NCBI RefSeq assembly: GCF_004752005.1
Contig: NZ_CP038493.1
Coordinates: 1,388,302 to 1,452,301 of the forward strand
Reading direction: 5' to 3'
DNA length: 64,000 nt
Origin: Thalassotalea sp. HSM 43
GTDB lineage: Bacteria; Pseudomonadota; Gammaproteobacteria; Enterobacterales; Alteromonadaceae
Position numbers and translations under genes: made by a program. Shown here piece after piece: positions 1 through 64,000 of the stretch; position 1 is the stretch's first letter, and each line of letters starts with the position of its first letter. The notes below the pieces were generated by a model, which did no database searches, was not told the origin of the DNA, and was given only the letters and a program-made list of their open reading frames with translations.

Positions 1-80
1 TTAAACTGTTCACGCAATAGACTTAGCAATTCAGTATTAAGCTCTTCAATGCTTTTATCTTTTAGTTCACTAGCTTTCAT
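1..80 (-). CDS. rpmC: 50S ribosomal protein L29, 5' part only
   Basis: The first 26 codons of L29 are visible, starting [19 protein letters not shown], the usual L29 N-terminus. L29 sits near the peptide exit tunnel on the large subunit. The start codon at 78-80 overlaps the rplP stop codon by one base (TAATG), so the two are translationally coupled. The rest of the gene lies outside the window. Confidence 0.93.
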   Translation of the reverse strand, partial: MKASELKDKSIEELNTELLSLLREQF

Positions 81-493
81 TACATTACCTTACGAGTTAC
101 GAAAGTTGTTTTGAAAGGAAGTTTAGCAGCTGCTAATGCAAATGCTTCACGTGCTAGCTCTTCGCTTACACCTTCCATTTCATAAAGAACGCGACCAGGT
201 TGGATTTGACAAACCCAATACTCAACGCCACCTTTACCTTTACCCATACGAACCTCAAGAGGTTTTTTGGTAATTGGCTTATCAGGGAAAACTCGAATCC
301 AAATTTTACCTTGACGTTTAACGTGACGAGTCATCGCACGACGAGCTGCTTCGATTTGACGAGCAGTCATACGACCACGCTCAACAGATTTCAAACCGAA
401 CGAACCGAAGTTTACAGTGCTACCAGTGTGAGCAAGACCACGGTTACGCAGTTTCATCTGCTTGCGGAATTTAGTACGTTTTGGTTGTAACAT
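80..493 (-). CDS. rplP: 50S ribosomal protein L16
   Basis: This 137-residue protein has the family's normal length and begins [14 protein letters not shown], a strongly conserved L16 start. L16 binds 23S rRNA and helps position A-site tRNA. The segment VRMGKGKG holds the arginine that is hydroxylated in E. coli L16. The gene lies between rpsC and rpmC in the S10 operon, with an 11-base gap to rpsC and a one-base overlap with rpmC. Nothing unusual was seen. Confidence 0.98.
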
Positions 494-504
494 GAGTTAT
501 TTCC

Positions 505-1200
505 TTACTTACTGCTCTTGCCTTTGCCTTTTCTCTTCGGCTTAGCTGGTGCTTCTGCCTGTAGAGGCATACCACCGATAACTTCACCTTTGAAGATCCA
601 GACTTTAACACCAATAACACCATAGGTAGTGTCAGCACGAGCGGTTGCGTAATCGATATCAGCACGCAAAGTGTGTAATGGTACACGACCTTCACGATAC
701 CACTCAGCACGTGCGATATCCGCACCACCAAGACGACCACTAACCTGTACTTTGATACCCTTGGCACCTAGACGCATAGCGTTCTGTACGGCACGCTTCA
801 TAGCACGACGGAACATAACACGACGCTCTAATTGGCTCGCGATGCTGTCAGCTACTAGTTGCGCATCCATTTCTGGCTTGCGAACTTCAGCGATGTTAAT
901 TTGCGCAGGAACACCAGCGATTAGAGAAACTTTCTTACGAAGTTTTTCTACGTCTTCGCCTTTCTTACCAATCACAACACCAGGACGTGCAGTGTGGATA
1001 GTAACGCGAATAGACTTAGCTGGACGCTCAATAACAATTTTCGATAATGATGCACGCTTTAACTCTTCAGTAAGGTAAGCACGAACTTCGTGATCACCTT
1101 TGATGTTAGCGGCATACTCTTTAGTATTTGCATACCAAGTAGACGCGAAAGGTTTCGTGATACCTAAGCGAATACCGGTAGGATGTACTTTCTGACCCAT
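505..1200 (-). CDS. rpsC: 30S ribosomal protein S3
   Basis: S3 forms part of the mRNA entry channel of the small subunit. The 231-residue product starts [14 protein letters not shown] and contains a KH domain with the GxxG-type loop [10 protein letters not shown] around residues 75-85. The C-terminal tail is lysine-rich (KPKRKGKGK). Length matches the E. coli protein (233 aa). It is separated from rplV by 11 bases and belongs to the S10 operon transcribed leftward. Confidence 0.98.
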
Positions 1201-1211
1201 TCGAATATCTC

Positions 1212-1544
1212 CTAGCTATCAGATACAACCACAGTAATGTGGCTAGTACGCTTAAGGATACGATCCGCGCGACCTTTCGCACGAGGTTTAATACGCTTCA
1301 TTGTTGGACCATCGTCAACCATGATGGTTTTAACGATTAGTTCATCAATGTCTGCACCTTCATTGTGTTCAGCGTTAGCGATTGCACTGTTAAGTACTTT
1401 CTTCACTAGATCTGCAGCAGACTTGTTGCTGTATTCTAGGATTTCAAGTGCTTTCTCAACGTGTAAACCGCGGATTTGGTCAACGACCAAACGAGCTTTT
1501 TGAGCTGAACCACGGGCAAATTTATGTTTAGCGATAGCTTCCAT
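1212..1544 (-). CDS. rplV: 50S ribosomal protein L22
   Basis: This is a 110-residue L22, the expected length. It has the typical start [20 protein letters not shown] and the beta-hairpin region [15 protein letters not shown], which reaches into the peptide exit tunnel where macrolides bind. No deletion of the hairpin was seen. It lies between rpsS and rpsC with 11-base gaps on both sides, consistent with one polycistronic S10 transcript. Confidence 0.98.
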
Positions 1545-1555
1545 TTAATTTCCCC

Positions 1556-1846
<291 letters not shown>

Positions 1847-1863
1847 TTAATTAAAAATTAGTA

Positions 1864-2688
1864 CTACTTAGTACGACGACGTACGATGAACTTGTCAGTA
1901 CGCTTGTTCTTACGAGTCTTGTAGCCTTTAGTAGGTACGCCCCATGGAGATACAGGGTGACGACCACCAGAAGTACGACCTTCACCACCACCGTGTGGGT
2001 GATCTACCGGGTTCATAGCAACACCACGAACAGTTGGACGAACACCACGCCAGCGAGAAGCACCCGCTTTACCTAGTGAACGCAACATGTGTTCTGCGTT
2101 ACCAATTTCACCTAGAGTCGCACGACACTCAGCTTCAATTTTACGCATTTCGCCAGAGCGAAGACGTAAAGTGACGTAAGCGCCATCTTTTGCTACTAAC
2201 TGTGCGTAAGTACCAGCAGCACGAGCGATTTGTGCGCCTTTACCAGGCTTAAGCTCGATACCGTGAATAACAGAACCTAGTGGCACGTTACGTAGTGGCA
2301 AAGTGTTACCAGTTTTGATCGGCGCATCAGCACCAGATTGAACTGCATCACCAGCTTTAAGGCCCTTAGGAGCCAAGATGTAACGACGCTCACCGTCTGC
2401 GTATAGCACTAGTGCAATGTTAGCACTACGGTTTGGATCATATTCCAAACGCTCTACTTTTGCAGGGATGCCATCTTTAGTACGCTTAAAGTCGATTACA
2501 CGATAGTGTTGCTTGTGACCACCACCAACGTGACGAACAGTAATGCGACCGGTATTGTTACGACCACCAGACTTAGAGTTTTTCTCTAATAGAGGTGCGT
2601 AAGGCTTACCTTTGTACAACTCAGGGTTAACCACTTTAACAACGTGGCGACGACCCGGAGAAGTAGGTTTACATTTAACAATAGCCAT
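1864..2688 (-). CDS. rplB: 50S ribosomal protein L2
   Basis: L2 is one of the most conserved large-subunit proteins and is needed for subunit association and peptidyl transfer. The 274-residue product has the family's normal length. It includes the conserved motif [13 protein letters not shown] near residues 226-238, with the histidine important for activity. It follows rplW by 11 bases and precedes rpsS. No anomaly was seen. Confidence 0.98.
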
Positions 2689-2699
2689 TACTAATTCTC

Positions 2700-3002
2700 C
2701 TATTGCTCAGCGCCAACGAAGTCGATGTCGCTGCCTTCTTTAAGAGTAACGTAAGCTTTTTTCCAATCGCTACGACGACCAACACGCATACCAGTGCGCT
2801 TGGTTTTACCCTTAACATTTAGAGTGCGAACACCAGATACTTCAACTTCGAAAAGTTGCTCAACGGCAGCTTTGATTTCTGCTTTAGTTGCATCAGTAGC
2901 TACTTTGAAAACAACAGTGTTGTTTGCTTCAGCAGCGACAGTTGCTTTTTCAGAAATGTTTGGTGCCAATAACACCTTCAACAAACGTTCTTCGTTTATC
3001 AT
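2700..3002 (-). CDS. rplW: 50S ribosomal protein L23
   Basis: This 100-residue protein matches L23 in length and in sequence ([21 protein letters not shown]). L23 borders the peptide exit site and docks trigger factor and SRP. Its ATG overlaps the TGA stop of rplD by four bases (ATGA at 2999-3002), so the two are expected to be translationally coupled. Confidence 0.98.
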
Positions 3003-3604
3003 GCTAACATCTCCTCAATTTGCTTAACTGCAGCTTCAGTAACCAAAACTTTCTCGAAGCCTACTAGGCTTACCGGATCAATTGCAGCTACGTCACGAAC
3101 GTCAACTTTGTACAAGTTGCGAGCTGACAAGAATAGGTTTTCGTTAACTTCTTCAGTTACGATCAACACATCTTTAAGCTCAAGTTCTTTTAACTTAGCT
3201 ACCAATTCTTTGGTCTTTGGCGTTTCTACCGAAAAATCTTTAACTACAACTAGACGTTCTTGACGTACTAGTTCAGAAAGGATGCTTTGAATCGCACCAC
3301 GATACATTTTACGGTTAACTTTTTGGCTGTGATCTTGTGGACGTGCGGCGAATGTTACACCACCAGCGCGCCAGATTGGACCACGACTTGTACCAGCACG
3401 TGCACGGCCAGTACCTTTTTGACGCCATGGCTTTTTGCCACCGCCACTAACTTCAGAACGAGTCTTTTGCTTAACTGTACCTTGACGAGCACCTGCTGCA
3501 TAAGCAACAACTACTTGGTGTACAAGAGCTTCGTTAAACTCACGTCCGAAGGTAGCTTCAGACACTTCAAGAGCGCCAGACGCGTCTTTTAATGCTAATT
3601 CCAT
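2999..3604 (-). CDS. rplD: 50S ribosomal protein L4
   Basis: L4 lines the exit tunnel and, in E. coli, represses its own operon by acting on the S10 leader and on translation. The start is set at ATG 3602-3604, giving [20 protein letters not shown] and 201 residues, exactly the E. coli length. The adjacent GTG at 3605-3607 is in frame but places the start too close to the GGAG Shine-Dalgarno near 3613-3616. The tunnel loop contains [18 protein letters not shown]. The stop overlaps rplW. Confidence 0.97.
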
Positions 3605-3621
3605 CACTAATCTCCTGGACG

Positions 3622-4254
3622 TTATGCTTTAACAGCTGGTTTAACGATAACGTTGCCATTAACAGCACCTGGAAGGGCACCCTTAATAAGTAGCAAGTTA
3701 CGTTCAGCGTCAACGCGAACTAGTTCAAGGTTCTGAGTAGTAACTTTCTCAGCACCCATGTGGCCAGACATTTTTTTGCCTTTAAATACTCGACCAGGTG
3801 TTTGACACTGACCGATTGAACCATTTGAACGGTGAGAGATAGAGTTACCGTGAGTAGCATCTTGCATGCGGAAATTCCAGCGCTTGATACCACCTTGGAA
3901 ACCTTTACCTTTTGAAGTACCAGTAACGTCAACAAGTTTTGTTTCGTTTAATACTTCAACAGTTAACTCACTGCCTGCTTCGAAATCTTGACCGTCAACT
4001 AGACGGAATTCCCACAAACCACGACCAGCTTCAACGCCGGCTTTAGCGAAGTGACCCGCCATAGGCTTGTTTACACGGTTAGCTTTCTTAGCACCAGTGG
4101 TAACTTGAATAGCGCGATAACCATCGTTTTCAAGAGTTTTAACTTGAGCAACGCGGTTCGCTTCAACTTCTACGACTGTAACTGGAATTGAAACGCCATC
4201 TTCAGTGAAGACACGAGTCATACCAACTTTACGTCCGACTAAACCAATAGTCAT
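3622..4254 (-). CDS. rplC: 50S ribosomal protein L3
   Basis: L3 helps organise the peptidyl transferase centre and nucleates large-subunit assembly. The 210-residue product begins [20 protein letters not shown], typical of L3. Near residue 150 it carries [18 protein letters not shown], which includes the glutamine that the methyltransferase PrmB modifies in E. coli. It lies 16 bases after rpsJ and precedes rplD in the S10 operon. Confidence 0.98.
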
Positions 4255-4270
4255 AGTTGTAATCCCCTTA

Positions 4271-4765
<495 letters not shown>

Positions 4766-4771
4766 CGGCGT

Positions 4772-4799
4772 ATTATACTGAAATCAACGTTTATTGCAA
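4772..4799 (-). promoter_or_regulatory. sigma70 promoter of the S10 operon
   Basis: Read on the minus strand, a -35 box TTGCAA (4794-4799) and a perfect -10 box TATAAT (4772-4777) are separated by 16 bases. A CG-rich stretch follows the -10 box, as is common at stringently controlled ribosomal promoters. Transcription would start near 4765. Confidence 0.8.
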
Positions 4800-4906
4800 G
4801 TCTAATTAATGAACAGACACCGAGAAAATTGTATGCATTTTGTTAATGGAATTAACAAATGGTTGTTTTGTGGTTTGAAAGCAGCGTTTTATAGATAAGT
4901 TAGCAC

Positions 4907-5022
4907 CGTCATCCTTGAGGAGTGGAGCGACATCAGGGATCTCGTTCAGGTTGGAAGTGGTTGTATTAATTAACCACTTCCAACCTGAAGGAGGTCCCCG
5001 CTAAAAGCATGCGGGGATGACG
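4907..5022. repeat. 116-bp palindromic intergenic element with 8-bp terminal inverted repeats
   Basis: The element is bounded by CGTCATCC (4907-4914) and GGATGACG (5015-5022). Inside is a perfect 18-bp inverted repeat (4945-4962 and 4972-4989) with a 9-base loop. It has no coding potential and no T-run typical of terminators. It resembles the small dispersed palindromic elements (REP/MITE type) common between genes in marine gammaproteobacteria. Only one copy is in the window, so its repeat status is inferred. Confidence 0.6.
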
Positions 5023-5074
5023 TTTAACTGTTTCTGCTTATATACGACTTAAAGACGTGCTTTTCAACACGTAC

Positions 5075-7897
5075 TTATAAAAGCGGCTTTAAGAACCGCG
5101 CGGTGTGCGACACGGTATCTTTGGCAACATCTTCCGGCGTACCGGTAACGAGAATTTCGCCACCACCGGAACCGCCTTCAGGGCCTAAATCGACAATCCA
5201 GTCCGCGGTTTTAACCACATCTAAGTTATGCTCAATGATCACAACGGTATTACCATGGTCACGCAGACGGTGTAATACCGCGAGTAACTGCTTAATGTCG
5301 TGAAAGTGTAAACCTGTCGTCGGCTCATCTAATATATATAAGGTTTTACCGGTATCACGTTTTGATAATTCCTTAGATAGCTTAACTCGTTGTGCCTCAC
5401 CACCGGATAAGGTTGTTGCCGACTGCCCTAACTTAATATAAGACAAGCCAACATCCATTAGAGTTTGCAACTTACGTTTCACTGCCGGGATGGCATGAAA
5501 GAAATCAAATGCATCTTCAATGGTCATATCCAACACTTCATGGATATTCTTGCCTTTATAACGTATCTCTAATGTTTCACGGTTATAGCGCTTACCTTTA
5601 CAAACATCACAAGGTACATACACATCCGGTAAAAAGTGCATTTCAACTTTAATAACACCGTCGCCCTGACACGCTTCACAACGACCACCTTTGACATTAA
5701 AGCTAAAGCGTCCTGGTTTATAACCGCGAGAACGTGCTTCTTGCGTTGCCGAAAAGATGTCACGAATATTGGTGAAAATCCCAGTATAGGTAGCTGGGTT
5801 TGATCTTGGTGTACGCCCAATCGGACTTTGGTCGATATCAATCACCTTATCTAGGTGCTCAAGACCTTCAATTGATTTATAAGGTGAAGGTTCATCTAAA
5901 GTTGCCTTGTTAAGTTCAAGGTGAGATATCTTATATAAGGTGTCGTTGATCAAGGTTGACTTACCTGAGCCCGATACACCGGTGACACAGGTCATCAATC
6001 CAACCGGAATGGTCAAGTCGACATTCTTCAGGTTATTACCCGTCGCGCCAGTTAACTTCACTACCGTATCTTTGTTAAATTTGCTGCGTTTTTTCGGTAT
6101 TTCTATTTTTTCGACACCGCTTAAATATTTACCGGTAAGTGAGTGTTCACTGGCCAGTATGTCCTCAATTGGCCCTTCGGCGACAACTTCGCCGCCATGT
6201 ACACCGGCTCCAGGGCCTATATCAATGACGTGATCGGCCTCTTTTATCGCATCTTCATCGTGCTCAACGACGATTACCGTATTACCTAAATCACGCAAAT
6301 GCACCAAGGTGTTTAGCAAGCGCTCATTGTCTCGTTGGTGCAGACCAATAGATGGCTCATCCAATACGTACATAACACCGACTAAACCGGCACCAATTTG
6401 TGATGCCAAACGAATACGTTGCGCCTCACCACCGGATAAGGTGTCAGCGCTGCGCGATAACGTCAGATAGTTAAGGCCAACGTTGACCAAAAACCCTAAA
6501 CGGTCATTGATCTCTTTTAAGATTTTTTCGGCAATCTTACCGCGCTGACCAGCCAAATTAAGACTTTGAAAAAAGTTCGCAGATTCGGCAATCGAATATT
6601 CAACGATGTCATGCAAAGGTTTGTTATCAACAAACACATTACGAGCTTCTAGGCGCAGCCTTGAGCCATGACAACTTGGACAGTCTTGGTTATTTAAGTA
6701 TTTGGATAACTCTTCACGAACGGCATTTGACTCGGTTTCCCGGTAACGCCTATCCATGTTGACTAAAATCCCTTCAAAAGGATGTTTACGAACGACAATA
6801 TCACCACGGTCATTCATATATTTAAATTCTATTTCAGTGCGCCCACTGCCACGTAAAATGATGTTTTGAACATCATCATCAAGTGCGGCAAATGGCGTGT
6901 TTAAATCAAAGCCAAAATGGTCCGCTAATGAGGTAAGCATTTGGAAGTAATAAAAGTTACGCTTATCCCAACCACGAATCGCACCACCAGCCAAGCTTAA
7001 TTCATCATTACTGATCACCCGAGCCGGATCGAAGAACTGTTTATGGCCTAAGCCATCACAACTTTGACACGCGCCTGCTGGATTATTAAAGGAGAATAAT
7101 TTCGGTTCAGGTTTTGCCATTGAATAGCCACATTGTGGGCAGGCAAAATTTGCTGAAAATAACAATTCGTCTCTTTCGGGTTCGTCCATAAAACCAATAG
7201 CTGCAATACCATCGGTAAGGGATAGCGCCGTTTCAAAAGACTCCGCTAAACGAGTTTGGATATCATCTCGCACTTTTAATCGATCGACGACCACTTCAAT
7301 GGTGTGCTTTTTGTGTAGGTCAAGGGTTGGTGGATCCGAGAGATCACAGACTTCACCATCAATACGTGCTCGTATATAACCTTGCGCAGCCAAGTTATCT
7401 AATAGCTTGACGTGCTCACCTTTACGATCGACAACAACGGGAGCGAGCAACATCACTTTACTGCCCTCATCTAGCTCGAGCACTTTATCAACCATTTGAC
7501 TAATGGTTTGCGCGGTTAATGGCTCAGCATGGGTTGGACAACGCGGCTCACCAACACGGGCAAACAACAGACGCAAGTAATCGTAAATCTCGGTAATGGT
7601 ACCAACCGTCGAACGAGGGTTATGGGACGTTGATTTTTGTTCAATGGAAATGGCCGGTGATAAACCTTCAATGTGATCGACATCCGGTTTTTCCATCAGC
7701 GACAAGAACTGGCGTGCATAAGCCGACAGTGACTCAACATAACGACGTTGGCCTTCCGCATATAAGGTATCAAACGCCAGCGACGATTTACCCGAGCCAG
7801 ATAAGCCGGTTATGACAATTAACTTATCGCGAGGGATATCTAAATCAATATTTTTTAAGTTATGGGTACGCGCACCACGAACTTCAATTTGCTTCAT
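5075..7897 (-). CDS. uvrA: UvrABC system protein A (excinuclease ATPase)
   Basis: UvrA is the damage-recognition ATPase of nucleotide excision repair. It binds DNA as a dimer and loads UvrB. Two ABC modules are visible, each with a Walker A motif (GLSGSGKSS near residue 31 and GVSGSGKST in the second half) and a signature motif ([12 protein letters not shown] and [12 protein letters not shown]). Zinc-binding cysteine pairs include [15 protein letters not shown] and CEACQGDG. I placed the start at ATG 7895-7897 ([14 protein letters not shown]), which gives 940 residues, the same as E. coli, with an AGGA Shine-Dalgarno. An in-frame extension of 17 codons upstream looks non-native. No clear LexA box was found upstream. 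Confidence 0.97.
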
Positions 7898-8018
7898 GCC
7901 TAATCCTGAGAGACGTTGTCGAGAGAAACCAAACAACAAAAACGACAATCATAAATTATGGCATAAAAACGACGCTATTGGCACAGTTAATCACCAACAG
8001 TGAATAAATCGGCGATAT

Positions 8019-8049
8019 AAAAAAGCGAGTCTAGTGACTCGCTTTTTTA
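8019..8049. terminator. bidirectional terminator after the RND operon
   Basis: A 7-bp GC-rich stem GCGAGTC/GACTCGC (8025-8031 and 8036-8042) with loop TAGT has an A-run on its left and a T-run on its right. On the minus strand it lies just beyond the RND stop codon at 8066 and separates that operon from uvrA. Confidence 0.85.
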
Positions 8050-8065
8050 TTGCCAATCATTTGAT

Positions 8066-11000
8066 TTAGACGTTACTTTCGCCCTTCACCAAACGTTCAG
8101 CATCCGCTTTTTCAGCTTGCTCAGTAGTCGCACCAAAGCGCTCTCGCAGACGTTGGAACATCAAATAGAACACAGGTACGAAGATACAACCGATGATGGT
8201 CGCTGATAACATACCGCCAAATACGGTTTGTCCCATAACGTTGCGAGACGCAGAACCGGCACCTGACGCAATCATCAGAGGAATAACACCTAAGATAAAG
8301 GCAAATGCTGTCATCAATACCGCACGCATACGCAGCTTAGCGGCTTCAATCGCTGAATTTAAGATGGTGAACCCGCGCTCCTCACGCAGTACTTTGGCAA
8401 ATTCAACAATCAATATTGCGTTACGTGCCGCCATACCAATCATCAGTACCAAACCGATTTGGGTATAGATGTTAAGAGTACCGCCCATCATATGCACTAA
8501 GAATAACGCACCAAACAACGCCGTCGGTACACACAGCATGATGGCAAATGGGGTTAACCATGATTCATATTGCGCCACCAAGAACAAATAGGTAAACAAT
8601 ACCGCTAAGCCAAACAGGAAGATAATACCACCACCGGTTTTGATTTCTTGATAGGTTTGCCCAGTCCAGTCAATTTTATAACCATCTGGCAAGCTATCCG
8701 CGACTTCCTGTACCGCTTTAATGGCATCACCCGACGAATAACCAGGGGCCGCAGCCGCCATAAGTTGTGTTGAGTTATACAAGTTATAACGAGCTGACAC
8801 ATCAGCACCAATCGCCGGTTTGAAATCAGCAAAGCTTGCAAACCGAATTAACTCACCACGCTTATTGGTCACATATAGTGTATTCAAGTCGGTTTCATCA
8901 TCACGGAATTCACCATCGGACATGATATTCACTTGATAGTTTTTACCAAACTTGGTGAAGTCATTTACGTACTTCTTACCAAACATGGTCGATAACGTTG
9001 AGTTAATCGCCGTTGGCTCAATGCCTAACTTCATTGCCCGTTGATAATCGATATCTAAATACAGCTGTGGCACATTGGCGGTATAAGTTGAGAACGCGTA
9101 AGCGATTTCTGGACGCGCCATTAATTCCATCGAAAATTTCTGTAGTACCGGCGCCAGAGACTCGGTTGAACGACCCAATGTATCTTGCAATACAATCGAC
9201 AAACCAGAGGCATTACCCATCCCCGGAATCGCTGGTGTGGTTAACGCCAAACCTTTAATTTCTCGGTTGTTAGCAAGTACGCCTCGCGTCTGCATCAATA
9301 TTGATTGAATGGATAGTTCTGGCTCTTTACGCTCTGACCAATCATCTAGTGAGACAATAAGCATTGCCGAGTTAGTCGCCAAAGCACCTTTTAACATAGA
9401 GAAACCTGATGCCGATACGACACGAGCAACACCTGGAATGTCTTCTATTTGGCGTGTCATTTCGTTCACTTGTTCAATGGTACGTTCCAGTGTTGATGCC
9501 TCAGGTAGGGAAACATCGACGATAAAGTTACCTTTATCTTCCTCTGGAATAAACCCTGTTGGCATGGTCTTACCTAGGTAACCGATATACGCGATGAGCA
9601 CCGCAAACACTGTCATTGTTAACCAAAGACGTCGACCTAAGAAGTTCACCAGCGAGCCGTATTGATTGCGCAGACCATCAACAAACTTGTTAAACCAACC
9701 TAATGGACCTTTAGTTGCCAGTGGTTTCACTTCCATCAATATGGCACAGAGTGCCGGCGTCAATGTTAACGCGACGACAGTAGAAAGTACCGTAGAGGCA
9801 ACAATCGCCACACCAAATTGAGCGTATAAAATACCCACCATGCCCGGTGCCAGAGATACCGGTACAAATACCGCCATCAATACCAGTGCCGATGCAATTA
9901 ACGGCGCTGTAACTTCTTTCATCGCTTTGGATGTCGCTTCTTTCGACGGCAAATGCTCTTCATGCATTAAGCGTTCAACGTTTTCAATAACAACGATCGC
10001 CGCATCAACGACAATACCAATGGCGAGTATCAAACCGAACATAGAGATGGTATTGATATCGATACCCATGGCTTGGAATACTAAAAATGTTGCCACTAAA
10101 GAAACCGGTATAGCAATCAAAGGAATGATGGTCGCACGCCAGTTTTGTAAAAATAAGTAGGTAATAATAGCCACTAAAAATAGTGCTTCGAATAGGGTTT
10201 TATATACCTCATCCATTGATGCAGTAATAAACGTGGTCGAGTCAAAGGCAATGTCATATTCAACATCTTCAGGGAAAGATTCTGACATTTCCGCCATTTT
10301 CGCTTTGACTTCATTTGCAACCTGTATCGCATTTGCGCCAGGGCCTTGATAGGCAATTAATAGTGGAGATGGTTTATCACTCCACGAGGCTTGCGCATAA
10401 TATGCCTTGCTTCCCATTTCAATACGGGCAATATCTTTTAAACGAATATCACTACCATCATCCATCACACGGACAACAATTTCTTCAAACTCTTCAACGT
10501 TTTGTAGACGACCTTTGGTTTTGATCGTGTATTGGAAGGTCGTGCCTTCAGGGTTCGGAGATTCACCAATTTTACCGGCCGAAATGGTTGCATTTTGTGC
10601 CGCTACCGCGTTGCTCACCTCGGTATGATCGATACCAAAGCCAGCCATTTTTTCATTATCAATCCATACACGCATTGAGTAATCTTTTTGACCAAGCAGC
10701 TTCAATTCACCAACACCTTGCACTCGCAATAGCTGGTCCATGATATTCAAGGTCATGTAGTTTGATAAGAATACGTCGTCGTAGGTATCGTTTGGCGAGT
10801 AGAGACTCACAGATACCAGCATAGACGGTGACGACTTTTGCACTGTAACACCAAGCTGACTGACGATACCTGGTAACTTCGGCATAGCCTTATTAACACG
10901 GTTTTGGACTAAGCTTTGTGCACGATCTGGGTCAGTACCTATGTCAAACGTAACACGACCAATATAAGTACCGTCATTGGCTGACTTGGTATCCATATAA

Positions 11001-11227
11001 ATCATGTCTTCAACACCATTGATTTCTTGCTCTAATACAGAGGCAACGGTATCGCGAATGGTGTTGTGATCAGCACCTGGGAAATTGGCGGTAATCAAAA
11101 TAGTCGGTGGTGAAACCGACGGATACAACGACACTGGCATTTTCGCTAAGGTAAGAAAACCTGCCAAGGTCATCACGATGGACAACACCATCGCGAATTT
11201 AGGTCGATTAATAAAGAACTCAATCAT
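8066..11227 (-). CDS. RND efflux pump inner-membrane permease (HAE-1 type)
   Basis: This is a proton-driven multidrug efflux permease of the AcrB/MexB class. The start ATG at 11225-11227 (MIEFFINRPKFAMVL) has a GGAG ribosome site; the product is 1053 residues. It shows the twofold RND plan, with membrane helices at the N-terminus (about 10-30), in the middle (about 335-500 and 535-560) and at the C-terminus (about 870-1025), and two large periplasmic loops. The helix-4 motif reads IGIVVDAAIVVIENVERLM, so the second aspartate of the usual VDDA pair is alanine. It follows its adaptor gene by 11 bases. No outer-membrane channel gene is adjacent, so a TolC encoded elsewhere is presumably used. 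The substrate is not predictable. Confidence 0.93.
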   Translation of the reverse strand: MIEFFINRPKFAMVLSIVMTLAGFLTLAKMPVSLYPSVSPPTILITANFPGADHNTIRDTVASVLEQEINGVEDMIYMDTKSANDGTYIGRVTFDIGTDPDRAQSLVQNRVNKAMPKLPGIVSQLGVTVQKSSPSMLVSVSLYSPNDTYDDVFLSNYMTLNIMDQLLRVQGVGELKLLGQKDYSMRVWIDNEKMAGFGIDHTEVSNAVAAQNATISAGKIGESPNPEGTTFQYTIKTKGRLQNVEEFEEIVVRVMDDGSDIRLKDIARIEMGSKAYYAQASWSDKPSPLLIAYQGPGANAIQVANEVKAKMAEMSESFPEDVEYDIAFDSTTFITASMDEVYKTLFEALFLVAIITYLFLQNWRATIIPLIAIPVSLVATFLVFQAMGIDINTISMFGLILAIGIVVDAAIVVIENVERLMHEEHLPSKEATSKAMKEVTAPLIASALVLMAVFVPVSLAPGMVGILYAQFGVAIVASTVLSTVVALTLTPALCAILMEVKPLATKGPLGWFNKFVDGLRNQYGSLVNFLGRRLWLTMTVFAVLIAYIGYLGKTMPTGFIPEEDKGNFIVDVSLPEASTLERTIEQVNEMTRQIEDIPGVARVVSASGFSMLKGALATNSAMLIVSLDDWSERKEPELSIQSILMQTRGVLANNREIKGLALTTPAIPGMGNASGLSIVLQDTLGRSTESLAPVLQKFSMELMARPEIAYAFSTYTANVPQLYLDIDYQRAMKLGIEPTAINSTLSTMFGKKYVNDFTKFGKNYQVNIMSDGEFRDDETDLNTLYVTNKRGELIRFASFADFKPAIGADVSARYNLYNSTQLMAAAAPGYSSGDAIKAVQEVADSLPDGYKIDWTGQTYQEIKTGGGIIFLFGLAVLFTYLFLVAQYESWLTPFAIMLCVPTALFGALFLVHMMGGTLNIYTQIGLVLMIGMAARNAILIVEFAKVLREERGFTILNSAIEAAKLRMRAVLMTAFAFILGVIPLMIASGAGSASRNVMGQTVFGGMLSATIIGCIFVPVFYLMFQRLRERFGATTEQAEKADAERLVKGESNV

Positions 11228-11238
11228 GATCAAGCTCC

Positions 11239-12339
11239 CTATTCTTCTACTGGGCTAACAGCTTGACCAACTTTGGCTTTTAAAATACCGGATACGATAA
11301 CCTTTTCGCCATCCTGTAAGCCATCTTTAACGACCCAGTTCATGCCGTAACGATTGCCCATATCAACCACGCGCTTTTCAACGACATTATCTTCACCGAC
11401 AACATAAACGAAACGACCTAACTGATCTTCCATAACCGCTTTTTGAGGTACATAATGCACCGTCGATTGCTTACCTGCCGTTGCCACGATAGTGACGTTT
11501 TGACCACCTAAGATCAGACCGTCAGGGTTTGGGAAAACAACACGATAAGTCACCGTACCGTCTTTTACTTCACGACCTTTAAAGTTAATCACACCGGTAT
11601 GTTCGTACATAGTGCCGTCAGCTAGTTCAAGCTCTAAGGTATCAGGAACGCGTTGTTTATCTCTCAGCAATTCAGAAACATGTTCGAAATGCTCTTTTTC
11701 ACCAATTTGGCTATACACTTCAATTTCACCGGTACCGACGATATCGACCACGGGACCTTGTGCAGGACCAACTAAGTCGCCAACGCTGTAGGTCATGATG
11801 CCTGTATTACCGGCAATCGGCGCAAGCACTTTAGCTTTTTTGAGTGCAAGTTCTGCAGAAACTAATGACGCATTGGCACTCGCCAAAGCGGCCGCGGCTA
11901 CTTCACGATTGACCTTAACTTGTTCAGCATCAATTTTACTCATGGCATTAGAGTCTTGTAATGACTTAGACATGTCATACTTGACTTGCGCTAACGCTAG
12001 ATTGGCCTCAGCCTGCTTCATAAGTGCTTTTTGGCGAAGTACTTCGGCTTCAAAAGGTGAAGCATCAATTTCAAACAGTAGTTGGTCACGCTCAACATGC
12101 TGACCTTCTTTCACGTGCACCTTTGTAATCACACCAGACACTTCAGCAACCACACTGACTTTTTCCAAAGTTGCTGTTTTACCGGCGTAACGCTCGGTAA
12201 AGGTTAAATTTTCTGGTTTGATCACTTGCACGCCAACTTCTGGGGCGGGTGCAGCTTGAGTAGCAGCTTGTTGTTGCTCACCGCAACCAGCCATTACAAA
12301 TGCTATCAATGTTGAAAAACCTAATACTTTTAAACGCAT
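11239..12339 (-). CDS. RND efflux periplasmic adaptor lipoprotein (membrane fusion protein)
   Basis: This is the adaptor that links the inner-membrane pump to an outer-membrane channel. The 366-residue protein has a lipoprotein signal ending in the lipobox VMAGC at about residues 15-19. A biotinyl-lipoyl-like segment (VVAEVSGVITKVHVKEGQHV), an alpha-helical hairpin (about 95-170) and a beta-barrel domain follow, as in AcrA/MexA. The gene starts the operon and has an AGGAG ribosome site. It is co-transcribed with the downstream permease. No regulator gene is adjacent. Confidence 0.92.
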   Translation of the reverse strand: MRLKVLGFSTLIAFVMAGCGEQQQAATQAAPAPEVGVQVIKPENLTFTERYAGKTATLEKVSVVAEVSGVITKVHVKEGQHVERDQLLFEIDASPFEAEVLRQKALMKQAEANLALAQVKYDMSKSLQDSNAMSKIDAEQVKVNREVAAAALASANASLVSAELALKKAKVLAPIAGNTGIMTYSVGDLVGPAQGPVVDIVGTGEIEVYSQIGEKEHFEHVSELLRDKQRVPDTLELELADGTMYEHTGVINFKGREVKDGTVTYRVVFPNPDGLILGGQNVTIVATAGKQSTVHYVPQKAVMEDQLGRFVYVVGEDNVVEKRVVDMGNRYGMNWVVKDGLQDGEKVIVSGILKAKVGQAVSPVEE

Positions 12340-12580
12340 TACTTTCTCCTGCGAACTCTACGTCATTTTTTAACTCGAGTAATATAACAATCACAGGGCA
12401 AGTAAAATGTTCAAATCGGTTATGCGATGTAACCCTAGGATTGTTTTAATCCTTATAACCAAAATGAATTAAAAATACGGAATTCAATATAAGAAATAAA
12501 ATAACGTCTTAGAATTAAAGACAGAGAAAGACTTTATGTTTGAGTTTATGCTGAATAATAGAAATGATTTTTTAGCTTAA
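12340..12580. other. AT-rich intergenic region upstream of the RND operon
   Basis: These 241 bases lie between the fadH terminator and the adaptor gene and must contain the pump promoter. AT-rich stretches such as TATATT on the minus strand are present near 12375-12395, but I could not assign a convincing -35/-10 pair or an operator palindrome. Confidence 0.4.
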
Positions 12581-12610
12581 AATGCAAGGAGTTAGGCAAC
12601 TCCTCGCATT
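12581..12610 (-). terminator. terminator hairpin after fadH
   Basis: An imperfect 13-position stem AATGC-AGGAGTT / AACTCCT-GCATT flanks the loop AGGC, with one mismatch. It lies 20 bases beyond the fadH stop codon. The following T-run on the minus strand is short and interrupted. Confidence 0.65.
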
Positions 12611-12629
12611 GAACAACGGCGTCTGAGGA

Positions 12630-14714
<2,085 letters not shown>

Positions 14715-14777
14715 CTATTAATCCAGATAATTGCTGAAATGTAAACATCTGTTTGAATTTTTCTGATGAGGTATTGG

Positions 14778-16127
14778 TTAATAGACCATGTTTGCTACCA
14801 AGACGATGACCGGCAAAGTAACAATGGTGCGCAACAAGAATACAAAAAACAGGTCGATAATATTGACCGGTATTTTTGTACCAAGCAACATCGCACCAAC
14901 TTCTGAAAGGTAGATCAATTGGGTAATCGACAAGGCGGCAACAACAAATCGGGTCATTTCATTTTCAACCGATGCAATTAAGATCGCCGGCAAAAACATA
15001 TCGGCAAAACCAATCACCACACTTTTTGATGCGGCTGCGGCTTCAGGTACACCTAGCAGCTCTAAATAAGGTACAAATGGCATACCAAGCCAATCAAAAA
15101 TAGGCGTATATTCAGCACAGACTAAAGCAATCGTGCCAACCCCCATAACCACAGGGATCACCACTAAAATCATTTCAGCGGCATTCTTTAATCCATCGGT
15201 AAGCACATCAGATAGCTTGGTAACTTGTGCTGAACGGTTCATGGCCAGCTTTAAGCCATGACTAAACACATTTTCATTGTCAGGTATTTTGCCAGCATCA
15301 GGATCGGGCAAAGTGCCATCGATAAAGGTGTTTTTCTTTAAGCTTAGCGGTGGTAAGCGTGGCACTATAATCGCAGCGACAAAGCCTGCCAAACATACCG
15401 CGCTGTAAAATGGCACAAACATATGAATCAAGCCAACTTCGGCGATGACAATCAAACTGAAAGTAATGGATACCGCAGAGAAGGTTGTGCCGACAACAGC
15501 AGCTTCGCGTTGGGTATAAACTTTTTGTTCATATTGCTTACTGGTTAGCAACACGCCCACGGTGCCGTCGCCAAGCCAGGACGTAGTACAATCGATCGCA
15601 GCTCTGCCAGGCAATTTAAATAACGGCCGCATGATTTTACTGAACAAGGTGCCGATTAATTCCAACAAACCAAAGTTAAGTAATAACGGCAAAAACATAC
15701 CGGCAAAAATAAACACCGAGAATAAAATTGGCATTAAATCGTGGAGCAATAAGCCACCGGTGTTTTTATCCCATATTTGCGCAGGACCGATCTTAAAATA
15801 GACCATAACGGCGAACGCAGCGCCAAGGCAGCGAACGATCAGCCACACAGGGCTAATCACAAAAAGACCGCCGAGAAACGATTTTGCATTGACTTTTTGT
15901 GCTGAAAAAACCGAGAAGACAATACTCATAAAAGCGCTAATTATGGTGACTAAACAGACCAGCTCTATCACAGCGGAGGCGATAACACCTTGAAACCATT
16001 TTGCAAGTACCGCAACCGGAATACTGGTTTGCTCGTTGTACTCAATGGGAAACATAAATAACAAAACCCCAAGCAAAGAAGGCAGTATAAAAACCAGTAA
16101 ATTACGGCTATTAATAGGATTTTGCAT
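14778..16127 (-). CDS. YjiH family nucleoside-recognition (GATE) domain membrane protein
   Basis: The 449-residue protein is an integral membrane protein with about ten hydrophobic helices. It has the features of the YjiH family, which carries a nucleoside-recognition GATE domain. The segment around residues 190-235 (TSWLGDGTVGVLLTSKQYEQKVYTQREAAVVGT) is typical of that domain. The family is presumed to be a transporter, but its substrate is unknown. The gene stands alone between fadH and the divergent trmA. It could be co-transcribed with fadH, because the gap is only about 100 bases. Confidence 0.8.
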   Translation of the reverse strand: MQNPINSRNLLVFILPSLLGVLLFMFPIEYNEQTSIPVAVLAKWFQGVIASAVIELVCLVTIISAFMSIVFSVFSAQKVNAKSFLGGLFVISPVWLIVRCLGAAFAVMVYFKIGPAQIWDKNTGGLLLHDLMPILFSVFIFAGMFLPLLLNFGLLELIGTLFSKIMRPLFKLPGRAAIDCTTSWLGDGTVGVLLTSKQYEQKVYTQREAAVVGTTFSAVSITFSLIVIAEVGLIHMFVPFYSAVCLAGFVAAIIVPRLPPLSLKKNTFIDGTLPDPDAGKIPDNENVFSHGLKLAMNRSAQVTKLSDVLTDGLKNAAEMILVVIPVVMGVGTIALVCAEYTPIFDWLGMPFVPYLELLGVPEAAAASKSVVIGFADMFLPAILIASVENEMTRFVVAALSITQLIYLSEVGAMLLGTKIPVNIIDLFFVFLLRTIVTLPVIVLVANMVY

Positions 16128-16211
16128 GGGTGCGCTATATATCGAATAGTGTTTAAAAAATATGGCACAAAATCGAAAATTCGCACGTTTTCTATTTGTT
16201 TCTTAAAATTA

Positions 16212-16241
16212 CTGTCAAAAGCCAGTACAAGTCGCTACAAT
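16212..16241 (+). promoter_or_regulatory. possible sigma70 promoter of trmA
   Basis: A good -10 box TACAAT (16236-16241) lies 33 bases before the trmA start codon. The -35 candidate CTGTCA (16212-16217) matches the consensus at only four positions, with an 18-base spacer. Confidence 0.45.
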
Positions 16242-16273
16242 CCGCGGCAAATTTGAAAAGACGTTGATAATTC

Positions 16274-17368
16274 ATGCTAAGTCATATTCATCCAGACAAT
16301 TACCAATCACAACTTGCTGAAAAAACCTCGGCAATGCAAACGCTGTTTAATGGCTTTTCAGTACCTGACGCTGAAGTATTCCAATCAGAACCGTTGCATT
16401 ACCGTTTGCGCGCAGAGTTTCGCGTTTGGCATCAGGATGAAGATCTGTACTACATCATGTTTAATCAACAAACTCGTGAAAAATTCCGCGTTGATCAATT
16501 TCCTGTCGCGTCAAAACTGATAAATGCGGCTATGCAAGAGTTGATGGACTATGTACGCGATAAGCCGTCATTGCGCCATCGATTATTTCAAGTTGATTTT
16601 CTTTCGACCTTAAGCGGTGAATTGTTGGTCAGTCTTTTGTATCACCGTCAATTGGACGATGAGTGGCTTGAAAACAGCAAGCTGTTAAAACAACAGTTAA
16701 GCAAGTTAGGGCCGGTAAACATTATAGGTCGCGCTCGAAAGCAAAAAATCCTCGTTGATAAGGACTACGTTACCGAAGTTCTCACCGTAAAAGGTAAGCA
16801 ACTAAGTTATCAGCAAGTTGAAAACAGCTTTACTCAACCAAACGGTAAAGTTAATGAAAAAATGTTGGAATGGGCCATCGATGCCAGCGATACCCCAGAG
16901 GCAGATTTAGTTGAACTGTATTGTGGTAATGGTAATTTCTCTGTGGCTTTAGCGCCTTACTATAAAAAAGTTCTCGCCACCGAAATATCAAAAAGCTCGG
17001 TTAATTCGGCACAACTCAACATCGCTGCCAACAACATCGAAAACTTAGATATTATTCGTATGTCTGCTGAAGAGTTCAGTGAAGCGATGAACGGTGAACG
17101 TCAATTCAGACGCCTTGAAGGCTTTGACTTAACACAGTACAACTATGACACTGTGCTCGTCGATCCACCAAGAGCCGGCATGGACAAAGACTCATGTGAA
17201 CTGGCAGCGAGATTTAACAAAATCATCTACATCTCATGTAACCCGGAAACATTACATGATAATTTGCAGATATTGACGAAAACGCACAACATTGAAAAGT
17301 TTGCGCTATTTGATCAGTTTCCATATACCCACCACATAGAGTGCGGCATAGTGTTGGTAAGAAAATAA
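16274..17368 (+). CDS. trmA: tRNA (uracil-54-C5)-methyltransferase TrmA
   Basis: TrmA uses S-adenosylmethionine to make ribothymidine at position 54 of tRNA. The 364-residue length matches E. coli (366). The SAM-binding segment [16 protein letters not shown] lies near residues 214-229. The VDPPRAG motif and the catalytic-cysteine motif ISCNPETL (about residues 320-327) are both present. No N-terminal TRAM domain is seen, which separates it from RlmC/RlmD. It is monocistronic and ends at a strong shared terminator. Confidence 0.96.
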
Positions 17369-17407
17369 ACGCATCAAACGTTGATTGCAATTGATGATTT
17401 GAATTGA

Positions 17408-17434
17408 AAAACGGGGCTCATTGAGCCCCGTTTT
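17408..17434. terminator. bidirectional terminator between trmA and fabR
   Basis: A perfect 12-bp stem, AAAACGGGGCTC / GAGCCCCGTTTT with a 3-base loop, has A and T tracts at its ends. It serves the convergent genes trmA (+) and fabR (-). Confidence 0.92.
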
Positions 17435-17436
17435 GT

Positions 17437-18075
17437 TTATGATTCTGTGGAGACCTGCTCTCTTAGATCTTTACGCTGGGCTAAGTCCATCGCCCCGCGA
17501 GCAATAAACCGCAGCTGCTTTATCATTCGCTCAGCCAACTCTTCACGCTCTTCATCGTCGGCATCAAGTGCTTCAGCACCGGTACTAAAGACGATGGTTA
17601 CCGCAGCATTAGCTTGTAAGTAACTTGTTTCAGCGTCCAATTTATTGGCTTTTTGCAGGTAGTCGCATAATTCCATGGTGAAATAGCGTATTTCACGATT
17701 CACCGCCGCACGAAACTCAGGTGATGTGCCAGAGCGCTCTCGCAGCAATAAACGGAACTCATTACCATTTGATTCGATAAACTCCATAAAGGTCTTTACC
17801 GATATCTGTATCACTGAACCACCCTTTTCAATGCGTTGACGAGCTTGACGCATTAATTGGCGCAAGGTCAAACCCGCTTCATCAACCAAGGTCAGCCCCA
17901 ATTCATCCATATCGGTGAAATGACGATAAAAAGAAGTCGCAGCCAAGCCGGCTTCTTTAGCAACTTCTCGTAAACTTAAACTGGAAAAACTGCGCTCAGC
18001 ACTTAACTGATTCAGGGCCGCTTCAATGAGCAAGCGTCGAGTCTTTTCCTTTTGTTGTGCTCTGATCCCAGACAT
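17437..18075 (-). CDS. fabR: HTH-type transcriptional repressor FabR (TetR family)
   Basis: FabR represses unsaturated fatty-acid synthesis genes in response to the acyl pool. The 212-residue protein closely matches E. coli FabR in the DNA-binding half: [30 protein letters not shown] and [19 protein letters not shown]. The match continues through [15 protein letters not shown] and [15 protein letters not shown]. The helix-turn-helix spans about residues 30-55. The gene is divergent from an acyl desaturase, and a FabR-type palindrome lies between them. I infer that the desaturase is a direct target and that fabR may autoregulate. Confidence 0.95.
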
Positions 18076-18134
18076 AAAATTCTTATAAATAATCGATAAC
18101 GCGACTATGTTAGCATAAAAATTTGTAATTATAC

Positions 18135-18162
18135 TTGACCAAATTCAGCCACCATTTAAAAT
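18135..18162 (+). promoter_or_regulatory. sigma70 promoter of the desaturase gene
   Basis: A -35 box TTGACC (18135-18140) and a -10 box TAAAAT (18157-18162) are spaced by 16 bases. The FabR-type operator begins at the next base, so a bound repressor would block open-complex formation. Confidence 0.7.
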
Positions 18163-18180
18163 AGCGTACACTTGTACACT
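18163..18180. promoter_or_regulatory. FabR-type operator
   Basis: The sequence AGCGTACACTTGTACACT is a near-perfect palindrome: the two 8-base half-sites (AGCGTACA and AGTGTACA when read outward) differ at one position. AGCGTACA is, from memory, the half-site described for FabR at fabA/fabB in enterobacteria. It sits at the expected transcription start of the desaturase gene, in the fabR-desaturase divergent region. Confidence 0.8.
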
Positions 18181-18209
18181 GAAATCTTAAAAGACAATAA
18201 AGTATCGTA

Positions 18210-19328
18210 ATGAATAAGCCTCGTTTGCTTTGGCTCAATATAGCCATTTTCCTCATCACATTTTTAATTGCCGCTATTTGGGTGCCTTATCGTGCTTTCA
18301 CCCACGGCTTTGACATGTTCGAAATTATTTCCGCGCTGTTATGTTTTATCTATTGCGGAATGTCGATAACTGCCGGTTACCATCGCCTATGGTCGCATCG
18401 AACGTATAAAGCCCACGCTGTTGTGCGCTTTTTTTATGCCATAGGTGGCGCTTTTGCTTTACAAAACAGTATATTGCATTGGAGTTCAGATCATCGTGTA
18501 CATCACAAACACGTCGATAATAACGATGTTGACCCATACTCAGCCAAGCGCGGTTTTTGGTTTTCACACATTGGTTGGATGATCAGAGATTACAAGCCAA
18601 CAACATACGATAATTACGATAACGCTCGTGATCTACAAAAAGAAAAAATCGTTATCTGGCAACACAAATATTATGTTCCGCTAGCCATAGCGACGAACTT
18701 CGGTATTCCGATTGCACTTGGTTTAATCAATGGCGATGTTGTCTCTGCGCTGTTATTGGCTGGCGTATTACGCTTGGTATTAAGCCACCACACCACATTT
18801 TTTATTAATTCGTTAGCGCATATTTGGGGTAAGCAAACCTATACCGATAAAAATACTGCCCGAGACAACGGGGTGCTGGCCTTTTTTACCTTTGGTGAGG
18901 GATACCATAATTTTCATCATATCTTTGAAAATGATTACCGCAACGGTATTCGCTGGTTCCAATTTGATCCAACTAAATGGCTAATCAAATCGTTAAATAT
19001 GCTTGGTCTAGCCGACAAGCTTCGTAAGACGCCAGCAGATAAAATTGCCAAAGCCAAAGTTGCAATGCAGTTGAAGTTGAGTAAGCAAAAGCTGCTACAA
19101 CAATCAAATGCCGAAGAATTAGTACAAAAACTGCAAACCGAGTATGACTTACTGGTTGAGCAAATCGCTTTGTATTACGAAGCAAAAATGAAACTGCTTA
19201 ATCACAAGCGCGACCAATTAACACAAGATGTAGAAAAGTCAGCGTTAATGCGCAGTTATCAAGATATGAAATTAGAATTGATTGCTCGCAAACGACAATG
19301 GAACTTGTTGCGAGCTCAATATGCTTAG
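18210..19328 (+). CDS. fatty acid (acyl-CoA type) delta-9 desaturase
   Basis: This is a membrane di-iron desaturase that would insert a double bond into acyl chains. The 372-residue protein has the three histidine boxes of the family: HRLWSH (about residue 59), HRVHH (about 96) and HNFHH (about 235). It has hydrophobic helices near residues 5-25, 35-55, 70-85 and 155-200. About 90 residues after the catalytic domain form a charged, probably coiled-coil tail. The control region has a FabR-type operator, so it is likely an oxygen-dependent partner of the anaerobic FabA/FabB pathway. Its last bases overlap the start of the next gene. Confidence 0.92.
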   Translation: MNKPRLLWLNIAIFLITFLIAAIWVPYRAFTHGFDMFEIISALLCFIYCGMSITAGYHRLWSHRTYKAHAVVRFFYAIGGAFALQNSILHWSSDHRVHHKHVDNNDVDPYSAKRGFWFSHIGWMIRDYKPTTYDNYDNARDLQKEKIVIWQHKYYVPLAIATNFGIPIALGLINGDVVSALLLAGVLRLVLSHHTTFFINSLAHIWGKQTYTDKNTARDNGVLAFFTFGEGYHNFHHIFENDYRNGIRWFQFDPTKWLIKSLNMLGLADKLRKTPADKIAKAKVAMQLKLSKQKLLQQSNAEELVQKLQTEYDLLVEQIALYYEAKMKLLNHKRDQLTQDVEKSALMRSYQDMKLELIARKRQWNLLRAQYA

Positions 19329-19851
19329 TCGCGCTGCGTTTATCGCACTGCTCACGTTTGTTATTGGTATAAGCGTCGCTTATGCCAATAACTTGGCTCA
19401 GCAAGAGCAGAGTGATGAGTTTCACATCTATCTGGTGCGTCACGCTGAAAAAAACGCAGACAAAGATGACCCTAACCTAACAGAATGCGGCCAAAAGCGG
19501 GCTCAACATATTGCCCAATTGCTAAATGAGCAAGCTATTCGTAACATCTTTTCGACCCCTTATAATCGCACTCAGCAAACTGCCGCGCCTTTAGCTGCAG
19601 AGCTAGAACTTGATGTTACTGTCTATTCACCATTAGAACTTGAGTTGTTTGCCGACAAGCTATTAACGATTAAAGGCAATACCTTAGTCGTTGGTCATAG
19701 CAACACCACACCGGTATTGGCAGGTCTTTTGGTCGATGACGATCTACAGCCATTTGCGGAAACGATTTACGATCGCTTATATAAAGTGGACGTAAAAAAA
19801 GGAAAAGCCTCATTACAAATACTGCAACAAGGCTTTTCCTGTGATCAGTAG
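19321..19851 (+). CDS. exported histidine phosphatase family protein (SixA/phosphoglycerate-mutase fold)
   Basis: The 176-residue protein begins with a signal peptide (MLSRAAFIALLTFVIGISVAYA) and is probably periplasmic. It has the catalytic LVRHAEK motif near residue 40 and a second histidine in VVGHSNTTP near residue 128. It is short, like SixA-type phosphatases. I chose ATG 19321 because the signal peptide starts there and the ATG overlaps the desaturase stop (ATGCTTAG), implying coupling. A longer in-frame start at 19282 would bury the signal peptide. Its substrate is not predictable; the link to the desaturase is positional. Confidence 0.85.
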   Translation: MLSRAAFIALLTFVIGISVAYANNLAQQEQSDEFHIYLVRHAEKNADKDDPNLTECGQKRAQHIAQLLNEQAIRNIFSTPYNRTQQTAAPLAAELELDVTVYSPLELELFADKLLTIKGNTLVVGHSNTTPVLAGLLVDDDLQPFAETIYDRLYKVDVKKGKASLQILQQGFSCDQ

Positions 19852-19858
19852 CAAATAA

Positions 19859-20332
19859 TTAATACAGACTTTTATCGACCGGTTTAGTGCCAGGTTCTAA
19901 TAGTTCTGCCTTATAAACCTTAAACGGTTCACCCCATTGCTGCGTGGTCATCACATCTTTCATGACATGACCGTAAATTTTAACTTTCGCACCATCTTGC
20001 TGCATCGATTTGTCTAAACCGAAGGGTAGAAAACGTTCGCCATTTTCACCATGAAAGCCGTAAAACCCACCTTCAAAACTGTAATACGTTAATGTGCCAG
20101 TAAACCAAGTAGCGTTAATGTCGCCCTTACTCAATTCATCCACGGGTGGTGTTTGGTTTGGCATAACAACGTCCTGTTTAGGTTTTCTTAATGGTGCTTT
20201 CTTGGTTGCCTGCTGCTCAACACTTGCTTGAGCTTGTGCGGTTTCTTGCTCGGAGCCGGCACAAGCGACAAGTGTGGTTACACTCAAGCCCGTTACTAGC
20301 GCGCTAAAAAGCGCCTTATTTAATATCGTCAT
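19859..20332 (-). CDS. small predicted lipoprotein of unknown function
   Basis: The 157-residue product has a type II signal with a lipobox ending LVAC near residues 21-24, followed by GSEQETAQAQ. A low-complexity Gln/Ala/Lys/Pro-rich linker follows (about 30-65). The C-terminal globular part contains WFTGTLTYYSFEGGFYGFHG and ends KPVDKSLY. The part from residue 70 on looks like a small OB-like beta domain, but I do not recognise the family. It converges on the histidine phosphatase, with only 7 bases between their stop codons. Confidence 0.65.
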   Translation of the reverse strand: MTILNKALFSALVTGLSVTTLVACAGSEQETAQAQASVEQQATKKAPLRKPKQDVVMPNQTPPVDELSKGDINATWFTGTLTYYSFEGGFYGFHGENGERFLPFGLDKSMQQDGAKVKIYGHVMKDVMTTQQWGEPFKVYKAELLEPGTKPVDKSLY

Positions 20333-20441
20333 AAAGCCATCACTGTTTTATCGTTTATTATCTCTGATCTTCAGAGCCTTATTAACGCTAATAGTTCCTG
20401 AATTTGCCCCACTTGTAAAGCCAAGTAGGGCCAGATTTAGG

Positions 20442-21257
20442 TTATTCTGACTTATGCACATGCACATCCATTTGCGGATATGGAATATTAAGACCTTCTT
20501 GATTGAACACTTTGTAAATTTGCTCATTCATTGCGAAATACACATCCCAATAATCCGCAGCATCTACCCATGCCCGCACCGCAAAATTAACTGAACTGTC
20601 GGCCAATTCTGAAACGGCAATAAATACCTCGGGATCTTTTAAAATGCGCTCGTCGGCATCACATAATTTGCGCATAACTTGTTTTGCCTGATCAACGTCA
20701 TCACCATAACCGATACCAAACGTCCAATCGACACGGCGTGTTTCTTCAGTTGAGTAATTGATCATCGACCCCGTCGCCAACGGACCATTTGGAATAATAA
20801 TGGTTTTATTATCTGGCGTTTTCATGATGGTATTAAAAATCTGAATTTCAGATACTTTACCTATATAGCCTTGGGCATCAATGACATCACCTATTTCGTA
20901 TGGCTTAAATATTAAAATCATCACCCCACCTGCAAAGTTTTGCAGGGTACCCGATAACGCCATACCAATGGCTAAACCAGCGGCACCTAATATGGCGATA
21001 AACGAGGTCATTTCAATACCAAGCATGCTCAATACGGTAATAACCAGCAGTACTTTTAACAAGGCTTGACACAAGCCTCTAATAAACGGCTTCAGCGATT
21101 GATCAACATCGCCCTTCTCTAGCGCTTTATTGAGCGCCAACATGATGCCCTTTATCACCCAAGAACCGACAATCCATACCAAAATGGCACCAACCAGTTT
21201 TGGTCCGTAAAGTATGATCATCTCGATTATATCGGCGGTAATTTTATCGTAATCCAT
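20442..21257 (-). CDS. mscS: MscS-type small-conductance mechanosensitive channel
   Basis: The channel releases solutes during hypo-osmotic shock. The 271-residue protein has three predicted membrane helices (about residues 15-40, 60-80 and 85-110). The pore helix is glycine/alanine-rich: GAAGLAIGMALSGTLQNFAGG, as in E. coli MscS. The MscS beta domain follows (FKPYEIGDVIDAQGYIGKV and IPNGPL). The length is close to E. coli MscS (286 aa). It is monocistronic. Paralogues are common in this group, so the symbol is by similarity. Confidence 0.9.
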   Translation of the reverse strand: MDYDKITADIIEMIILYGPKLVGAILVWIVGSWVIKGIMLALNKALEKGDVDQSLKPFIRGLCQALLKVLLVITVLSMLGIEMTSFIAILGAAGLAIGMALSGTLQNFAGGVMILIFKPYEIGDVIDAQGYIGKVSEIQIFNTIMKTPDNKTIIIPNGPLATGSMINYSTEETRRVDWTFGIGYGDDVDQAKQVMRKLCDADERILKDPEVFIAVSELADSSVNFAVRAWVDAADYWDVYFAMNEQIYKVFNQEGLNIPYPQMDVHVHKSE

Positions 21258-21456
21258 CGTTTTCCCCTATATTTTGCTTACTTTAAAAATAGCTGATTTT
21301 TTCAATTAGGGGAATTACTTAGGACATTGTTGAAAGATTTTACGGCTAATGTATGAACAGGCGCGATAGAACAGGTTGGCTAATCGTTAAAATTAGCTAT
21401 GGCTATGAGCAGACACTGCAATTTGTCGCCGTTAACAAACCACTTAGCGACAAACA

Positions 21457-21481
21457 GAACGCTTCATCCATGAAGCCGTTC
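21457..21481 (-). terminator. possible terminator after the serine hydrolase gene
   Basis: An inverted repeat GAAC-GCTTCAT / ATGAAGC-GTTC, with one bulged base, lies just beyond the stop codon at 21497. The T-rich tract that follows on the minus strand is weak. Confidence 0.5.
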
Positions 21482-21496
21482 ATATTGTTTCAGTAA

Positions 21497-22732
21497 TTAA
21501 TTAACAAAGGCAGGTAGCACTCGGTCTGCGGTTATTTGCATCGTTTTGTCATCTCTTTCGTGGGCAGTAAACACAACAAGCAAATCAAGCTCTTCAATCA
21601 TAATGATATATTGACCACCGCCACCTTGAGCAGATTGAGTGGCGTACTTTTTATTGCCAACGTTCATATCTGCTTGCCAAAAGTAATAACCGTAACCTGC
21701 ATTTGAGACATTACCTGAAACAAAGAACATGTCATCAGGATAAACAATGCTGCTGGTCGCCTTTTTAATAAATGACTCCGGCACCAGTTGCTCGCCCTGC
21801 CATTTACCTTTGTTCATGATCAGAGTGCCCCACTTGACCATGTTTCGCGACGTCATACTTGAACCATATGGCCCCATCGGCAAGCCACTTACATCGTCAC
21901 GCCAGTTGTAATTACTGATGCCCATCTTAGCAAGAAGCTCATTTTTGATAAAATCCTTAGCTGTGCCGGGAACCACGGCATCAAGTACTTGCATAACCAG
22001 TCTAGGATCGGCGCTTTGATAGTGAAATGATTGTGACTCTGAAGTAATACTTGGACCATGTTCAAGGTAAGTTTGTACCTGGCCTTGGCCTTTTATCTGC
22101 TGTGGATTTTTATCGTATTCGGCTAACTCCTCGCGGCTAATGCGCAGACCGGATTGCATGCTCATTGCGGTATGTAAGGTGATTTTTTCGGCCCCTTCAA
22201 CAACACGTGACAGATCTAAGTCTTTGAGAAAGCTAACCAATGGTTTATCTAAATCGGCCATTGTTAAATAGCCCAATTGGATTGCTCGACCAATTGCTAA
22301 ACTTACATAGGATTTGGTCGATGAGGCTTGCATATGAGGCAAATCAACACGCCCACGTAAATAATATGACTCAAAGACTAAATCCCCTTTATGGCTGATT
22401 AGTAGGCTGTCGATAAGCCCATGTTTGCTATTAGCAATCTCCTTTGCCAACGCAACAATCATGTCTTTATTACCGTTATTGACATCCAACTCACCGACAC
22501 CTAACTCCCCCACGGGAATGGCATCTTTTCTGGGGCTAGGAGTTGTATCAATATAGGCATTTTCAAGATAAGGCATATCCCAGAATGAAAGCTTGGCATC
22601 GGCCTCTGACACCATTGGCGCAATAGAGCCTGCTGTATCCGTATTTTCATTGCTTTTTGCGAAAACGGCGCTGCTCATACCGCTAATAAGGGCAATCGCC
22701 AATAATCGCTGAATTTGTTTGTTAATAATCAT
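21497..22732 (-). CDS. exported serine hydrolase, beta-lactamase/transpeptidase-like fold
   Basis: The 411-residue protein has a signal peptide (about 1-25, ending VFA). The class C beta-lactamase-type motif ASSTKSYVSLAIG (about residue 138) carries the nucleophile in SxxK. Near residue 245 HYQSADPRL replaces the YxN motif with YQS, as in some esterases and 6-aminohexanoate-dimer hydrolases. A glycine-rich QGGGGQYIIM near residue 365 probably supplies the third motif. The substrate is unknown; it may be an esterase, amidase or peptidase rather than a beta-lactamase. It appears monocistronic, about 100 bases past the propeller gene on the same strand. Confidence 0.8.
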   Translation of the reverse strand: MIINKQIQRLLAIALISGMSSAVFAKSNENTDTAGSIAPMVSEADAKLSFWDMPYLENAYIDTTPSPRKDAIPVGELGVGELDVNNGNKDMIVALAKEIANSKHGLIDSLLISHKGDLVFESYYLRGRVDLPHMQASSTKSYVSLAIGRAIQLGYLTMADLDKPLVSFLKDLDLSRVVEGAEKITLHTAMSMQSGLRISREELAEYDKNPQQIKGQGQVQTYLEHGPSITSESQSFHYQSADPRLVMQVLDAVVPGTAKDFIKNELLAKMGISNYNWRDDVSGLPMGPYGSSMTSRNMVKWGTLIMNKGKWQGEQLVPESFIKKATSSIVYPDDMFFVSGNVSNAGYGYYFWQADMNVGNKKYATQSAQGGGGQYIIMIEELDLLVVFTAHERDDKTMQITADRVLPAFVN

Positions 22733-22838
22733 TTAATAATCCTTGTTGAAACATGGTTTAAACGTCTTCTGCTTTGTTCTGTATCGACGTTTTGTATAAT
22801 CATTTATTACCGATTTTAATCTTGTATATTGCTCGGTT

Positions 22839-23702
22839 TTATTTAACTTTGAGGGATTCGATAATCTGCGCATCTAGCCAGTAAATATCTATATCTCCGT
22901 TATCATCGATGACTCGATTAAAGAGAATGTACTTGCCGTCAGGGGTGACACTCGCAAAGAAGTCATCTTTGTCGGAATTTATCGCTTCGCCCATATTGAT
23001 CGCCGGTCCCCAAGAGCCATCCTGTTGCCGATAACTGATATAAAGGTCAGAGCCACCGTAACCACCTTCTAGCTCACTATCCCAAATAAGGTAGCTTTCA
23101 TCAGCAGCAATAAAAGGGTGGGCAGTCCATTTTCCGCCGTTTATCTGTGTACCAAGAGGCTTTGGCTCTTCACGTTTGCCATCGATTAATCGTGCATAAC
23201 GCAGCACGCCATTACCGTCTTTCGTCGCTTCATCAAACACATAGGTGCCTTTAGAAGAAGCCGATAAACGCATAATATGCCAATCTTTACGGTCAATCAT
23301 CGCGCCAAGGCTTTTACGTTCAGACCAGCCATCGCCGATACGTTCTTTGTAGCCTTTTGCCATATACATCAGGTTGCCGTCAGGTGAAAATACGATTTCG
23401 CCGTTTCGAGCAAACTCGATATATTTCTGCCAAATGTTGTTTTCCATTCGATAGCCGGTAACCGTGGCGCTGTCTCGATTAGAGGTGTAATAAAATTCCT
23501 TCATACCGGGTGCAAAAACCCCCTCAAGCTGCCAGCCTGATTTGGATATAATGCCCGGTGCAAAAGGCTCCGCAATGCTGCCCGGAGGCGTTTGCCCCAT
23601 ATAGGGGCCTTTTAAGACTGGCAATGTCTCTTGACCATAACTCTTGCTGATCAGGGCAAGTACCCACATCAATATCACAAGCACAACATAGATATGTTTC
23701 AT
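22839..23702 (-). CDS. exported PD40/TolB-like beta-propeller protein
   Basis: The start ATG 23700-23702 (MKHIYVVLVILMWVLALISKSYG) is backed by an AAGGAGG ribosome site and gives a signal peptide. The 287-residue product contains repeats of the PD40 type, such as FSPDGNLMYMAKGY, DESYLIWDSELEGGYGGSDL and SVTPDGKYILFNR, which build a beta-propeller. Its start overlaps the stop of the upstream esterase gene by one base (TAATG). The pair is divergent from a winged-helix regulator that itself has a PD40 propeller. The function is unknown; it may be a ligand-binding or sensor partner of the esterase. Confidence 0.75.
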   Translation of the reverse strand: MKHIYVVLVILMWVLALISKSYGQETLPVLKGPYMGQTPPGSIAEPFAPGIISKSGWQLEGVFAPGMKEFYYTSNRDSATVTGYRMENNIWQKYIEFARNGEIVFSPDGNLMYMAKGYKERIGDGWSERKSLGAMIDRKDWHIMRLSASSKGTYVFDEATKDGNGVLRYARLIDGKREEPKPLGTQINGGKWTAHPFIAADESYLIWDSELEGGYGGSDLYISYRQQDGSWGPAINMGEAINSDKDDFFASVTPDGKYILFNRVIDDNGDIDIYWLDAQIIESLKVK

Positions 23703-24565
23703 TATTTTCCTCCTTGCGACGGTAAATTCGCTAACCAAGTGATTCCGCGCACTCCCGTCATTGGGAATGCCGATTGATGGCTACCTTCAATGACTGTGCG
23801 TTGCACCGTTAAATTCTCATGCTTGCTATGTTTTAAGGTGCTAATGAATTCCTCGGCATGGGCACCTAATTCAGTTTCCAAACTGCCATAGGTTATAAAC
23901 ACATTGGCACTGAGATCGTTATGATTTAATGCCGACTTGGCGCCAAGTGCGCTTAGATAGGGAACATCCCCTTTAAGATCAGGACTGCCAAGAATGTAGT
24001 TTTTAAAGGTTTGAGGTTCAGCCATTAAGATATACGCACCAAATAAGCCGCCTAATGAATAGCCAAAATAAGAACGATTGTCAGGATCGGTGCGATAGCG
24101 TTTTTCTATGGTGCTAATGACATCATTGCGAATAAAGGCTAAATGATTGCTGGCCTGTCCGAATTGGTATTTGGCCTGATGCTCTGGGTTAGTCGATTTA
24201 TTTACCGAATAATCTCGTAACCTGCTGATGTGTTCCCCATGCTTCTTTAGCTCTTGATTTATATCTTTTTGCCAGGAAATGCCAACCAAAATGACATCTT
24301 CCATAATATATTCAGAAGCCGCAGATAGTAGTTCAACATGCCAAATTCCATCGGTGTAATAAATAACCGGGTAAGTCTTATCTTTATTCTCTGAGTATCC
24401 TTCTGGCAATTTAATGTACAGTTCATACTGTTTGTCAGATTGACTATCTTCGATGGCAACGACTTGGATTTTTGTTAACGTTAAATTGTTTGATTCCCCC
24501 CCATTAAGAACCAAGAAAGGCTGTAAAAACAGACCGACTACTACGAGGGCTTTGCTTATATTCAT
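23702..24565 (-). CDS. exported esterase, alpha/beta-hydrolase (Fes/IroE-like fold)
   Basis: The chosen ATG start (24563-24565) gives a hydrophobic leader MNISKALVVVGLFLQPFLV; a GTG four codons upstream is the alternative. The 287-residue protein has a nucleophile elbow GYSLGGLFGAYIL near residue 153 and a likely catalytic histidine in EGSHQSAFP near the C-terminus. The segment YPVIYYTDG is typical of the PF00756 esterase family, which includes siderophore esterases and antigen-85-like enzymes. It is the first gene of a two-gene operon with the beta-propeller gene. The substrate is not predictable. Confidence 0.82.
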   Translation of the reverse strand: MNISKALVVVGLFLQPFLVLNGGESNNLTLTKIQVVAIEDSQSDKQYELYIKLPEGYSENKDKTYPVIYYTDGIWHVELLSAASEYIMEDVILVGISWQKDINQELKKHGEHISRLRDYSVNKSTNPEHQAKYQFGQASNHLAFIRNDVISTIEKRYRTDPDNRSYFGYSLGGLFGAYILMAEPQTFKNYILGSPDLKGDVPYLSALGAKSALNHNDLSANVFITYGSLETELGAHAEEFISTLKHSKHENLTVQRTVIEGSHQSAFPMTGVRGITWLANLPSQGGK

Positions 24566-24668
24566 GTAATTACTCACTCATAAATCGCTGAACTGCGTGT
24601 TAGCTTCAGCGTATAGTTCAAGGTGATATGTAATTTATCGAAATGAAAAGTAAAACACTTGACGTTCA

Positions 24669-24700
24669 GCTGATTTTTCGATGACGGCAGGCTGATTTTT
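24669..24700. repeat. 22-bp spaced direct repeat GCTGATTTTT
   Basis: The 10-mer GCTGATTTTT occurs at 24669-24678 and again at 24691-24700. The spacing is 22 bases, twice the 11-bp period of the adjacent repeat array. It lies in the divergent promoter region and may be part of the same regulatory site. Confidence 0.5.
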
Positions 24701-24711
24701 ATAATTTCACT

Positions 24712-24744
24712 AGTTATCAGAGAGTTATTAGAGAGTTATCAGGC
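24712..24744. promoter_or_regulatory. three tandem 11-bp direct repeats, candidate winged-helix regulator site
   Basis: The three units AGTTATCAGAG, AGTTATTAGAG and AGTTATCAGGC follow each other without gaps (24712-24722, 24723-24733, 24734-24744). OmpR/PhoB-class winged-helix proteins bind direct repeats spaced by about one helical turn. The array lies between the divergent winged-helix gene (24843, +) and the esterase operon (24565, -). Regulation of one or both is inferred. Confidence 0.6.
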
Positions 24745-24842
24745 GGTTAAAAGTCAGGTATAGCAACAATCAGGCTTTATGCTAAGATGCTAGATCTTAA
24801 ATGACTTGTGAACGCTAATTATAAAAATGGAATTGCACAGAC

Positions 24843-27023
24843 ATGACTGAACAGTATTGGGTAGGCGATTTTTTTATCGATATAACTCGAAATCAAATTA
24901 CCCAGAAAACACAATCTCAGAAAATTCCACCGAAAGCGCTGGCTGTTTTAACCTGCTTAGCTAAAAATGCCAATAATGTCGTCAGCCATGATGAAATCCT
25001 TTCGCAGGTTTGGCCTGATACAGTGGTAACCCCCAATACCCTGCAAAGAAGTATCGCCCAATTAAGAAAAGCATTAGGTGAACACAGTCAGTCATATATT
25101 AAAACACATGCCAAACAAGGTTATAGCCTTGAAGTCGAAGTAAGATGGCAAGCTAAATTAGAAGACGCAGCGACAATTGACGCTGTTACTAATGATGCCC
25201 TTGCTTCTGACACAATTGACAAAGAGGTTGTTAGCACCGACCCAATCGCTAAAAACAAGGAGACTGAATCCGCAACGGTCAAGCAACCAAGCAAAAACAC
25301 CCGTCTAATTGCGCCTCTGCTTGCGTTGGCTGTTTTAGCTGTCGTTGCTTTTAATGTCTTGATGCCGTCGCCATTGAACCTCGAGATTGCGGAATTTAAT
25401 TCACTGACCGCAACAGACGATAAAGAATACAGCGGAATCTACACCCCAGACGGCAAATACGTGGTGTTTCAACGCTACTCAGAAAAGGTCTGTCGTAACA
25501 ATAATATTTGGGCAAAAAACACCAAAACTAAGCAAGAGTTTCAACTCACTAAAAACATGGGGTCATACGGCAGTCATAGTTTTTCAAAAGATGGAAAAAC
25601 CTTAGTATTCATTGATTCTAATGATTGCGATACACCGATAAACCAAAAGCAATGTTATAAGCTAATGAGTTTGGATTTTGAACGAGCCCTTAAGCAACCA
25701 CAATCACCAAGCGTGTTAGTCGAGTGTAAAAACTCACGCATCGCCAGACCAAAGTGGCTGGATAACAATAACATTGCCCTAGTACAAGAGTTTTCAAATC
25801 GTTGGAAGCTAACCAGCTATTCAGTCAAAGAAAACAAAAGTAGCGTCATATATGAGCTCGAAGAAGGCAACATTGTCTACTTTGACTACTCACCTAAAGA
25901 TGATCTTATTGCATTGACTCGCATCCATAGTGATGGCCAACAATATCTAGATATGCTTAAACCTGACGGTGAGCGTTTATCCAGTCATCAAATTGAATTA
26001 CCTAAAGAAATACCGGGCAACCGATTTATTTATCCGAATTTTACCCCGTACCCGTCACTACTTATATTCAGCACCGGTAGACAACTGTTTACCCTGTCTT
26101 ATGACGGCAAAATTTCCAATATCAGTTTGCCTCTCAATGAACCGATAAGCTCACCTATATTTCACCCTACAGAGAGCAGAATGTTGGTGATTAAGGGTCA
26201 CTACGATAGTGATATCGCGATGATGCCGCTATCACAAATGACGCAGCTTGAAAGCGCTCAAAACCTCAGTCAATTAAGCAACACTTATTCAATCATGGAG
26301 CGTTCGATACAAAGAGAAGACAACGCGCAATTTCAACCCGGTGGCGAGTTGATTGCCTACCAATCGAATCGTTCGGGTCGCAATCAACTGTGGGTCACCA
26401 ATAACGACAAAGCACTGCAAATATCGAACTTTCCATTAGATACGTTTATATATGAGATGGATTGGGCAGCTGATGGCAAAAGCATGCTGATTAACGCTAA
26501 CAAAGAACTGACCCGCTTATATCTCGACTCACATGCCGAAACCATTGCTTTTGCTTTCCCTATTGAGAAACTGTTTCAATGGCATAGCGAAGATAACACC
26601 GCATTAGTGCTTGCACGTATTAATGGTGTATTAAAATTTGCTGAACTCGATTTGAACAACGCCGAATATAAAATAATGAATGACAAAAAAGTCACTTGGG
26701 CTGGCAAGAGTGAAGATGGCCGCTTGATATACACCGATCAAATGGAGCAATTTTGGCAGTCCGGCCCGGTTGAAGACCAACGCATTGAAGCTCTGGTTAC
26801 TCAAGGTAGCGACAACAACTTCATCATCAAAGACAATGTTATTTATGGTATCAATGCAGACTTTCAACTGTGGTCTTACGCTCTTGATGATAAGACATTT
26901 AACATCATCGGCAATATGCCTGAGAAGCTAGATTATATTACCGACATCAACCAGACAGACATTTTGCTGACCATGCGCATTGCCGCTAAAAAAGAAGTGG
27001 CAGAAATCATATTGGCTAATTAA
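24843..27023 (+). CDS. membrane-anchored winged-helix regulator with periplasmic PD40 propeller (CadC/ToxR-like)
   Basis: Residues 1-100 form an OmpR/PhoB-type winged-helix domain (VSHDEILSQVWPDTVVTPNTLQRSIAQLRKALGE). A linker of about 50 residues leads to one transmembrane helix (LIAPLLALAVLAVVAFNVLM, about 152-171). The remaining 550 residues are probably periplasmic and have PD40-type blades such as YTPDGKYVVFQRYS, FSKDGKTLVFID and FQPGGELIAYQSNRSG. One-component regulators of this layout bind DNA directly from the membrane. The neighbouring divergent esterase-propeller pair is the likely target. The signal sensed is unknown. Confidence 0.87.
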   Translation: MTEQYWVGDFFIDITRNQITQKTQSQKIPPKALAVLTCLAKNANNVVSHDEILSQVWPDTVVTPNTLQRSIAQLRKALGEHSQSYIKTHAKQGYSLEVEVRWQAKLEDAATIDAVTNDALASDTIDKEVVSTDPIAKNKETESATVKQPSKNTRLIAPLLALAVLAVVAFNVLMPSPLNLEIAEFNSLTATDDKEYSGIYTPDGKYVVFQRYSEKVCRNNNIWAKNTKTKQEFQLTKNMGSYGSHSFSKDGKTLVFIDSNDCDTPINQKQCYKLMSLDFERALKQPQSPSVLVECKNSRIARPKWLDNNNIALVQEFSNRWKLTSYSVKENKSSVIYELEEGNIVYFDYSPKDDLIALTRIHSDGQQYLDMLKPDGERLSSHQIELPKEIPGNRFIYPNFTPYPSLLIFSTGRQLFTLSYDGKISNISLPLNEPISSPIFHPTESRMLVIKGHYDSDIAMMPLSQMTQLESAQNLSQLSNTYSIMERSIQREDNAQFQPGGELIAYQSNRSGRNQLWVTNNDKALQISNFPLDTFIYEMDWAADGKSMLINANKELTRLYLDSHAETIAFAFPIEKLFQWHSEDNTALVLARINGVLKFAELDLNNAEYKIMNDKKVTWAGKSEDGRLIYTDQMEQFWQSGPVEDQRIEALVTQGSDNNFIIKDNVIYGINADFQLWSYALDDKTFNIIGNMPEKLDYITDINQTDILLTMRIAAKKEVAEIILAN

Positions 27024-27060
27024 TTAGCACGTCATTGCGATGAACAACGCGACTTGTATC

Positions 27061-27096
27061 AAGTTCGAAGTGACTTTGAAGGGCTGTTTTGTGCCA
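27061..27096. repeat. dispersed repeat, copy 1 of 2 in window
   Basis: This 36-bp sequence, starting AAGTTCGAAGTGA, matches 47120-47155 with three mismatches by eye. Both copies are non-coding and lie downstream of a tuf gene. Confidence 0.75.
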
Positions 27097-27163
27097 TAAC
27101 CTGACAGTCGCTAACGCCTCGTTAAGAGTCAAAAAATTGTTGGCTCAAATGTTGAACGGAGTG

Positions 27164-27183
27164 AAAACAGCCAACTGTTTTTT
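27164..27183 (+). terminator. possible terminator after the winged-helix regulator
   Basis: A 7-bp stem AAAACAG/CTGTTTT with loop CCAA is followed by further Ts on the plus strand. It lies 141 bases after the regulator stop codon, so the link is uncertain. Confidence 0.5.
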
Positions 27184-27212
27184 GTCCTTTTAAACGACTT
27201 GTTAGCTTTTTA

Positions 27213-27758
27213 TTACTCACAAGCTTCAAGCACTCTTTTATGAGCTACATCAACCGCGAACCAACATGAACAATCTTCTTTTTCAGGGAGACTGTTTGAC
27301 GATACAACATAATGAAGGCTTAACTCTTTATCTTTAGGGAATTTTTCGATGTTTATTTCAAAACCGTTACTCCCCATCGTTATAGGCGATTGAGATAAAT
27401 ATTTCGATCCTAAGCGTGAACCAAGCCATTCCCCATCTTCCGTCCCAATTAAAAGAAGCTGATTATCTTTTTCCCACTCCCAAGCATCTAGACCTTGCCC
27501 TGTGCAAGAACCATTGTCTTCGATTGAATTATTCCACGTGAAGTAAAAATTCAAATCATGTATTTCTGTACTTGAGTTCACTCGAAAGAGAACAGCAATA
27601 CTTTCTTCAACTTCCATTCCTTCAGGTAACATTGGTTCGATCTTGGCTGAAACAATTTTTCCATTAGATAAATCGCCATTTTTAGCAGTAACTCCAAAAG
27701 TTAACTCACCAAAAATGGTTTTAAGAACTAGTTCATTCTGACTCAAAATACATACCAT
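27213..27758 (-). CDS. hypothetical protein, 181 aa
   Basis: I do not recognise this protein. It has no signal peptide and no membrane helix, and is acidic with mixed beta-type sequence. It has cysteines at SCTGQG and in DCSCWFAVD near the C-terminus. The ATG at 27756-27758 has no strong ribosome site. The base composition is more AT-rich than the surrounding housekeeping genes, and it sits next to dispersed repeats, which hints at accessory DNA. The open frame covers the whole interval and lacks a competing frame. Its role is unknown. Confidence 0.55.
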   Translation of the reverse strand: MVCILSQNELVLKTIFGELTFGVTAKNGDLSNGKIVSAKIEPMLPEGMEVEESIAVLFRVNSSTEIHDLNFYFTWNNSIEDNGSCTGQGLDAWEWEKDNQLLLIGTEDGEWLGSRLGSKYLSQSPITMGSNGFEINIEKFPKDKELSLHYVVSSNSLPEKEDCSCWFAVDVAHKRVLEACE

Positions 27759-27930
27759 GCAGATTTAAAAGCTAACAGCTTTAAGAAGAAGAAAATATTT
27801 GCATTTGCTGTGTAAAATGCAGATATCTATTCGATAGTGTATGTCGCCTAATCGCTCATACAGACATCAACCTTTCCAAATAGTTAACGTCAATCCAGTT
27901 CCGATTTCAGTCCTTTAGCAATTAAAAGCT

Positions 27931-28302
27931 TTATGATCGATCCATTTGAAAATCTCGGTATAGTGCGCAAATAGCTGACGCCGTGAGCGCACATATAAAC
28001 AAGTTAAAGAATAAAGAACTCAAATCTTCTATAAAGAAAACACTATCAACCAGCGCACAAATTAAAATAGCCAGCATTTCTGCACTTGCTAAGTAATATG
28101 CCCAGCTTTTTTTCTGTTGTAATCCACGGGTAATACAGACATTTATAACGATCAAAGTGATAGAAATTGGCGTTGCTATATAAAAATACTGAATCGTTAA
28201 TTGTTCGGTTACTAAACCTATAACCCCTAGGATATGGGCAATCGCAACCACCAGCGCAGTTAATAATGTAAATAAATTAAATCCAAATACTATATTTGTC
28301 AT
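27931..28302 (-). CDS. small hypothetical membrane protein, 123 aa
   Basis: Four hydrophobic helices are visible, at about residues 5-30, 38-60, 65-85 and 93-115, with a charged C-terminus (YRDFQMDRS). I do not recognise the family. The ATG at 28300-28302 is plausible. It lies between the 181-residue hypothetical gene and the duplicated tuf2 terminators. A copy of a short sequence shared with both tuf 3' flanks (AACCTTTCC-N5-AGTTAACGTCAA) sits just downstream near 27870-27892. Confidence 0.55.
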   Translation of the reverse strand: MTNIVFGFNLFTLLTALVVAIAHILGVIGLVTEQLTIQYFYIATPISITLIVINVCITRGLQQKKSWAYYLASAEMLAILICALVDSVFFIEDLSSLFFNLFICALTASAICALYRDFQMDRS

Positions 28303-28460
28303 CCTTGATACCTTTAATTGAATCGTTCGAGATTTGCAGACACAAATTAGTTGTAAAATCTGAAAACGAGCTTTTAAGAAAAGCGCTTGAACGACTGTAG
28401 ATAGATTACAGTAAACTTTAACCTTTCCAGATAGTTAACGTCAATTTTGTATTAATCGCT

Positions 28461-28524
28461 CAAAAACAAAAAGAGCGCCGAAGCGCTCTTTTTTAAGGTT
28501 TGGTTTGTAACCAAATCAATCGAT
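28461..28524 (-). terminator. distal copy of the tuf2 terminator (64-bp repeat copy A)
   Basis: These 64 bases are identical by eye to 28708-28771 and to 47972-48035. They contain the stem AAGAGCGC / GCGCTCTT followed by a T-run on the minus strand (A-run on the plus strand), plus the sequence that normally joins the terminator to the tuf stop codon. No tuf coding sequence adjoins this copy. Confidence 0.85.
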
Positions 28525-28637
28525 GACCACCACGGATGGTGGAAATACAATTCATGCAGGAATCAAATCCCAATTGGCGACAATTATATTCTGAGATTAT
28601 TTAATGCCGTTTTAAAGAGTCACTGCTTGCATCAGGA

Positions 28638-28665
28638 GGTTGCGGCTTTCGCCGCAATGACGGTG
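28638..28665. repeat. solo palindromic repeat, same family as the GIY-YIG flanks
   Basis: This 28-bp sequence contains the hairpin TTGCGGC-TTTC-GCCGCAA and continues ATGACGGTG. It differs at one base from 47701-47728. It lies between the two tuf2 terminator copies. Confidence 0.8.
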
Positions 28666-28707
28666 CTTATTTTCGAGTAGGTTTTGGTCCCCAGTTCGGT
28701 CTGGCCC

Positions 28708-28771
28708 CAAAAACAAAAAGAGCGCCGAAGCGCTCTTTTTTAAGGTTTGGTTTGTAACCAAATCAATCGAT
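28708..28771 (-). terminator. proximal tuf2 terminator (64-bp repeat copy B)
   Basis: This copy ends one base before the tuf2 stop codon. The GC-rich stem AGAGCGC/GCGCTCT with a poly-T tail on the minus strand is a strong intrinsic terminator. A second, weaker pairing TTTGGTT/AACCAAA lies between it and the stop codon. Confidence 0.88.
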
Positions 28772-28772
28772 A

Positions 28773-29957
28773 TTAGTCGATGATTTTAGATACAACACCA
28801 GCACCTACTGTACGGCCACCTTCACGGATAGCGAAGCGTAAACCTTCGTCCATCGCGATTGGGTTGATAAGCTCAACAACAAACTTCAAGTTGTCGCCTG
28901 GCATTACCATTTCTACACCTTCTGGAAGCTCTACTGCACCAGTGATGTCTGTCGTACGGAAGTAAAACTGTGGACGGTAACCTTTAAAGAATGGTGTGTG
29001 ACGACCACCTTCATCTTTGGTTAGTACGTATACTTCTGATTCGAACTTCGTGTGAGGAGTGATTGAACCTGGCTTAGCAAGTACTTGACCACGTTGAACT
29101 TCATCACGCTTAGTACCACGTAGAAGAACACCACAGTTCTCACCAGCACGACCTTCGTCTAGAAGCTTACGGAACATCTCTACACCAGTACAAGTCGTAG
29201 TTGTAGTATCTTTGATACCAACGATTTCTACATCTTCACCAACTTTGATGATACCGCGCTCAACACGACCAGTAACAACAGTACCACGACCTTGGATTGA
29301 GAATACATCTTCGATTGGAAGAATGAAGTCACCGTCAATCGCACGCTCTGGCTCTGGAATGTAAGTGTCTAGTGCTTCTGCAAGTTCTAGTACTTTCGCT
29401 TCCCAATTCGCTTCACCGTTCAATGCACCTAGTGCTGAACCTTGGATAACTGGTAGGTCATCACCTGGGAAGTCATATTCTGAAAGAAGTTCACGAACTT
29501 CCATCTCTACTAGCTCAAGTAGCTCTTCGTCATCAACCATGTCACATTTGTTCATGAATACGATGATGAAAGGTACACCAACCTGACGTGAAAGAAGGAT
29601 GTGCTCACGTGTTTGTGGCATTGGACCATCTGTCGCTGCAACTACTAGAATCGCGCCGTCCATTTGTGCCGCACCTGTGATCATGTTTTTAACGTAATCG
29701 GCGTGACCAGGACAGTCTACGTGTGCGTAGTGACGAGTCTCTGTATCGTACTCAATGTGAGAAGTGTTGATTGTGATACCACGCTCACGCTCTTCTGGAG
29801 CGTTATCGATTTGAGCGAAATCACGTACTTCACCACCGTGAGTTTTAGTTAGAACTGCAGAAATCGCAGCAGTTAGAGTTGTTTTACCGTGGTCAACGTG
29901 ACCGATAGTACCAACGTTAACGTGCGGTTTCGAACGTTCAAATTTTTCTTTAGCCAT
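28773..29957 (-). CDS. tuf: elongation factor Tu, second copy
   Basis: EF-Tu delivers aminoacyl-tRNA to the ribosome. The 394-residue product has all GTPase motifs: GHVDHGKT (19-26), DCPGH (81-85) and NKCD (136-139). It differs from the copy at 48037-49221 at one residue by eye (Asp250 here, Glu250 there). About eleven nucleotide differences are visible, three of them clustered at codons 250-254. It is alone in its transcription unit, divergent from fusA2, with its own promoter and duplicated terminators. A location beside fusA2 rather than tRNA genes or secE is unusual. Confidence 0.97.
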
Positions 29958-30099
29958 TTTCTATATACCTTAAAAGTTATAAACAAGCGGGCGGCAACCC
30001 GAGTTAACTGATTAATTATCGCTCAAAAACAGCAAAATTATTAGCCTAATTGCTATGTTTTTTTGTACAAAAACACAGCGAGCGAATTTTCAGGGGCAC

Positions 30100-30128
30100 A
30101 ATTTAGCAAACTGAAGGCTAGTTGTCTA
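30100..30128 (-). promoter_or_regulatory. probable tuf2 promoter
   Basis: On the minus strand a -35 box TAGACA (30123-30128) and a -10 box TAAATT (30100-30105) are separated by 17 bases. A GC-rich discriminator (GTGCCCC) follows, as in promoters under stringent control. The 5' untranslated region would be about 135 bases. Confidence 0.6.
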
Positions 30129-30252
30129 AACTTTATGCTTTTCTGAGAGGAAAAAAGCGAAAAAAAATGTAAATAATCTGTACACTGCATTATTTTACCG
30201 CTCAGTTGATTAATTTTTACCATTTTTTGGTGTTAGTTTGCTTTAACTGATG

Positions 30253-30258
30253 TATAAT
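30253..30258 (+). promoter_or_regulatory. -10 box of a fusA2 promoter
   Basis: A perfect TATAAT lies 49 bases before the fusA2 start codon and is followed by CCGCGC. No good -35 hexamer was found at 16-18 bases upstream, so only the -10 box is assigned. Confidence 0.55.
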
Positions 30259-30306
30259 CCGCGCAAAAATTTTTACGAAACGTTAATTTTAACATAGAGA
30301 ATTGTA

Positions 30307-32394
30307 ATGGCTGATTTATCAAAATACAGAAATATTGGTATTTTCGCTCACGTTGATGCTGGTAAGACAACAACAACTGAACGTATCCTTAAACTTACAG
30401 GTATGATCCACAAGATTGGTGAAGTACATGATGGTGAGTCAACTACTGACTTCATGGAACAAGAAGCTGAGCGTGGTATTACTATCCAGTCAGCGGCTGT
30501 TACTTGTGAGTGGAAAAAACATCGCTTTAACGTAATCGACACCCCAGGTCACGTTGACTTCACAGTTGAAGTTTATCGTTCTCTTAAAGTTCTTGACGGT
30601 GGTATCGGTGTATTCTGTGGTTCAGGTGGTGTAGAGCCGCAATCTGAAACCAACTGGCGTTACGCGAACGAATCGAAAGTTGCTCGTTTGATTTTCGTTA
30701 ACAAGCTAGACCGTCTAGGTGCTAACTTCTACCGCGTTAAAGAGCAAGTAGAAAACGTACTTGGTGCTCGCTCACTAGTTATGACTTTACCAATTGGTGA
30801 AGAAGATGATTTCGTTGGTGTAGTAGACGTATTATCTCAAAAAGCTTACATCTGGGATGATTCAGGCCAACCTGAAAAGTATGAAGTTACAGATATCCCT
30901 GCGGATATGGTTGATGATGCTGCTGCTTACCGTGAAGAGATGATCGAGACAGCTTTAGAAGCTGACGAAGACATGTTGATGGAATACCTTGAAGGTGAAC
31001 TAGACCCAACTGAAGAGCAAATCAAAGCGTGTATCCGTAAAGGTACTAACGAATTGATGTTCTTCCCTACATACTGTGGTTCAGCGTTCAAAAACAAAGG
31101 TATGCAACTTCTTCTTGATGCTGTTGTTGATTACTTACCTTCACCAACTGAAGTTCCACCTCAACCGTTAACTGACGAAGAAGGTGAACCAACTGGTCAA
31201 TTCGCACTAGTTGATGCAGAAGAGCCGTTCCGTGCTTTAGCGTTCAAAATTATGGATGACCGTTTCGGTGCCCTTACTTTCGTACGTGTATACTCTGGTA
31301 CTCTTAATAAAGGTGATACAGTTCTTAACTCATTCACGGGTAAAACAGAACGTATCGGCCGTATGGTTGAGATGCAAGCTGAAGATCGTACAGAATTAAC
31401 TTCTGCACAAGCTGGTGACATCCTAGCTATCGTTGGTATGAAGAACGTTCAAACTGGTCACACATTATGTGCTGTTAAAGAACCTTGTACTCTTGAAGCT
31501 ATGGTCTTCCCTGAGCCGGTAATCTCAATCGCTGTTGCCCCTAAAGATAAAGGTGGTGCAGAGAAGATGGGTATCGCTATCGGTAAAATGGTTGCAGAAG
31601 ATCCAACGTTCAAAGTTGAAACTGATGAAGATTCAGGCGAAACCATCCTACGTGGTATGGGTGAGCTTCACTTAGATATCAAAGTAGATATCCTTAAGCG
31701 TACTTACGGTGTTGACTTAGTTGTTGGTAAGCCACAAGTTGCATACCGTGAAACAATCACTCAAGAGATTGAAGATTCTTACACGCATAAGAAACAATCT
31801 GGTGGTTCAGGTCAGTTCGGTAAGATCGATTACCGCATCAAGCCAGGCGAGCCTAACTCAGGTTTCACTTTCTCTTCAACAGTTGTTGGTGGTAACGTTC
31901 CTAAGGAATTCTTCCCAGCAATCGAGAAGGGTTTCAAAGGCATGATGGACGAAGGTGTTCTAGCTGGTTTCCCTGTACTAGACGTTGAAGTTGAACTTTA
32001 CGATGGTGGTTTCCACGCAGTTGATTCATCAGCAGTAGCGTTCGAAATCGCAGCGAAAGGTGCATTCCGTCAATCAATCCCTAAGGCTGGTCCTCAACTA
32101 ATTGAGCCAATCATGAAGGTTGACGTATTCACTCCAGAAGATCACGTTGGTGACGTAATCGGTGACCTTAACCGTCGTCGTGGTATGATCAAAGACCAAG
32201 AAGCTGGTACAACTGGCGTTCGCATTAAAGCAGACGTTCCACTATCAGAAATGTTTGGTTACATCGGACACCTACGTACAATGACTTCAGGTCGTGGTCA
32301 ATTCTCTATGGAATTCAGCCACTACAACCAGTGTCCAGCTAACGTAGCTGAAACGGTTATCGCTGAAGTAAAAGAACGTAACGCTAAGAAGTAA
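30307..32394 (+). CDS. fusA2: second elongation factor G (EF-G2)
   Basis: The 695-residue protein is a complete EF-G with GTPase motifs AHVDAGKT (14-21), DTPGHVDF and NKLD. Its domain IV and V sequences ([26 protein letters not shown]) are distinct from the fusA product encoded at 49304-51409. Second EF-Gs occur in many Alteromonadales, vibrios and pseudomonads. In tested cases one copy specialises in translocation or ribosome recycling, but which applies here is unknown. It is monocistronic and divergent from tuf2. The 3' end is followed by a diverged copy of itself (32468-32575). Confidence 0.95.
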
Positions 32395-32414
32395 TATTAA
32401 CTTCTAACGTTATT

Positions 32415-32442
32415 AAAAAAGGTCGCTCAAGCGGCCTTTTTT
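32415..32442 (+). terminator. fusA2 terminator, first copy
   Basis: The stem AAAAAAGGTCGC / GCGGCCTTTTTT (one G-U pair) with loop TCAA ends in a T-run. It lies 21 bases after the fusA2 stop codon. Confidence 0.88.
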
Positions 32443-32467
32443 GTATGCGTTGATAAATTCCAAAGAA

Positions 32468-32575
32468 TAGCTGAAACGGGTATCGCTGAAGTAAAAGAAG
32501 CTGTCAACAAAAGCGGCTAAGAAGTAATATTAACTGCTAACGTTATTGAAAAAGGTCGCGTAAGCGGCCTTTTTT
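32468..32575 (+). pseudogene. diverged duplicate of the fusA2 3' end plus terminator
   Basis: This segment repeats the last bases of fusA2, its stop codon, the short spacer and the terminator (compare 32345-32442). It encodes AETGIAEVKEAVNKSG and a stop, against [15 protein letters not shown] in the intact gene. Its terminator is at 32549-32575. There is no start codon, so it is a remnant. The tail differs by substitutions and an insertion of about ten bases, which suggests a second, diverged fusA2 allele rather than a fresh tandem copy. Confidence 0.8.
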
Positions 32576-32808
32576 ATTGTTTAAAACTTTGTGTCTGGGC
32601 AGAAAACTCTGCAATGTCGTAACGATAAAAAAATACTGTAAACCACTATTCTCTATCATAAACTTTGAACATTGATAGTTTTGTTCTATGGTTAACAAGA
32701 CTCGACATTAGGTTATTTCAAGACTGTATTTCAGCCATTCTAATAATAATAAACTGATGCCTTGTCATGCCTTTGTATGTTTGCTTAACAAAAACAAAGG
32801 ACACAAAG
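32576..32808. other. AT-rich intergenic region before the Kelch-like gene
   Basis: These 233 bases carry no recognisable gene. The region is AT-rich and must hold the promoter of the downstream gene, but I could not pick a clear -35/-10 pair. An AAAGGA ribosome site precedes the chosen ATG at 32809. Confidence 0.4.
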
Positions 32809-34200
32809 ATGCTTCGCTCGACTTTACTATTCTTGTTGGTATTGGGCTGCTGTCACGCCACCGCTAACGCCAAATCTATTTTTCAATATACCCAATTTGC
32901 TCATATCGATGACGTCGCGATGCAAAAGTACATGGTTGGCAAATCTGCTGCTCGTCCCAGCTCAACGAAACATAAAAAACGTGGTGTGCATAAACGACAC
33001 AGTAATTGGCAACGCGACTTAAACCAAGCCACATGGCAAACTATTCAATATGAAACAGAGTGGTCTAAGCGTGCTGGACTGCAAGTGGTCAATCTACGCG
33101 GTAAGTTCTTTCTAATGGGTGGTCGCTCGCCCGTATTGGAGCCAAGGTTCCCTAATGAAAGTACGTTATATAATGATGTTTGGGTAAGCCATAACCAAGG
33201 TGCGAGTTGGCACAAAGTACAAGACAATAGTGAATCATCGTCTTGGCCAGCGAGAGCCTACTTTAAAGTGGTCAGTAAAGGCAATTATATGTACCTCGTC
33301 GGCGGGCAAAACTTTAAGCCTGCTTGTGCCGTCCCTGGTATTCCTGCCGACTCCCCCGCTTGCCCGCAAGTCATCCCTGCATCCGACTTTTTCAATGATG
33401 TCTGGCGCTCCAAAGACGGTAAAAATTGGCAGTTGATGACCGCCAATGCACCATGGCAAGGGCGAGCAGGTTTAATGGTTGAGGTGCTTAATAATCGTAT
33501 TTATGTATTCGGTGGTTCAGCCAATGACGATTGTGCCATCATAGACCCAACCAGCTGTCAAAACCCAAACCAAGATCCTAATGGACCTCCGCCGCGTGAG
33601 TATTTCAATGATGTTTGGAGCAGTGGTAATGGCGTGCATTGGCGTCTAGAAAGCAGCGAAGCCGCTTGGTCAAAACGCGCCGGCGGTGCAACCTTGGTTA
33701 AAGATCGCCATATCTACCTATTGGGTGGCGAATTTGGTTTTTTACCTGATGCTCAAGGCAACCTTCCCTATTTAAACGATGTCTGGAAAAGCCGTAACGG
33801 TAAAAACTGGGTCAGAGTCACCGACGCAGCGCAATGGTCACCAAGACCTGGACATCAATGTGGTGTGCTCTACGGTAAAATGGCCTGCTTTGGTGGTTTT
33901 GGTATTCCATTTAATCCACCTAGAGTCTGGGTAAGTAGCGACGGTAAAGATTGGAATTCCTTACAAACTGGTGCTTGGAACGCTGCGTATTCAGACTTTG
34001 ATCCTAGTGCTGGCACCGATATCATTAAATACGATTTCGATATAGTTGAATACCGTAATTGGCGCACAGGTGAGCAAGCGATTTATAGCTTTGGCGGTGA
34101 CAGAGAAGTGTTCTTTTTGCCACCAGGATTCCCCGGAACGATAGAGCAATTTAACTTTAATCGTGTTGATAACGATGTCTGGAGATTTGGCTTTGATTAA
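32809..34200 (+). CDS. secreted Kelch-like beta-propeller protein
   Basis: The chosen ATG at 32809 has an AAAGGA ribosome site and starts a signal peptide (MLRSTLLFLLVLGCCHATANA); an in-frame start at 32767 would extend it by 14 residues. The 463-residue protein has about five repeats that pair Kelch-like strands (YMYLVGGQN, RIYVFGGSAN, HIYLLGGEF) with Asp-box-like motifs (SKDGKNWQLM, SGNGVHWRLE, SRNGKNWVRV, SSDGKDWNSL) and NDVW signatures. It is probably a six-bladed or seven-bladed propeller in the periplasm or outside the cell. The ligand or enzymatic role is unknown. Confidence 0.75.
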   Translation: MLRSTLLFLLVLGCCHATANAKSIFQYTQFAHIDDVAMQKYMVGKSAARPSSTKHKKRGVHKRHSNWQRDLNQATWQTIQYETEWSKRAGLQVVNLRGKFFLMGGRSPVLEPRFPNESTLYNDVWVSHNQGASWHKVQDNSESSSWPARAYFKVVSKGNYMYLVGGQNFKPACAVPGIPADSPACPQVIPASDFFNDVWRSKDGKNWQLMTANAPWQGRAGLMVEVLNNRIYVFGGSANDDCAIIDPTSCQNPNQDPNGPPPREYFNDVWSSGNGVHWRLESSEAAWSKRAGGATLVKDRHIYLLGGEFGFLPDAQGNLPYLNDVWKSRNGKNWVRVTDAAQWSPRPGHQCGVLYGKMACFGGFGIPFNPPRVWVSSDGKDWNSLQTGAWNAAYSDFDPSAGTDIIKYDFDIVEYRNWRTGEQAIYSFGGDREVFFLPPGFPGTIEQFNFNRVDNDVWRFGFD

Positions 34201-34223
34201 ATCTAGATAATACTGGATACATA

Positions 34224-34260
34224 AAAAAGCGCCTTAGAGCTAAGCTATAAGGCGCTTTTT
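34224..34260. terminator. bidirectional terminator between the Kelch-like gene and the TonB receptor
   Basis: A 13-bp stem AAAAAGCGCCTTA / TAAGGCGCTTTTT with an 11-base loop has A and T tracts at both ends. The two flanking genes converge on it. Confidence 0.9.
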
Positions 34261-34278
34261 AGTATTATTGTATTCACA

Positions 34279-36456
34279 TTAGAATGAGTAGCTATAACCA
34301 ACCGTAACGGTACGAGGCTTACCAACCATGATAGAACCGTGCACACGGCTACTCATGTATTCTTCGTCTAATACATTATCGACGGTTAGAGATACTTTTT
34401 GTGCATCGGTAAGGCTGTAATGTGCGCCTAAATCAACAACCGTGCGGCTTTCGATTAGCTCATCATCTGCAACAGTCCCTTGACCTGCCGTGGTGCGCAT
34501 CTCATCCATATAACGAACCAACAAATCAGTACGGAAGTTGTCGGTCTCAAAACCAATCGTCAATTGCAATTGATTTTCAGGTACGTAAGGCAGCTCGTCA
34601 CCCGCTTCAACATCACCCCAGGTATCTAGGCCTGATGAGAATGAGTTTTGGAATTCTGTTTCAGTAAAGGTGTACGCTAAGTCAACTGGGATAGCAAAAC
34701 TACCGAAATCGAAGCTGTTACCTAGTTTAATTTCAAGGCCGCTGATTTCAACCTCACCGGCGTTATATTGATTACCAATGTTATCTTCATCACAACCTTG
34801 GCTAGCCGTACAGTTGCCGTGCATGTTGTCGTAATCGGCGTAGAACGCAATGGCTTCAGCATGCAGTGATTCAGTGGTGTAGCGAGCACCAAATTCATAG
34901 TTCACACTTTCCTCGTTATCAGCGTCTTCATTGCCCGGCGCTGGTGGCGCAAAACCTTTTTGTACACCACCTAACAATACAAATTCATCGGTCAATTTGT
35001 AGGTAAGAGCAAGTGACGGCAACACCACATCAACGCTGTTTTTCTTACGACTTGGGTCCATATCACGACCACTGTCATTTTTGCCCCAGTCTTTACGCTT
35101 GATGGTCATATCTTCATAACGAAGACCAGCATTAACGATAAAGTCGCCAATAGTCCACTCGTCATGAACGAATAGGGCAACAGCTTCAGCGCTATCGATA
35201 CGGTTTGAATCAGTGCCTGGAACACCAGCATCAACCAAAGTCATTTCGTAGCTACTGTCTAACGTGTAGCCATCAACCCATTGAAAACGATCCATTTCAT
35301 CTTCATGGTAACGTGCACCAAACTTAACTTGGTGGTTATCGAAGTCGGCGTTTACAACCGTTTGAATACCTTGTGATAAGTAATCACGATTATTGGCTTT
35401 TACATCAACGGTAATTGATTCAGCACTCGGATCGTTATCAAACATTGCAGCGGCTTCTACGCCACCTGAACCCAGACTCATACCGTCAATTTTGCTGGTT
35501 TTGTACCAGTTACGGTGAAAGTCGTTGTAATAAGCGTTAGTGGTTAGATTGAAACGCTCTGTCAATGCAACGTAATGATTGATTTGCAGCTGCTTGTGTT
35601 CGGTACTCATGTTATCTAACTGAGACGCTGAATAACGTGAATAAGGGTCGCTGTTGTAATCGTCTTCCGTAAGACCAATGTAGGTTTCATCAGAGTCTTC
35701 GTCGGAGTACTTAACTTTAAACTCAAGCTCTTGATAGTATTTAGCAGTATCATCGGTGTTAAAGCGTACTTTTGCTAATACATCGTTTTTGACAAAACCA
35801 GTGTCGCGATCGCTGTGGTTAATGTCTTTAAAGCCATCAGCTTGATAACGGAACAATTCCATTACTGAGCTAACGTTGTCGCCTTTACCGCCAGCAAAGG
35901 CATGAAGTTTACCATAACCGTCTTCACCAAGCTGACCTTTAACTTGACCAGCAAATTCTTCATTTGGAATTTGGCGAGATAGCATGTTAACAACACCACC
36001 AGTGGTACGTGGACCGTACATAGCGCTTGAGGTGCCTTTTAATACTTCAACTTGTGTCATACGACCCGAGGTTGGAAAATAATAAGCAGACGGAGCGGCA
36101 TAAGGTGCCGGTGCAGCAAGTACGTTGTCTTCCATAATAGTGACTTTTTCACTACGATTTTGACCGGTACCACGCATACCAATATTTGGACGCAAACCAT
36201 AACCATCTTCTTCCAAAACATACACGCCTGGAATCGACGTTAACGTACGCATGATATCGGTGTACTCAAACTTTTCCAACTCTTCGGAGTTGATCATATG
36301 AGCCGAACCAGGAATGTCGTTAATAGGGTTAGACTTGGAGAAAATAGTCACTAATTCGATATCTTCAACTTTATCGTTAGCAACTGCTATGTTTGACATA
36401 GCACCTAAAACAGCTAGGGAAATAACACTTGGTTTGATGAATTTTGCCGCTTTCAT
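34279..36456 (-). CDS. TonB-dependent outer-membrane receptor, FecA-like
   Basis: The 725-residue protein has a signal peptide (MKAAKFIKPSVISLAVLGAMSNIAVA). A TonB-box-like segment (IELVTIF) follows, then a plug domain (about 45-160: GYGLRPNIGMRGTGQNRSEKVTIMEDNVLAAPAPYAAPSAYYFP, split here for reading only as GLRPNIGMRGTG and APAPYAAPSAYYFP). The rest is a 22-strand-type barrel ending in an aromatic GYSYSF. The plug sequence resembles FecA-type ferric citrate receptors. No N-terminal signalling domain is visible. A Fur-like site lies in the upstream region. The substrate is probably a ferric chelate, but this is inferred. Confidence 0.88.
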   Translation of the reverse strand: MKAAKFIKPSVISLAVLGAMSNIAVANDKVEDIELVTIFSKSNPINDIPGSAHMINSEELEKFEYTDIMRTLTSIPGVYVLEEDGYGLRPNIGMRGTGQNRSEKVTIMEDNVLAAPAPYAAPSAYYFPTSGRMTQVEVLKGTSSAMYGPRTTGGVVNMLSRQIPNEEFAGQVKGQLGEDGYGKLHAFAGGKGDNVSSVMELFRYQADGFKDINHSDRDTGFVKNDVLAKVRFNTDDTAKYYQELEFKVKYSDEDSDETYIGLTEDDYNSDPYSRYSASQLDNMSTEHKQLQINHYVALTERFNLTTNAYYNDFHRNWYKTSKIDGMSLGSGGVEAAAMFDNDPSAESITVDVKANNRDYLSQGIQTVVNADFDNHQVKFGARYHEDEMDRFQWVDGYTLDSSYEMTLVDAGVPGTDSNRIDSAEAVALFVHDEWTIGDFIVNAGLRYEDMTIKRKDWGKNDSGRDMDPSRKKNSVDVVLPSLALTYKLTDEFVLLGGVQKGFAPPAPGNEDADNEESVNYEFGARYTTESLHAEAIAFYADYDNMHGNCTASQGCDEDNIGNQYNAGEVEISGLEIKLGNSFDFGSFAIPVDLAYTFTETEFQNSFSSGLDTWGDVEAGDELPYVPENQLQLTIGFETDNFRTDLLVRYMDEMRTTAGQGTVADDELIESRTVVDLGAHYSLTDAQKVSLTVDNVLDEEYMSSRVHGSIMVGKPRTVTVGYSYSF

Positions 36457-36520
36457 TTGTTACTCGCTTGAAATCAAAATGTTGTTTTTGTTTAATGGCG
36501 CGTATTTAAACACAAACCTA

Positions 36521-36539
36521 AATACGAATCAATCTCATT
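36521..36539. promoter_or_regulatory. Fur-box-like site upstream of the TonB receptor
   Basis: Read on the minus strand the 19-mer is AATGAGATTGATTCGTATT, which agrees with a Fur-type AATGAGAATCATTCTCATT pattern at about 15 of 19 positions. It sits 65 bases before the receptor start codon. Iron repression is inferred. Confidence 0.5.
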
Positions 36540-36604
36540 TACAATATTATTTACGCATTCTTGATCTAAAACAAGGTGTTAGCAAATTATTTTTATATGG
36601 CAAT

Positions 36605-36633
36605 AAAAAAGGGCCATCAATAGGCCCTTTTTT
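36605..36633. terminator. terminator of the MFP-RND-ArsR operon
   Basis: The 11-bp stem AAAAAAGGGCC / GGCCCTTTTTT with a 7-base loop lies 17 bases beyond the arsR-type stop codon. The A-run on the plus strand gives the T-run on the minus strand. Confidence 0.9.
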
Positions 36634-36649
36634 CATAGTATGTGGTTGG

Positions 36650-36955
36650 TTATTGGCAAAATTCTTTTTGCAGAAATTGAATCAGTTTTATCGCAACATC
36701 ATTGGCAATAGAGTAATAAATGGTTTGCGACTCGCGTCGAGTTTTAACCAAGCCTTCTTGGCGCAGCTTCGCCAAATGTTGCGACAAGCTTGATTGGCTT
36801 AAATCGATGCATTGATTTAATTCGCCAACAGACATCTCTTTTTCACCTAAATGGCAAAGTATTAACAAGCGATTTTCGTTGCTTAGCGCTTTCAATAAAT
36901 CGCCAGCTTGACGAGCATTGGCTCTCAGTTCTTCAATATTTAGTGTGGTCTGCAT
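36650..36955 (-). CDS. ArsR-family repressor, BigR/SqrR-like
   Basis: This 101-residue winged-helix protein has the helix-turn-helix MSVGELNQCIDLSQSSLSQHLAKLRQEGLV and wing RRESQTIYYSI. Cysteines lie at 34 (LLILCHL), 49 and 100 (EFCQ). The 66-residue spacing of Cys34 and Cys100 equals that of the redox pair in BigR (42/108) and SqrR (41/107), which sense persulfides. It has no metal-site motif of the ArsR/CadC type. I chose ATG 36953-36955 over an in-frame TTG four codons upstream. It follows an RND permease gene by about 75 bases and probably regulates the pump. Confidence 0.85.
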   Translation of the reverse strand: MQTTLNIEELRANARQAGDLLKALSNENRLLILCHLGEKEMSVGELNQCIDLSQSSLSQHLAKLRQEGLVKTRRESQTIYYSIANDVAIKLIQFLQKEFCQ

Positions 36956-37032
36956 TAATTGTTTCAACCATAGTGTTATGACCGCCCATGTTAGATGACT
37001 TTACAATGGGCGTCTATGACATTAATAGCTAT

Positions 37033-40000
37033 CTAAGTGCTTTGCGCTATAACGTCTTGGCTTGGCTCGGGATCTCTTTGCTTATCGCGCACCACGGCAA
37101 TCAACAACGCCGGCAAAAATGTGATACTTAGCAGTGTCGAAACCAAAATGCCACTCATTACAATCACGCCAACACCACGATACAGCTCGGTACCTTCGCC
37201 TGGAATCAATACCAATGGCGCGAGGCCAAAAATTGTCGTAGCGGTAGACATCAATATTGGCTTGAGGCGCTTCTCAAGTGCTTGTTTAACCGCTGCCTGC
37301 ACTTGTACCCCCTGATCGACAATTAATCGTCGTGTTTGATCAACAATCAGTATCGGGTTATTGACCACCGTTCCCAACAAAATTAAAAAGCCGAGCATGG
37401 TGATCATATCGAACGGTTGATGAAATGCAGGTATGCCCATTGACGCCAATATCGCATTTACGCCATTAACAGTCACTAGCCCGAGCAATCCGCCAGCCAT
37501 ACCCAGCGGTACCGTCGCCAAAATAAATAACGGATAACGCCAATGACTAAATATCGCCACCAATAATAAATAACACAGCGCTAGCGCGATAAGGAAGTTA
37601 CCAGACAATGACGCCTTGGTCGCTTCGAGCTGATCCGCAGCCCCACTTATGTTGACTTTAACACCTTGGGCGATACTGCCTTGACGCCAAAGCTCCGGTA
37701 GCAGTTGTTCACGCACCAAGCTTTCTGCGGTTTCTAATGCCACCTCTCGAGGCGGAATGATATACACCGTCACCGTACGTTTACCGTCTACGCGACGCAC
37801 TGAATTACTGTTTTGACTTTCCCGCAAATCAGCAAGCGCATTCAATGGCAACACTTGGCCTTGCGGCGTGACAATCGGTGTATTGGCCAGCTTGTCTAAA
37901 TTCTGACGGTTACCAGCACCACTAAACATGAAGATATCGACTTTATCATCGTTAAGAATAAACTCATCGACGTATGCACCATCACTCATGGCCGCGACGG
38001 CATAACCGAAATCGCTATTATCGATACCAAGCTCAGCCAATCGATGCCAACGAGGTTTTATCTCTATCAGCGGTTGGTCTAATGTTAGCGATCCTGGTTG
38101 CGAATTAATCTGTGGATTATCAAATACATCACTTGCCTGTTTATAAACCGCATCGGCCGCTTGGTATAATTCAATAATGTTACTGCCAGCAATGTCGATT
38201 GCTACGGCGCGGGTACCGCCATCATTGCTGGAGATTATCGAGCCTCTCGATGAGAATGCGCGCATTTTATCGTAACTGCGAAACTTGGTGGTTATCGCAT
38301 CCATCATCTCTCTGATATACGTTGCATCAACAGGGGCACTTAAAAACCAAATAGAGCCAACCGATACCGACATCGAATAATAAGCCAGTGGTGGCATATC
38401 GCTGCGGCCTTCAAGAAAATCACTTTCATCGACATTTACATAGCCATCAAAATACACTCTTAGTTCATCACCAATTCGCTGCATTTCAGATAGGTTGTAA
38501 TTAGGTGGCGCGATCATCATCGAAAACGCTTTAGGCTCTTCACCTTCTGGCAAATATTCAGCCGCAGGCATTAGCATATACGCGCTACCCATAATGGCGA
38601 CAATGAATACCGCAACCGATAACCGTGCCCGATTGCGACTTTGAATAAACAAACCGGAAAATTTTAGCCAATTTTTCGATAAGGTAAATTGTCGGCCTTG
38701 TTTTAGGTCTTCTCGTTTGCCTAATTTTGCCAAGGTAACTGGCACCACAAATATTGCCACCAACATCGACGCGATAATGGCACCGGAGATTGCAATAGCG
38801 ATATCCGAATAGAGTTGACCTGCTTCTTGCTCAACGAACAAAATAGGCGCAAATACCAACACCGTCGTGGTGGTTGAAGCCAGTACCGCTGGCCATACAT
38901 CTTTGACCCCTTGAATCGCTGCGGCGGCTTTACTCACACCTTTTTTCTTAGCCTGTACAATCGACTCGAGTACAACAATGGTATTATCCACCGTCATGCC
39001 AATAGCAAAAGCGATACCAGCTAGCGAGATAACATTGATAGTGCGGCCAAACATCATCAGTGCTAAAAACGCGGCGATGGTACAAATTGGAATACCAATC
39101 ACCCCTACCAAAGTCGCTTTGCCAGATCGTAAAAAATAGAACATCACTAATGTCGCGAGCAAGGCTCCAAGGGATAGGTTCACCCACACATTTTGCAACG
39201 AGCTTTTAACGTATTTGACGTCATCGCTGGTCAGCTTTAATAGCAAGCCATTTTGCGCCAGTAAATCACGGTTTAGCTCGTCGATCACCTGTAACATCGC
39301 CTCTTTAATGGCAATGACATTTGAGCCGCTTTCTTTGCGTACCGACATGCTTAATGTCCGCTCGCCATCGCTAAACGATAAACTGCGGGTTTCAAAATGA
39401 TCTAAAGTTACCGACGCCACATCTTTGAGCAAAATATTGGCATTGTCACTGCGTTTGATGATTAAGTTTTCAAGCTCATCAAGATGTTCAAAACGGCCAA
39501 TAACGCGAAGTAGATAACGACTTTTGCCACTTTCAATATCGCCAGCCGATGCGTCTTTATTGCGATTACGGATTGCATTGCGCAGTTCCGTTAAACTGAT
39601 GCCACGTTGCGCCAATCTCGTGGCGTCAATTTTAATTTGAATTTGACGTTGAGCCCCACCGCGTATAGCGACCTCAGAGACACCATCGATACTCTCCATT
39701 CGAGGACGCACATAGTCATCAGCAAAATCTCTCAGCAAATCGACATCTAGATTGAGTGGGTTACCCGGTAAAGGCTTGAGCACGAAAAACATAAAGGCAT
39801 TACCAGAAAACGAACTGGAAAAGATCCTTGGCTGGTCCACATTTTCGGGATATGACGGTACTTGGCTTAAGGCATTATTAACGCGAATCAGGGCATCATT
39901 GACATTAACGCCAAATGGAAACTCCAATTGTATTTCTGCGGTGCCCATTTCGGCATAAGACACCATGCGCTTGAGGTTTTCCAGACTGCGCAAGTAACGC

Positions 40001-40197
40001 TCTTGTTCGATAAGGATTTCTTTTTCAATATCTTGCGGTGTCGCCCCAGGCCAGCCGGTTTGCACGGTAATGGTTCTGACTTCTAAATCAGGGATCATCT
40101 GCACCGGAATATTCAGCGCAGAAACTAGACCTAAAATACAACTGATTGAGACAATAACGGCAACGAGAATACCGCGTTTTACCGTGGCTTCAATCAT
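37033..40197 (-). CDS. RND efflux permease, HAE-1 type, second pump
   Basis: The 1054-residue protein has the twofold RND architecture: helices near residues 10-30, 335-490 and 525-545, and at the C-terminus (about 860-1025), with two periplasmic loops. The helix-4 motif is FAIGMTVDNTIVVLESI, so the usual second Asp is Asn. Sequence features such as GGRPSN loops of heavy-metal CusA pumps are absent, so I call it a drug/organic-type exporter. Its ATG overlaps the stop of the adaptor gene by four bases (ATGA at 40194-40197). No outer-membrane factor is adjacent. An ArsR-type gene follows on the same strand. Confidence 0.92.
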   Translation of the reverse strand: MIEATVKRGILVAVIVSISCILGLVSALNIPVQMIPDLEVRTITVQTGWPGATPQDIEKEILIEQERYLRSLENLKRMVSYAEMGTAEIQLEFPFGVNVNDALIRVNNALSQVPSYPENVDQPRIFSSSFSGNAFMFFVLKPLPGNPLNLDVDLLRDFADDYVRPRMESIDGVSEVAIRGGAQRQIQIKIDATRLAQRGISLTELRNAIRNRNKDASAGDIESGKSRYLLRVIGRFEHLDELENLIIKRSDNANILLKDVASVTLDHFETRSLSFSDGERTLSMSVRKESGSNVIAIKEAMLQVIDELNRDLLAQNGLLLKLTSDDVKYVKSSLQNVWVNLSLGALLATLVMFYFLRSGKATLVGVIGIPICTIAAFLALMMFGRTINVISLAGIAFAIGMTVDNTIVVLESIVQAKKKGVSKAAAAIQGVKDVWPAVLASTTTTVLVFAPILFVEQEAGQLYSDIAIAISGAIIASMLVAIFVVPVTLAKLGKREDLKQGRQFTLSKNWLKFSGLFIQSRNRARLSVAVFIVAIMGSAYMLMPAAEYLPEGEEPKAFSMMIAPPNYNLSEMQRIGDELRVYFDGYVNVDESDFLEGRSDMPPLAYYSMSVSVGSIWFLSAPVDATYIREMMDAITTKFRSYDKMRAFSSRGSIISSNDGGTRAVAIDIAGSNIIELYQAADAVYKQASDVFDNPQINSQPGSLTLDQPLIEIKPRWHRLAELGIDNSDFGYAVAAMSDGAYVDEFILNDDKVDIFMFSGAGNRQNLDKLANTPIVTPQGQVLPLNALADLRESQNSNSVRRVDGKRTVTVYIIPPREVALETAESLVREQLLPELWRQGSIAQGVKVNISGAADQLEATKASLSGNFLIALALCYLLLVAIFSHWRYPLFILATVPLGMAGGLLGLVTVNGVNAILASMGIPAFHQPFDMITMLGFLILLGTVVNNPILIVDQTRRLIVDQGVQVQAAVKQALEKRLKPILMSTATTIFGLAPLVLIPGEGTELYRGVGVIVMSGILVSTLLSITFLPALLIAVVRDKQRDPEPSQDVIAQST

Positions 40198-41276
40198 AGC
40201 GGTGTATCCTCTACTTTATTGACCTGCAATACATCACCATCTTTTAATAACTCAATGCCAGAGACGATAAATGCTTGACCGCTGGGCGCTCCGGTTACTG
40301 CGACTTGATTATCCTGCTGCTTGACCACTTTAACCAAATAGCGTTTCGCTTTTTGTTCGACAACCGAGAATATACTAAAGCCGCCATCAGGGTGTTGTTT
40401 CACCGCACTTTTAGGAAGCCAAACAATGGGTTCAAGTTGCGATGGTAAATGCACTTTCACCGTTGCTGACATGCCGGCTAATAAAGGCGTGTCATTCGAT
40501 AAATTAACATATGCCGTTAACGTTCGACTGGTATCACTCGACACTGCGACTAAGCGGTCTAACGTGGCATCAATTGCTGGTGCACCTTCAAAGTCTGGAA
40601 TGATGGTTACAGCGACTCGATGATCGTCAGCTAATTGACCATAGTACTCTTGCGGGATGGCTAAATTAACGCGTAAGTTATTTTGCTCTATCAGCGTAAA
40701 TATTGGACTTTGTTGGGTTACCCACTCGCCTACATCGACATGTCGTTTAGCGATTACGCCTGCAAAAGGTGCATACAAAGTATGGCGATTAAGGATTTCT
40801 TGTTGTAAATCTCGCTCGGCTTGCAAGCGGGTTACCTTGGCTTTGGTTGTCGCAACCGCCGCCTTTCTTTCTTGTAACTGAGTTTCGGCAACAAGTTGCT
40901 GTTTTGAGAGGGTCACAACTTCATTATAGAGTCGCTGCGCTTCTTGCATTTCAACATTCGCGGCATCGATATCCGCTTGCGCTTGCGCTAAATTTAATGC
41001 CGCGAGCTTGGCATCCAATGTTAATAACTTTTGCCCTTTGTCGACCTTGTCACCAACCTCAACAAATAACGTAGCAATTAAGCCTGATTGCAAACTGGCT
41101 AAATTGGCGTTTTGTTTGGCCTCGACCGTGCCACTAAGAGTTAACTGACTTTGGTTATCATTTGTTTTGGCATAAATCACATCGACCTTAACCGCTTCTG
41201 CATAGCTATTAAATGCGGTAAGCGTGCTAAGCAATAGCCAAGACAAGGGCTGGCGAAAAATAGTGAAGGGACTCAT
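40194..41276 (-). CDS. RND efflux periplasmic adaptor, second pump
   Basis: This is the membrane fusion protein of the second pump. The 360-residue product has a signal peptide (about 1-26, ending SYA). A lipoyl-like first arm (LASLQSGLIATLFVEVGDKVDKGQKLL) is followed by a coiled-coil hairpin (about 80-150). A second lipoyl arm (LYAPFAGVIAKRHVDVGEWV) and a beta-barrel domain come next. There is no lipobox, so it is probably soluble periplasmic. It starts a three-gene operon with the permease and the ArsR-type regulator. Confidence 0.9.
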   Translation of the reverse strand: MSPFTIFRQPLSWLLLSTLTAFNSYAEAVKVDVIYAKTNDNQSQLTLSGTVEAKQNANLASLQSGLIATLFVEVGDKVDKGQKLLTLDAKLAALNLAQAQADIDAANVEMQEAQRLYNEVVTLSKQQLVAETQLQERKAAVATTKAKVTRLQAERDLQQEILNRHTLYAPFAGVIAKRHVDVGEWVTQQSPIFTLIEQNNLRVNLAIPQEYYGQLADDHRVAVTIIPDFEGAPAIDATLDRLVAVSSDTSRTLTAYVNLSNDTPLLAGMSATVKVHLPSQLEPIVWLPKSAVKQHPDGGFSIFSVVEQKAKRYLVKVVKQQDNQVAVTGAPSGQAFIVSGIELLKDGDVLQVNKVEDTPL

Positions 41277-41353
41277 ATGGCTCTCAAAATATTATTATTT
41301 TCATAAGGATAGATTAAATGAACTATAAATTCATTAGCATAGTTTGCCAACCG

Positions 41354-41725
41354 TCAAATACGGCCGCTTTGTTTTAATCGTTTCATGACTCTTTGATGAT
41401 ATAGTTTCGATAACATTGGCTTGATCAGTGGTAGGCCAATCAATAATGCCAATGGCCGTAACCACACGACCCGACTCATTAACAATATATAGGCATCGAG
41501 TTCAGCGATAATGACGCCTTGTTCGTTTTGTACGTGTAATTCAGTCAAAGCGTTTAATGGATCGATACCAAGTTTTTTTAACGCCTCGTCTTGGCCGGTG
41601 ATATCAAACCAACGCACCGACCGACCACCTGCTCCTGCTAAGCGCTGATACAAGCGCCTGTCGTTAACACAACTTGGGCAGGCTGCGTCGTAAAATACCG
41701 TTATGTTTGCACTGTGCTGTGTCAT
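41354..41725 (-). CDS. DCC-family (DUF393) thiol-disulfide oxidoreductase-like protein
   Basis: The 123-residue protein has the N-terminal motif FYDAACPSCVNDRRLYQRL with a CxxC pair. That matches the DCC family (named for its Asp-Cys-Cys residues), which has a thioredoxin-like fold. WFDITGQDEALKKLGI and an amphipathic stretch near residues 82-105 are also family-typical. A redox function is inferred from the family only. It lies about 78 bases downstream of the efflux adaptor's start, in the same direction and upstream of it, and may be co-transcribed. Confidence 0.8.
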   Translation of the reverse strand: MTQHSANITVFYDAACPSCVNDRRLYQRLAGAGGRSVRWFDITGQDEALKKLGIDPLNALTELHVQNEQGVIIAELDAYILLMSRVVWLRPLALLIGLPLIKPMLSKLYHQRVMKRLKQSGRI

Positions 41726-41886
41726 TGCTCAATTCACTCTCGGCGCTTTGCTGATGTATCTATCTGACATCTTTGACTTATTTAAATATAGCTGTATTTG
41801 CGGCGTTTTTATTGTGCTTTTTATTCGATCATAGGACATCTATTAACTAAAATTACCTTACCCATTTTTGCTTGTAGGGCTTAGAC

Positions 41887-42105
41887 ATGAAGCTTCACGA
41901 TTTACATAACGAAGTTCAGGCAGGGATTCTCGATTATTTGGCAGTGCACCCAAATGCCATGGGCTCAGTTGAACACATTTCCAATGACTGGTTAGCAGAT
42001 GAAAAATTTGAACACAATGTAGCTCAGGTTCAAAGTGCGGTAGACATAATGGTTAATAGGGGCGAATTGGTGCCACGATTAGGCGGTGATTTTTACTCTC
42101 AATAA
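41887..42105 (+). CDS. small conserved-looking hypothetical protein, 72 aa
   Basis: The acidic 72-residue product (MKLHDLHNEVQAGILDYLAVHP...) has no signal peptide, membrane helix or cysteine. Helix-rich N-terminal and C-terminal parts (QVQSAVDIMVNRGELVPRLGGDFYSQ) suggest a small winged-helix or other compact fold, but I do not recognise it. It has its own terminator and is convergent with the peptidase gene, which supports a real gene. Confidence 0.6.
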   Translation: MKLHDLHNEVQAGILDYLAVHPNAMGSVEHISNDWLADEKFEHNVAQVQSAVDIMVNRGELVPRLGGDFYSQ

Positions 42106-42121
42106 GCGAATGCTTTAAAAC

Positions 42122-42155
42122 AAAAATGCCCGAGTTAATTCACTCGGGCATTTTT
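42122..42155. terminator. bidirectional terminator between the 72-aa gene and the peptidase
   Basis: A perfect 14-bp stem AAAAATGCCCGAGT / ACTCGGGCATTTTT with loop TAATTC serves the two convergent genes. Confidence 0.92.
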
Positions 42156-42175
42156 ATAATAATACAGCCAATAAA

Positions 42176-44083
42176 CTAGATGTTTTCGCTGATAAATTTA
42201 TCAATAGCCTGCAAGGCTTTCATACGGTTATTACCATTACTTAAGAAATGGTCACCCTTTTCCAATTCAATGTATTGTACTGAGCGACTATTGTCTTCAA
42301 GTTCTTCCGCCATGTTTTCTGATTGATGCGCAGGTACCACTTCATCATGTTCGCCATGGATAAGCATAACTGGGATTTTAATGTTACTGACATGATTAAT
42401 TGGCGAAATTTGCTCTAAATGATCATCTGCAACATTGCCTTCGCTAATCACTTTCTGCCAATAAGCGACAACCCAATGATCGGAACCATAATCGCGTTTC
42501 TCATCTCGCATCATACGCTCGATGTCGGCCACACCATTAATCGATACGGCACATTTGTATACATCTGGGGTAAACGCGGCGCCAGCCAACGCGGCATAGC
42601 CACCATAACTTGCACCGACAATGCATATGCGGTCTTTGTTCACATAGCCAGATTTAACCAATGTACGTATGGTATCGGTCAAATCATCCTGCATTTTACG
42701 ACCCCATTCGCCGCGACCTTTGTGTTTAAAATCGGAGCCGAAGCCATCGGAACCACGAAATTGAGGTTGAATCACCAAGTAACCGCGACTGGCAAAAAAT
42801 TGTGCTAACCAATCAAAATGAATGGTGTCATAGGACTCTGGACCACCATGAGGCAACATGATCGCTGGCAAGTTTTTCAATTCGCTATTTGGCAAAGTTA
42901 ACAGCGTTGGAATTTTTAAACCGTCACGAGCTTTGATCTTGGTTTGAAATATTTGACTGACTTTTTCACCTGGAATGTCCGGGCGCTGGCTGGCTAAAAA
43001 GCTAAAGCCGTCGCTGCCATACATGTAGTAATCGCCGGCGCTGCCATTGCCTTCGACGAGAAAAATCATCTTTTTCCAATCAGGGGTATGATCAACTAAA
43101 GTCACCGAGTTATCCGGCATCATAGCGACGACGTCGTCAATGGTCTTTTTAATTGTCGCATCAAAGAAGTCGTAACTTGGGGTAAAACCTGAATAGCGCA
43201 CACCGTAAACGATGCGATTGATATCGGATAACACGTACTCGACATCTTTATCTTGTTGTTCAAATAACGGACCGGCTATTTTGCCATCGGCAAGTGCCAT
43301 AGTGTAGTAAGCAACACGACCATTGGCATTATGCTGCAACATCACTAGATGTTTGATATCTGCAGTCAAACCAACGAAGGATTTAGTGCGTAGCTCCACT
43401 TCTTCCTGACGAAATATTTCCCGCCAATCTCCATCTTCATAAACTTCAATTCTATGGGTGTTGTCTCTGTCATTAAAACGTTCACGAGCGACTACTTGGT
43501 CGTTATGCACAAAGAAATCAATACTATCGGTTCTACCTTTAGCTACGCGCTTGGGCTTTTTCTTACTGTCTAATTTACTGGCGAATAAATTAAAGTTTCC
43601 GGCGTTTTCCCAGGCTGGCATATAAACAGATTTCGCATCTGTAGACACACCGACAACACGGCCGATGGCGGTTTGCCCTTCGTAAATGCCATTACCACGT
43701 TGCAATAACTGTTTTAGGTAGTTGTTACTGATGTTATAGGAAAACGCTGCACTGACATCATGGCGACCACGGTAGCCCCATAACTTAGCGTTTTCTTCGG
43801 CAACCAAAATAAGGTGATCGTCATCGACAAAGTAGGCCGTCGATGGGCGAATAGCACTGAGATCTATTGCCGCAACAGATTTCTTTTGCTTAAGGTCGTA
43901 GACCATATAGAAATCTTTATCGACGCTCGCATCGGCAACGCGATAGGCGATACGATCACCACTTGGTGATACACGCATCATGCTGGTTTTAGGTAAACTG
44001 CCAAAGGCTTCAATAGGTAAAAGGTCTTGAGCTACTACGCCGTATGAGAATACGAATAGCAAAACCGAGAGGAATTTGTTCAT
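42176..44083 (-). CDS. prolyl oligopeptidase family (S9) peptidase, exported
   Basis: The 635-residue protein has a signal peptide (MNKFLSVLLFVFSYGVVAQ) and a beta-propeller N-terminal half (about 25-370). The alpha/beta-hydrolase catalytic domain includes the nucleophile motif GASYGGYAALAG near residue 493. The Asp is in IHGEHDEVVPAHQ and the His in KGDHFLSNGN near the end. This layout fits dipeptidyl or acylaminoacyl peptidases of family S9. The gene is monocistronic. Its likely role is periplasmic peptide turnover in a protein-degrading marine heterotroph. Confidence 0.9.
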   Translation of the reverse strand: MNKFLSVLLFVFSYGVVAQDLLPIEAFGSLPKTSMMRVSPSGDRIAYRVADASVDKDFYMVYDLKQKKSVAAIDLSAIRPSTAYFVDDDHLILVAEENAKLWGYRGRHDVSAAFSYNISNNYLKQLLQRGNGIYEGQTAIGRVVGVSTDAKSVYMPAWENAGNFNLFASKLDSKKKPKRVAKGRTDSIDFFVHNDQVVARERFNDRDNTHRIEVYEDGDWREIFRQEEVELRTKSFVGLTADIKHLVMLQHNANGRVAYYTMALADGKIAGPLFEQQDKDVEYVLSDINRIVYGVRYSGFTPSYDFFDATIKKTIDDVVAMMPDNSVTLVDHTPDWKKMIFLVEGNGSAGDYYMYGSDGFSFLASQRPDIPGEKVSQIFQTKIKARDGLKIPTLLTLPNSELKNLPAIMLPHGGPESYDTIHFDWLAQFFASRGYLVIQPQFRGSDGFGSDFKHKGRGEWGRKMQDDLTDTIRTLVKSGYVNKDRICIVGASYGGYAALAGAAFTPDVYKCAVSINGVADIERMMRDEKRDYGSDHWVVAYWQKVISEGNVADDHLEQISPINHVSNIKIPVMLIHGEHDEVVPAHQSENMAEELEDNSRSVQYIELEKGDHFLSNGNNRMKALQAIDKFISENI

Positions 44084-44260
44084 TTTCTTCCCTGAATGTT
44101 AATAGTGAGTGAAAACTATCACATAAAAAAAACAAAGAGAATATCTAGATGATTTATTGACAGCAAATTGACAATAATTAGATCTCAAAAACATATCAAC
44201 GCTAAAAAGAGCTTAAGCTGTTAACCTGACAAACTACTGCCTTAAAAAAGTATCAACACC

Positions 44261-45685
44261 TTAACCTGAAAACACCGCTTGTAATTCAACGTACTCACGC
44301 AGCCCTTCACGTCCCCATTCACGGCCGTTACCGGATTGCTTAAAACCACCAAAGGCACCTTGCGTGTTAAAATAGCCACCTTGGATATAGCATTGTCCGG
44401 CTCGAATTTGTCGCGCTATGTGGATCGCCGATTGGTTATCTTTGGCAAAAACCGCAGACGCTAAGCCATATACGCTGTCGTTGGCCATCTCAATTGCCTG
44501 TTGCTCATTCTCATAAGCGATAATACATAGAACCGGACCAAAGATTTCTTGTTGAGCTATGGTCATCTCATTACCAACATCAGCAAAAATGGTTGGCATA
44601 ACGTATGCGCCATTTTGTAACAACGGACTTGTCTCGGTACCACCGGTTACGATTCGTGCCCCTTCTTTGATACCCGTATGAATATAATCGAGCACACGTT
44701 GTTTTTGCGCCAACGAACTTAATGGCCCCATCGTGGTTTTTTCGTTTAACGGGTCGCCGACAATATTTTGCTCGGCTACGTTTTTGGCAAGTGCTACTGC
44801 CTCGTCGTAGCGACTTTGAGGTACCAACATGCGCGTTAACGCACTGCAGGTTTGCCCTGAGTTAAACATCACATCGCCTACACCAAAGGTTACCGCTGTT
44901 TCTAAATCAGCGTCTTCAGTGATAATCATTGCAGATTTACCGCCTAGCTCTTGGCAAACGCGCTTAATGGTAGGTGCTGATGCTTGCGCAACTTTTACAC
45001 CTGCGGCAGTTGAGCCGGTAAACGACACCATATCTACGTCAACATGCGCACATAGATGCTCGCCAATTTTATGACCATAACCGCTGATGACATTAAACAC
45101 CCCCGCAGGGACTCCGACTTTGGCAAATATTTCAGCCATAATAAAATCTTGCAGTGGCGTTTGTTCAGATGGTTTAACAACCACGGTGCAACCGGTCGCC
45201 ATAGCCGGGCCTAATTTTCCGACCAGTTGCGATAAAGGGTAATTCCATGGGTTTATTAAAACGCAGACACCAATAGGTACCTTAAAATGAGTGACGTTTT
45301 CTAGATGCTCAGCCTCATCAACATAATCGGTCATATCGGCAAATTCTCGAAACGCATCAATGGATGCTTGAACTTGCACTTCTCTGGCATGGTGAATAGG
45401 GCAACCCATACTTTGTGAAATCGCCTGAGAGAGATCCTCAAGGCGGTTCTGCATTTCATCAGCTATCGCTACTATAAATTGCTTTCGCTGCTGTGAAGAC
45501 GCTCTAGACCATTCTGGGAAGGCTTTTTTAGCTGCGCCAATAGCACTATCAACATCTGCTAAGTCTGCACTTGCTGTTATCGCTATTTGCTCACCATTGG
45601 CTGGGTTAATAACGGCAATGCTCTGATCTTGATTAGCAGGCGTTTGCCATTGGCCATTGATATAAAACTGTTGATAGCTATGCAT
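44261..45685 (-). CDS. aldehyde dehydrogenase, possibly 4-trimethylaminobutyraldehyde dehydrogenase
   Basis: The 474-residue NAD(P)-dependent aldehyde dehydrogenase has the catalytic Glu in CQELGGKSAMI (about residue 245) and the catalytic Cys in NSGQTCSALTRM (about 280). NPWNYPLSQLVGKLGPA and SFTGSTAAGVKVAQ are typical family motifs. It follows a gamma-butyrobetaine-dioxygenase-like gene by about 80 bases on the same strand. The pair would convert 4-trimethylaminobutyraldehyde to gamma-butyrobetaine and then to L-carnitine. The specific substrate is inferred from context; betaine or aminobutyraldehyde are alternatives. Confidence 0.85.
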   Translation of the reverse strand: MHSYQQFYINGQWQTPANQDQSIAVINPANGEQIAITASADLADVDSAIGAAKKAFPEWSRASSQQRKQFIVAIADEMQNRLEDLSQAISQSMGCPIHHAREVQVQASIDAFREFADMTDYVDEAEHLENVTHFKVPIGVCVLINPWNYPLSQLVGKLGPAMATGCTVVVKPSEQTPLQDFIMAEIFAKVGVPAGVFNVISGYGHKIGEHLCAHVDVDMVSFTGSTAAGVKVAQASAPTIKRVCQELGGKSAMIITEDADLETAVTFGVGDVMFNSGQTCSALTRMLVPQSRYDEAVALAKNVAEQNIVGDPLNEKTTMGPLSSLAQKQRVLDYIHTGIKEGARIVTGGTETSPLLQNGAYVMPTIFADVGNEMTIAQQEIFGPVLCIIAYENEQQAIEMANDSVYGLASAVFAKDNQSAIHIARQIRAGQCYIQGGYFNTQGAFGGFKQSGNGREWGREGLREYVELQAVFSG

Positions 45686-45764
45686 AGGGTTCTCAATAAA
45701 AAATTACACGGGCAAAAGGCTTATGAATCGTGGTCGCTTTTCATCTGACCTCGAGCCATATGGA

Positions 45765-46880
45765 TTACTGTTGCCAAGGCGTTTGCTCTCTTAACGTTAG
45801 TATCTTACTGATAAAGTCTTCACGATTGGTATAACCACCGGCTAAGTGGCGGAAACCGCTAAACGCAGTTCGTGCATGCATGACACGCCAATTATCGAAC
45901 CACACTGCTCGACCGGGTTGCAATTGAAAGTTGACTTGGAAGGCTGGATCATTAATCAATTGCTGAAAACGACCGTAGGCTTTGTAAAACGCTCTTTGCT
46001 GTGCAGGCGCCAACATAAATGGGCTGCGATCGTAATTATTAAAACAAATTTGTTTAAACTGCCCCTGGCTATTCTCGGTTACAACGCAATGTTCCGCTCT
46101 AAGCTGTATGCCTGGCTCTAAATAATGAGCAGGCACCTGTATTTGGGTAAGCAATTGGTACGCTTCAGGGTCTTCATCTTTGATGGTTTGCGCAACTTTA
46201 AAACCGTCTGCGAACTGATTAAAACCACCTTCGCCATTAAACGCTATGCAGTGCAACAATTGCAGACCCGGCGGATCGATAGTGTAGGTACCATCGGTAT
46301 GTAATCCAATACCGACACTGGTATAGGCACTATCACTGTGCGCTTCATTGTTCGAGAAATCCCATAAACCACCAAATACGGTTTCACGAATATAACCGAC
46401 TTGCTCTAACAGTTTTTTCGTGGCTTGCATGTCATTGGGCATGCCTGAAAATGTCACTAGGCCATGCTTTTCAATAGCATCAAGAACCGGTAAAAAGCCA
46501 GCGCTACTTTCGGTTACGTCATTAAAATCAAAGTTTGCGATTTGGTCTTGCAGATCACTGGCCCACAACTCATACGCCGGTGGAGCAACCGCATTAAACG
46601 CCATTCGATATAAGAAATCGGCGGCAAATACACTGCTGATACTATCGTCTTGCCAATGCAATTCGAGTGTCGCGCCATTGTCACCGATGTTAACATTTGC
46701 CACTTCAGGGCAATCTGGTAAAGCGAATGTCTCAACGTCACGCTGCAATGTACTGGTATTAAGGCTTGTTGCATCGGTACTGTGATCTCTTAACCAAAAC
46801 AAACTAAACTCGCCCGTTTGATTATCAGAGAAAGTCACTAATAGGTTTTCATTTAAACGTTCAACACGTTGAATGTGCAT
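45765..46880 (-). CDS. gamma-butyrobetaine dioxygenase-like 2-oxoglutarate/Fe(II) oxygenase
   Basis: The 371-residue protein has an N-terminal GBBH-like domain (SLFWLRDHSTDATSLN) and a TauD-fold C-terminal domain. The Fe(II) facial triad is visible as HTD (GLHTDGTYTIDPPG, about residue 192) and the distal His (WRVMHARTAFSG, about 334). The Arg after it would bind 2-oxoglutarate. This layout is shared by gamma-butyrobetaine hydroxylase and trimethyllysine dioxygenase, the two oxygenases of carnitine biosynthesis. The downstream aldehyde dehydrogenase supports the first. It starts the two-gene operon. Confidence 0.85.
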   Translation of the reverse strand: MHIQRVERLNENLLVTFSDNQTGEFSLFWLRDHSTDATSLNTSTLQRDVETFALPDCPEVANVNIGDNGATLELHWQDDSISSVFAADFLYRMAFNAVAPPAYELWASDLQDQIANFDFNDVTESSAGFLPVLDAIEKHGLVTFSGMPNDMQATKKLLEQVGYIRETVFGGLWDFSNNEAHSDSAYTSVGIGLHTDGTYTIDPPGLQLLHCIAFNGEGGFNQFADGFKVAQTIKDEDPEAYQLLTQIQVPAHYLEPGIQLRAEHCVVTENSQGQFKQICFNNYDRSPFMLAPAQQRAFYKAYGRFQQLINDPAFQVNFQLQPGRAVWFDNWRVMHARTAFSGFRHLAGGYTNREDFISKILTLREQTPWQQ

Positions 46881-47119
46881 TGCAGATTTCCTTTAAAAAT
46901 GGTGTCAGTCACGTCGTTTTGTAAATGCCGCTAACACAGACAGCATTTTTGCGATGATTGCAGAACTAAACGACGTAAGTGTTATCTAGCCTTTGCTATG
47001 CGAGCTTACCGGAAAAGCACATACAATGGCATCAACATACGCTGAGTGACAGGATAATTAAGATTTAGGTAATATACCAGTGCTTCGCAAGATATAGGTA
47101 ACAAACACCATGATGTTGT

Positions 47120-47155
47120 AAGTTCGAAGTGAATTTGAAGGGCTGCCTTGTGCCA
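47120..47155. repeat. dispersed repeat, copy 2 of 2 in window
   Basis: This 36-bp sequence matches 27061-27096 with three mismatches. The two copies lie about 20 kb apart in the same orientation, both downstream of a tuf gene. Confidence 0.75.
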
Positions 47156-47178
47156 AAGGAGACTAAATAATATCGTGC

Positions 47179-47201
47179 TTCAAGGGGTCAGATCACTTGA
47201 A
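47179..47201. repeat. REP-like GATCTGACCCC palindromic fragment
   Basis: TTCAAG and CTTGAA flank the core GGGGTCAGATCA. Sequences of this type (GATCTGACCCC read on the minus strand) are familiar from REP-like elements of marine gammaproteobacteria. No transposase is adjacent, so this is a fragment. Confidence 0.45.
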
Positions 47202-47252
47202 ACTAATTATTTCCGCTTTGTGCCAATAGCGGAAGTAGAAACTATGATTTTT

Positions 47253-47283
47253 CACCGTCATTGCGGCAAAGGCCGCAACCCCG
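47253..47283. repeat. left inverted repeat flanking the GIY-YIG gene
   Basis: This 31-bp sequence starts CACCGTCATTGCGGC and contains its own hairpin TTGCGGC-AAAG-GCCGCAA. It matches the reverse complement of 47698-47728 with one mismatch. A solo copy lies at 28638-28665. Confidence 0.88.
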
Positions 47284-47314
47284 ATGACTACTCTGTGACT
47301 GTATATACTCGCAC

Positions 47315-47602
47315 TTAAATAATATCAAAATATAAATCTCGCCAATCTGGATTCATTTCACCAATTAACCTCTCTTTCCATCGTCTATGCCATTGTTTTA
47401 ATCTTTTCTCTCTTGTAATTGCATTATCCATATCGTCAAAAGTTTCAAAGTAAACTAATTTAGTTAGGTTATATTTGGCACTAAAACCTCTAATTGTCTT
47501 ATGCTTATGCTGATAGACGCGCTGAATTAAATTGCTGGTTACGCCAATGTATAGAACAGTATTTCGCTCGTTAGAAAGAATATAAATTACAGGTCGTTTC
47601 AT
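47315..47602 (-). CDS. stand-alone GIY-YIG nuclease-domain protein
   Basis: The 95-residue protein is almost only a GIY-YIG domain: YIL...YIG strands (VIYILSNERN, VLYIGVTSNL), the conserved Arg in IQRVYQHKH, and a likely metal-binding Glu in ITREKRLKQWHR. It resembles the YhbQ/COG2827 class, whose substrates are poorly known. I chose ATG 47600-47602 (MKRPVIYIL) over an in-frame TTG at 47620. The gene is AT-rich and lies inside a 476-bp segment bounded by 31-bp inverted repeats. That arrangement suggests it is, or was, part of a small mobile or repeat-spreading unit. Confidence 0.88.
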   Translation of the reverse strand: MKRPVIYILSNERNTVLYIGVTSNLIQRVYQHKHKTIRGFSAKYNLTKLVYFETFDDMDNAITREKRLKQWHRRWKERLIGEMNPDWRDLYFDII

Positions 47603-47697
47603 AATTGAAGTCCATTTCAAAAAATGAACTTTAATTATAGTTTAGATTTGTTTTTGAAAACGTAGTGGTAGGTATTTAGAGGCACACTTTTACGATA

Positions 47698-47728
47698 CGG
47701 GGTTGCGGCCTTCGCCGCAATGACGGTG
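47698..47728. repeat. right inverted repeat flanking the GIY-YIG gene
   Basis: This 31-bp sequence starts CGGGGTTGCGGCC and contains the hairpin TTGCGGC-CTTC-GCCGCAA. It is the inverted counterpart of 47253-47283, with one mismatch. Confidence 0.88.
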
Positions 47729-47819
47729 TTATTTTTGAGAGACAGCGTATAGCGGCTTATCGCTCTAACCAGACATTAACCTTTTCAATTAGTTAACGTC
47801 AAATATGTATTAAACGCGT

Positions 47820-47852
47820 AAAACAAAAAGAGCGCCGAAGCGCTCTTTTTTG
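47820..47852 (-). terminator. distal, partial copy of the tuf1 terminator
   Basis: The stem AAGAGCGC/GCGCTCTT and its T-run are kept, but the repeat ends just after the stem, unlike the full 64-bp copies. A sequence like TTAACC-N11-AGTTAACGTCAA precedes it, as it does the distal tuf2 copy. Confidence 0.8.
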
Positions 47853-47905
47853 GCTTTATTGTACGGCTCTAACGTCGGGCCAGAGGCCCTCGTCCTCACT
47901 CGCTA

Positions 47906-47929
47906 AAAACAGTCCAAGCGGACTGTTTT
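47906..47929. terminator. terminator-like hairpin between the tuf1 terminators
   Basis: A perfect 10-bp stem AAAACAGTCC / GGACTGTTTT with loop AAGC. It sits in unique sequence between the proximal and distal tuf1 terminator copies. Confidence 0.6.
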
Positions 47930-47971
47930 CTTAACGCGTTCGGTCATCAGGGAACACCGTGAAGCTGGCCT

Positions 47972-48035
47972 CAAAAACAAAAAGAGCGCCGAAGCGCTCT
48001 TTTTTAAGGTTTGGTTTGTAACCAAATCAATCGAT
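47972..48035 (-). terminator. proximal tuf1 terminator (64-bp repeat copy C)
   Basis: Identical by eye to the two tuf2 copies (28461-28524, 28708-28771). It ends one base before the tuf1 stop codon and ends the str operon. Confidence 0.9.
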
Positions 48036-48036
48036 A

Positions 48037-49221
48037 TTAATCGATGATTTTAGATACAACACCAGCACCTACTGTACGGCCACCTTCACGGATAGCGAAG
48101 CGTAAACCTTCGTCCATCGCGATTGGGTTGATAAGCTCAACAACAAACTTCAAGTTGTCGCCTGGCATTACCATTTCTACACCTTCTGGAAGCTCTACTG
48201 CACCAGTGATGTCTGTCGTACGGAAGTAAAACTGTGGACGGTAACCTTTAAAGAATGGCGTGTGACGACCACCTTCATCTTTGGTTAGTACGTATACTTC
48301 TGATTCGAACTTGGTGTGAGGAGTGATTGAACCTGGCTTAGCAAGTACTTGACCACGTTGAACTTCATCACGCTTAGTACCACGTAGAAGAACACCACAG
48401 TTCTCACCAGCACGACCTTCGTCTAGAAGCTTACGGAACATCTCTACACCAGTACAAGTCGTAGTAGTCGTTTCTTTGATACCAACGATTTCTACATCTT
48501 CACCAACTTTGATGATACCGCGCTCAACACGACCAGTAACAACAGTACCACGACCTTGGATTGAGAATACATCTTCGATTGGAAGAATGAAGTCACCGTC
48601 AATCGCACGCTCTGGCTCTGGAATGTAAGTGTCTAGTGCTTCTGCAAGTTCTAGTACTTTCGCTTCCCAATTCGCTTCACCGTTCAATGCACCTAGTGCT
48701 GAACCTTGGATAACTGGTAGGTCATCACCTGGGAAGTCATATTCTGAAAGAAGTTCACGAACTTCCATCTCTACTAGCTCAAGTAGCTCTTCGTCATCAA
48801 CCATGTCACATTTGTTCATGAATACGATGATGAAAGGTACACCAACCTGACGTGAAAGAAGGATGTGCTCACGTGTTTGTGGCATTGGACCATCTGTCGC
48901 TGCAACTACTAGAATCGCGCCGTCCATTTGTGCCGCACCTGTGATCATGTTTTTAACGTAATCGGCGTGACCAGGACAGTCTACGTGTGCGTAGTGACGA
49001 GTCTCTGTATCGTACTCAATGTGAGAAGTGTTGATTGTGATACCACGCTCACGCTCTTCTGGAGCGTTATCGATTTGAGCGAAATCACGTACTTCACCAC
49101 CGTGAGTTTTAGTTAAAACTGCAGAAATCGCAGCAGTTAGAGTTGTCTTGCCGTGGTCAACGTGGCCGATAGTACCAACGTTAACGTGCGGCTTCGAACG
49201 TTCAAATTTTTCTTTAGCCAT
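48037..49221 (-). CDS. tuf: elongation factor Tu, str-operon copy
   Basis: This 394-residue EF-Tu is the last gene of the rpsL-rpsG-fusA-tuf operon. GTPase motifs [13 protein letters not shown] and NKCD are intact. It differs from the tuf2 product only at residue 250 (Glu here). The near-identity over almost the whole gene, and exact identity of the terminators, points to gene conversion between the copies. It starts 82 bases after the fusA stop. Confidence 0.98.
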
Positions 49222-49303
49222 CTTAAATGTACCTTAAAGTTAAAGTTGCCTGTTATTACAGACGAGTAATTGAATTTGTTATTTTTAAATTTCAGGGGCA
49301 GTA

Positions 49304-51409
49304 TTAATACTGACCACCCTCAATAATTGCATCAGTTACATTTTTTGGTGCTTCAGCATACTGCTTAAACTCCATCGAATATGATGCGCGGCCCTGCGTT
49401 GCACTGCGAAGGTCGGTTGCATAACCAAACATTTCACCAAGTGGTACAACGGCATTAACCAATTTCATGCCGGCAGGACCTTCATCCATACCTTCAATCA
49501 TGCCACGGCGACGGTTGAGGTCACCAACAACATCACCCATGTTTAATTCAGGGGTGGTTACTTCAACCTTCATCACAGGTTCAAGCAAAACTGGACTTGC
49601 ATCCAACGCGCCTTGCTTAAAGCCCATAGATGCGGCGATTTTGAATGCCATTTCATTTGAGTCAACATCATGGAATGAACCATCAAATAATGTGACTTTA
49701 ATGTCTAGCATTGGGAAACCGGCGAGAACACCGTTATCCATCTGTTCGCTACAGCCTTTTTCTACGGCTGCCCAATATTCGCGTGGTACTGCACCACCAA
49801 CGATTTCTGATTCAAACTGGAAACCTGCGCCTTCTTCAAGCGGCTCCATTTTAAGCCATACATGACCAAATTGGCCACGACCGCCAGATTGACGCACAAA
49901 CTTACCTTCAACTTCAACCGCTTTGCGGATAGTTTCACGATAAGAAACTTGTGGCTTACCAACGTTTGCATCAACTTTAAATTCACGCTTCATACGGTCA
50001 ACGATGATATCTAGGTGCAATTCACCCATACCAGAAATGATCGTTTGCCCAGTCTCTTCGTCAGTCTCGACTCTAAAAGACGGGTCTTCAGCCGCAAGCT
50101 TACCAAGCGCCATCCCCATTCTTTCCTGATCAACCTTGGTTCTCGGCTCAACAGCAACAGAGATAACTGGCTCTGGGAATTCCATACGCTCTAGGGTGAT
50201 AACGTTTTGCTGATTACACAACGTGTCACCTGTGGTCACATCTTTCATGCCGATTAGGGCTGCAATGTCACCTGCGCGAACTTCTTTAATTTCTTCACGG
50301 TTATTTGAATGCATTTGCACAATACGGCCAATGCGTTCTTTTTTACCTTTAACCGGGTTGTAGACCATATCACCAGTGCTTAACACACCAGAATAGACAC
50401 GAACGAAGGTTAATGTACCTACAAATGGGTCAGTCGCGATTTTAAACGCTAACGCAGCAAATGGCGCGCTATCGTCTGCTTCACGAGTGTCTTCGGTCTC
50501 ATTTTTATCGTCTTTAATACCTTTAATCGCTTCAACTTCTGTTGGCGACGGCAAGTATTCAACAACAGCATCCAATACAGCTTGAACACCTTTGTTTTTA
50601 AATGCACTACCGCATGTAGTTAGTACAATCTCGTTTTTCAGCGTAAGAGTACGTAATGCAGTTTTAATTTCTTGCTCAGACAGTTCACCTTCTTCAAGGT
50701 ATTTGTCCATCAGCTCTTCACTGGCTTCCGCAGCGGCTTCAACTAAGTTTTCATGCCATTCTTGTGCAAGGTCAACCATATCCGCTGGGATATCTTCGTA
50801 TTCGAAGGTGGTGCCTTGGTCCGCTTCGTTCCAGTTGATCGCTTTCATTTTAACTAGGTCTACAACACCCGTGAACTCTTCTTCAGCGCCGATAGCTAAC
50901 TGAATTGGTACCGCGTTTGCACCTAAGCGATCTTTACATTGCTTGACAACATTTAAGTAGTCAGCGCCCATACGGTCCATCTTATTGACGAAAACCATAC
51001 GTGGGACTTTATATTTTTCCATTTGACGCCAAACCGTTTCGGTTTGCGGTTGAACGCCAGATGAACCACAAAGCACAAGCACCGCGCCGTCTAATACGCG
51101 CAATGAACGTTCTACTTCAATGGTGAAATCTACGTGGCCTGGAGTATCAATAATATTAATACGGTGGTCATCAAACTGACCCTGCATGCCTTTCCAGAAA
51201 CAGGTTGTCGCAGCTGAGGTAATGGTAATACCACGCTCTTGTTCTTGTTCCATCCAGTCCATCGTCGCAGCGCCGTCATGAACTTCACCAATTTTATGAG
51301 ATAAACCGGTGTAGAACAAAACACGTTCTGTTGTAGTCGTCTTACCTGCATCTACGTGTGCAGCTATACCAATATTACGGTAACGATCGATAGGGGTCTT
51401 ACGAGCCAC
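49304..51409 (-). CDS. fusA: elongation factor G
   Basis: This is the main translocase of the ribosome. The 701-residue protein has the motifs AHVDAGKT (17-24), DTPGHVDF and NKMD, and a full domain IV-V with [11 protein letters not shown]. The start codon is GTG at 51407-51409 (read as Met: [13 protein letters not shown]), with GAGGAA upstream. No ATG is in frame close by. It lies between rpsG and tuf in the str operon, but a terminator-like hairpin precedes it. Confidence 0.98.
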
Positions 51410-51450
51410 TAATGGATTCCTCTAAATTACGGATGTTCCTGAAACTAACT

Positions 51451-51479
51451 TTCAAAAGTATCAGCGATTTACTTTTGAA
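51451..51479 (-). other. 10-bp inverted repeat in the fusA leader
   Basis: TTCAAAAGTA and TACTTTTGAA (51451-51460 and 51470-51479) flank a 9-base loop, 41 bases before the fusA start codon. It could be an RNA hairpin in the fusA 5' region. No T-run follows. Confidence 0.55.
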
Positions 51480-51535
51480 AATAAGCTTAGTTATTTTAAT
51501 TATTAGCTAATGTGTTTTCTTGTTTTAAGTAAGAA

Positions 51536-51563
51536 AAGCGCAGCGGCAAATGCCGCTGCGCTT
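51536..51563 (-). terminator. terminator-like hairpin between rpsG and fusA
   Basis: A perfect 13-bp stem AAGCGCAGCGGCA / TGCCGCTGCGCTT has a 2-base apex and TTTTCTT after it on the minus strand. It lies 7 bases beyond the rpsG stop codon and would reduce read-through into fusA-tuf. Confidence 0.75.
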
Positions 51564-51570
51564 GTCATTA

Positions 51571-52059
<489 letters not shown>

Positions 52060-52128
52060 TTAGCTTCAGGGTTATCCCAAAACAATTAAATATTAAATGT
52101 TAGTTTGGCCTTACTTGACGGAGAACCG

Positions 52129-52503
52129 TTAAGATTTAGGGCGCTTAGCACCGTACTTAGAACGGCCTTGTCTACGATCGTTAACACCAGAACAATCTAG
52201 TGCGCCACGAACGGTGTGATAGCGAACACCTGGTAAGTCTTTAACACGACCACCACGGATTAGAATTACGCTATGCTCTTGCAAGTTGTGACCTTCACCA
52301 CCGATGTAAGATGTAACTTCGAAGCCGTTAGTTAGACGAACACGAGCTACTTTACGTAGTGCTGAGTTAGGTTTTTTAGGTGTAGTAGTGTACACACGAG
52401 TACATACACCGCGACGTTGAGGACAAGCTTGCAACGCTGGAACGTTACTTTTTTGTACCTGCTTAACACGTGGCTTACGTACTAATTGGTTAATAGTTGC
52501 CAT
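52129..52503 (-). CDS. rpsL: 30S ribosomal protein S12
   Basis: S12 lies at the decoding centre. The 124-residue protein has wild-type lysines in [13 protein letters not shown] and [13 protein letters not shown], the two sites where substitutions usually give streptomycin resistance, so a sensitive allele is predicted. It is the first gene of the str operon, with a consensus-like promoter about 110 bases upstream. Confidence 0.98.
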
Positions 52504-52610
52504 TATAGCTCCTGATTAGTTAAAACTGATGTGATTAAGGGGTATTTGGACCGCCTTTATTCACACCCTCATAAACGTGAAAAATCCCTACCATAACAGT
52601 AGGTCGCGGA

Positions 52611-52639
52611 ATTTTATTAGTGATGGGGGTAACTGTCAA
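52611..52639 (-). promoter_or_regulatory. str operon promoter
   Basis: On the minus strand a perfect -35 TTGACA (52634-52639) and -10 TAAAAT (52611-52616) are separated by 17 bases. A CCGCG discriminator follows. Transcription would start near 52604, giving a leader of about 100 bases. Confidence 0.85.
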
Positions 52640-52686
52640 GCAAAGAGTCAAAGATCATTGATCTTTTTTGATCGATAAGTGTACAA

Positions 52687-52713
52687 AAAAGGGGATCATT
52701 GCGATCCCCTTTT
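52687..52713 (-). terminator. rpoBC terminator
   Basis: The 11-bp stem AAAAGGGGATC / GATCCCCTTTT with loop ATTGC is followed by six Ts on the minus strand. It lies 27 bases past the rpoC stop and separates rpoBC from the str promoter. Confidence 0.92.
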
Positions 52714-52739
52714 AAAGTGCTTTAAACGTTGGCTAACAA

Positions 52740-55700
52740 TTAGTCATTGTCAGATGGCTTGTCACTTTCTTGTGAAAGTTCACCAAAACTGCTTAGCATT
52801 TCTGCGTTCAGTGCGTCGGTTAATGCCTGCTCTGCATCTTCAGCAGAAACAGTTGATTCTTCTTCACCTTCAACAGCTTGCACTGCACGGTTCTTGTGAT
52901 ACGCATAACCGGTACCAGCAGGAATCAATCGACCAACGATAACGTTTTCTTTCAGACCACGTAAGTCATCTTTCTTACCAGCAACAGCTGCTTCAGTAAG
53001 AACACGAGTAGTTTCCTGGAACGATGCCGCTGAGATAAATGACTCAGTTGCAAGCGATGCCTTGGTAATACCCATTAGCATGATGTTGAATTCAGCTGGC
53101 TTCTTGCCCGCTGCTTCCAGTTCACGGTTAGCAATGTTAACGCGAGCAACTTCAACTTGCTCACCTGCTAAGAATTCACTGTCACCACCATCAAGGATTT
53201 CACACTTACGGATCATCTGACGTACGATAACTTCGATGTGCTTATCATTAATCTTAACACCTTGCAGACGGTAAACGTCTTGCACTTCGTTAACGATATA
53301 GTTAGCAACATCAGAGATACCACGTAGACGTAAGATATCGTGTGGCGACTCTGGACCATCGGCGATAACTTCACCCTGTAGTACAGATTCACCTTCAAAC
53401 ACGTTAAGTTGACGCCACTTAGGAATCATCTCTTCGTATACTTCACCACTTGGTTGAGTGATTTGTAGACGACGCTTACCTTTAGTTTCTTTACCGAAAC
53501 CAATGATACCTGTCTTCTCAGCAAGAATCGCAGGCTCTTTCGGCTTACGTGCTTCAAACAAGTCAGCAACACGTGGTAGACCACCGGTAATATCACGAGT
53601 TTTCGAAGACTCTTGAGGGATACGTGCTAGCGCATCACCGATACCTACTTCAGCACCATCTTCAAGGTTTACGATAGCGTTACCTGGTAAGAAGTATTGT
53701 GCTGGAATTTCAGTACCAGCGATCATTACGTCTTTACCTTTGGCATCAACTAGCTTAACCATTGGACGCATTTCTTTACCAGCTGAGCTACGTTGTGCAG
53801 GGTCAGTGATAACGATAGATGACAAACCTGTTAGTTCATCAGTTTGACGCGTCACAGTTACCTGGTCGATAAGGTCAACAAATTTGATCTTACCAGCAAC
53901 CTCAGTGATGATTGGATGCGTATGCGGATCCCAGTTTGCAATAGTCTCGCCACCGTTGATAGCTTCGCCATCTTTCTTACCAAGAATTGCACCGTAAGGA
54001 ACTTTATAACGCTCTTTCTCACGACCTAGCTCATCAATAACAGTAAGTTCTGATGAACGTGAAGTAATAACTATCTTGTCTTCTGAGTTTGTTACGAACT
54101 TAGCGTTTTGTAACTTCAAAGTACCAGTGTTTTTAACTTGAACTGAGTTTTCAGCTGAAGCTCGTGATGCCGCACCACCGATATGGAACGTACGCATCGT
54201 TAACTGTGTACCCGGCTCACCGATTGATTGTGCTGCCACAACACCGATTGCTTCACCTTCGTTGATCATATGACCACGTGCTAAATCACGACCGTAACAA
54301 TGCTTACAAATACCAAAGTCAGTTTCACAAGTAATGATTGAACGAACCCATACTTGATCAACAGAATGTTCTTCTAATGTGTCACAATCTGCTTCATCTA
54401 ATAATGAGTTACGTGCGAACAATACATCTTCAGTACCTGGAATCAACACGTCTTGAGCAACAACACGACCTAGAACACGTTCGCGTAATGGTTCAACAAC
54501 ATCACCACCTTCGATAAGTGGTGTCATCAATAGACCATCTTCAGTGCCACAATCTGCTTCAGTTACAACCAAATCTTGTGCAACGTCAACTAGACGACGA
54601 GTTAAGTAACCCGAGTTAGCTGTTTTCAATGCCGTATCGGCCAAACCTTTACGAGCACCGTGAGTCGAGATGAAGTACTGAAGTACGTTCAGACCTTCAC
54701 GGAAGTTCGCCGTGATTGGTGTTTCGATGATTGAACCATCTGGTTTTGCCATTAGACCACGCATACCCGCCAACTGACGAATCTGAGCGGCACTACCACG
54801 AGCACCAGAGTCGGCCATCATGAAGATTGAGTTGAAAGAGTCTTGCTCTTCCATTTCGCCGTCACGGTTTAAGATTTGCTCTTTCGATAAGTTGTCCATC
54901 ATCGCTTTCGAAACTTTTTCGTTAGCAGATGACCAGATATCGATTACTTTGTTGTATTTCTCACCAGCTGTTACAAGACCAGATTCGAACTGTTGTTGAA
55001 TCTCTGTAACTTCTTCTTCAGCTGCATCGATGATGGTGTATTTCTCATCAGGAATAACCATATCGTCGATACCAACAGACGCACCAGCGATCATCGCGTA
55101 GTGGAAACCTGTGTACATAATGTGGTCGGCAAAGATAACAGTATCTTTAAGACCTAAGTTACGGTACGCATGGTTAATTAGGTTAGAGATTTGCTTCTTA
55201 CCTAAAGTTCTGTTGATGATTTCAAATGGAAGACCTTTCGGACATACCATCCAAAGTAATGAACGACCAACTGTTGTATCGATAAGTGAAGTAACTTCTT
55301 CACCATCAATCAACTGAGTGATACGTACTTTAACACGAGAGTGTAATTCGGCCATTTCGGTGCGGTAGGCTTTTTCAGCTTCTTCAGGAGAGCCGAATAC
55401 CATGCCTTCACCTTTACCGTTAACACAGTCACGCGTTAGGTAATATAAACCTAATACAACATCCTGAGATGGTACGATGATTGGGTCACCGTTCGCAGGA
55501 GATAGTACGTTGTTGGTAGACATCATTAGCGCACGTGCTTCTAACTGAGCTTCAATCGTTAGAGGTACGTGTACAGCCATTTGGTCACCATCGAAGTCAG
55601 CGTTATACGCCGCACAAACTAATGGGTGAAGCTGAATCGCTTTACCTTCGATAAGTACTGGTTCAAATGCTTGGATACCAAGTCTGTGAAGTGTTGGTGC

Positions 55701-56975
55701 ACGGTTAAGCATAACCGGGTGTTCACGGATTACTTCATCAAGTACATCCCAAACTTCACCAACTTCACGTTCTACTAGCTTCTTAGCCGCTTTAATCGTA
55801 GTCGCTAAACCACGTGCTTCTAACTTGCCGTAGATAAATGGTTTGAATAGCTCAAGAGCCATCTTCTTCGGAAGACCACACTGGTGCAAACGAAGCGTTG
55901 GACCAACGGTAATTACAGAACGACCTGAATAGTCAACACGCTTACCTAGAAGGTTTTGACGGAAACGACCTTGCTTACCTTTGATCATGTCAGCAAGAGA
56001 TTTCAGAGGACGCTTGTTAGAACCCGTGATTGCACGACCACGACGACCGTTATCTAGAAGTGCATCAACAGACTCTTGTAGCATACGTTTTTCGTTACGT
56101 ACGATAATGTCTGGTGCAACTAGGTCTAGAAGACGCTTCAAACGGTTGTTACGGTTGATTACACGACGGTAAAGGTCGTTCAAATCAGACGTTGCAAAAC
56201 GGCCACCATCTAGTGGTACTAGAGGACGCAAATCTGGTGGAAGAATCGGTAGAACCGACATAATCATCCACTCTGGCTTGTTACCAGATTGAGCGAAGGC
56301 TTCCATAAGCTTAAGACGCTTAGTGATCTTCTTACGCTTAGTTTCACTACCGATTTCTGGCAGTTCTTCACGCATTTGCTCGATTTCAGCGTTAAGGTCA
56401 ATTTCTTTAAGAAGCGCAAGGATTGCTTCTGCACCCATCTTCGCTTCAAATTCATCACCGTGCTCTTCTAGTGCATCTAGGTACTCTTCTTCAGTCAAAA
56501 TTTGACCGACTTCAAGAGTCGTCATACCGGCTTCAGTTACCACGTATGATTCAAAATACAATACACGCTCAATATCACGTAAGGTCATGTCTAAAAGTAG
56601 ACCGATACGAGATGGAAGAGATTTAAGGAACCAAATGTGAGCTACTGGGCTAGCTAGTTCAATGTGACCCATACGATCACGACGAACTTTAGTTAAGGTA
56701 ACTTCTACGCCACACTTCTCACAAATAACACCACGGTGCTTCAAGCGTTTGTACTTACCACACAAACACTCATAATCTTTTACAGGGCCGAAAATTCGCG
56801 CACAGAAAAGACCGTCACGTTCAGGTTTGAACGTACGGTAGTTGATGGTTTCAGGCTTCTTCACTTCACCGAATGACCATGAACGAATCATGTCAGGTGA
56901 AGCTAGGCCGATGCGAATACCATCGAATTCTTCAGTTTGATTTTGTTGCTTAAGAAACTTAAGTAAATCTTTCAC
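52740..56975 (-). CDS. rpoC: RNA polymerase subunit beta'
   Basis: The 1411-residue product matches E. coli RpoC (1407) in length. It has the N-terminal zinc site ([20 protein letters not shown]), the catalytic [12 protein letters not shown] motif (about 458-469) and the second zinc site ([17 protein letters not shown]). The start is GTG (56973-56975) with an AGGAGA ribosome site, as in E. coli. It lies 77 bases after rpoB. An acidic C-terminal tail ([11 protein letters not shown]) is present. Confidence 0.98.
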
Positions 56976-57052
56976 ACTCTGTCTCCTGTCGGAGTTAACA
57001 TCTGGGAGGGCTTGCGCCCTCCCGTTACATTCTTTTGCTTAGAACCTAAGCC

Positions 57053-60000
57053 TTACTCTTGATCCAACTCAATGTTGATACCAAGTGAACGAATCTCTTT
57101 CAACAATACGTTGAACGATTCAGGCATACCAGGTTCCATGCGATGGTCACCATCAACAAGGTTTTTATACATCTTGGTACGACCGTTAACGTCATCAGAC
57201 TTAACAGTAAGCATTTCTTGTAGAGTATAAGCAGCACCATAAGCTTCAAGTGCCCATACCTCCATCTCACCGAAACGCTGGCCACCGAACTGAGCTTTAC
57301 CACCCAGAGGTTGCTGTGTAACAAGAGAGTAAGAACCTGTTGAACGCGCATGCATTTTGTCATCAACCAAGTGGTTAAGTTTCAGCATGTACATGTAACC
57401 TACAGTTACAGGACGCTCAAACGCACGACCGGTACGACCATCATAAAGCGTGAATTGACCGCTTTCTGGCATGTCCGCTAGACGGAATAGTTCTTTGATT
57501 TCTTTCTCAGCTGCACCATCGAATGCAGGGGTTGCGATAGGCAAACCAGCACGAAGGTTATCAGCAAGACGCATTACTTCGTCATCAGAGAAATTGTCAA
57601 TGTCCACAACTTGGCGAGATTCACCAACCGCATATACATCTTTCAAGAATGTACGCAGCTTAGCTAGCTCTTGTTGTTCTTTGATCATGCGGTCAATCTT
57701 CTCACCGATACCGCGTGCAGCCATACCTAAGTGAGTTTCAAGAATCTGACCGATGTTCATACGTGACGGTACACCCAATGGGTTAAGTACGATATCAACC
57801 GGCTCACCGTTTTCATCGTATGGCATATCTTCTACCGGAACTACGTTAGAGATAACACCTTTGTTACCGTGACGACCCGCCATTTTGTCACCAGGTTGTA
57901 AGTGACGTTTAACAGCAAGGTAAACTTTAACAATCTTAAGAACGCCAGGTGCCAAATCATCACCTTGAGTGATCTTGCGACGCTTGGTTTCATATTTCTT
58001 ATCGAAGTCAGCTTTGATTGCATCATATTGCTCAGCAATTTGCTCAAGCTCAGTTTGTTGACCTTCGTCAGACAAGCTTTGCGTTAACCACTGATCACGA
58101 GACATACCGTTAAGGTCGCTCTCGTTCATGCCAGCAGACATAAGCAATTTCTTCGCACGAGCGTAGATACCATCTTCTAGAATTGAGAATTCGTCACCAA
58201 GGTCTTTCTTAACCTCTTGTAACTGCATTTCTTCAATTTCTAGTGCACGCTTATCTTTTTCAACACCATCACGGGTGAATACTTGAACATCGATGATTGT
58301 ACCTTGAACAGAGTTAGGTACACGTAGCGAGCTGTCTTTAACGTCAGCAGCTTTCTCACCGAAGATAGCGCGTAGAAGTTTTTCTTCTGGTGTAAGTTGA
58401 GTTTCACCTTTAGGTGTAACCTTACCTACTAAGATGTCGCCACCTTTTACTTCAGCACCAATGTAAACAACACCAGACTCATCTAGCTTGCTTAGTGCTG
58501 ACTCACCAACATTCGGAATATCAGAAGTAATTTCTTCTGAACCTAGCTTAGTATCACGAGCGATACAGCTTAGTTCCTGAATGTGGATCGTTGTGAAGCG
58601 ATCTTCTTTCGTCACACGCTCAGAAATCAACATCGAATCCTCGAAGTTGTAACCATTCCAAGGCATGAATGCGATACGCATATTTTGACCTAGAGCCAAC
58701 TCACCTAAATCGGTAGAAGGACCATCAGCTAACACGTCACCACGTTGTACCGGCTCGCCAACGTTACACGTTGGACGTTGGTTGATACAGGTGTTTTGGT
58801 TTGAACGTGTGTATTTGGTCAAGTTGTAGATGTCGATACCAGCTTCACCTGGAACCATTTCGCTTTCGTTAACACGTACAACAATACGAGACGCATCAAC
58901 GTAATCTACGACACCACCACGCTTGGCTACGGCTGTTACACCAGAGTCAACTGCGATGGTTTTTTCCATACCTGTACCAACAAGTGGCTTGTCAGCTTTC
59001 AATGTAGGAACGGCTTGACGTTGCATGTTCGCACCCATCAATGCACGGTTCGCATCATCGTGTTCAAGGAATGGAATAAGTGATGCCGCCACAGAAATGA
59101 TTTGCTGTGGAGATACATCCATATATTGGACTTGATCCGAAGACATTAACGTAAATTCGTTCTTGTGACGACATGGTACAAGCCCGTCAACAAGTGTGCC
59201 TTTTTCGTCTACTTCCGCGTTTGCCTGTGCAATAACGAAGTTACCTTCTTCAATTGCAGACAAGTAATCGATTTCATCTGTTACTAAGCCATCGATAACT
59301 TTACGATATGGTGTTTCTAGGAAACCGTAATCGTTAGTACGAGCATAAGAAGACAATGAGTTGATCAAACCGATGTTTGGACCTTCAGGCGTTTCGATTG
59401 GACATACACGACCATAGTGAGTCGGGTGAACATCTCGAACCTCAAAACCAGCACGTTCACGTGTCAAACCACCTGGGCCTAACGCTGAGATACGACGCTT
59501 ATGAGTTACTTCTGAAAGCGGGTTGTTTTGATCCATGAATTGAGACAATTGCGATGAACCAAAGAACTCTTTAACGGCAGCAGATATCGGCTTAGCGTTA
59601 ATTAAATCTTGTGGCATTACTGCATCAAGATCACCAAGAGACAAACGCTCACGAACCGCACGTTCAACACGTACAAGACCTACGCGGAACTGGTTCTCTG
59701 CCATTTCACCTACAGAACGAATACGACGGTTACCTAAGTGATCGATATCATCGACTTCACCTTTACCATCGCGAATAGCGATTAAGGTTTTCATTACCGA
59801 GGTAATATCGTCGTTAGATAGAACACCTTCGCCAGTAGATTCGCTGCGACCAACACGACGGTTAAACTTCATACGACCAACGTTTGATAAATCATAACGC
59901 TCTTCAGAGAAGAATAAGTTGTCAAATAAAGCTTCTGCAGCTTCTTTTGTTGGTGGCTCACCTGGGCGCATCATACGATAAATTTCAACAAGCGCTTCTA

Positions 60001-61081
60001 AACGGTTACTTGTTGAGTCGATGCGAACGGTGTCTGACATGTATGAACCACAATCGAATTCATTCATGTAAAGAGTGTCTAGCGACTTATGACCCGCTTC
60101 AACTAGCTCAGCTACTGATTCAAGAGTTAGCTCGTCATTCGCTTGTGCGATAACTTCACCGGTGCTCTTGTTTACATAGTCTTTCGATAATACACGGCCA
60201 ACGATGTAATCAGCAGGTACTTCAAGAGTACTTACTTTTTCTTTAGCTAATGCACGAATGTGGCGAGCAGTGATACGACGACCTTGCTCTACTAATACAT
60301 CACCACTTGGCATCTTGATATCGAATGTCGCGGTTTCACCACGAAGACGCTCTGGAATCAATTCCATAACCATCTTGCTTTTCTTGATATCAAAACGCGT
60401 GGTTTCGTAGAACATTGCCAGAATTTCTTCTGTTGAATATTCTAATGCACGTAAGATGATAGACGCCGGTAATTTACGACGACGGTCAATACGTACGAAT
60501 AGATTATCTTTCGGATCGAATTCGAAATCTAACCAAGAACCACGGTAAGGGATTACACGTGCATTATAAAGCACTTTACCCGATGAGTGAGTTTTACCTT
60601 TGTCATGATCAAAGAATACACCAGGTGAACGGTGTAACTGAGATACGATTACACGTTCAGTACCATTGATAACGAACGTACCGTTCTCTGTCATCAATGG
60701 GATTTCGCCCATGTAAACTTCTTGTTCTTTAATATCTTTAACTGTACCAGGGGCAGCTTCTTTATCGTAAATTACCATACGTAATTTAACGCGTAGAGCC
60801 GCAGAATAGGTTACGCCACGGATTTGACATTCTTTAACGTCAAATAAAGGCTCGCCTAAACGGTAGCTAACGTATTGTAATTCTGAATTACCAGAATAAC
60901 TTTTGATTGGGAATACACTACGGAATGCAGCTTCTAAACCAACTGTACCCGTTTCATCGATATCAATAAACTTGCGGAAAGATTCGAGTTGGATAGACAA
61001 CAGGAATGGATAATCCATTACCTGAACGCTCTTACCAAAATCCTTTCGAATACGCTTCTTCTCAGAATAAGAGTAAACCAT
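57053..61081 (-). CDS. rpoB: RNA polymerase subunit beta
   Basis: I placed the start at ATG 61079-61081 ([16 protein letters not shown]) with a GAGGAA ribosome site, giving 1342 residues, the E. coli length. An in-frame ATG 16 codons upstream adds a non-conserved tail. The rifampicin pocket reads [20 protein letters not shown] and [12 protein letters not shown], with no known resistance substitution, so a sensitive allele is predicted. It follows rplL across a gap of about 330 bases with two hairpins. Confidence 0.98.
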
Positions 61082-61207
61082 GGGTTCCTCATCTTGCTCG
61101 TTATGGCCAACCTGACTGCCAGATGGCACGGTCAGGAGTAAATCTTTTTAAATTTTAAGCAAATATCTCTTAGCTTATTTGCTTAAAACTTACACTCAGT
61201 TCTTTAT

Positions 61208-61248
61208 ATAAAAAAAAACCTCAACCGGCGAAAATCTTCGCAAGTTGA
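61208..61248 (-). terminator. attenuator between rplL and rpoB, distal hairpin
   Basis: The stem TCAAC-GCGAA / TTCGC-GTTGA (two-base internal loop) is followed by eight or more Ts on the minus strand. In E. coli a partial terminator between rplL and rpoB keeps polymerase subunit levels below ribosomal protein levels. The same role is inferred. Confidence 0.75.
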
Positions 61249-61349
61249 CAATTATTTATATATTAGAACTAGTGTTTACGCTAAAAAAGACAGTAACTTA
61301 CAACACTAACAAGTTAATATTTAAAACACAATCTCTTTTAGCGCAAAAA

Positions 61350-61373
61350 GGCCGGTGACATTTGTCACCAGCC
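61350..61373 (-). terminator. attenuator/terminator just after rplL, proximal hairpin
   Basis: The stem GGC-GGTGACA / TGTCACC-GCC with one mismatch is followed by TTTTT on the minus strand. It lies about 40 bases past the rplL stop codon. Confidence 0.75.
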
Positions 61374-61412
61374 ATTGCCTATATTTAGGCAGCTAATCTG
61401 TAAAGATACAGA

Positions 61413-61781
61413 TTACTTGATAGCAACAGTTGCGCCTGCAGCTTCAAGGTCAGCTTTAAGAGCTTCAGCTTCTGCTTTCTCAATGCCTTCTTTAAGAGCT
61501 TTAGGAGCAGCTTCAACTAGCTCTTTAGCTTCTTTAAGACCTAGGCCAGTTGCGCCACGTACAGCTTTGATTACAGCAACTTTCTTGTCGCCGAAGCTTT
61601 CAAGAACTACGTCAAATTCAGTTTGCTCAGCAGCAGCCGCACCAGCGTCGCCACCAGCTACAGCAACAGCAGCAGCAGCAGATACGCCGAACTTCTCTTC
61701 CATAGCTTCAACTAATTCAACAACATCCATTACTGACATTTCAGCAATAGCATTTAAGATATCTTCTTTAGAGATAGACAT
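61413..61781 (-). CDS. rplL: 50S ribosomal protein L7/L12
   Basis: The 122-residue stalk protein has the N-terminal dimerisation domain ([20 protein letters not shown]), an alanine-rich hinge (about 33-52) and the factor-binding C-terminal domain ([15 protein letters not shown]). It recruits EF-Tu and EF-G to the ribosome. Length and domain order are standard. It follows rplJ by 85 bases. Two hairpins after it probably partly stop transcription before rpoB. Confidence 0.98.
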
Positions 61782-61866
61782 GATTATCTTTCCTATTTTT
61801 AATTAACAGCACATTTCAAATTAGGGCTGTTAGGTATAACTATATAAATACAAGTTAACAGCGCTA

Positions 61867-62361
61867 TTAAGCTGCTTCTTGCTCTTTCTGATCGCGAACT
61901 GCAGCAAGTGTGCGGGCAAGTTTGCCTGCAGATGCTTCTTTCATTGCGCTCATTAAACGTGCAATTGCTTCGTCGTAAGTTGGTAGTTTCGCTAATACCG
62001 AAACTTCTACCGCGTTACCTTCAAATGCTGCTGCTTTAAGTTCTAAGTTTTCGTTTTCTTTAGCGAAATCTGAGAACAAACGAGCTGCTGCACCTGGGTG
62101 TTCGTTAGAGAATGCAATTAAAGATGGACCAACTAAAGAATCTTTAACAGATTCAAAATCAGTACCTTCTAAAGCGCGACGTGCTAACGTGTTACGAACG
62201 ACTTTCATCCATACACCGTTTTCACGTGCTTGCTTACGTAAAACTGTAATTGCATCAACTGTAACACCGCGTGAATCTGCGATTACAACTGATTGAGCGC
62301 CAGCAGCTGCTTCTTGAACTTCAGCAACAATTGCTTTTTTATCATCAAGATTGATAGCCAT
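61867..62361 (-). CDS. rplJ: 50S ribosomal protein L10
   Basis: L10 anchors the L7/L12 stalk to 23S rRNA. The 164-residue product ([19 protein letters not shown]) has the normal length. The C-terminal helix that binds L7/L12 dimers is present ([31 protein letters not shown], seen here as the last 31 residues). It has its own promoter and long leader downstream of rplA. Confidence 0.98.
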
Positions 62362-62623
62362 CGGCTTTAACTCCTGGTTTACCGGCTAACCGGTATTTAA
62401 ATCTCTTAAGCTAATCATTAGCTTAAGCCTTTACGGCGAGATCCAGAATTCTTAGGAAAAATATCTGGGTAACACCATCTACGTAGGGAATTAAGTGGTT
62501 AGCGCCACACTCATAAAGTGCTTAAGGGTTTAACAACACCTACGGTCTTGGACGGGAGCTTGAAAATCTACAATTTACCCTAAGGTTAGAATCATAGTGA
62601 CAAGCACCTACCAAATTTTTAGG
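62362..62623 (-). promoter_or_regulatory. rplJL leader, candidate L10-L7/L12 autoregulatory region
   Basis: About 260 untranslated bases precede rplJ. Several inverted repeats are visible: CCGGCTAACCGG at 62381-62392, and TTAAGCTAATCATTAGCTTAAG near 62405-62426 (given here as arms CTTAAGCTAAT/ATTAGCTTAAG). In E. coli the complex of L10 and L7/L12 binds the corresponding leader to repress translation. That role is inferred from position and length. Confidence 0.65.
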
Positions 62624-62629
62624 GGCGAA

Positions 62630-62658
62630 ATTATATGCTAATTCTCACCCCTTGTAAA
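62630..62658 (-). promoter_or_regulatory. rplJ promoter
   Basis: On the minus strand a -35 TTTACA (62653-62658) and a perfect -10 TATAAT (62630-62635) are spaced by 17 bases. They lie immediately after the rplA stop codon at 62666. Confidence 0.82.
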
Positions 62659-62665
62659 CGGTCAA

Positions 62666-63364
62666 TTAAGCTTCAGTTAAAGAACCTTGAGCAACGGCAA
62701 TACCGGCACCCATAGTAGTCGATAAACTGATTTTCTTAATGTAAGCGCCTTTCGCTTGTGCTGGCTTCACTTTCTTAAGTGCAGTTAGCAAAGCAACAAG
62801 GTTCGCTTCGATTTGATCGCTTTCAAAGTCAACCTTACCGATTGTAGAATGGATGATACCATTCTTGTCGTTACGGTAACGGATTTGACCAGCTTTTGCG
62901 TTTTTAACAGCAGTAGCTACGTCTGGAGTCACGGTACCAACTTTCGGGTTAGGCATTAGACCACGTGGACCTAATACTTGACCTAGTTGACCTACAACAC
63001 GCATTGCGTCTGGAGTAGCGATAACAACGTCAAAGTTCATTTCGCCAGCCTTAACTTGTTCAGCTAAGTCTTCCATACCAATGATGTCAGCACCAGCTTC
63101 TTGAGCTTTCTCAACGTTTGCACCTTGAGTGAATACTGCAACGCGTACGTCACGACCTGTACCATGTGGAAGTACAGTTGCGCCACGAACGTTTTGATCT
63201 GATTTACGAGCATCGATACCAAGTTTGATAGCAACGTCAACACTCTCACGGAATTTAGCAGTAGCTAATTCTTTAAGAAGAGCAACGGCTTCGTTGATTT
63301 CATACTCTTTTAATACGTCTACTTTTTCACGTGCAAGACGAGCGCGTTTTGATAATTTAGCCAT
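62666..63364 (-). CDS. rplA: 50S ribosomal protein L1
   Basis: L1 forms the mobile stalk near the E site and represses rplKA translation in E. coli. The 232-residue length matches the family (234 in E. coli). Conserved parts include [18 protein letters not shown] and the RNA-binding [17 protein letters not shown] (about residues 126-142). It follows rplK with a gap of 3 bases, so translation is coupled. Confidence 0.98.
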
Positions 63365-63367
63365 TGA

Positions 63368-63796
63368 TTAGTCCTCTACCACTAAACCCATTGAACGAGC
63401 AGAACCCGCAATGGTACGCACTGATGCTTCTAATGAACCGCCAGTTAGGTCTGGTTCTTTCATCTTAACGATCTCTTCAAGTTGTGCAGTTGTAACTGTA
63501 CCAACTTTCTCAGTGTTAGGACGACCTGAACCACTCTTGATACCAGCAGCTTTCTTAAGCAAGTAAGAAGCAGGTGGAGTTTTCGTTTCAAACGTGAATG
63601 AGCGATCGTTGTATACAGTAATTACTACTGGAACTGGAGCGCCTTTATCAAGAGAATCTGTTTTTGCGTTGAACGCTTTACAGAATTCCATGATGTTTAC
63701 ACCGTGTTGACCTAGTGCAGGACCAACTGGTGGTGACGGGTTAGCTGCACCAGCAGCAACCTGTAGCTTGATTAAAGCTTGGACTTTCTTAGCCAT
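63368..63796 (-). CDS. rplK: 50S ribosomal protein L11
   Basis: L11 binds the GTPase-associated region of 23S rRNA and is needed for RelA activation. The 142-residue product ([34 protein letters not shown], seen at the N-terminus) has the standard length, and the proline-rich [11 protein letters not shown] is intact. It is first in the rplKA unit, with its own promoter. Confidence 0.98.
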
Positions 63797-63860
63797 TGTT
63801 TAATACCTTTAGTTTGGGTAGATAACGCTGAAACAATTCAGCTCCCCGGTTAAATAAAAA

Positions 63861-63889
63861 CGATTTTATCGGTTCCCCAAATAAAATCG
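63861..63889 (-). promoter_or_regulatory. rplK leader hairpin
   Basis: CGATTTTAT (63861-63869) and ATAAAATCG (63881-63889) form a 9-bp stem around an 11-base loop in the rplK leader. The leader is where L1 binds in E. coli. I could not identify the L1 site itself. Confidence 0.45.
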
Positions 63890-63896
63890 GCAGCGG

Positions 63897-63926
63897 ATTA
63901 TATATTAATCAGCGGTCATTTAGCAA
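63897..63926 (-). promoter_or_regulatory. rplKA promoter
   Basis: On the minus strand a perfect -10 TATAAT (63897-63902) and a weak -35 TTGCTA (63921-63926) are separated by 18 bases. The discriminator is CCGCTGCC. The predicted leader is about 95 bases. Confidence 0.75.
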
Positions 63927-63948
63927 GCACTTAACCGTTAGATTGTTT

Positions 63949-63977
63949 AAAAAAGGGGCATTTAAAGGCTAACGCCC
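63949..63977 (-). terminator. terminator of the upstream gene (probably nusG, outside the window)
   Basis: On the minus strand the stem GGGCGTT / AATGCCC (one G-U pair) is followed by TTTTTT. It ends a gene beyond the right edge. In relatives that gene is nusG, but it is not visible here. Confidence 0.6.
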
Positions 63978-64000
63978 TGAAATGCGTTAATTTGCTAATC

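Follow-up and report, generated by a model that had tools for sequence, protein, structure and literature searches.

In pathogenic Neisseria, single-stranded DNA is reportedly cut at a repeated sequence by Ssn, a member of a widespread family of GIY-YIG nucleases which Chenal et al. of the Veyrier group are said to have described in Nature Communications in 2025. The same work reportedly found that Ssn modulates natural transformation and that thousands of homologues exist, with corresponding sequences. The Neisseria homologue of the protein discussed below is thus already reported to recognise such a repeat and to cut it.

CGTC REPs are multicopy sequences with a CGTC tag unpaired at one end, a stem of 8–9 bp, a loop of 4–5 nt and a tail that is mostly CCA, and they form inverted head-to-head dimers (Di Nocera, De Gregorio and Rocco 2013, PMC3733652). 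That paper reports them in five phyla, apparently with no associated transposase genes, and lists the Neisseria repeat dRS3 as CGTC-1; the string ‘GIY’ is absent from its main text. REPs of another kind, tagged with GTAG, belong to the RAYTs, which are tyrosine (Y1) enzymes. Small stand-alone genes resembling the N-terminal part of UvrC (COG2827 endonucleases) are present in three copies in Caulobacter crescentus, where a role in repair was suggested and one copy has an SOS box (PMC1839093). Literature searches joining GIY-YIG with REP-type terms, and searches on COG2827, showed no report of a link between nuclease and REP among the papers listed.

Here we describe a locus in a 64,000-nt stretch of the chromosome of Thalassotalea sp. 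HSM 43 (the window) which we read, with a probability of about 0.72, as a small mobile element in which two inverted, cognate CGTC-tagged REP hairpins enclose a GIY-YIG nuclease gene of the Ssn type. As with Ssn, the protein is small and stand-alone with intact active-site residues, the Neisseria homologue likewise lies among palindromic repeats, and each Ssn homologue is reported to have its own sequence. The window repeat, too, has copies next to the gene as well as at other places in the genome, and the word ‘cognate’ refers here to matched ends and linkage. Set against Ssn, the hairpins of the present locus bracket one gene as a unit, and this unit occurs in filled and empty versions and also as derivatives that lack the gene. 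RAYT-REP systems are alike in that a nuclease-type gene is bracketed by REPs thought to be mobilised by the enzyme, with gene-less REP pairs in addition, but they pair a Y1 enzyme with GTAG tags, whereas here a GIY-YIG enzyme is paired with CGTC tags. The Caulobacter genes are similar in being stand-alone and multicopy; they are set beside the present gene by description, and the part of their report used here makes no mention of flanking repeats (PMC1839093). The anatomy of the mobile unit (matched bracketing ends, an empty junction and gene-less derivatives) and the probable identity of its repeats as members of the CGTC REP superfamily may be new.

Architecture of the locus

A preliminary description of the window had proposed a 95-residue stand-alone GIY-YIG gene between inverted 31-bp hairpin ends that differ at one base, and this was confirmed by the open reading frame, the Pfam match, alignment of the arms and folding (Table 1). 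The same frame was listed with 101 aa when read from an upstream TTG. The two arms, inverted and 97% complementary, are spaced by 414 nt and have the structure CACCGTCATTGCGGC-NAAG-GCCGCAACCCCG, with a 7-bp stem, a 4-nt loop and the CGTC tag pointing outward; as single-stranded DNA they fold at −9 kcal/mol, with z-scores of −3.59 and −3.29.

Table 1. Coordinates, in the window, of the nuclease unit and associated features
Feature	Position	Strand	Details
GIY-YIG nuclease gene	47315..47602	-	95 aa; ATG at 47602, stop 47315-47317; Pfam PF01541, E 1.8e-16
Left CGTC-tagged hairpin (REP), 31 nt, tag outward	47253..47283	+	One base unlike right arm
Right CGTC-tagged hairpin (REP), 31 nt, tag outward	47698..47728	-	Inverted-arm search and fold
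590-bp segment, best estimate of duplicated unit	47176..47765	.	97.6% to second genome copy, C1 ~1555 kb
Candidate empty site of sister GIY-YIG unit	47175..47176	.	Paralogous tuf-downstream region (L001) filled exactly there
Solo REP of same type, downstream of other tuf gene	28638..28664	-	Repeat search

The unit had been given a length of 476 bp. It is bracketed as described, but the segment common to the window and the second copy measures 590 bp, so that the duplicated segment is longer than first thought. Its leftmost 57 bp (47176-47232) are also found outside it and may form a repeat of their own; whole or in part, they recur beside REP units at other places in the genome (L001, L004/L250 and L234), possibly as a dispersed repeat or a preferred neighbour.

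A solo copy of the repeat near the other tuf gene, also reported earlier, was found again and differs by one base from the 27-nt core of the right arm. It adjoins the tuf gene at 28773-29957, which is 99.07% identical to the one at 48037-49221. The C-terminal end of a third tuf lies just right of the window (L001, genome C1 ~1458 kb). The regions downstream of the tuf genes have terminator-like and other pieces in common, on which the empty-site comparison below is based; among them is a 32-bp terminator-like hairpin unit repeated at 47820-47851, 47974-48005, 28710-28741 and within 28459-28524. As a marker for empty versions of the window unit's own locus, the neighbouring gene (45765-46880) was present in only three of 14 genomes searched, and an Rfam search of 46900-48050 matched nothing.

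Hairpin copies in the host genome and the genus

In the host genome (4.01 Mb, one contig), the core CGTCATTGCGGC has 23 copies, compared with none for the reversed control, an excess not due to chance, and the full hairpin has 20 copies at two mismatches or fewer, four of these being the ends of two units. The window hairpin resembles published CGTC REPs in tag, copy number, short stem, 4-nt loop and inverted dimers, while differing in a stem of 7 instead of 8–9 bp and a CCC/CTC instead of a CCA tail. Stems of 8–9 bp and CCA tails, as published for CGTC REPs, are seen in further units of this family of nucleases.

All six Thalassotalea genomes with a gene of the window's type (GCGGC, after the hairpin) hold at least three GCGGC REPs; among the nine without such a gene, one (G002) has two and the other eight have none. 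Co-occurrence of gene and REP in trans goes beyond linkage, and the evidence for it is weaker: all six GCGGC REPs of one genome (G001) are unit ends, so that it comes mainly from the host genome, G007 and Thalassotalea ND16A (G008).

Conservation and classification of the nuclease

Residues Y6, H31, E64 and N83 were invariant among 70 homologues, and Y17, G19 and R27 were kept in at least 90% of them; we take these seven to be GIY-YIG active-site positions. No NCBIfam family was assigned to the window protein at E 0.001, and a search of phage records gave no match. PADLOC returned two weak matches, both to PDC-S14 (E 0.0012 and 0.0061), and PHROGs two weak matches to endonucleases (E about 2e-4), while the best match among solved structures (E 0.18) was to an unrelated protein.

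A homologue in N. gonorrhoeae, taken from a record of 2.17 Mb classed among the plasmids, covers 98% of the query at 55.9% identity and is presumably the published Ssn; one in N. elongata is 57% identical. The N. gonorrhoeae gene sits within an array of dRS3-like hairpins, in agreement with what is reported for Ssn, and the window protein and its repeat are therefore best filed as being of the Ssn kind. These sequence comparisons make the window gene most probably a new nuclease of the Ssn type, accompanied by the hairpins that it targets. The genome also encodes a stand-alone GIY-YIG protein that is UPF0213/YhbQ-like.

Flanking repeats across relatives

Relatives were collected by protein similarity alone, sometimes as several loci per genome, from the genus (15 genomes), the family (196) and the phylum (398), with a scan of named genomes adding 25 loci. 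In the phylum set, 104 of 398 genomes gave a match; loci were drawn from among the matches listed, with 40 more chosen by place, so the locus set holds a part of all search matches. Counting identical genes once reduced 217 genes to 207; by similarity, 160 of these fell with the window protein (A clade) and 47 with the YhbQ-like protein of the genome (B clade). After omission of loci with short flanks (22/160 and 1/47), 138 A-clade and 46 B-clade genes were counted. A gene was scored as bracketed when its two 300-bp flanks shared an inverted match with a score of at least 14, and shifted positions at the same loci served as controls.

Inverted flank repeats were found at 96 of 138 A-clade genes, compared to 3 of 274 shifted A positions, 1 of 46 B-clade genes and 1 of 92 shifted B positions. 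When tagged hairpins on both sides were also counted, these numbers became 105/138, 4/274, 1/46 and 1/92, respectively. The YhbQ-like proteins have the same domain and size as the window protein. Broken down by relatedness to the window, an inverted match was present at 3/3 loci of the genome itself, 21/31 of the genus, 12/24 of the family, 2/5 of the order, 5/7 of the class and 39/49 of the phylum; among named records, it was seen in 6/9 gammaproteobacterial, 4/5 alphaproteobacterial and 3/3 betaproteobacterial loci, in the one locus from Chloroflexota (1/1) and in 0/1 from Nitrospinota. An excess of the repeat next to the GIY-YIG genes of relatives, which had been put forward as a check, was accordingly seen, and the contrast between 96/138 and 3/274 supports the earlier suggestion of a REP-RAYT-like partnership with a different nuclease.

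Conservation of the gene without flanking repeats, named earlier as a finding that would count against such a partnership, was seen as an exception only: both measures of repeats were negative at 33 of the 138 A-clade genes, and a Rhizobium plasmid locus lacked a CGTC pair. That locus is common to eight records; in the two read for the pair (L220 and L221), the A-clade gene is kept at the same place with no pair of CGTC hairpins. A comparison of records with and without the unit was not obtained there, since the eight fullest records all carry the gene and the others listed cover 38–39% of the query (the left flank). A-clade genes lacking CGTC hairpins may use other repeats, of the CGTCATTGCGAGGA type in L048 and the CGTCATCCTGAGCGAG type in L025. 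On a Planktothrix plasmid (L216), an A-clade GIY-YIG gene has a type IIL restriction-modification gene (MmeI) on one side and drmA, the helicase gene of DISARM, on the other.

Correspondence between hairpins and nuclease

At 86 of 160 A-clade genes, each flank carried a [CT]GTCA hairpin no more than 350 bp away. Taking the nearest hairpin on each side, with no choice by match, stem identity was 0.919 within units and 0.604 between units (86 genes; 0/5000 permutations as high), and at least eight of nine stem bases were equal in 72 of 86 genes compared with 8.8% of cross pairs. The two hairpins were inverted in 66/86, with the tag outward in 59 of these, and ran in the same direction in 20/86. 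In 63 units pre-selected for a match of at least 0.8, stem identity was 0.974 within and 0.613 between units, values that are biased by the selection; in the pre-selected units, protein similarity correlated with REP similarity (Mantel r 0.382, 0/2000 permutations as high).

Units for the tree were likewise required to have a left-right match of at least 0.8, which retained 64 of 160. The tree held 29 proteins of the family, and only 4 of its 26 inner branches were strongly supported. REPs were put into six classes, namely five stem types plus a residual class of two, and these needed five changes on the tree, which is the minimum and was reached in none of 200 label shuffles. The host genome, G001 and ND16A each carry both GCGGC- and CCCACC-type units, and these fall on separate branches of the tree. 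Simple linkage of a gene to its ends could by itself produce such agreement between REP type and protein tree. Judged from the sequences compared, nuclease and hairpin very likely form a cognate pair.

Filled, empty and gene-less sites

A sister unit was found as a 595-bp insert in the paralogous region downstream of the third tuf (L001 1329-1923, about 1457 kb), exactly at the junction equivalent to 47175/47176, which is uninterrupted in the window. Its nuclease is 66% identical to that of the window and lies between CCCACC-type hairpins. Paralogy of the two regions is supported by a match of 47755-47851 to L001 2363-2459 (99%) and by the order of shared stretches, which continues to the right. 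The flanks of the sister insertion, of 51 bp (92%) and 57 bp (98%), recur elsewhere near REPs, and the right end of the insert resembles the left flank inverted, so that a mosaic rearrangement is an alternative to insertion at this point. Empty sites had been proposed as a thing to look for, and this junction is a candidate, with filled and empty versions in Sphingobium (below) as another instance. Target-site duplication had been suggested too; at the sister-unit junction, the only one in this genome compared base by base, the duplicated target amounts to one base at most, in which the unit differs from a classical DDE insertion sequence.

At least six GCGGC-type copies of the unit are present in Thalassotalea ND16A (L036, L037, L038, L040, L041 and L047), with differing outer flanks. 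Immediately outside the tag, 18 of 39 GCGGC hairpins of the set examined were preceded by ATTAACCA, 19 by an A-rich end of the ...CAC type and two by neither. In a profile of ends picked by their last letters, the last 10 nt are near-invariant by construction, and agreement continues outward to about 50–60 nt before falling to background. Gene-less pairs with the same hairpins and the same outer and inner ends were found in G007 (L253-L255) and in ND16A (L256-L258).

In Sphingobium megaplasmids, a unit lies between fnrL and a response-regulator gene in seven records and is missing in four. Three fetched records are filled (TomMM7A, TomTYG46 and TomMM15), with REP, gene and REP in order. Among those without the unit, of which three of four fetched were aligned (L228 was left out), TomTYG64 has a single double-tagged palindrome at the place of the unit, TomTYG74 has a degenerate form of it, seen by eye and below the detector, and TomTYG72 has unrelated sequence. 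This single palindrome may represent a target, or it may have arisen by deletion between 7-bp direct repeats. In Shinella strains WSC3-e and HZN7, the gene lies between two REP pairs, i.e. with one extra pair, and in H4-D48 and S. oryzae, the two aligned of three fetched records without the unit (L231 was left out), the gene is absent and no clear REP is seen at the site.

Gene copies of three genomes were compared in 17 pairs; dN was lower than dS in 16 of these, the remaining pair showing one nonsynonymous and no synonymous change. Some copies are broken, including three of the six units of G001, which have an in-frame stop (L035, L087 and L088). Taken as a comparison of sequences, these data suggest that the unit is likely to be mobile, now or recently.

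Proposed mechanism and alternative explanations

Comparison of loci shows linkage and co-inheritance of the gene with its own hairpin type and multicopy units with shared ends in some genomes. It likewise shows gene-less derivatives with the same ends, filled and empty sites, and low dN/dS in the copies compared. By homology, and by what is reported for Ssn, the nuclease would bind tag and hairpin in single-stranded DNA and cut there. If REPs were cut in single strands that are exposed or incoming, this might set off recombination, which could copy the REP-gene-REP unit, or gene-less REP pairs, into new intergenic sites; in such a scheme the nuclease may be the driver of the unit's spreading. 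With a duplicated target of one base at most, the sister unit fits a recombination route better than staggered double-strand cut-and-paste.

Because gene and own hairpin version co-occur in many bacteria, the enzyme is very probably the partner of repeats that in 2013 were believed to have no enzyme of their own. A wider proposal, to which we give slightly less than an even chance, is that REP-GIY-REP units form a class of autonomous mobile elements. The CGTC REP superfamily would then have its missing mobiliser in a GIY-YIG nuclease of single strands, and gene-less REP pairs would be non-autonomous derivatives, in parallel to RAYTs and GTAG REPs with an unrelated nuclease. With a gene that carries its own repeat at either end, and with sites both filled and empty, the origin of CGTC REPs can be tested directly. 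If Ssn nucleases do also move their targets, repeat networks such as dRS3 of Neisseria would be debris of nuclease elements, and not only docking sites.

The most serious competitor to a mobile element is a nuclease that cuts incoming single-stranded DNA sequence-specifically and so tunes natural transformation, its gene lying among its own targets and its copies being spread passively by transformation and homologous recombination. Such a role is the one reported for the Neisseria homologue, whose gene in N. gonorrhoeae is surrounded by dRS3-like repeats; linked gene-repeat pairs would fit it equally well, as would the near absence of a target-site duplication (one base at most) at the sister unit. 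However, copies with shared ends within unrelated outer flanks, together with gene-less dimers that have these ends too, suggest that a discrete unit was inserted, rather than that exchange took place through homologous flanks, and we regard passive spread as unlikely, though the best of the alternatives.

Far less probable is mobilisation of the REPs by another enzyme, e.g. a RAYT/Y1 transposase, with the nuclease gene as cargo caught between them. A Y1_Tnp match does occur in 12 of 15 Thalassotalea genomes, but a test for mobilisers covering Y1 (RAYT-type) transposases gave this reading no support across the genus: none of 22 Y1 loci, counted whole at 2.3–3.4 kb each, contained a [CT]GTCA hairpin, and G001 has six units yet no Y1 match. 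Nor would cargo be expected to stay within one gene family, and to keep its ends matched, all the way from Thalassotalea to alpha- and betaproteobacteria. As for pure coincidence, a gene fallen by chance between two older repeats (an alternative raised in the preliminary description), the solo REPs of the window type dispersed through the genome would supply the material; enrichment of flank repeats over shifted positions, the matching of the two ends and the agreement of REP type with the protein tree nevertheless lead us to reject it as having next to no probability.

Heterodimers and symmetric palindromes

Besides the units, the host genome contains gene-less heterodimers in several similar copies (L234, L238 and L239 with an offset of 81, and L241-L244 with an offset of 108), in which a GCGGC-type hairpin is combined with a CCCACC-type or related hairpin in inverted order. 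Double-tagged symmetric palindromes of the form CGTCA...TGACG, found at L046 3320-3347 and L227 1291-1319, look like collapsed REP pairs.
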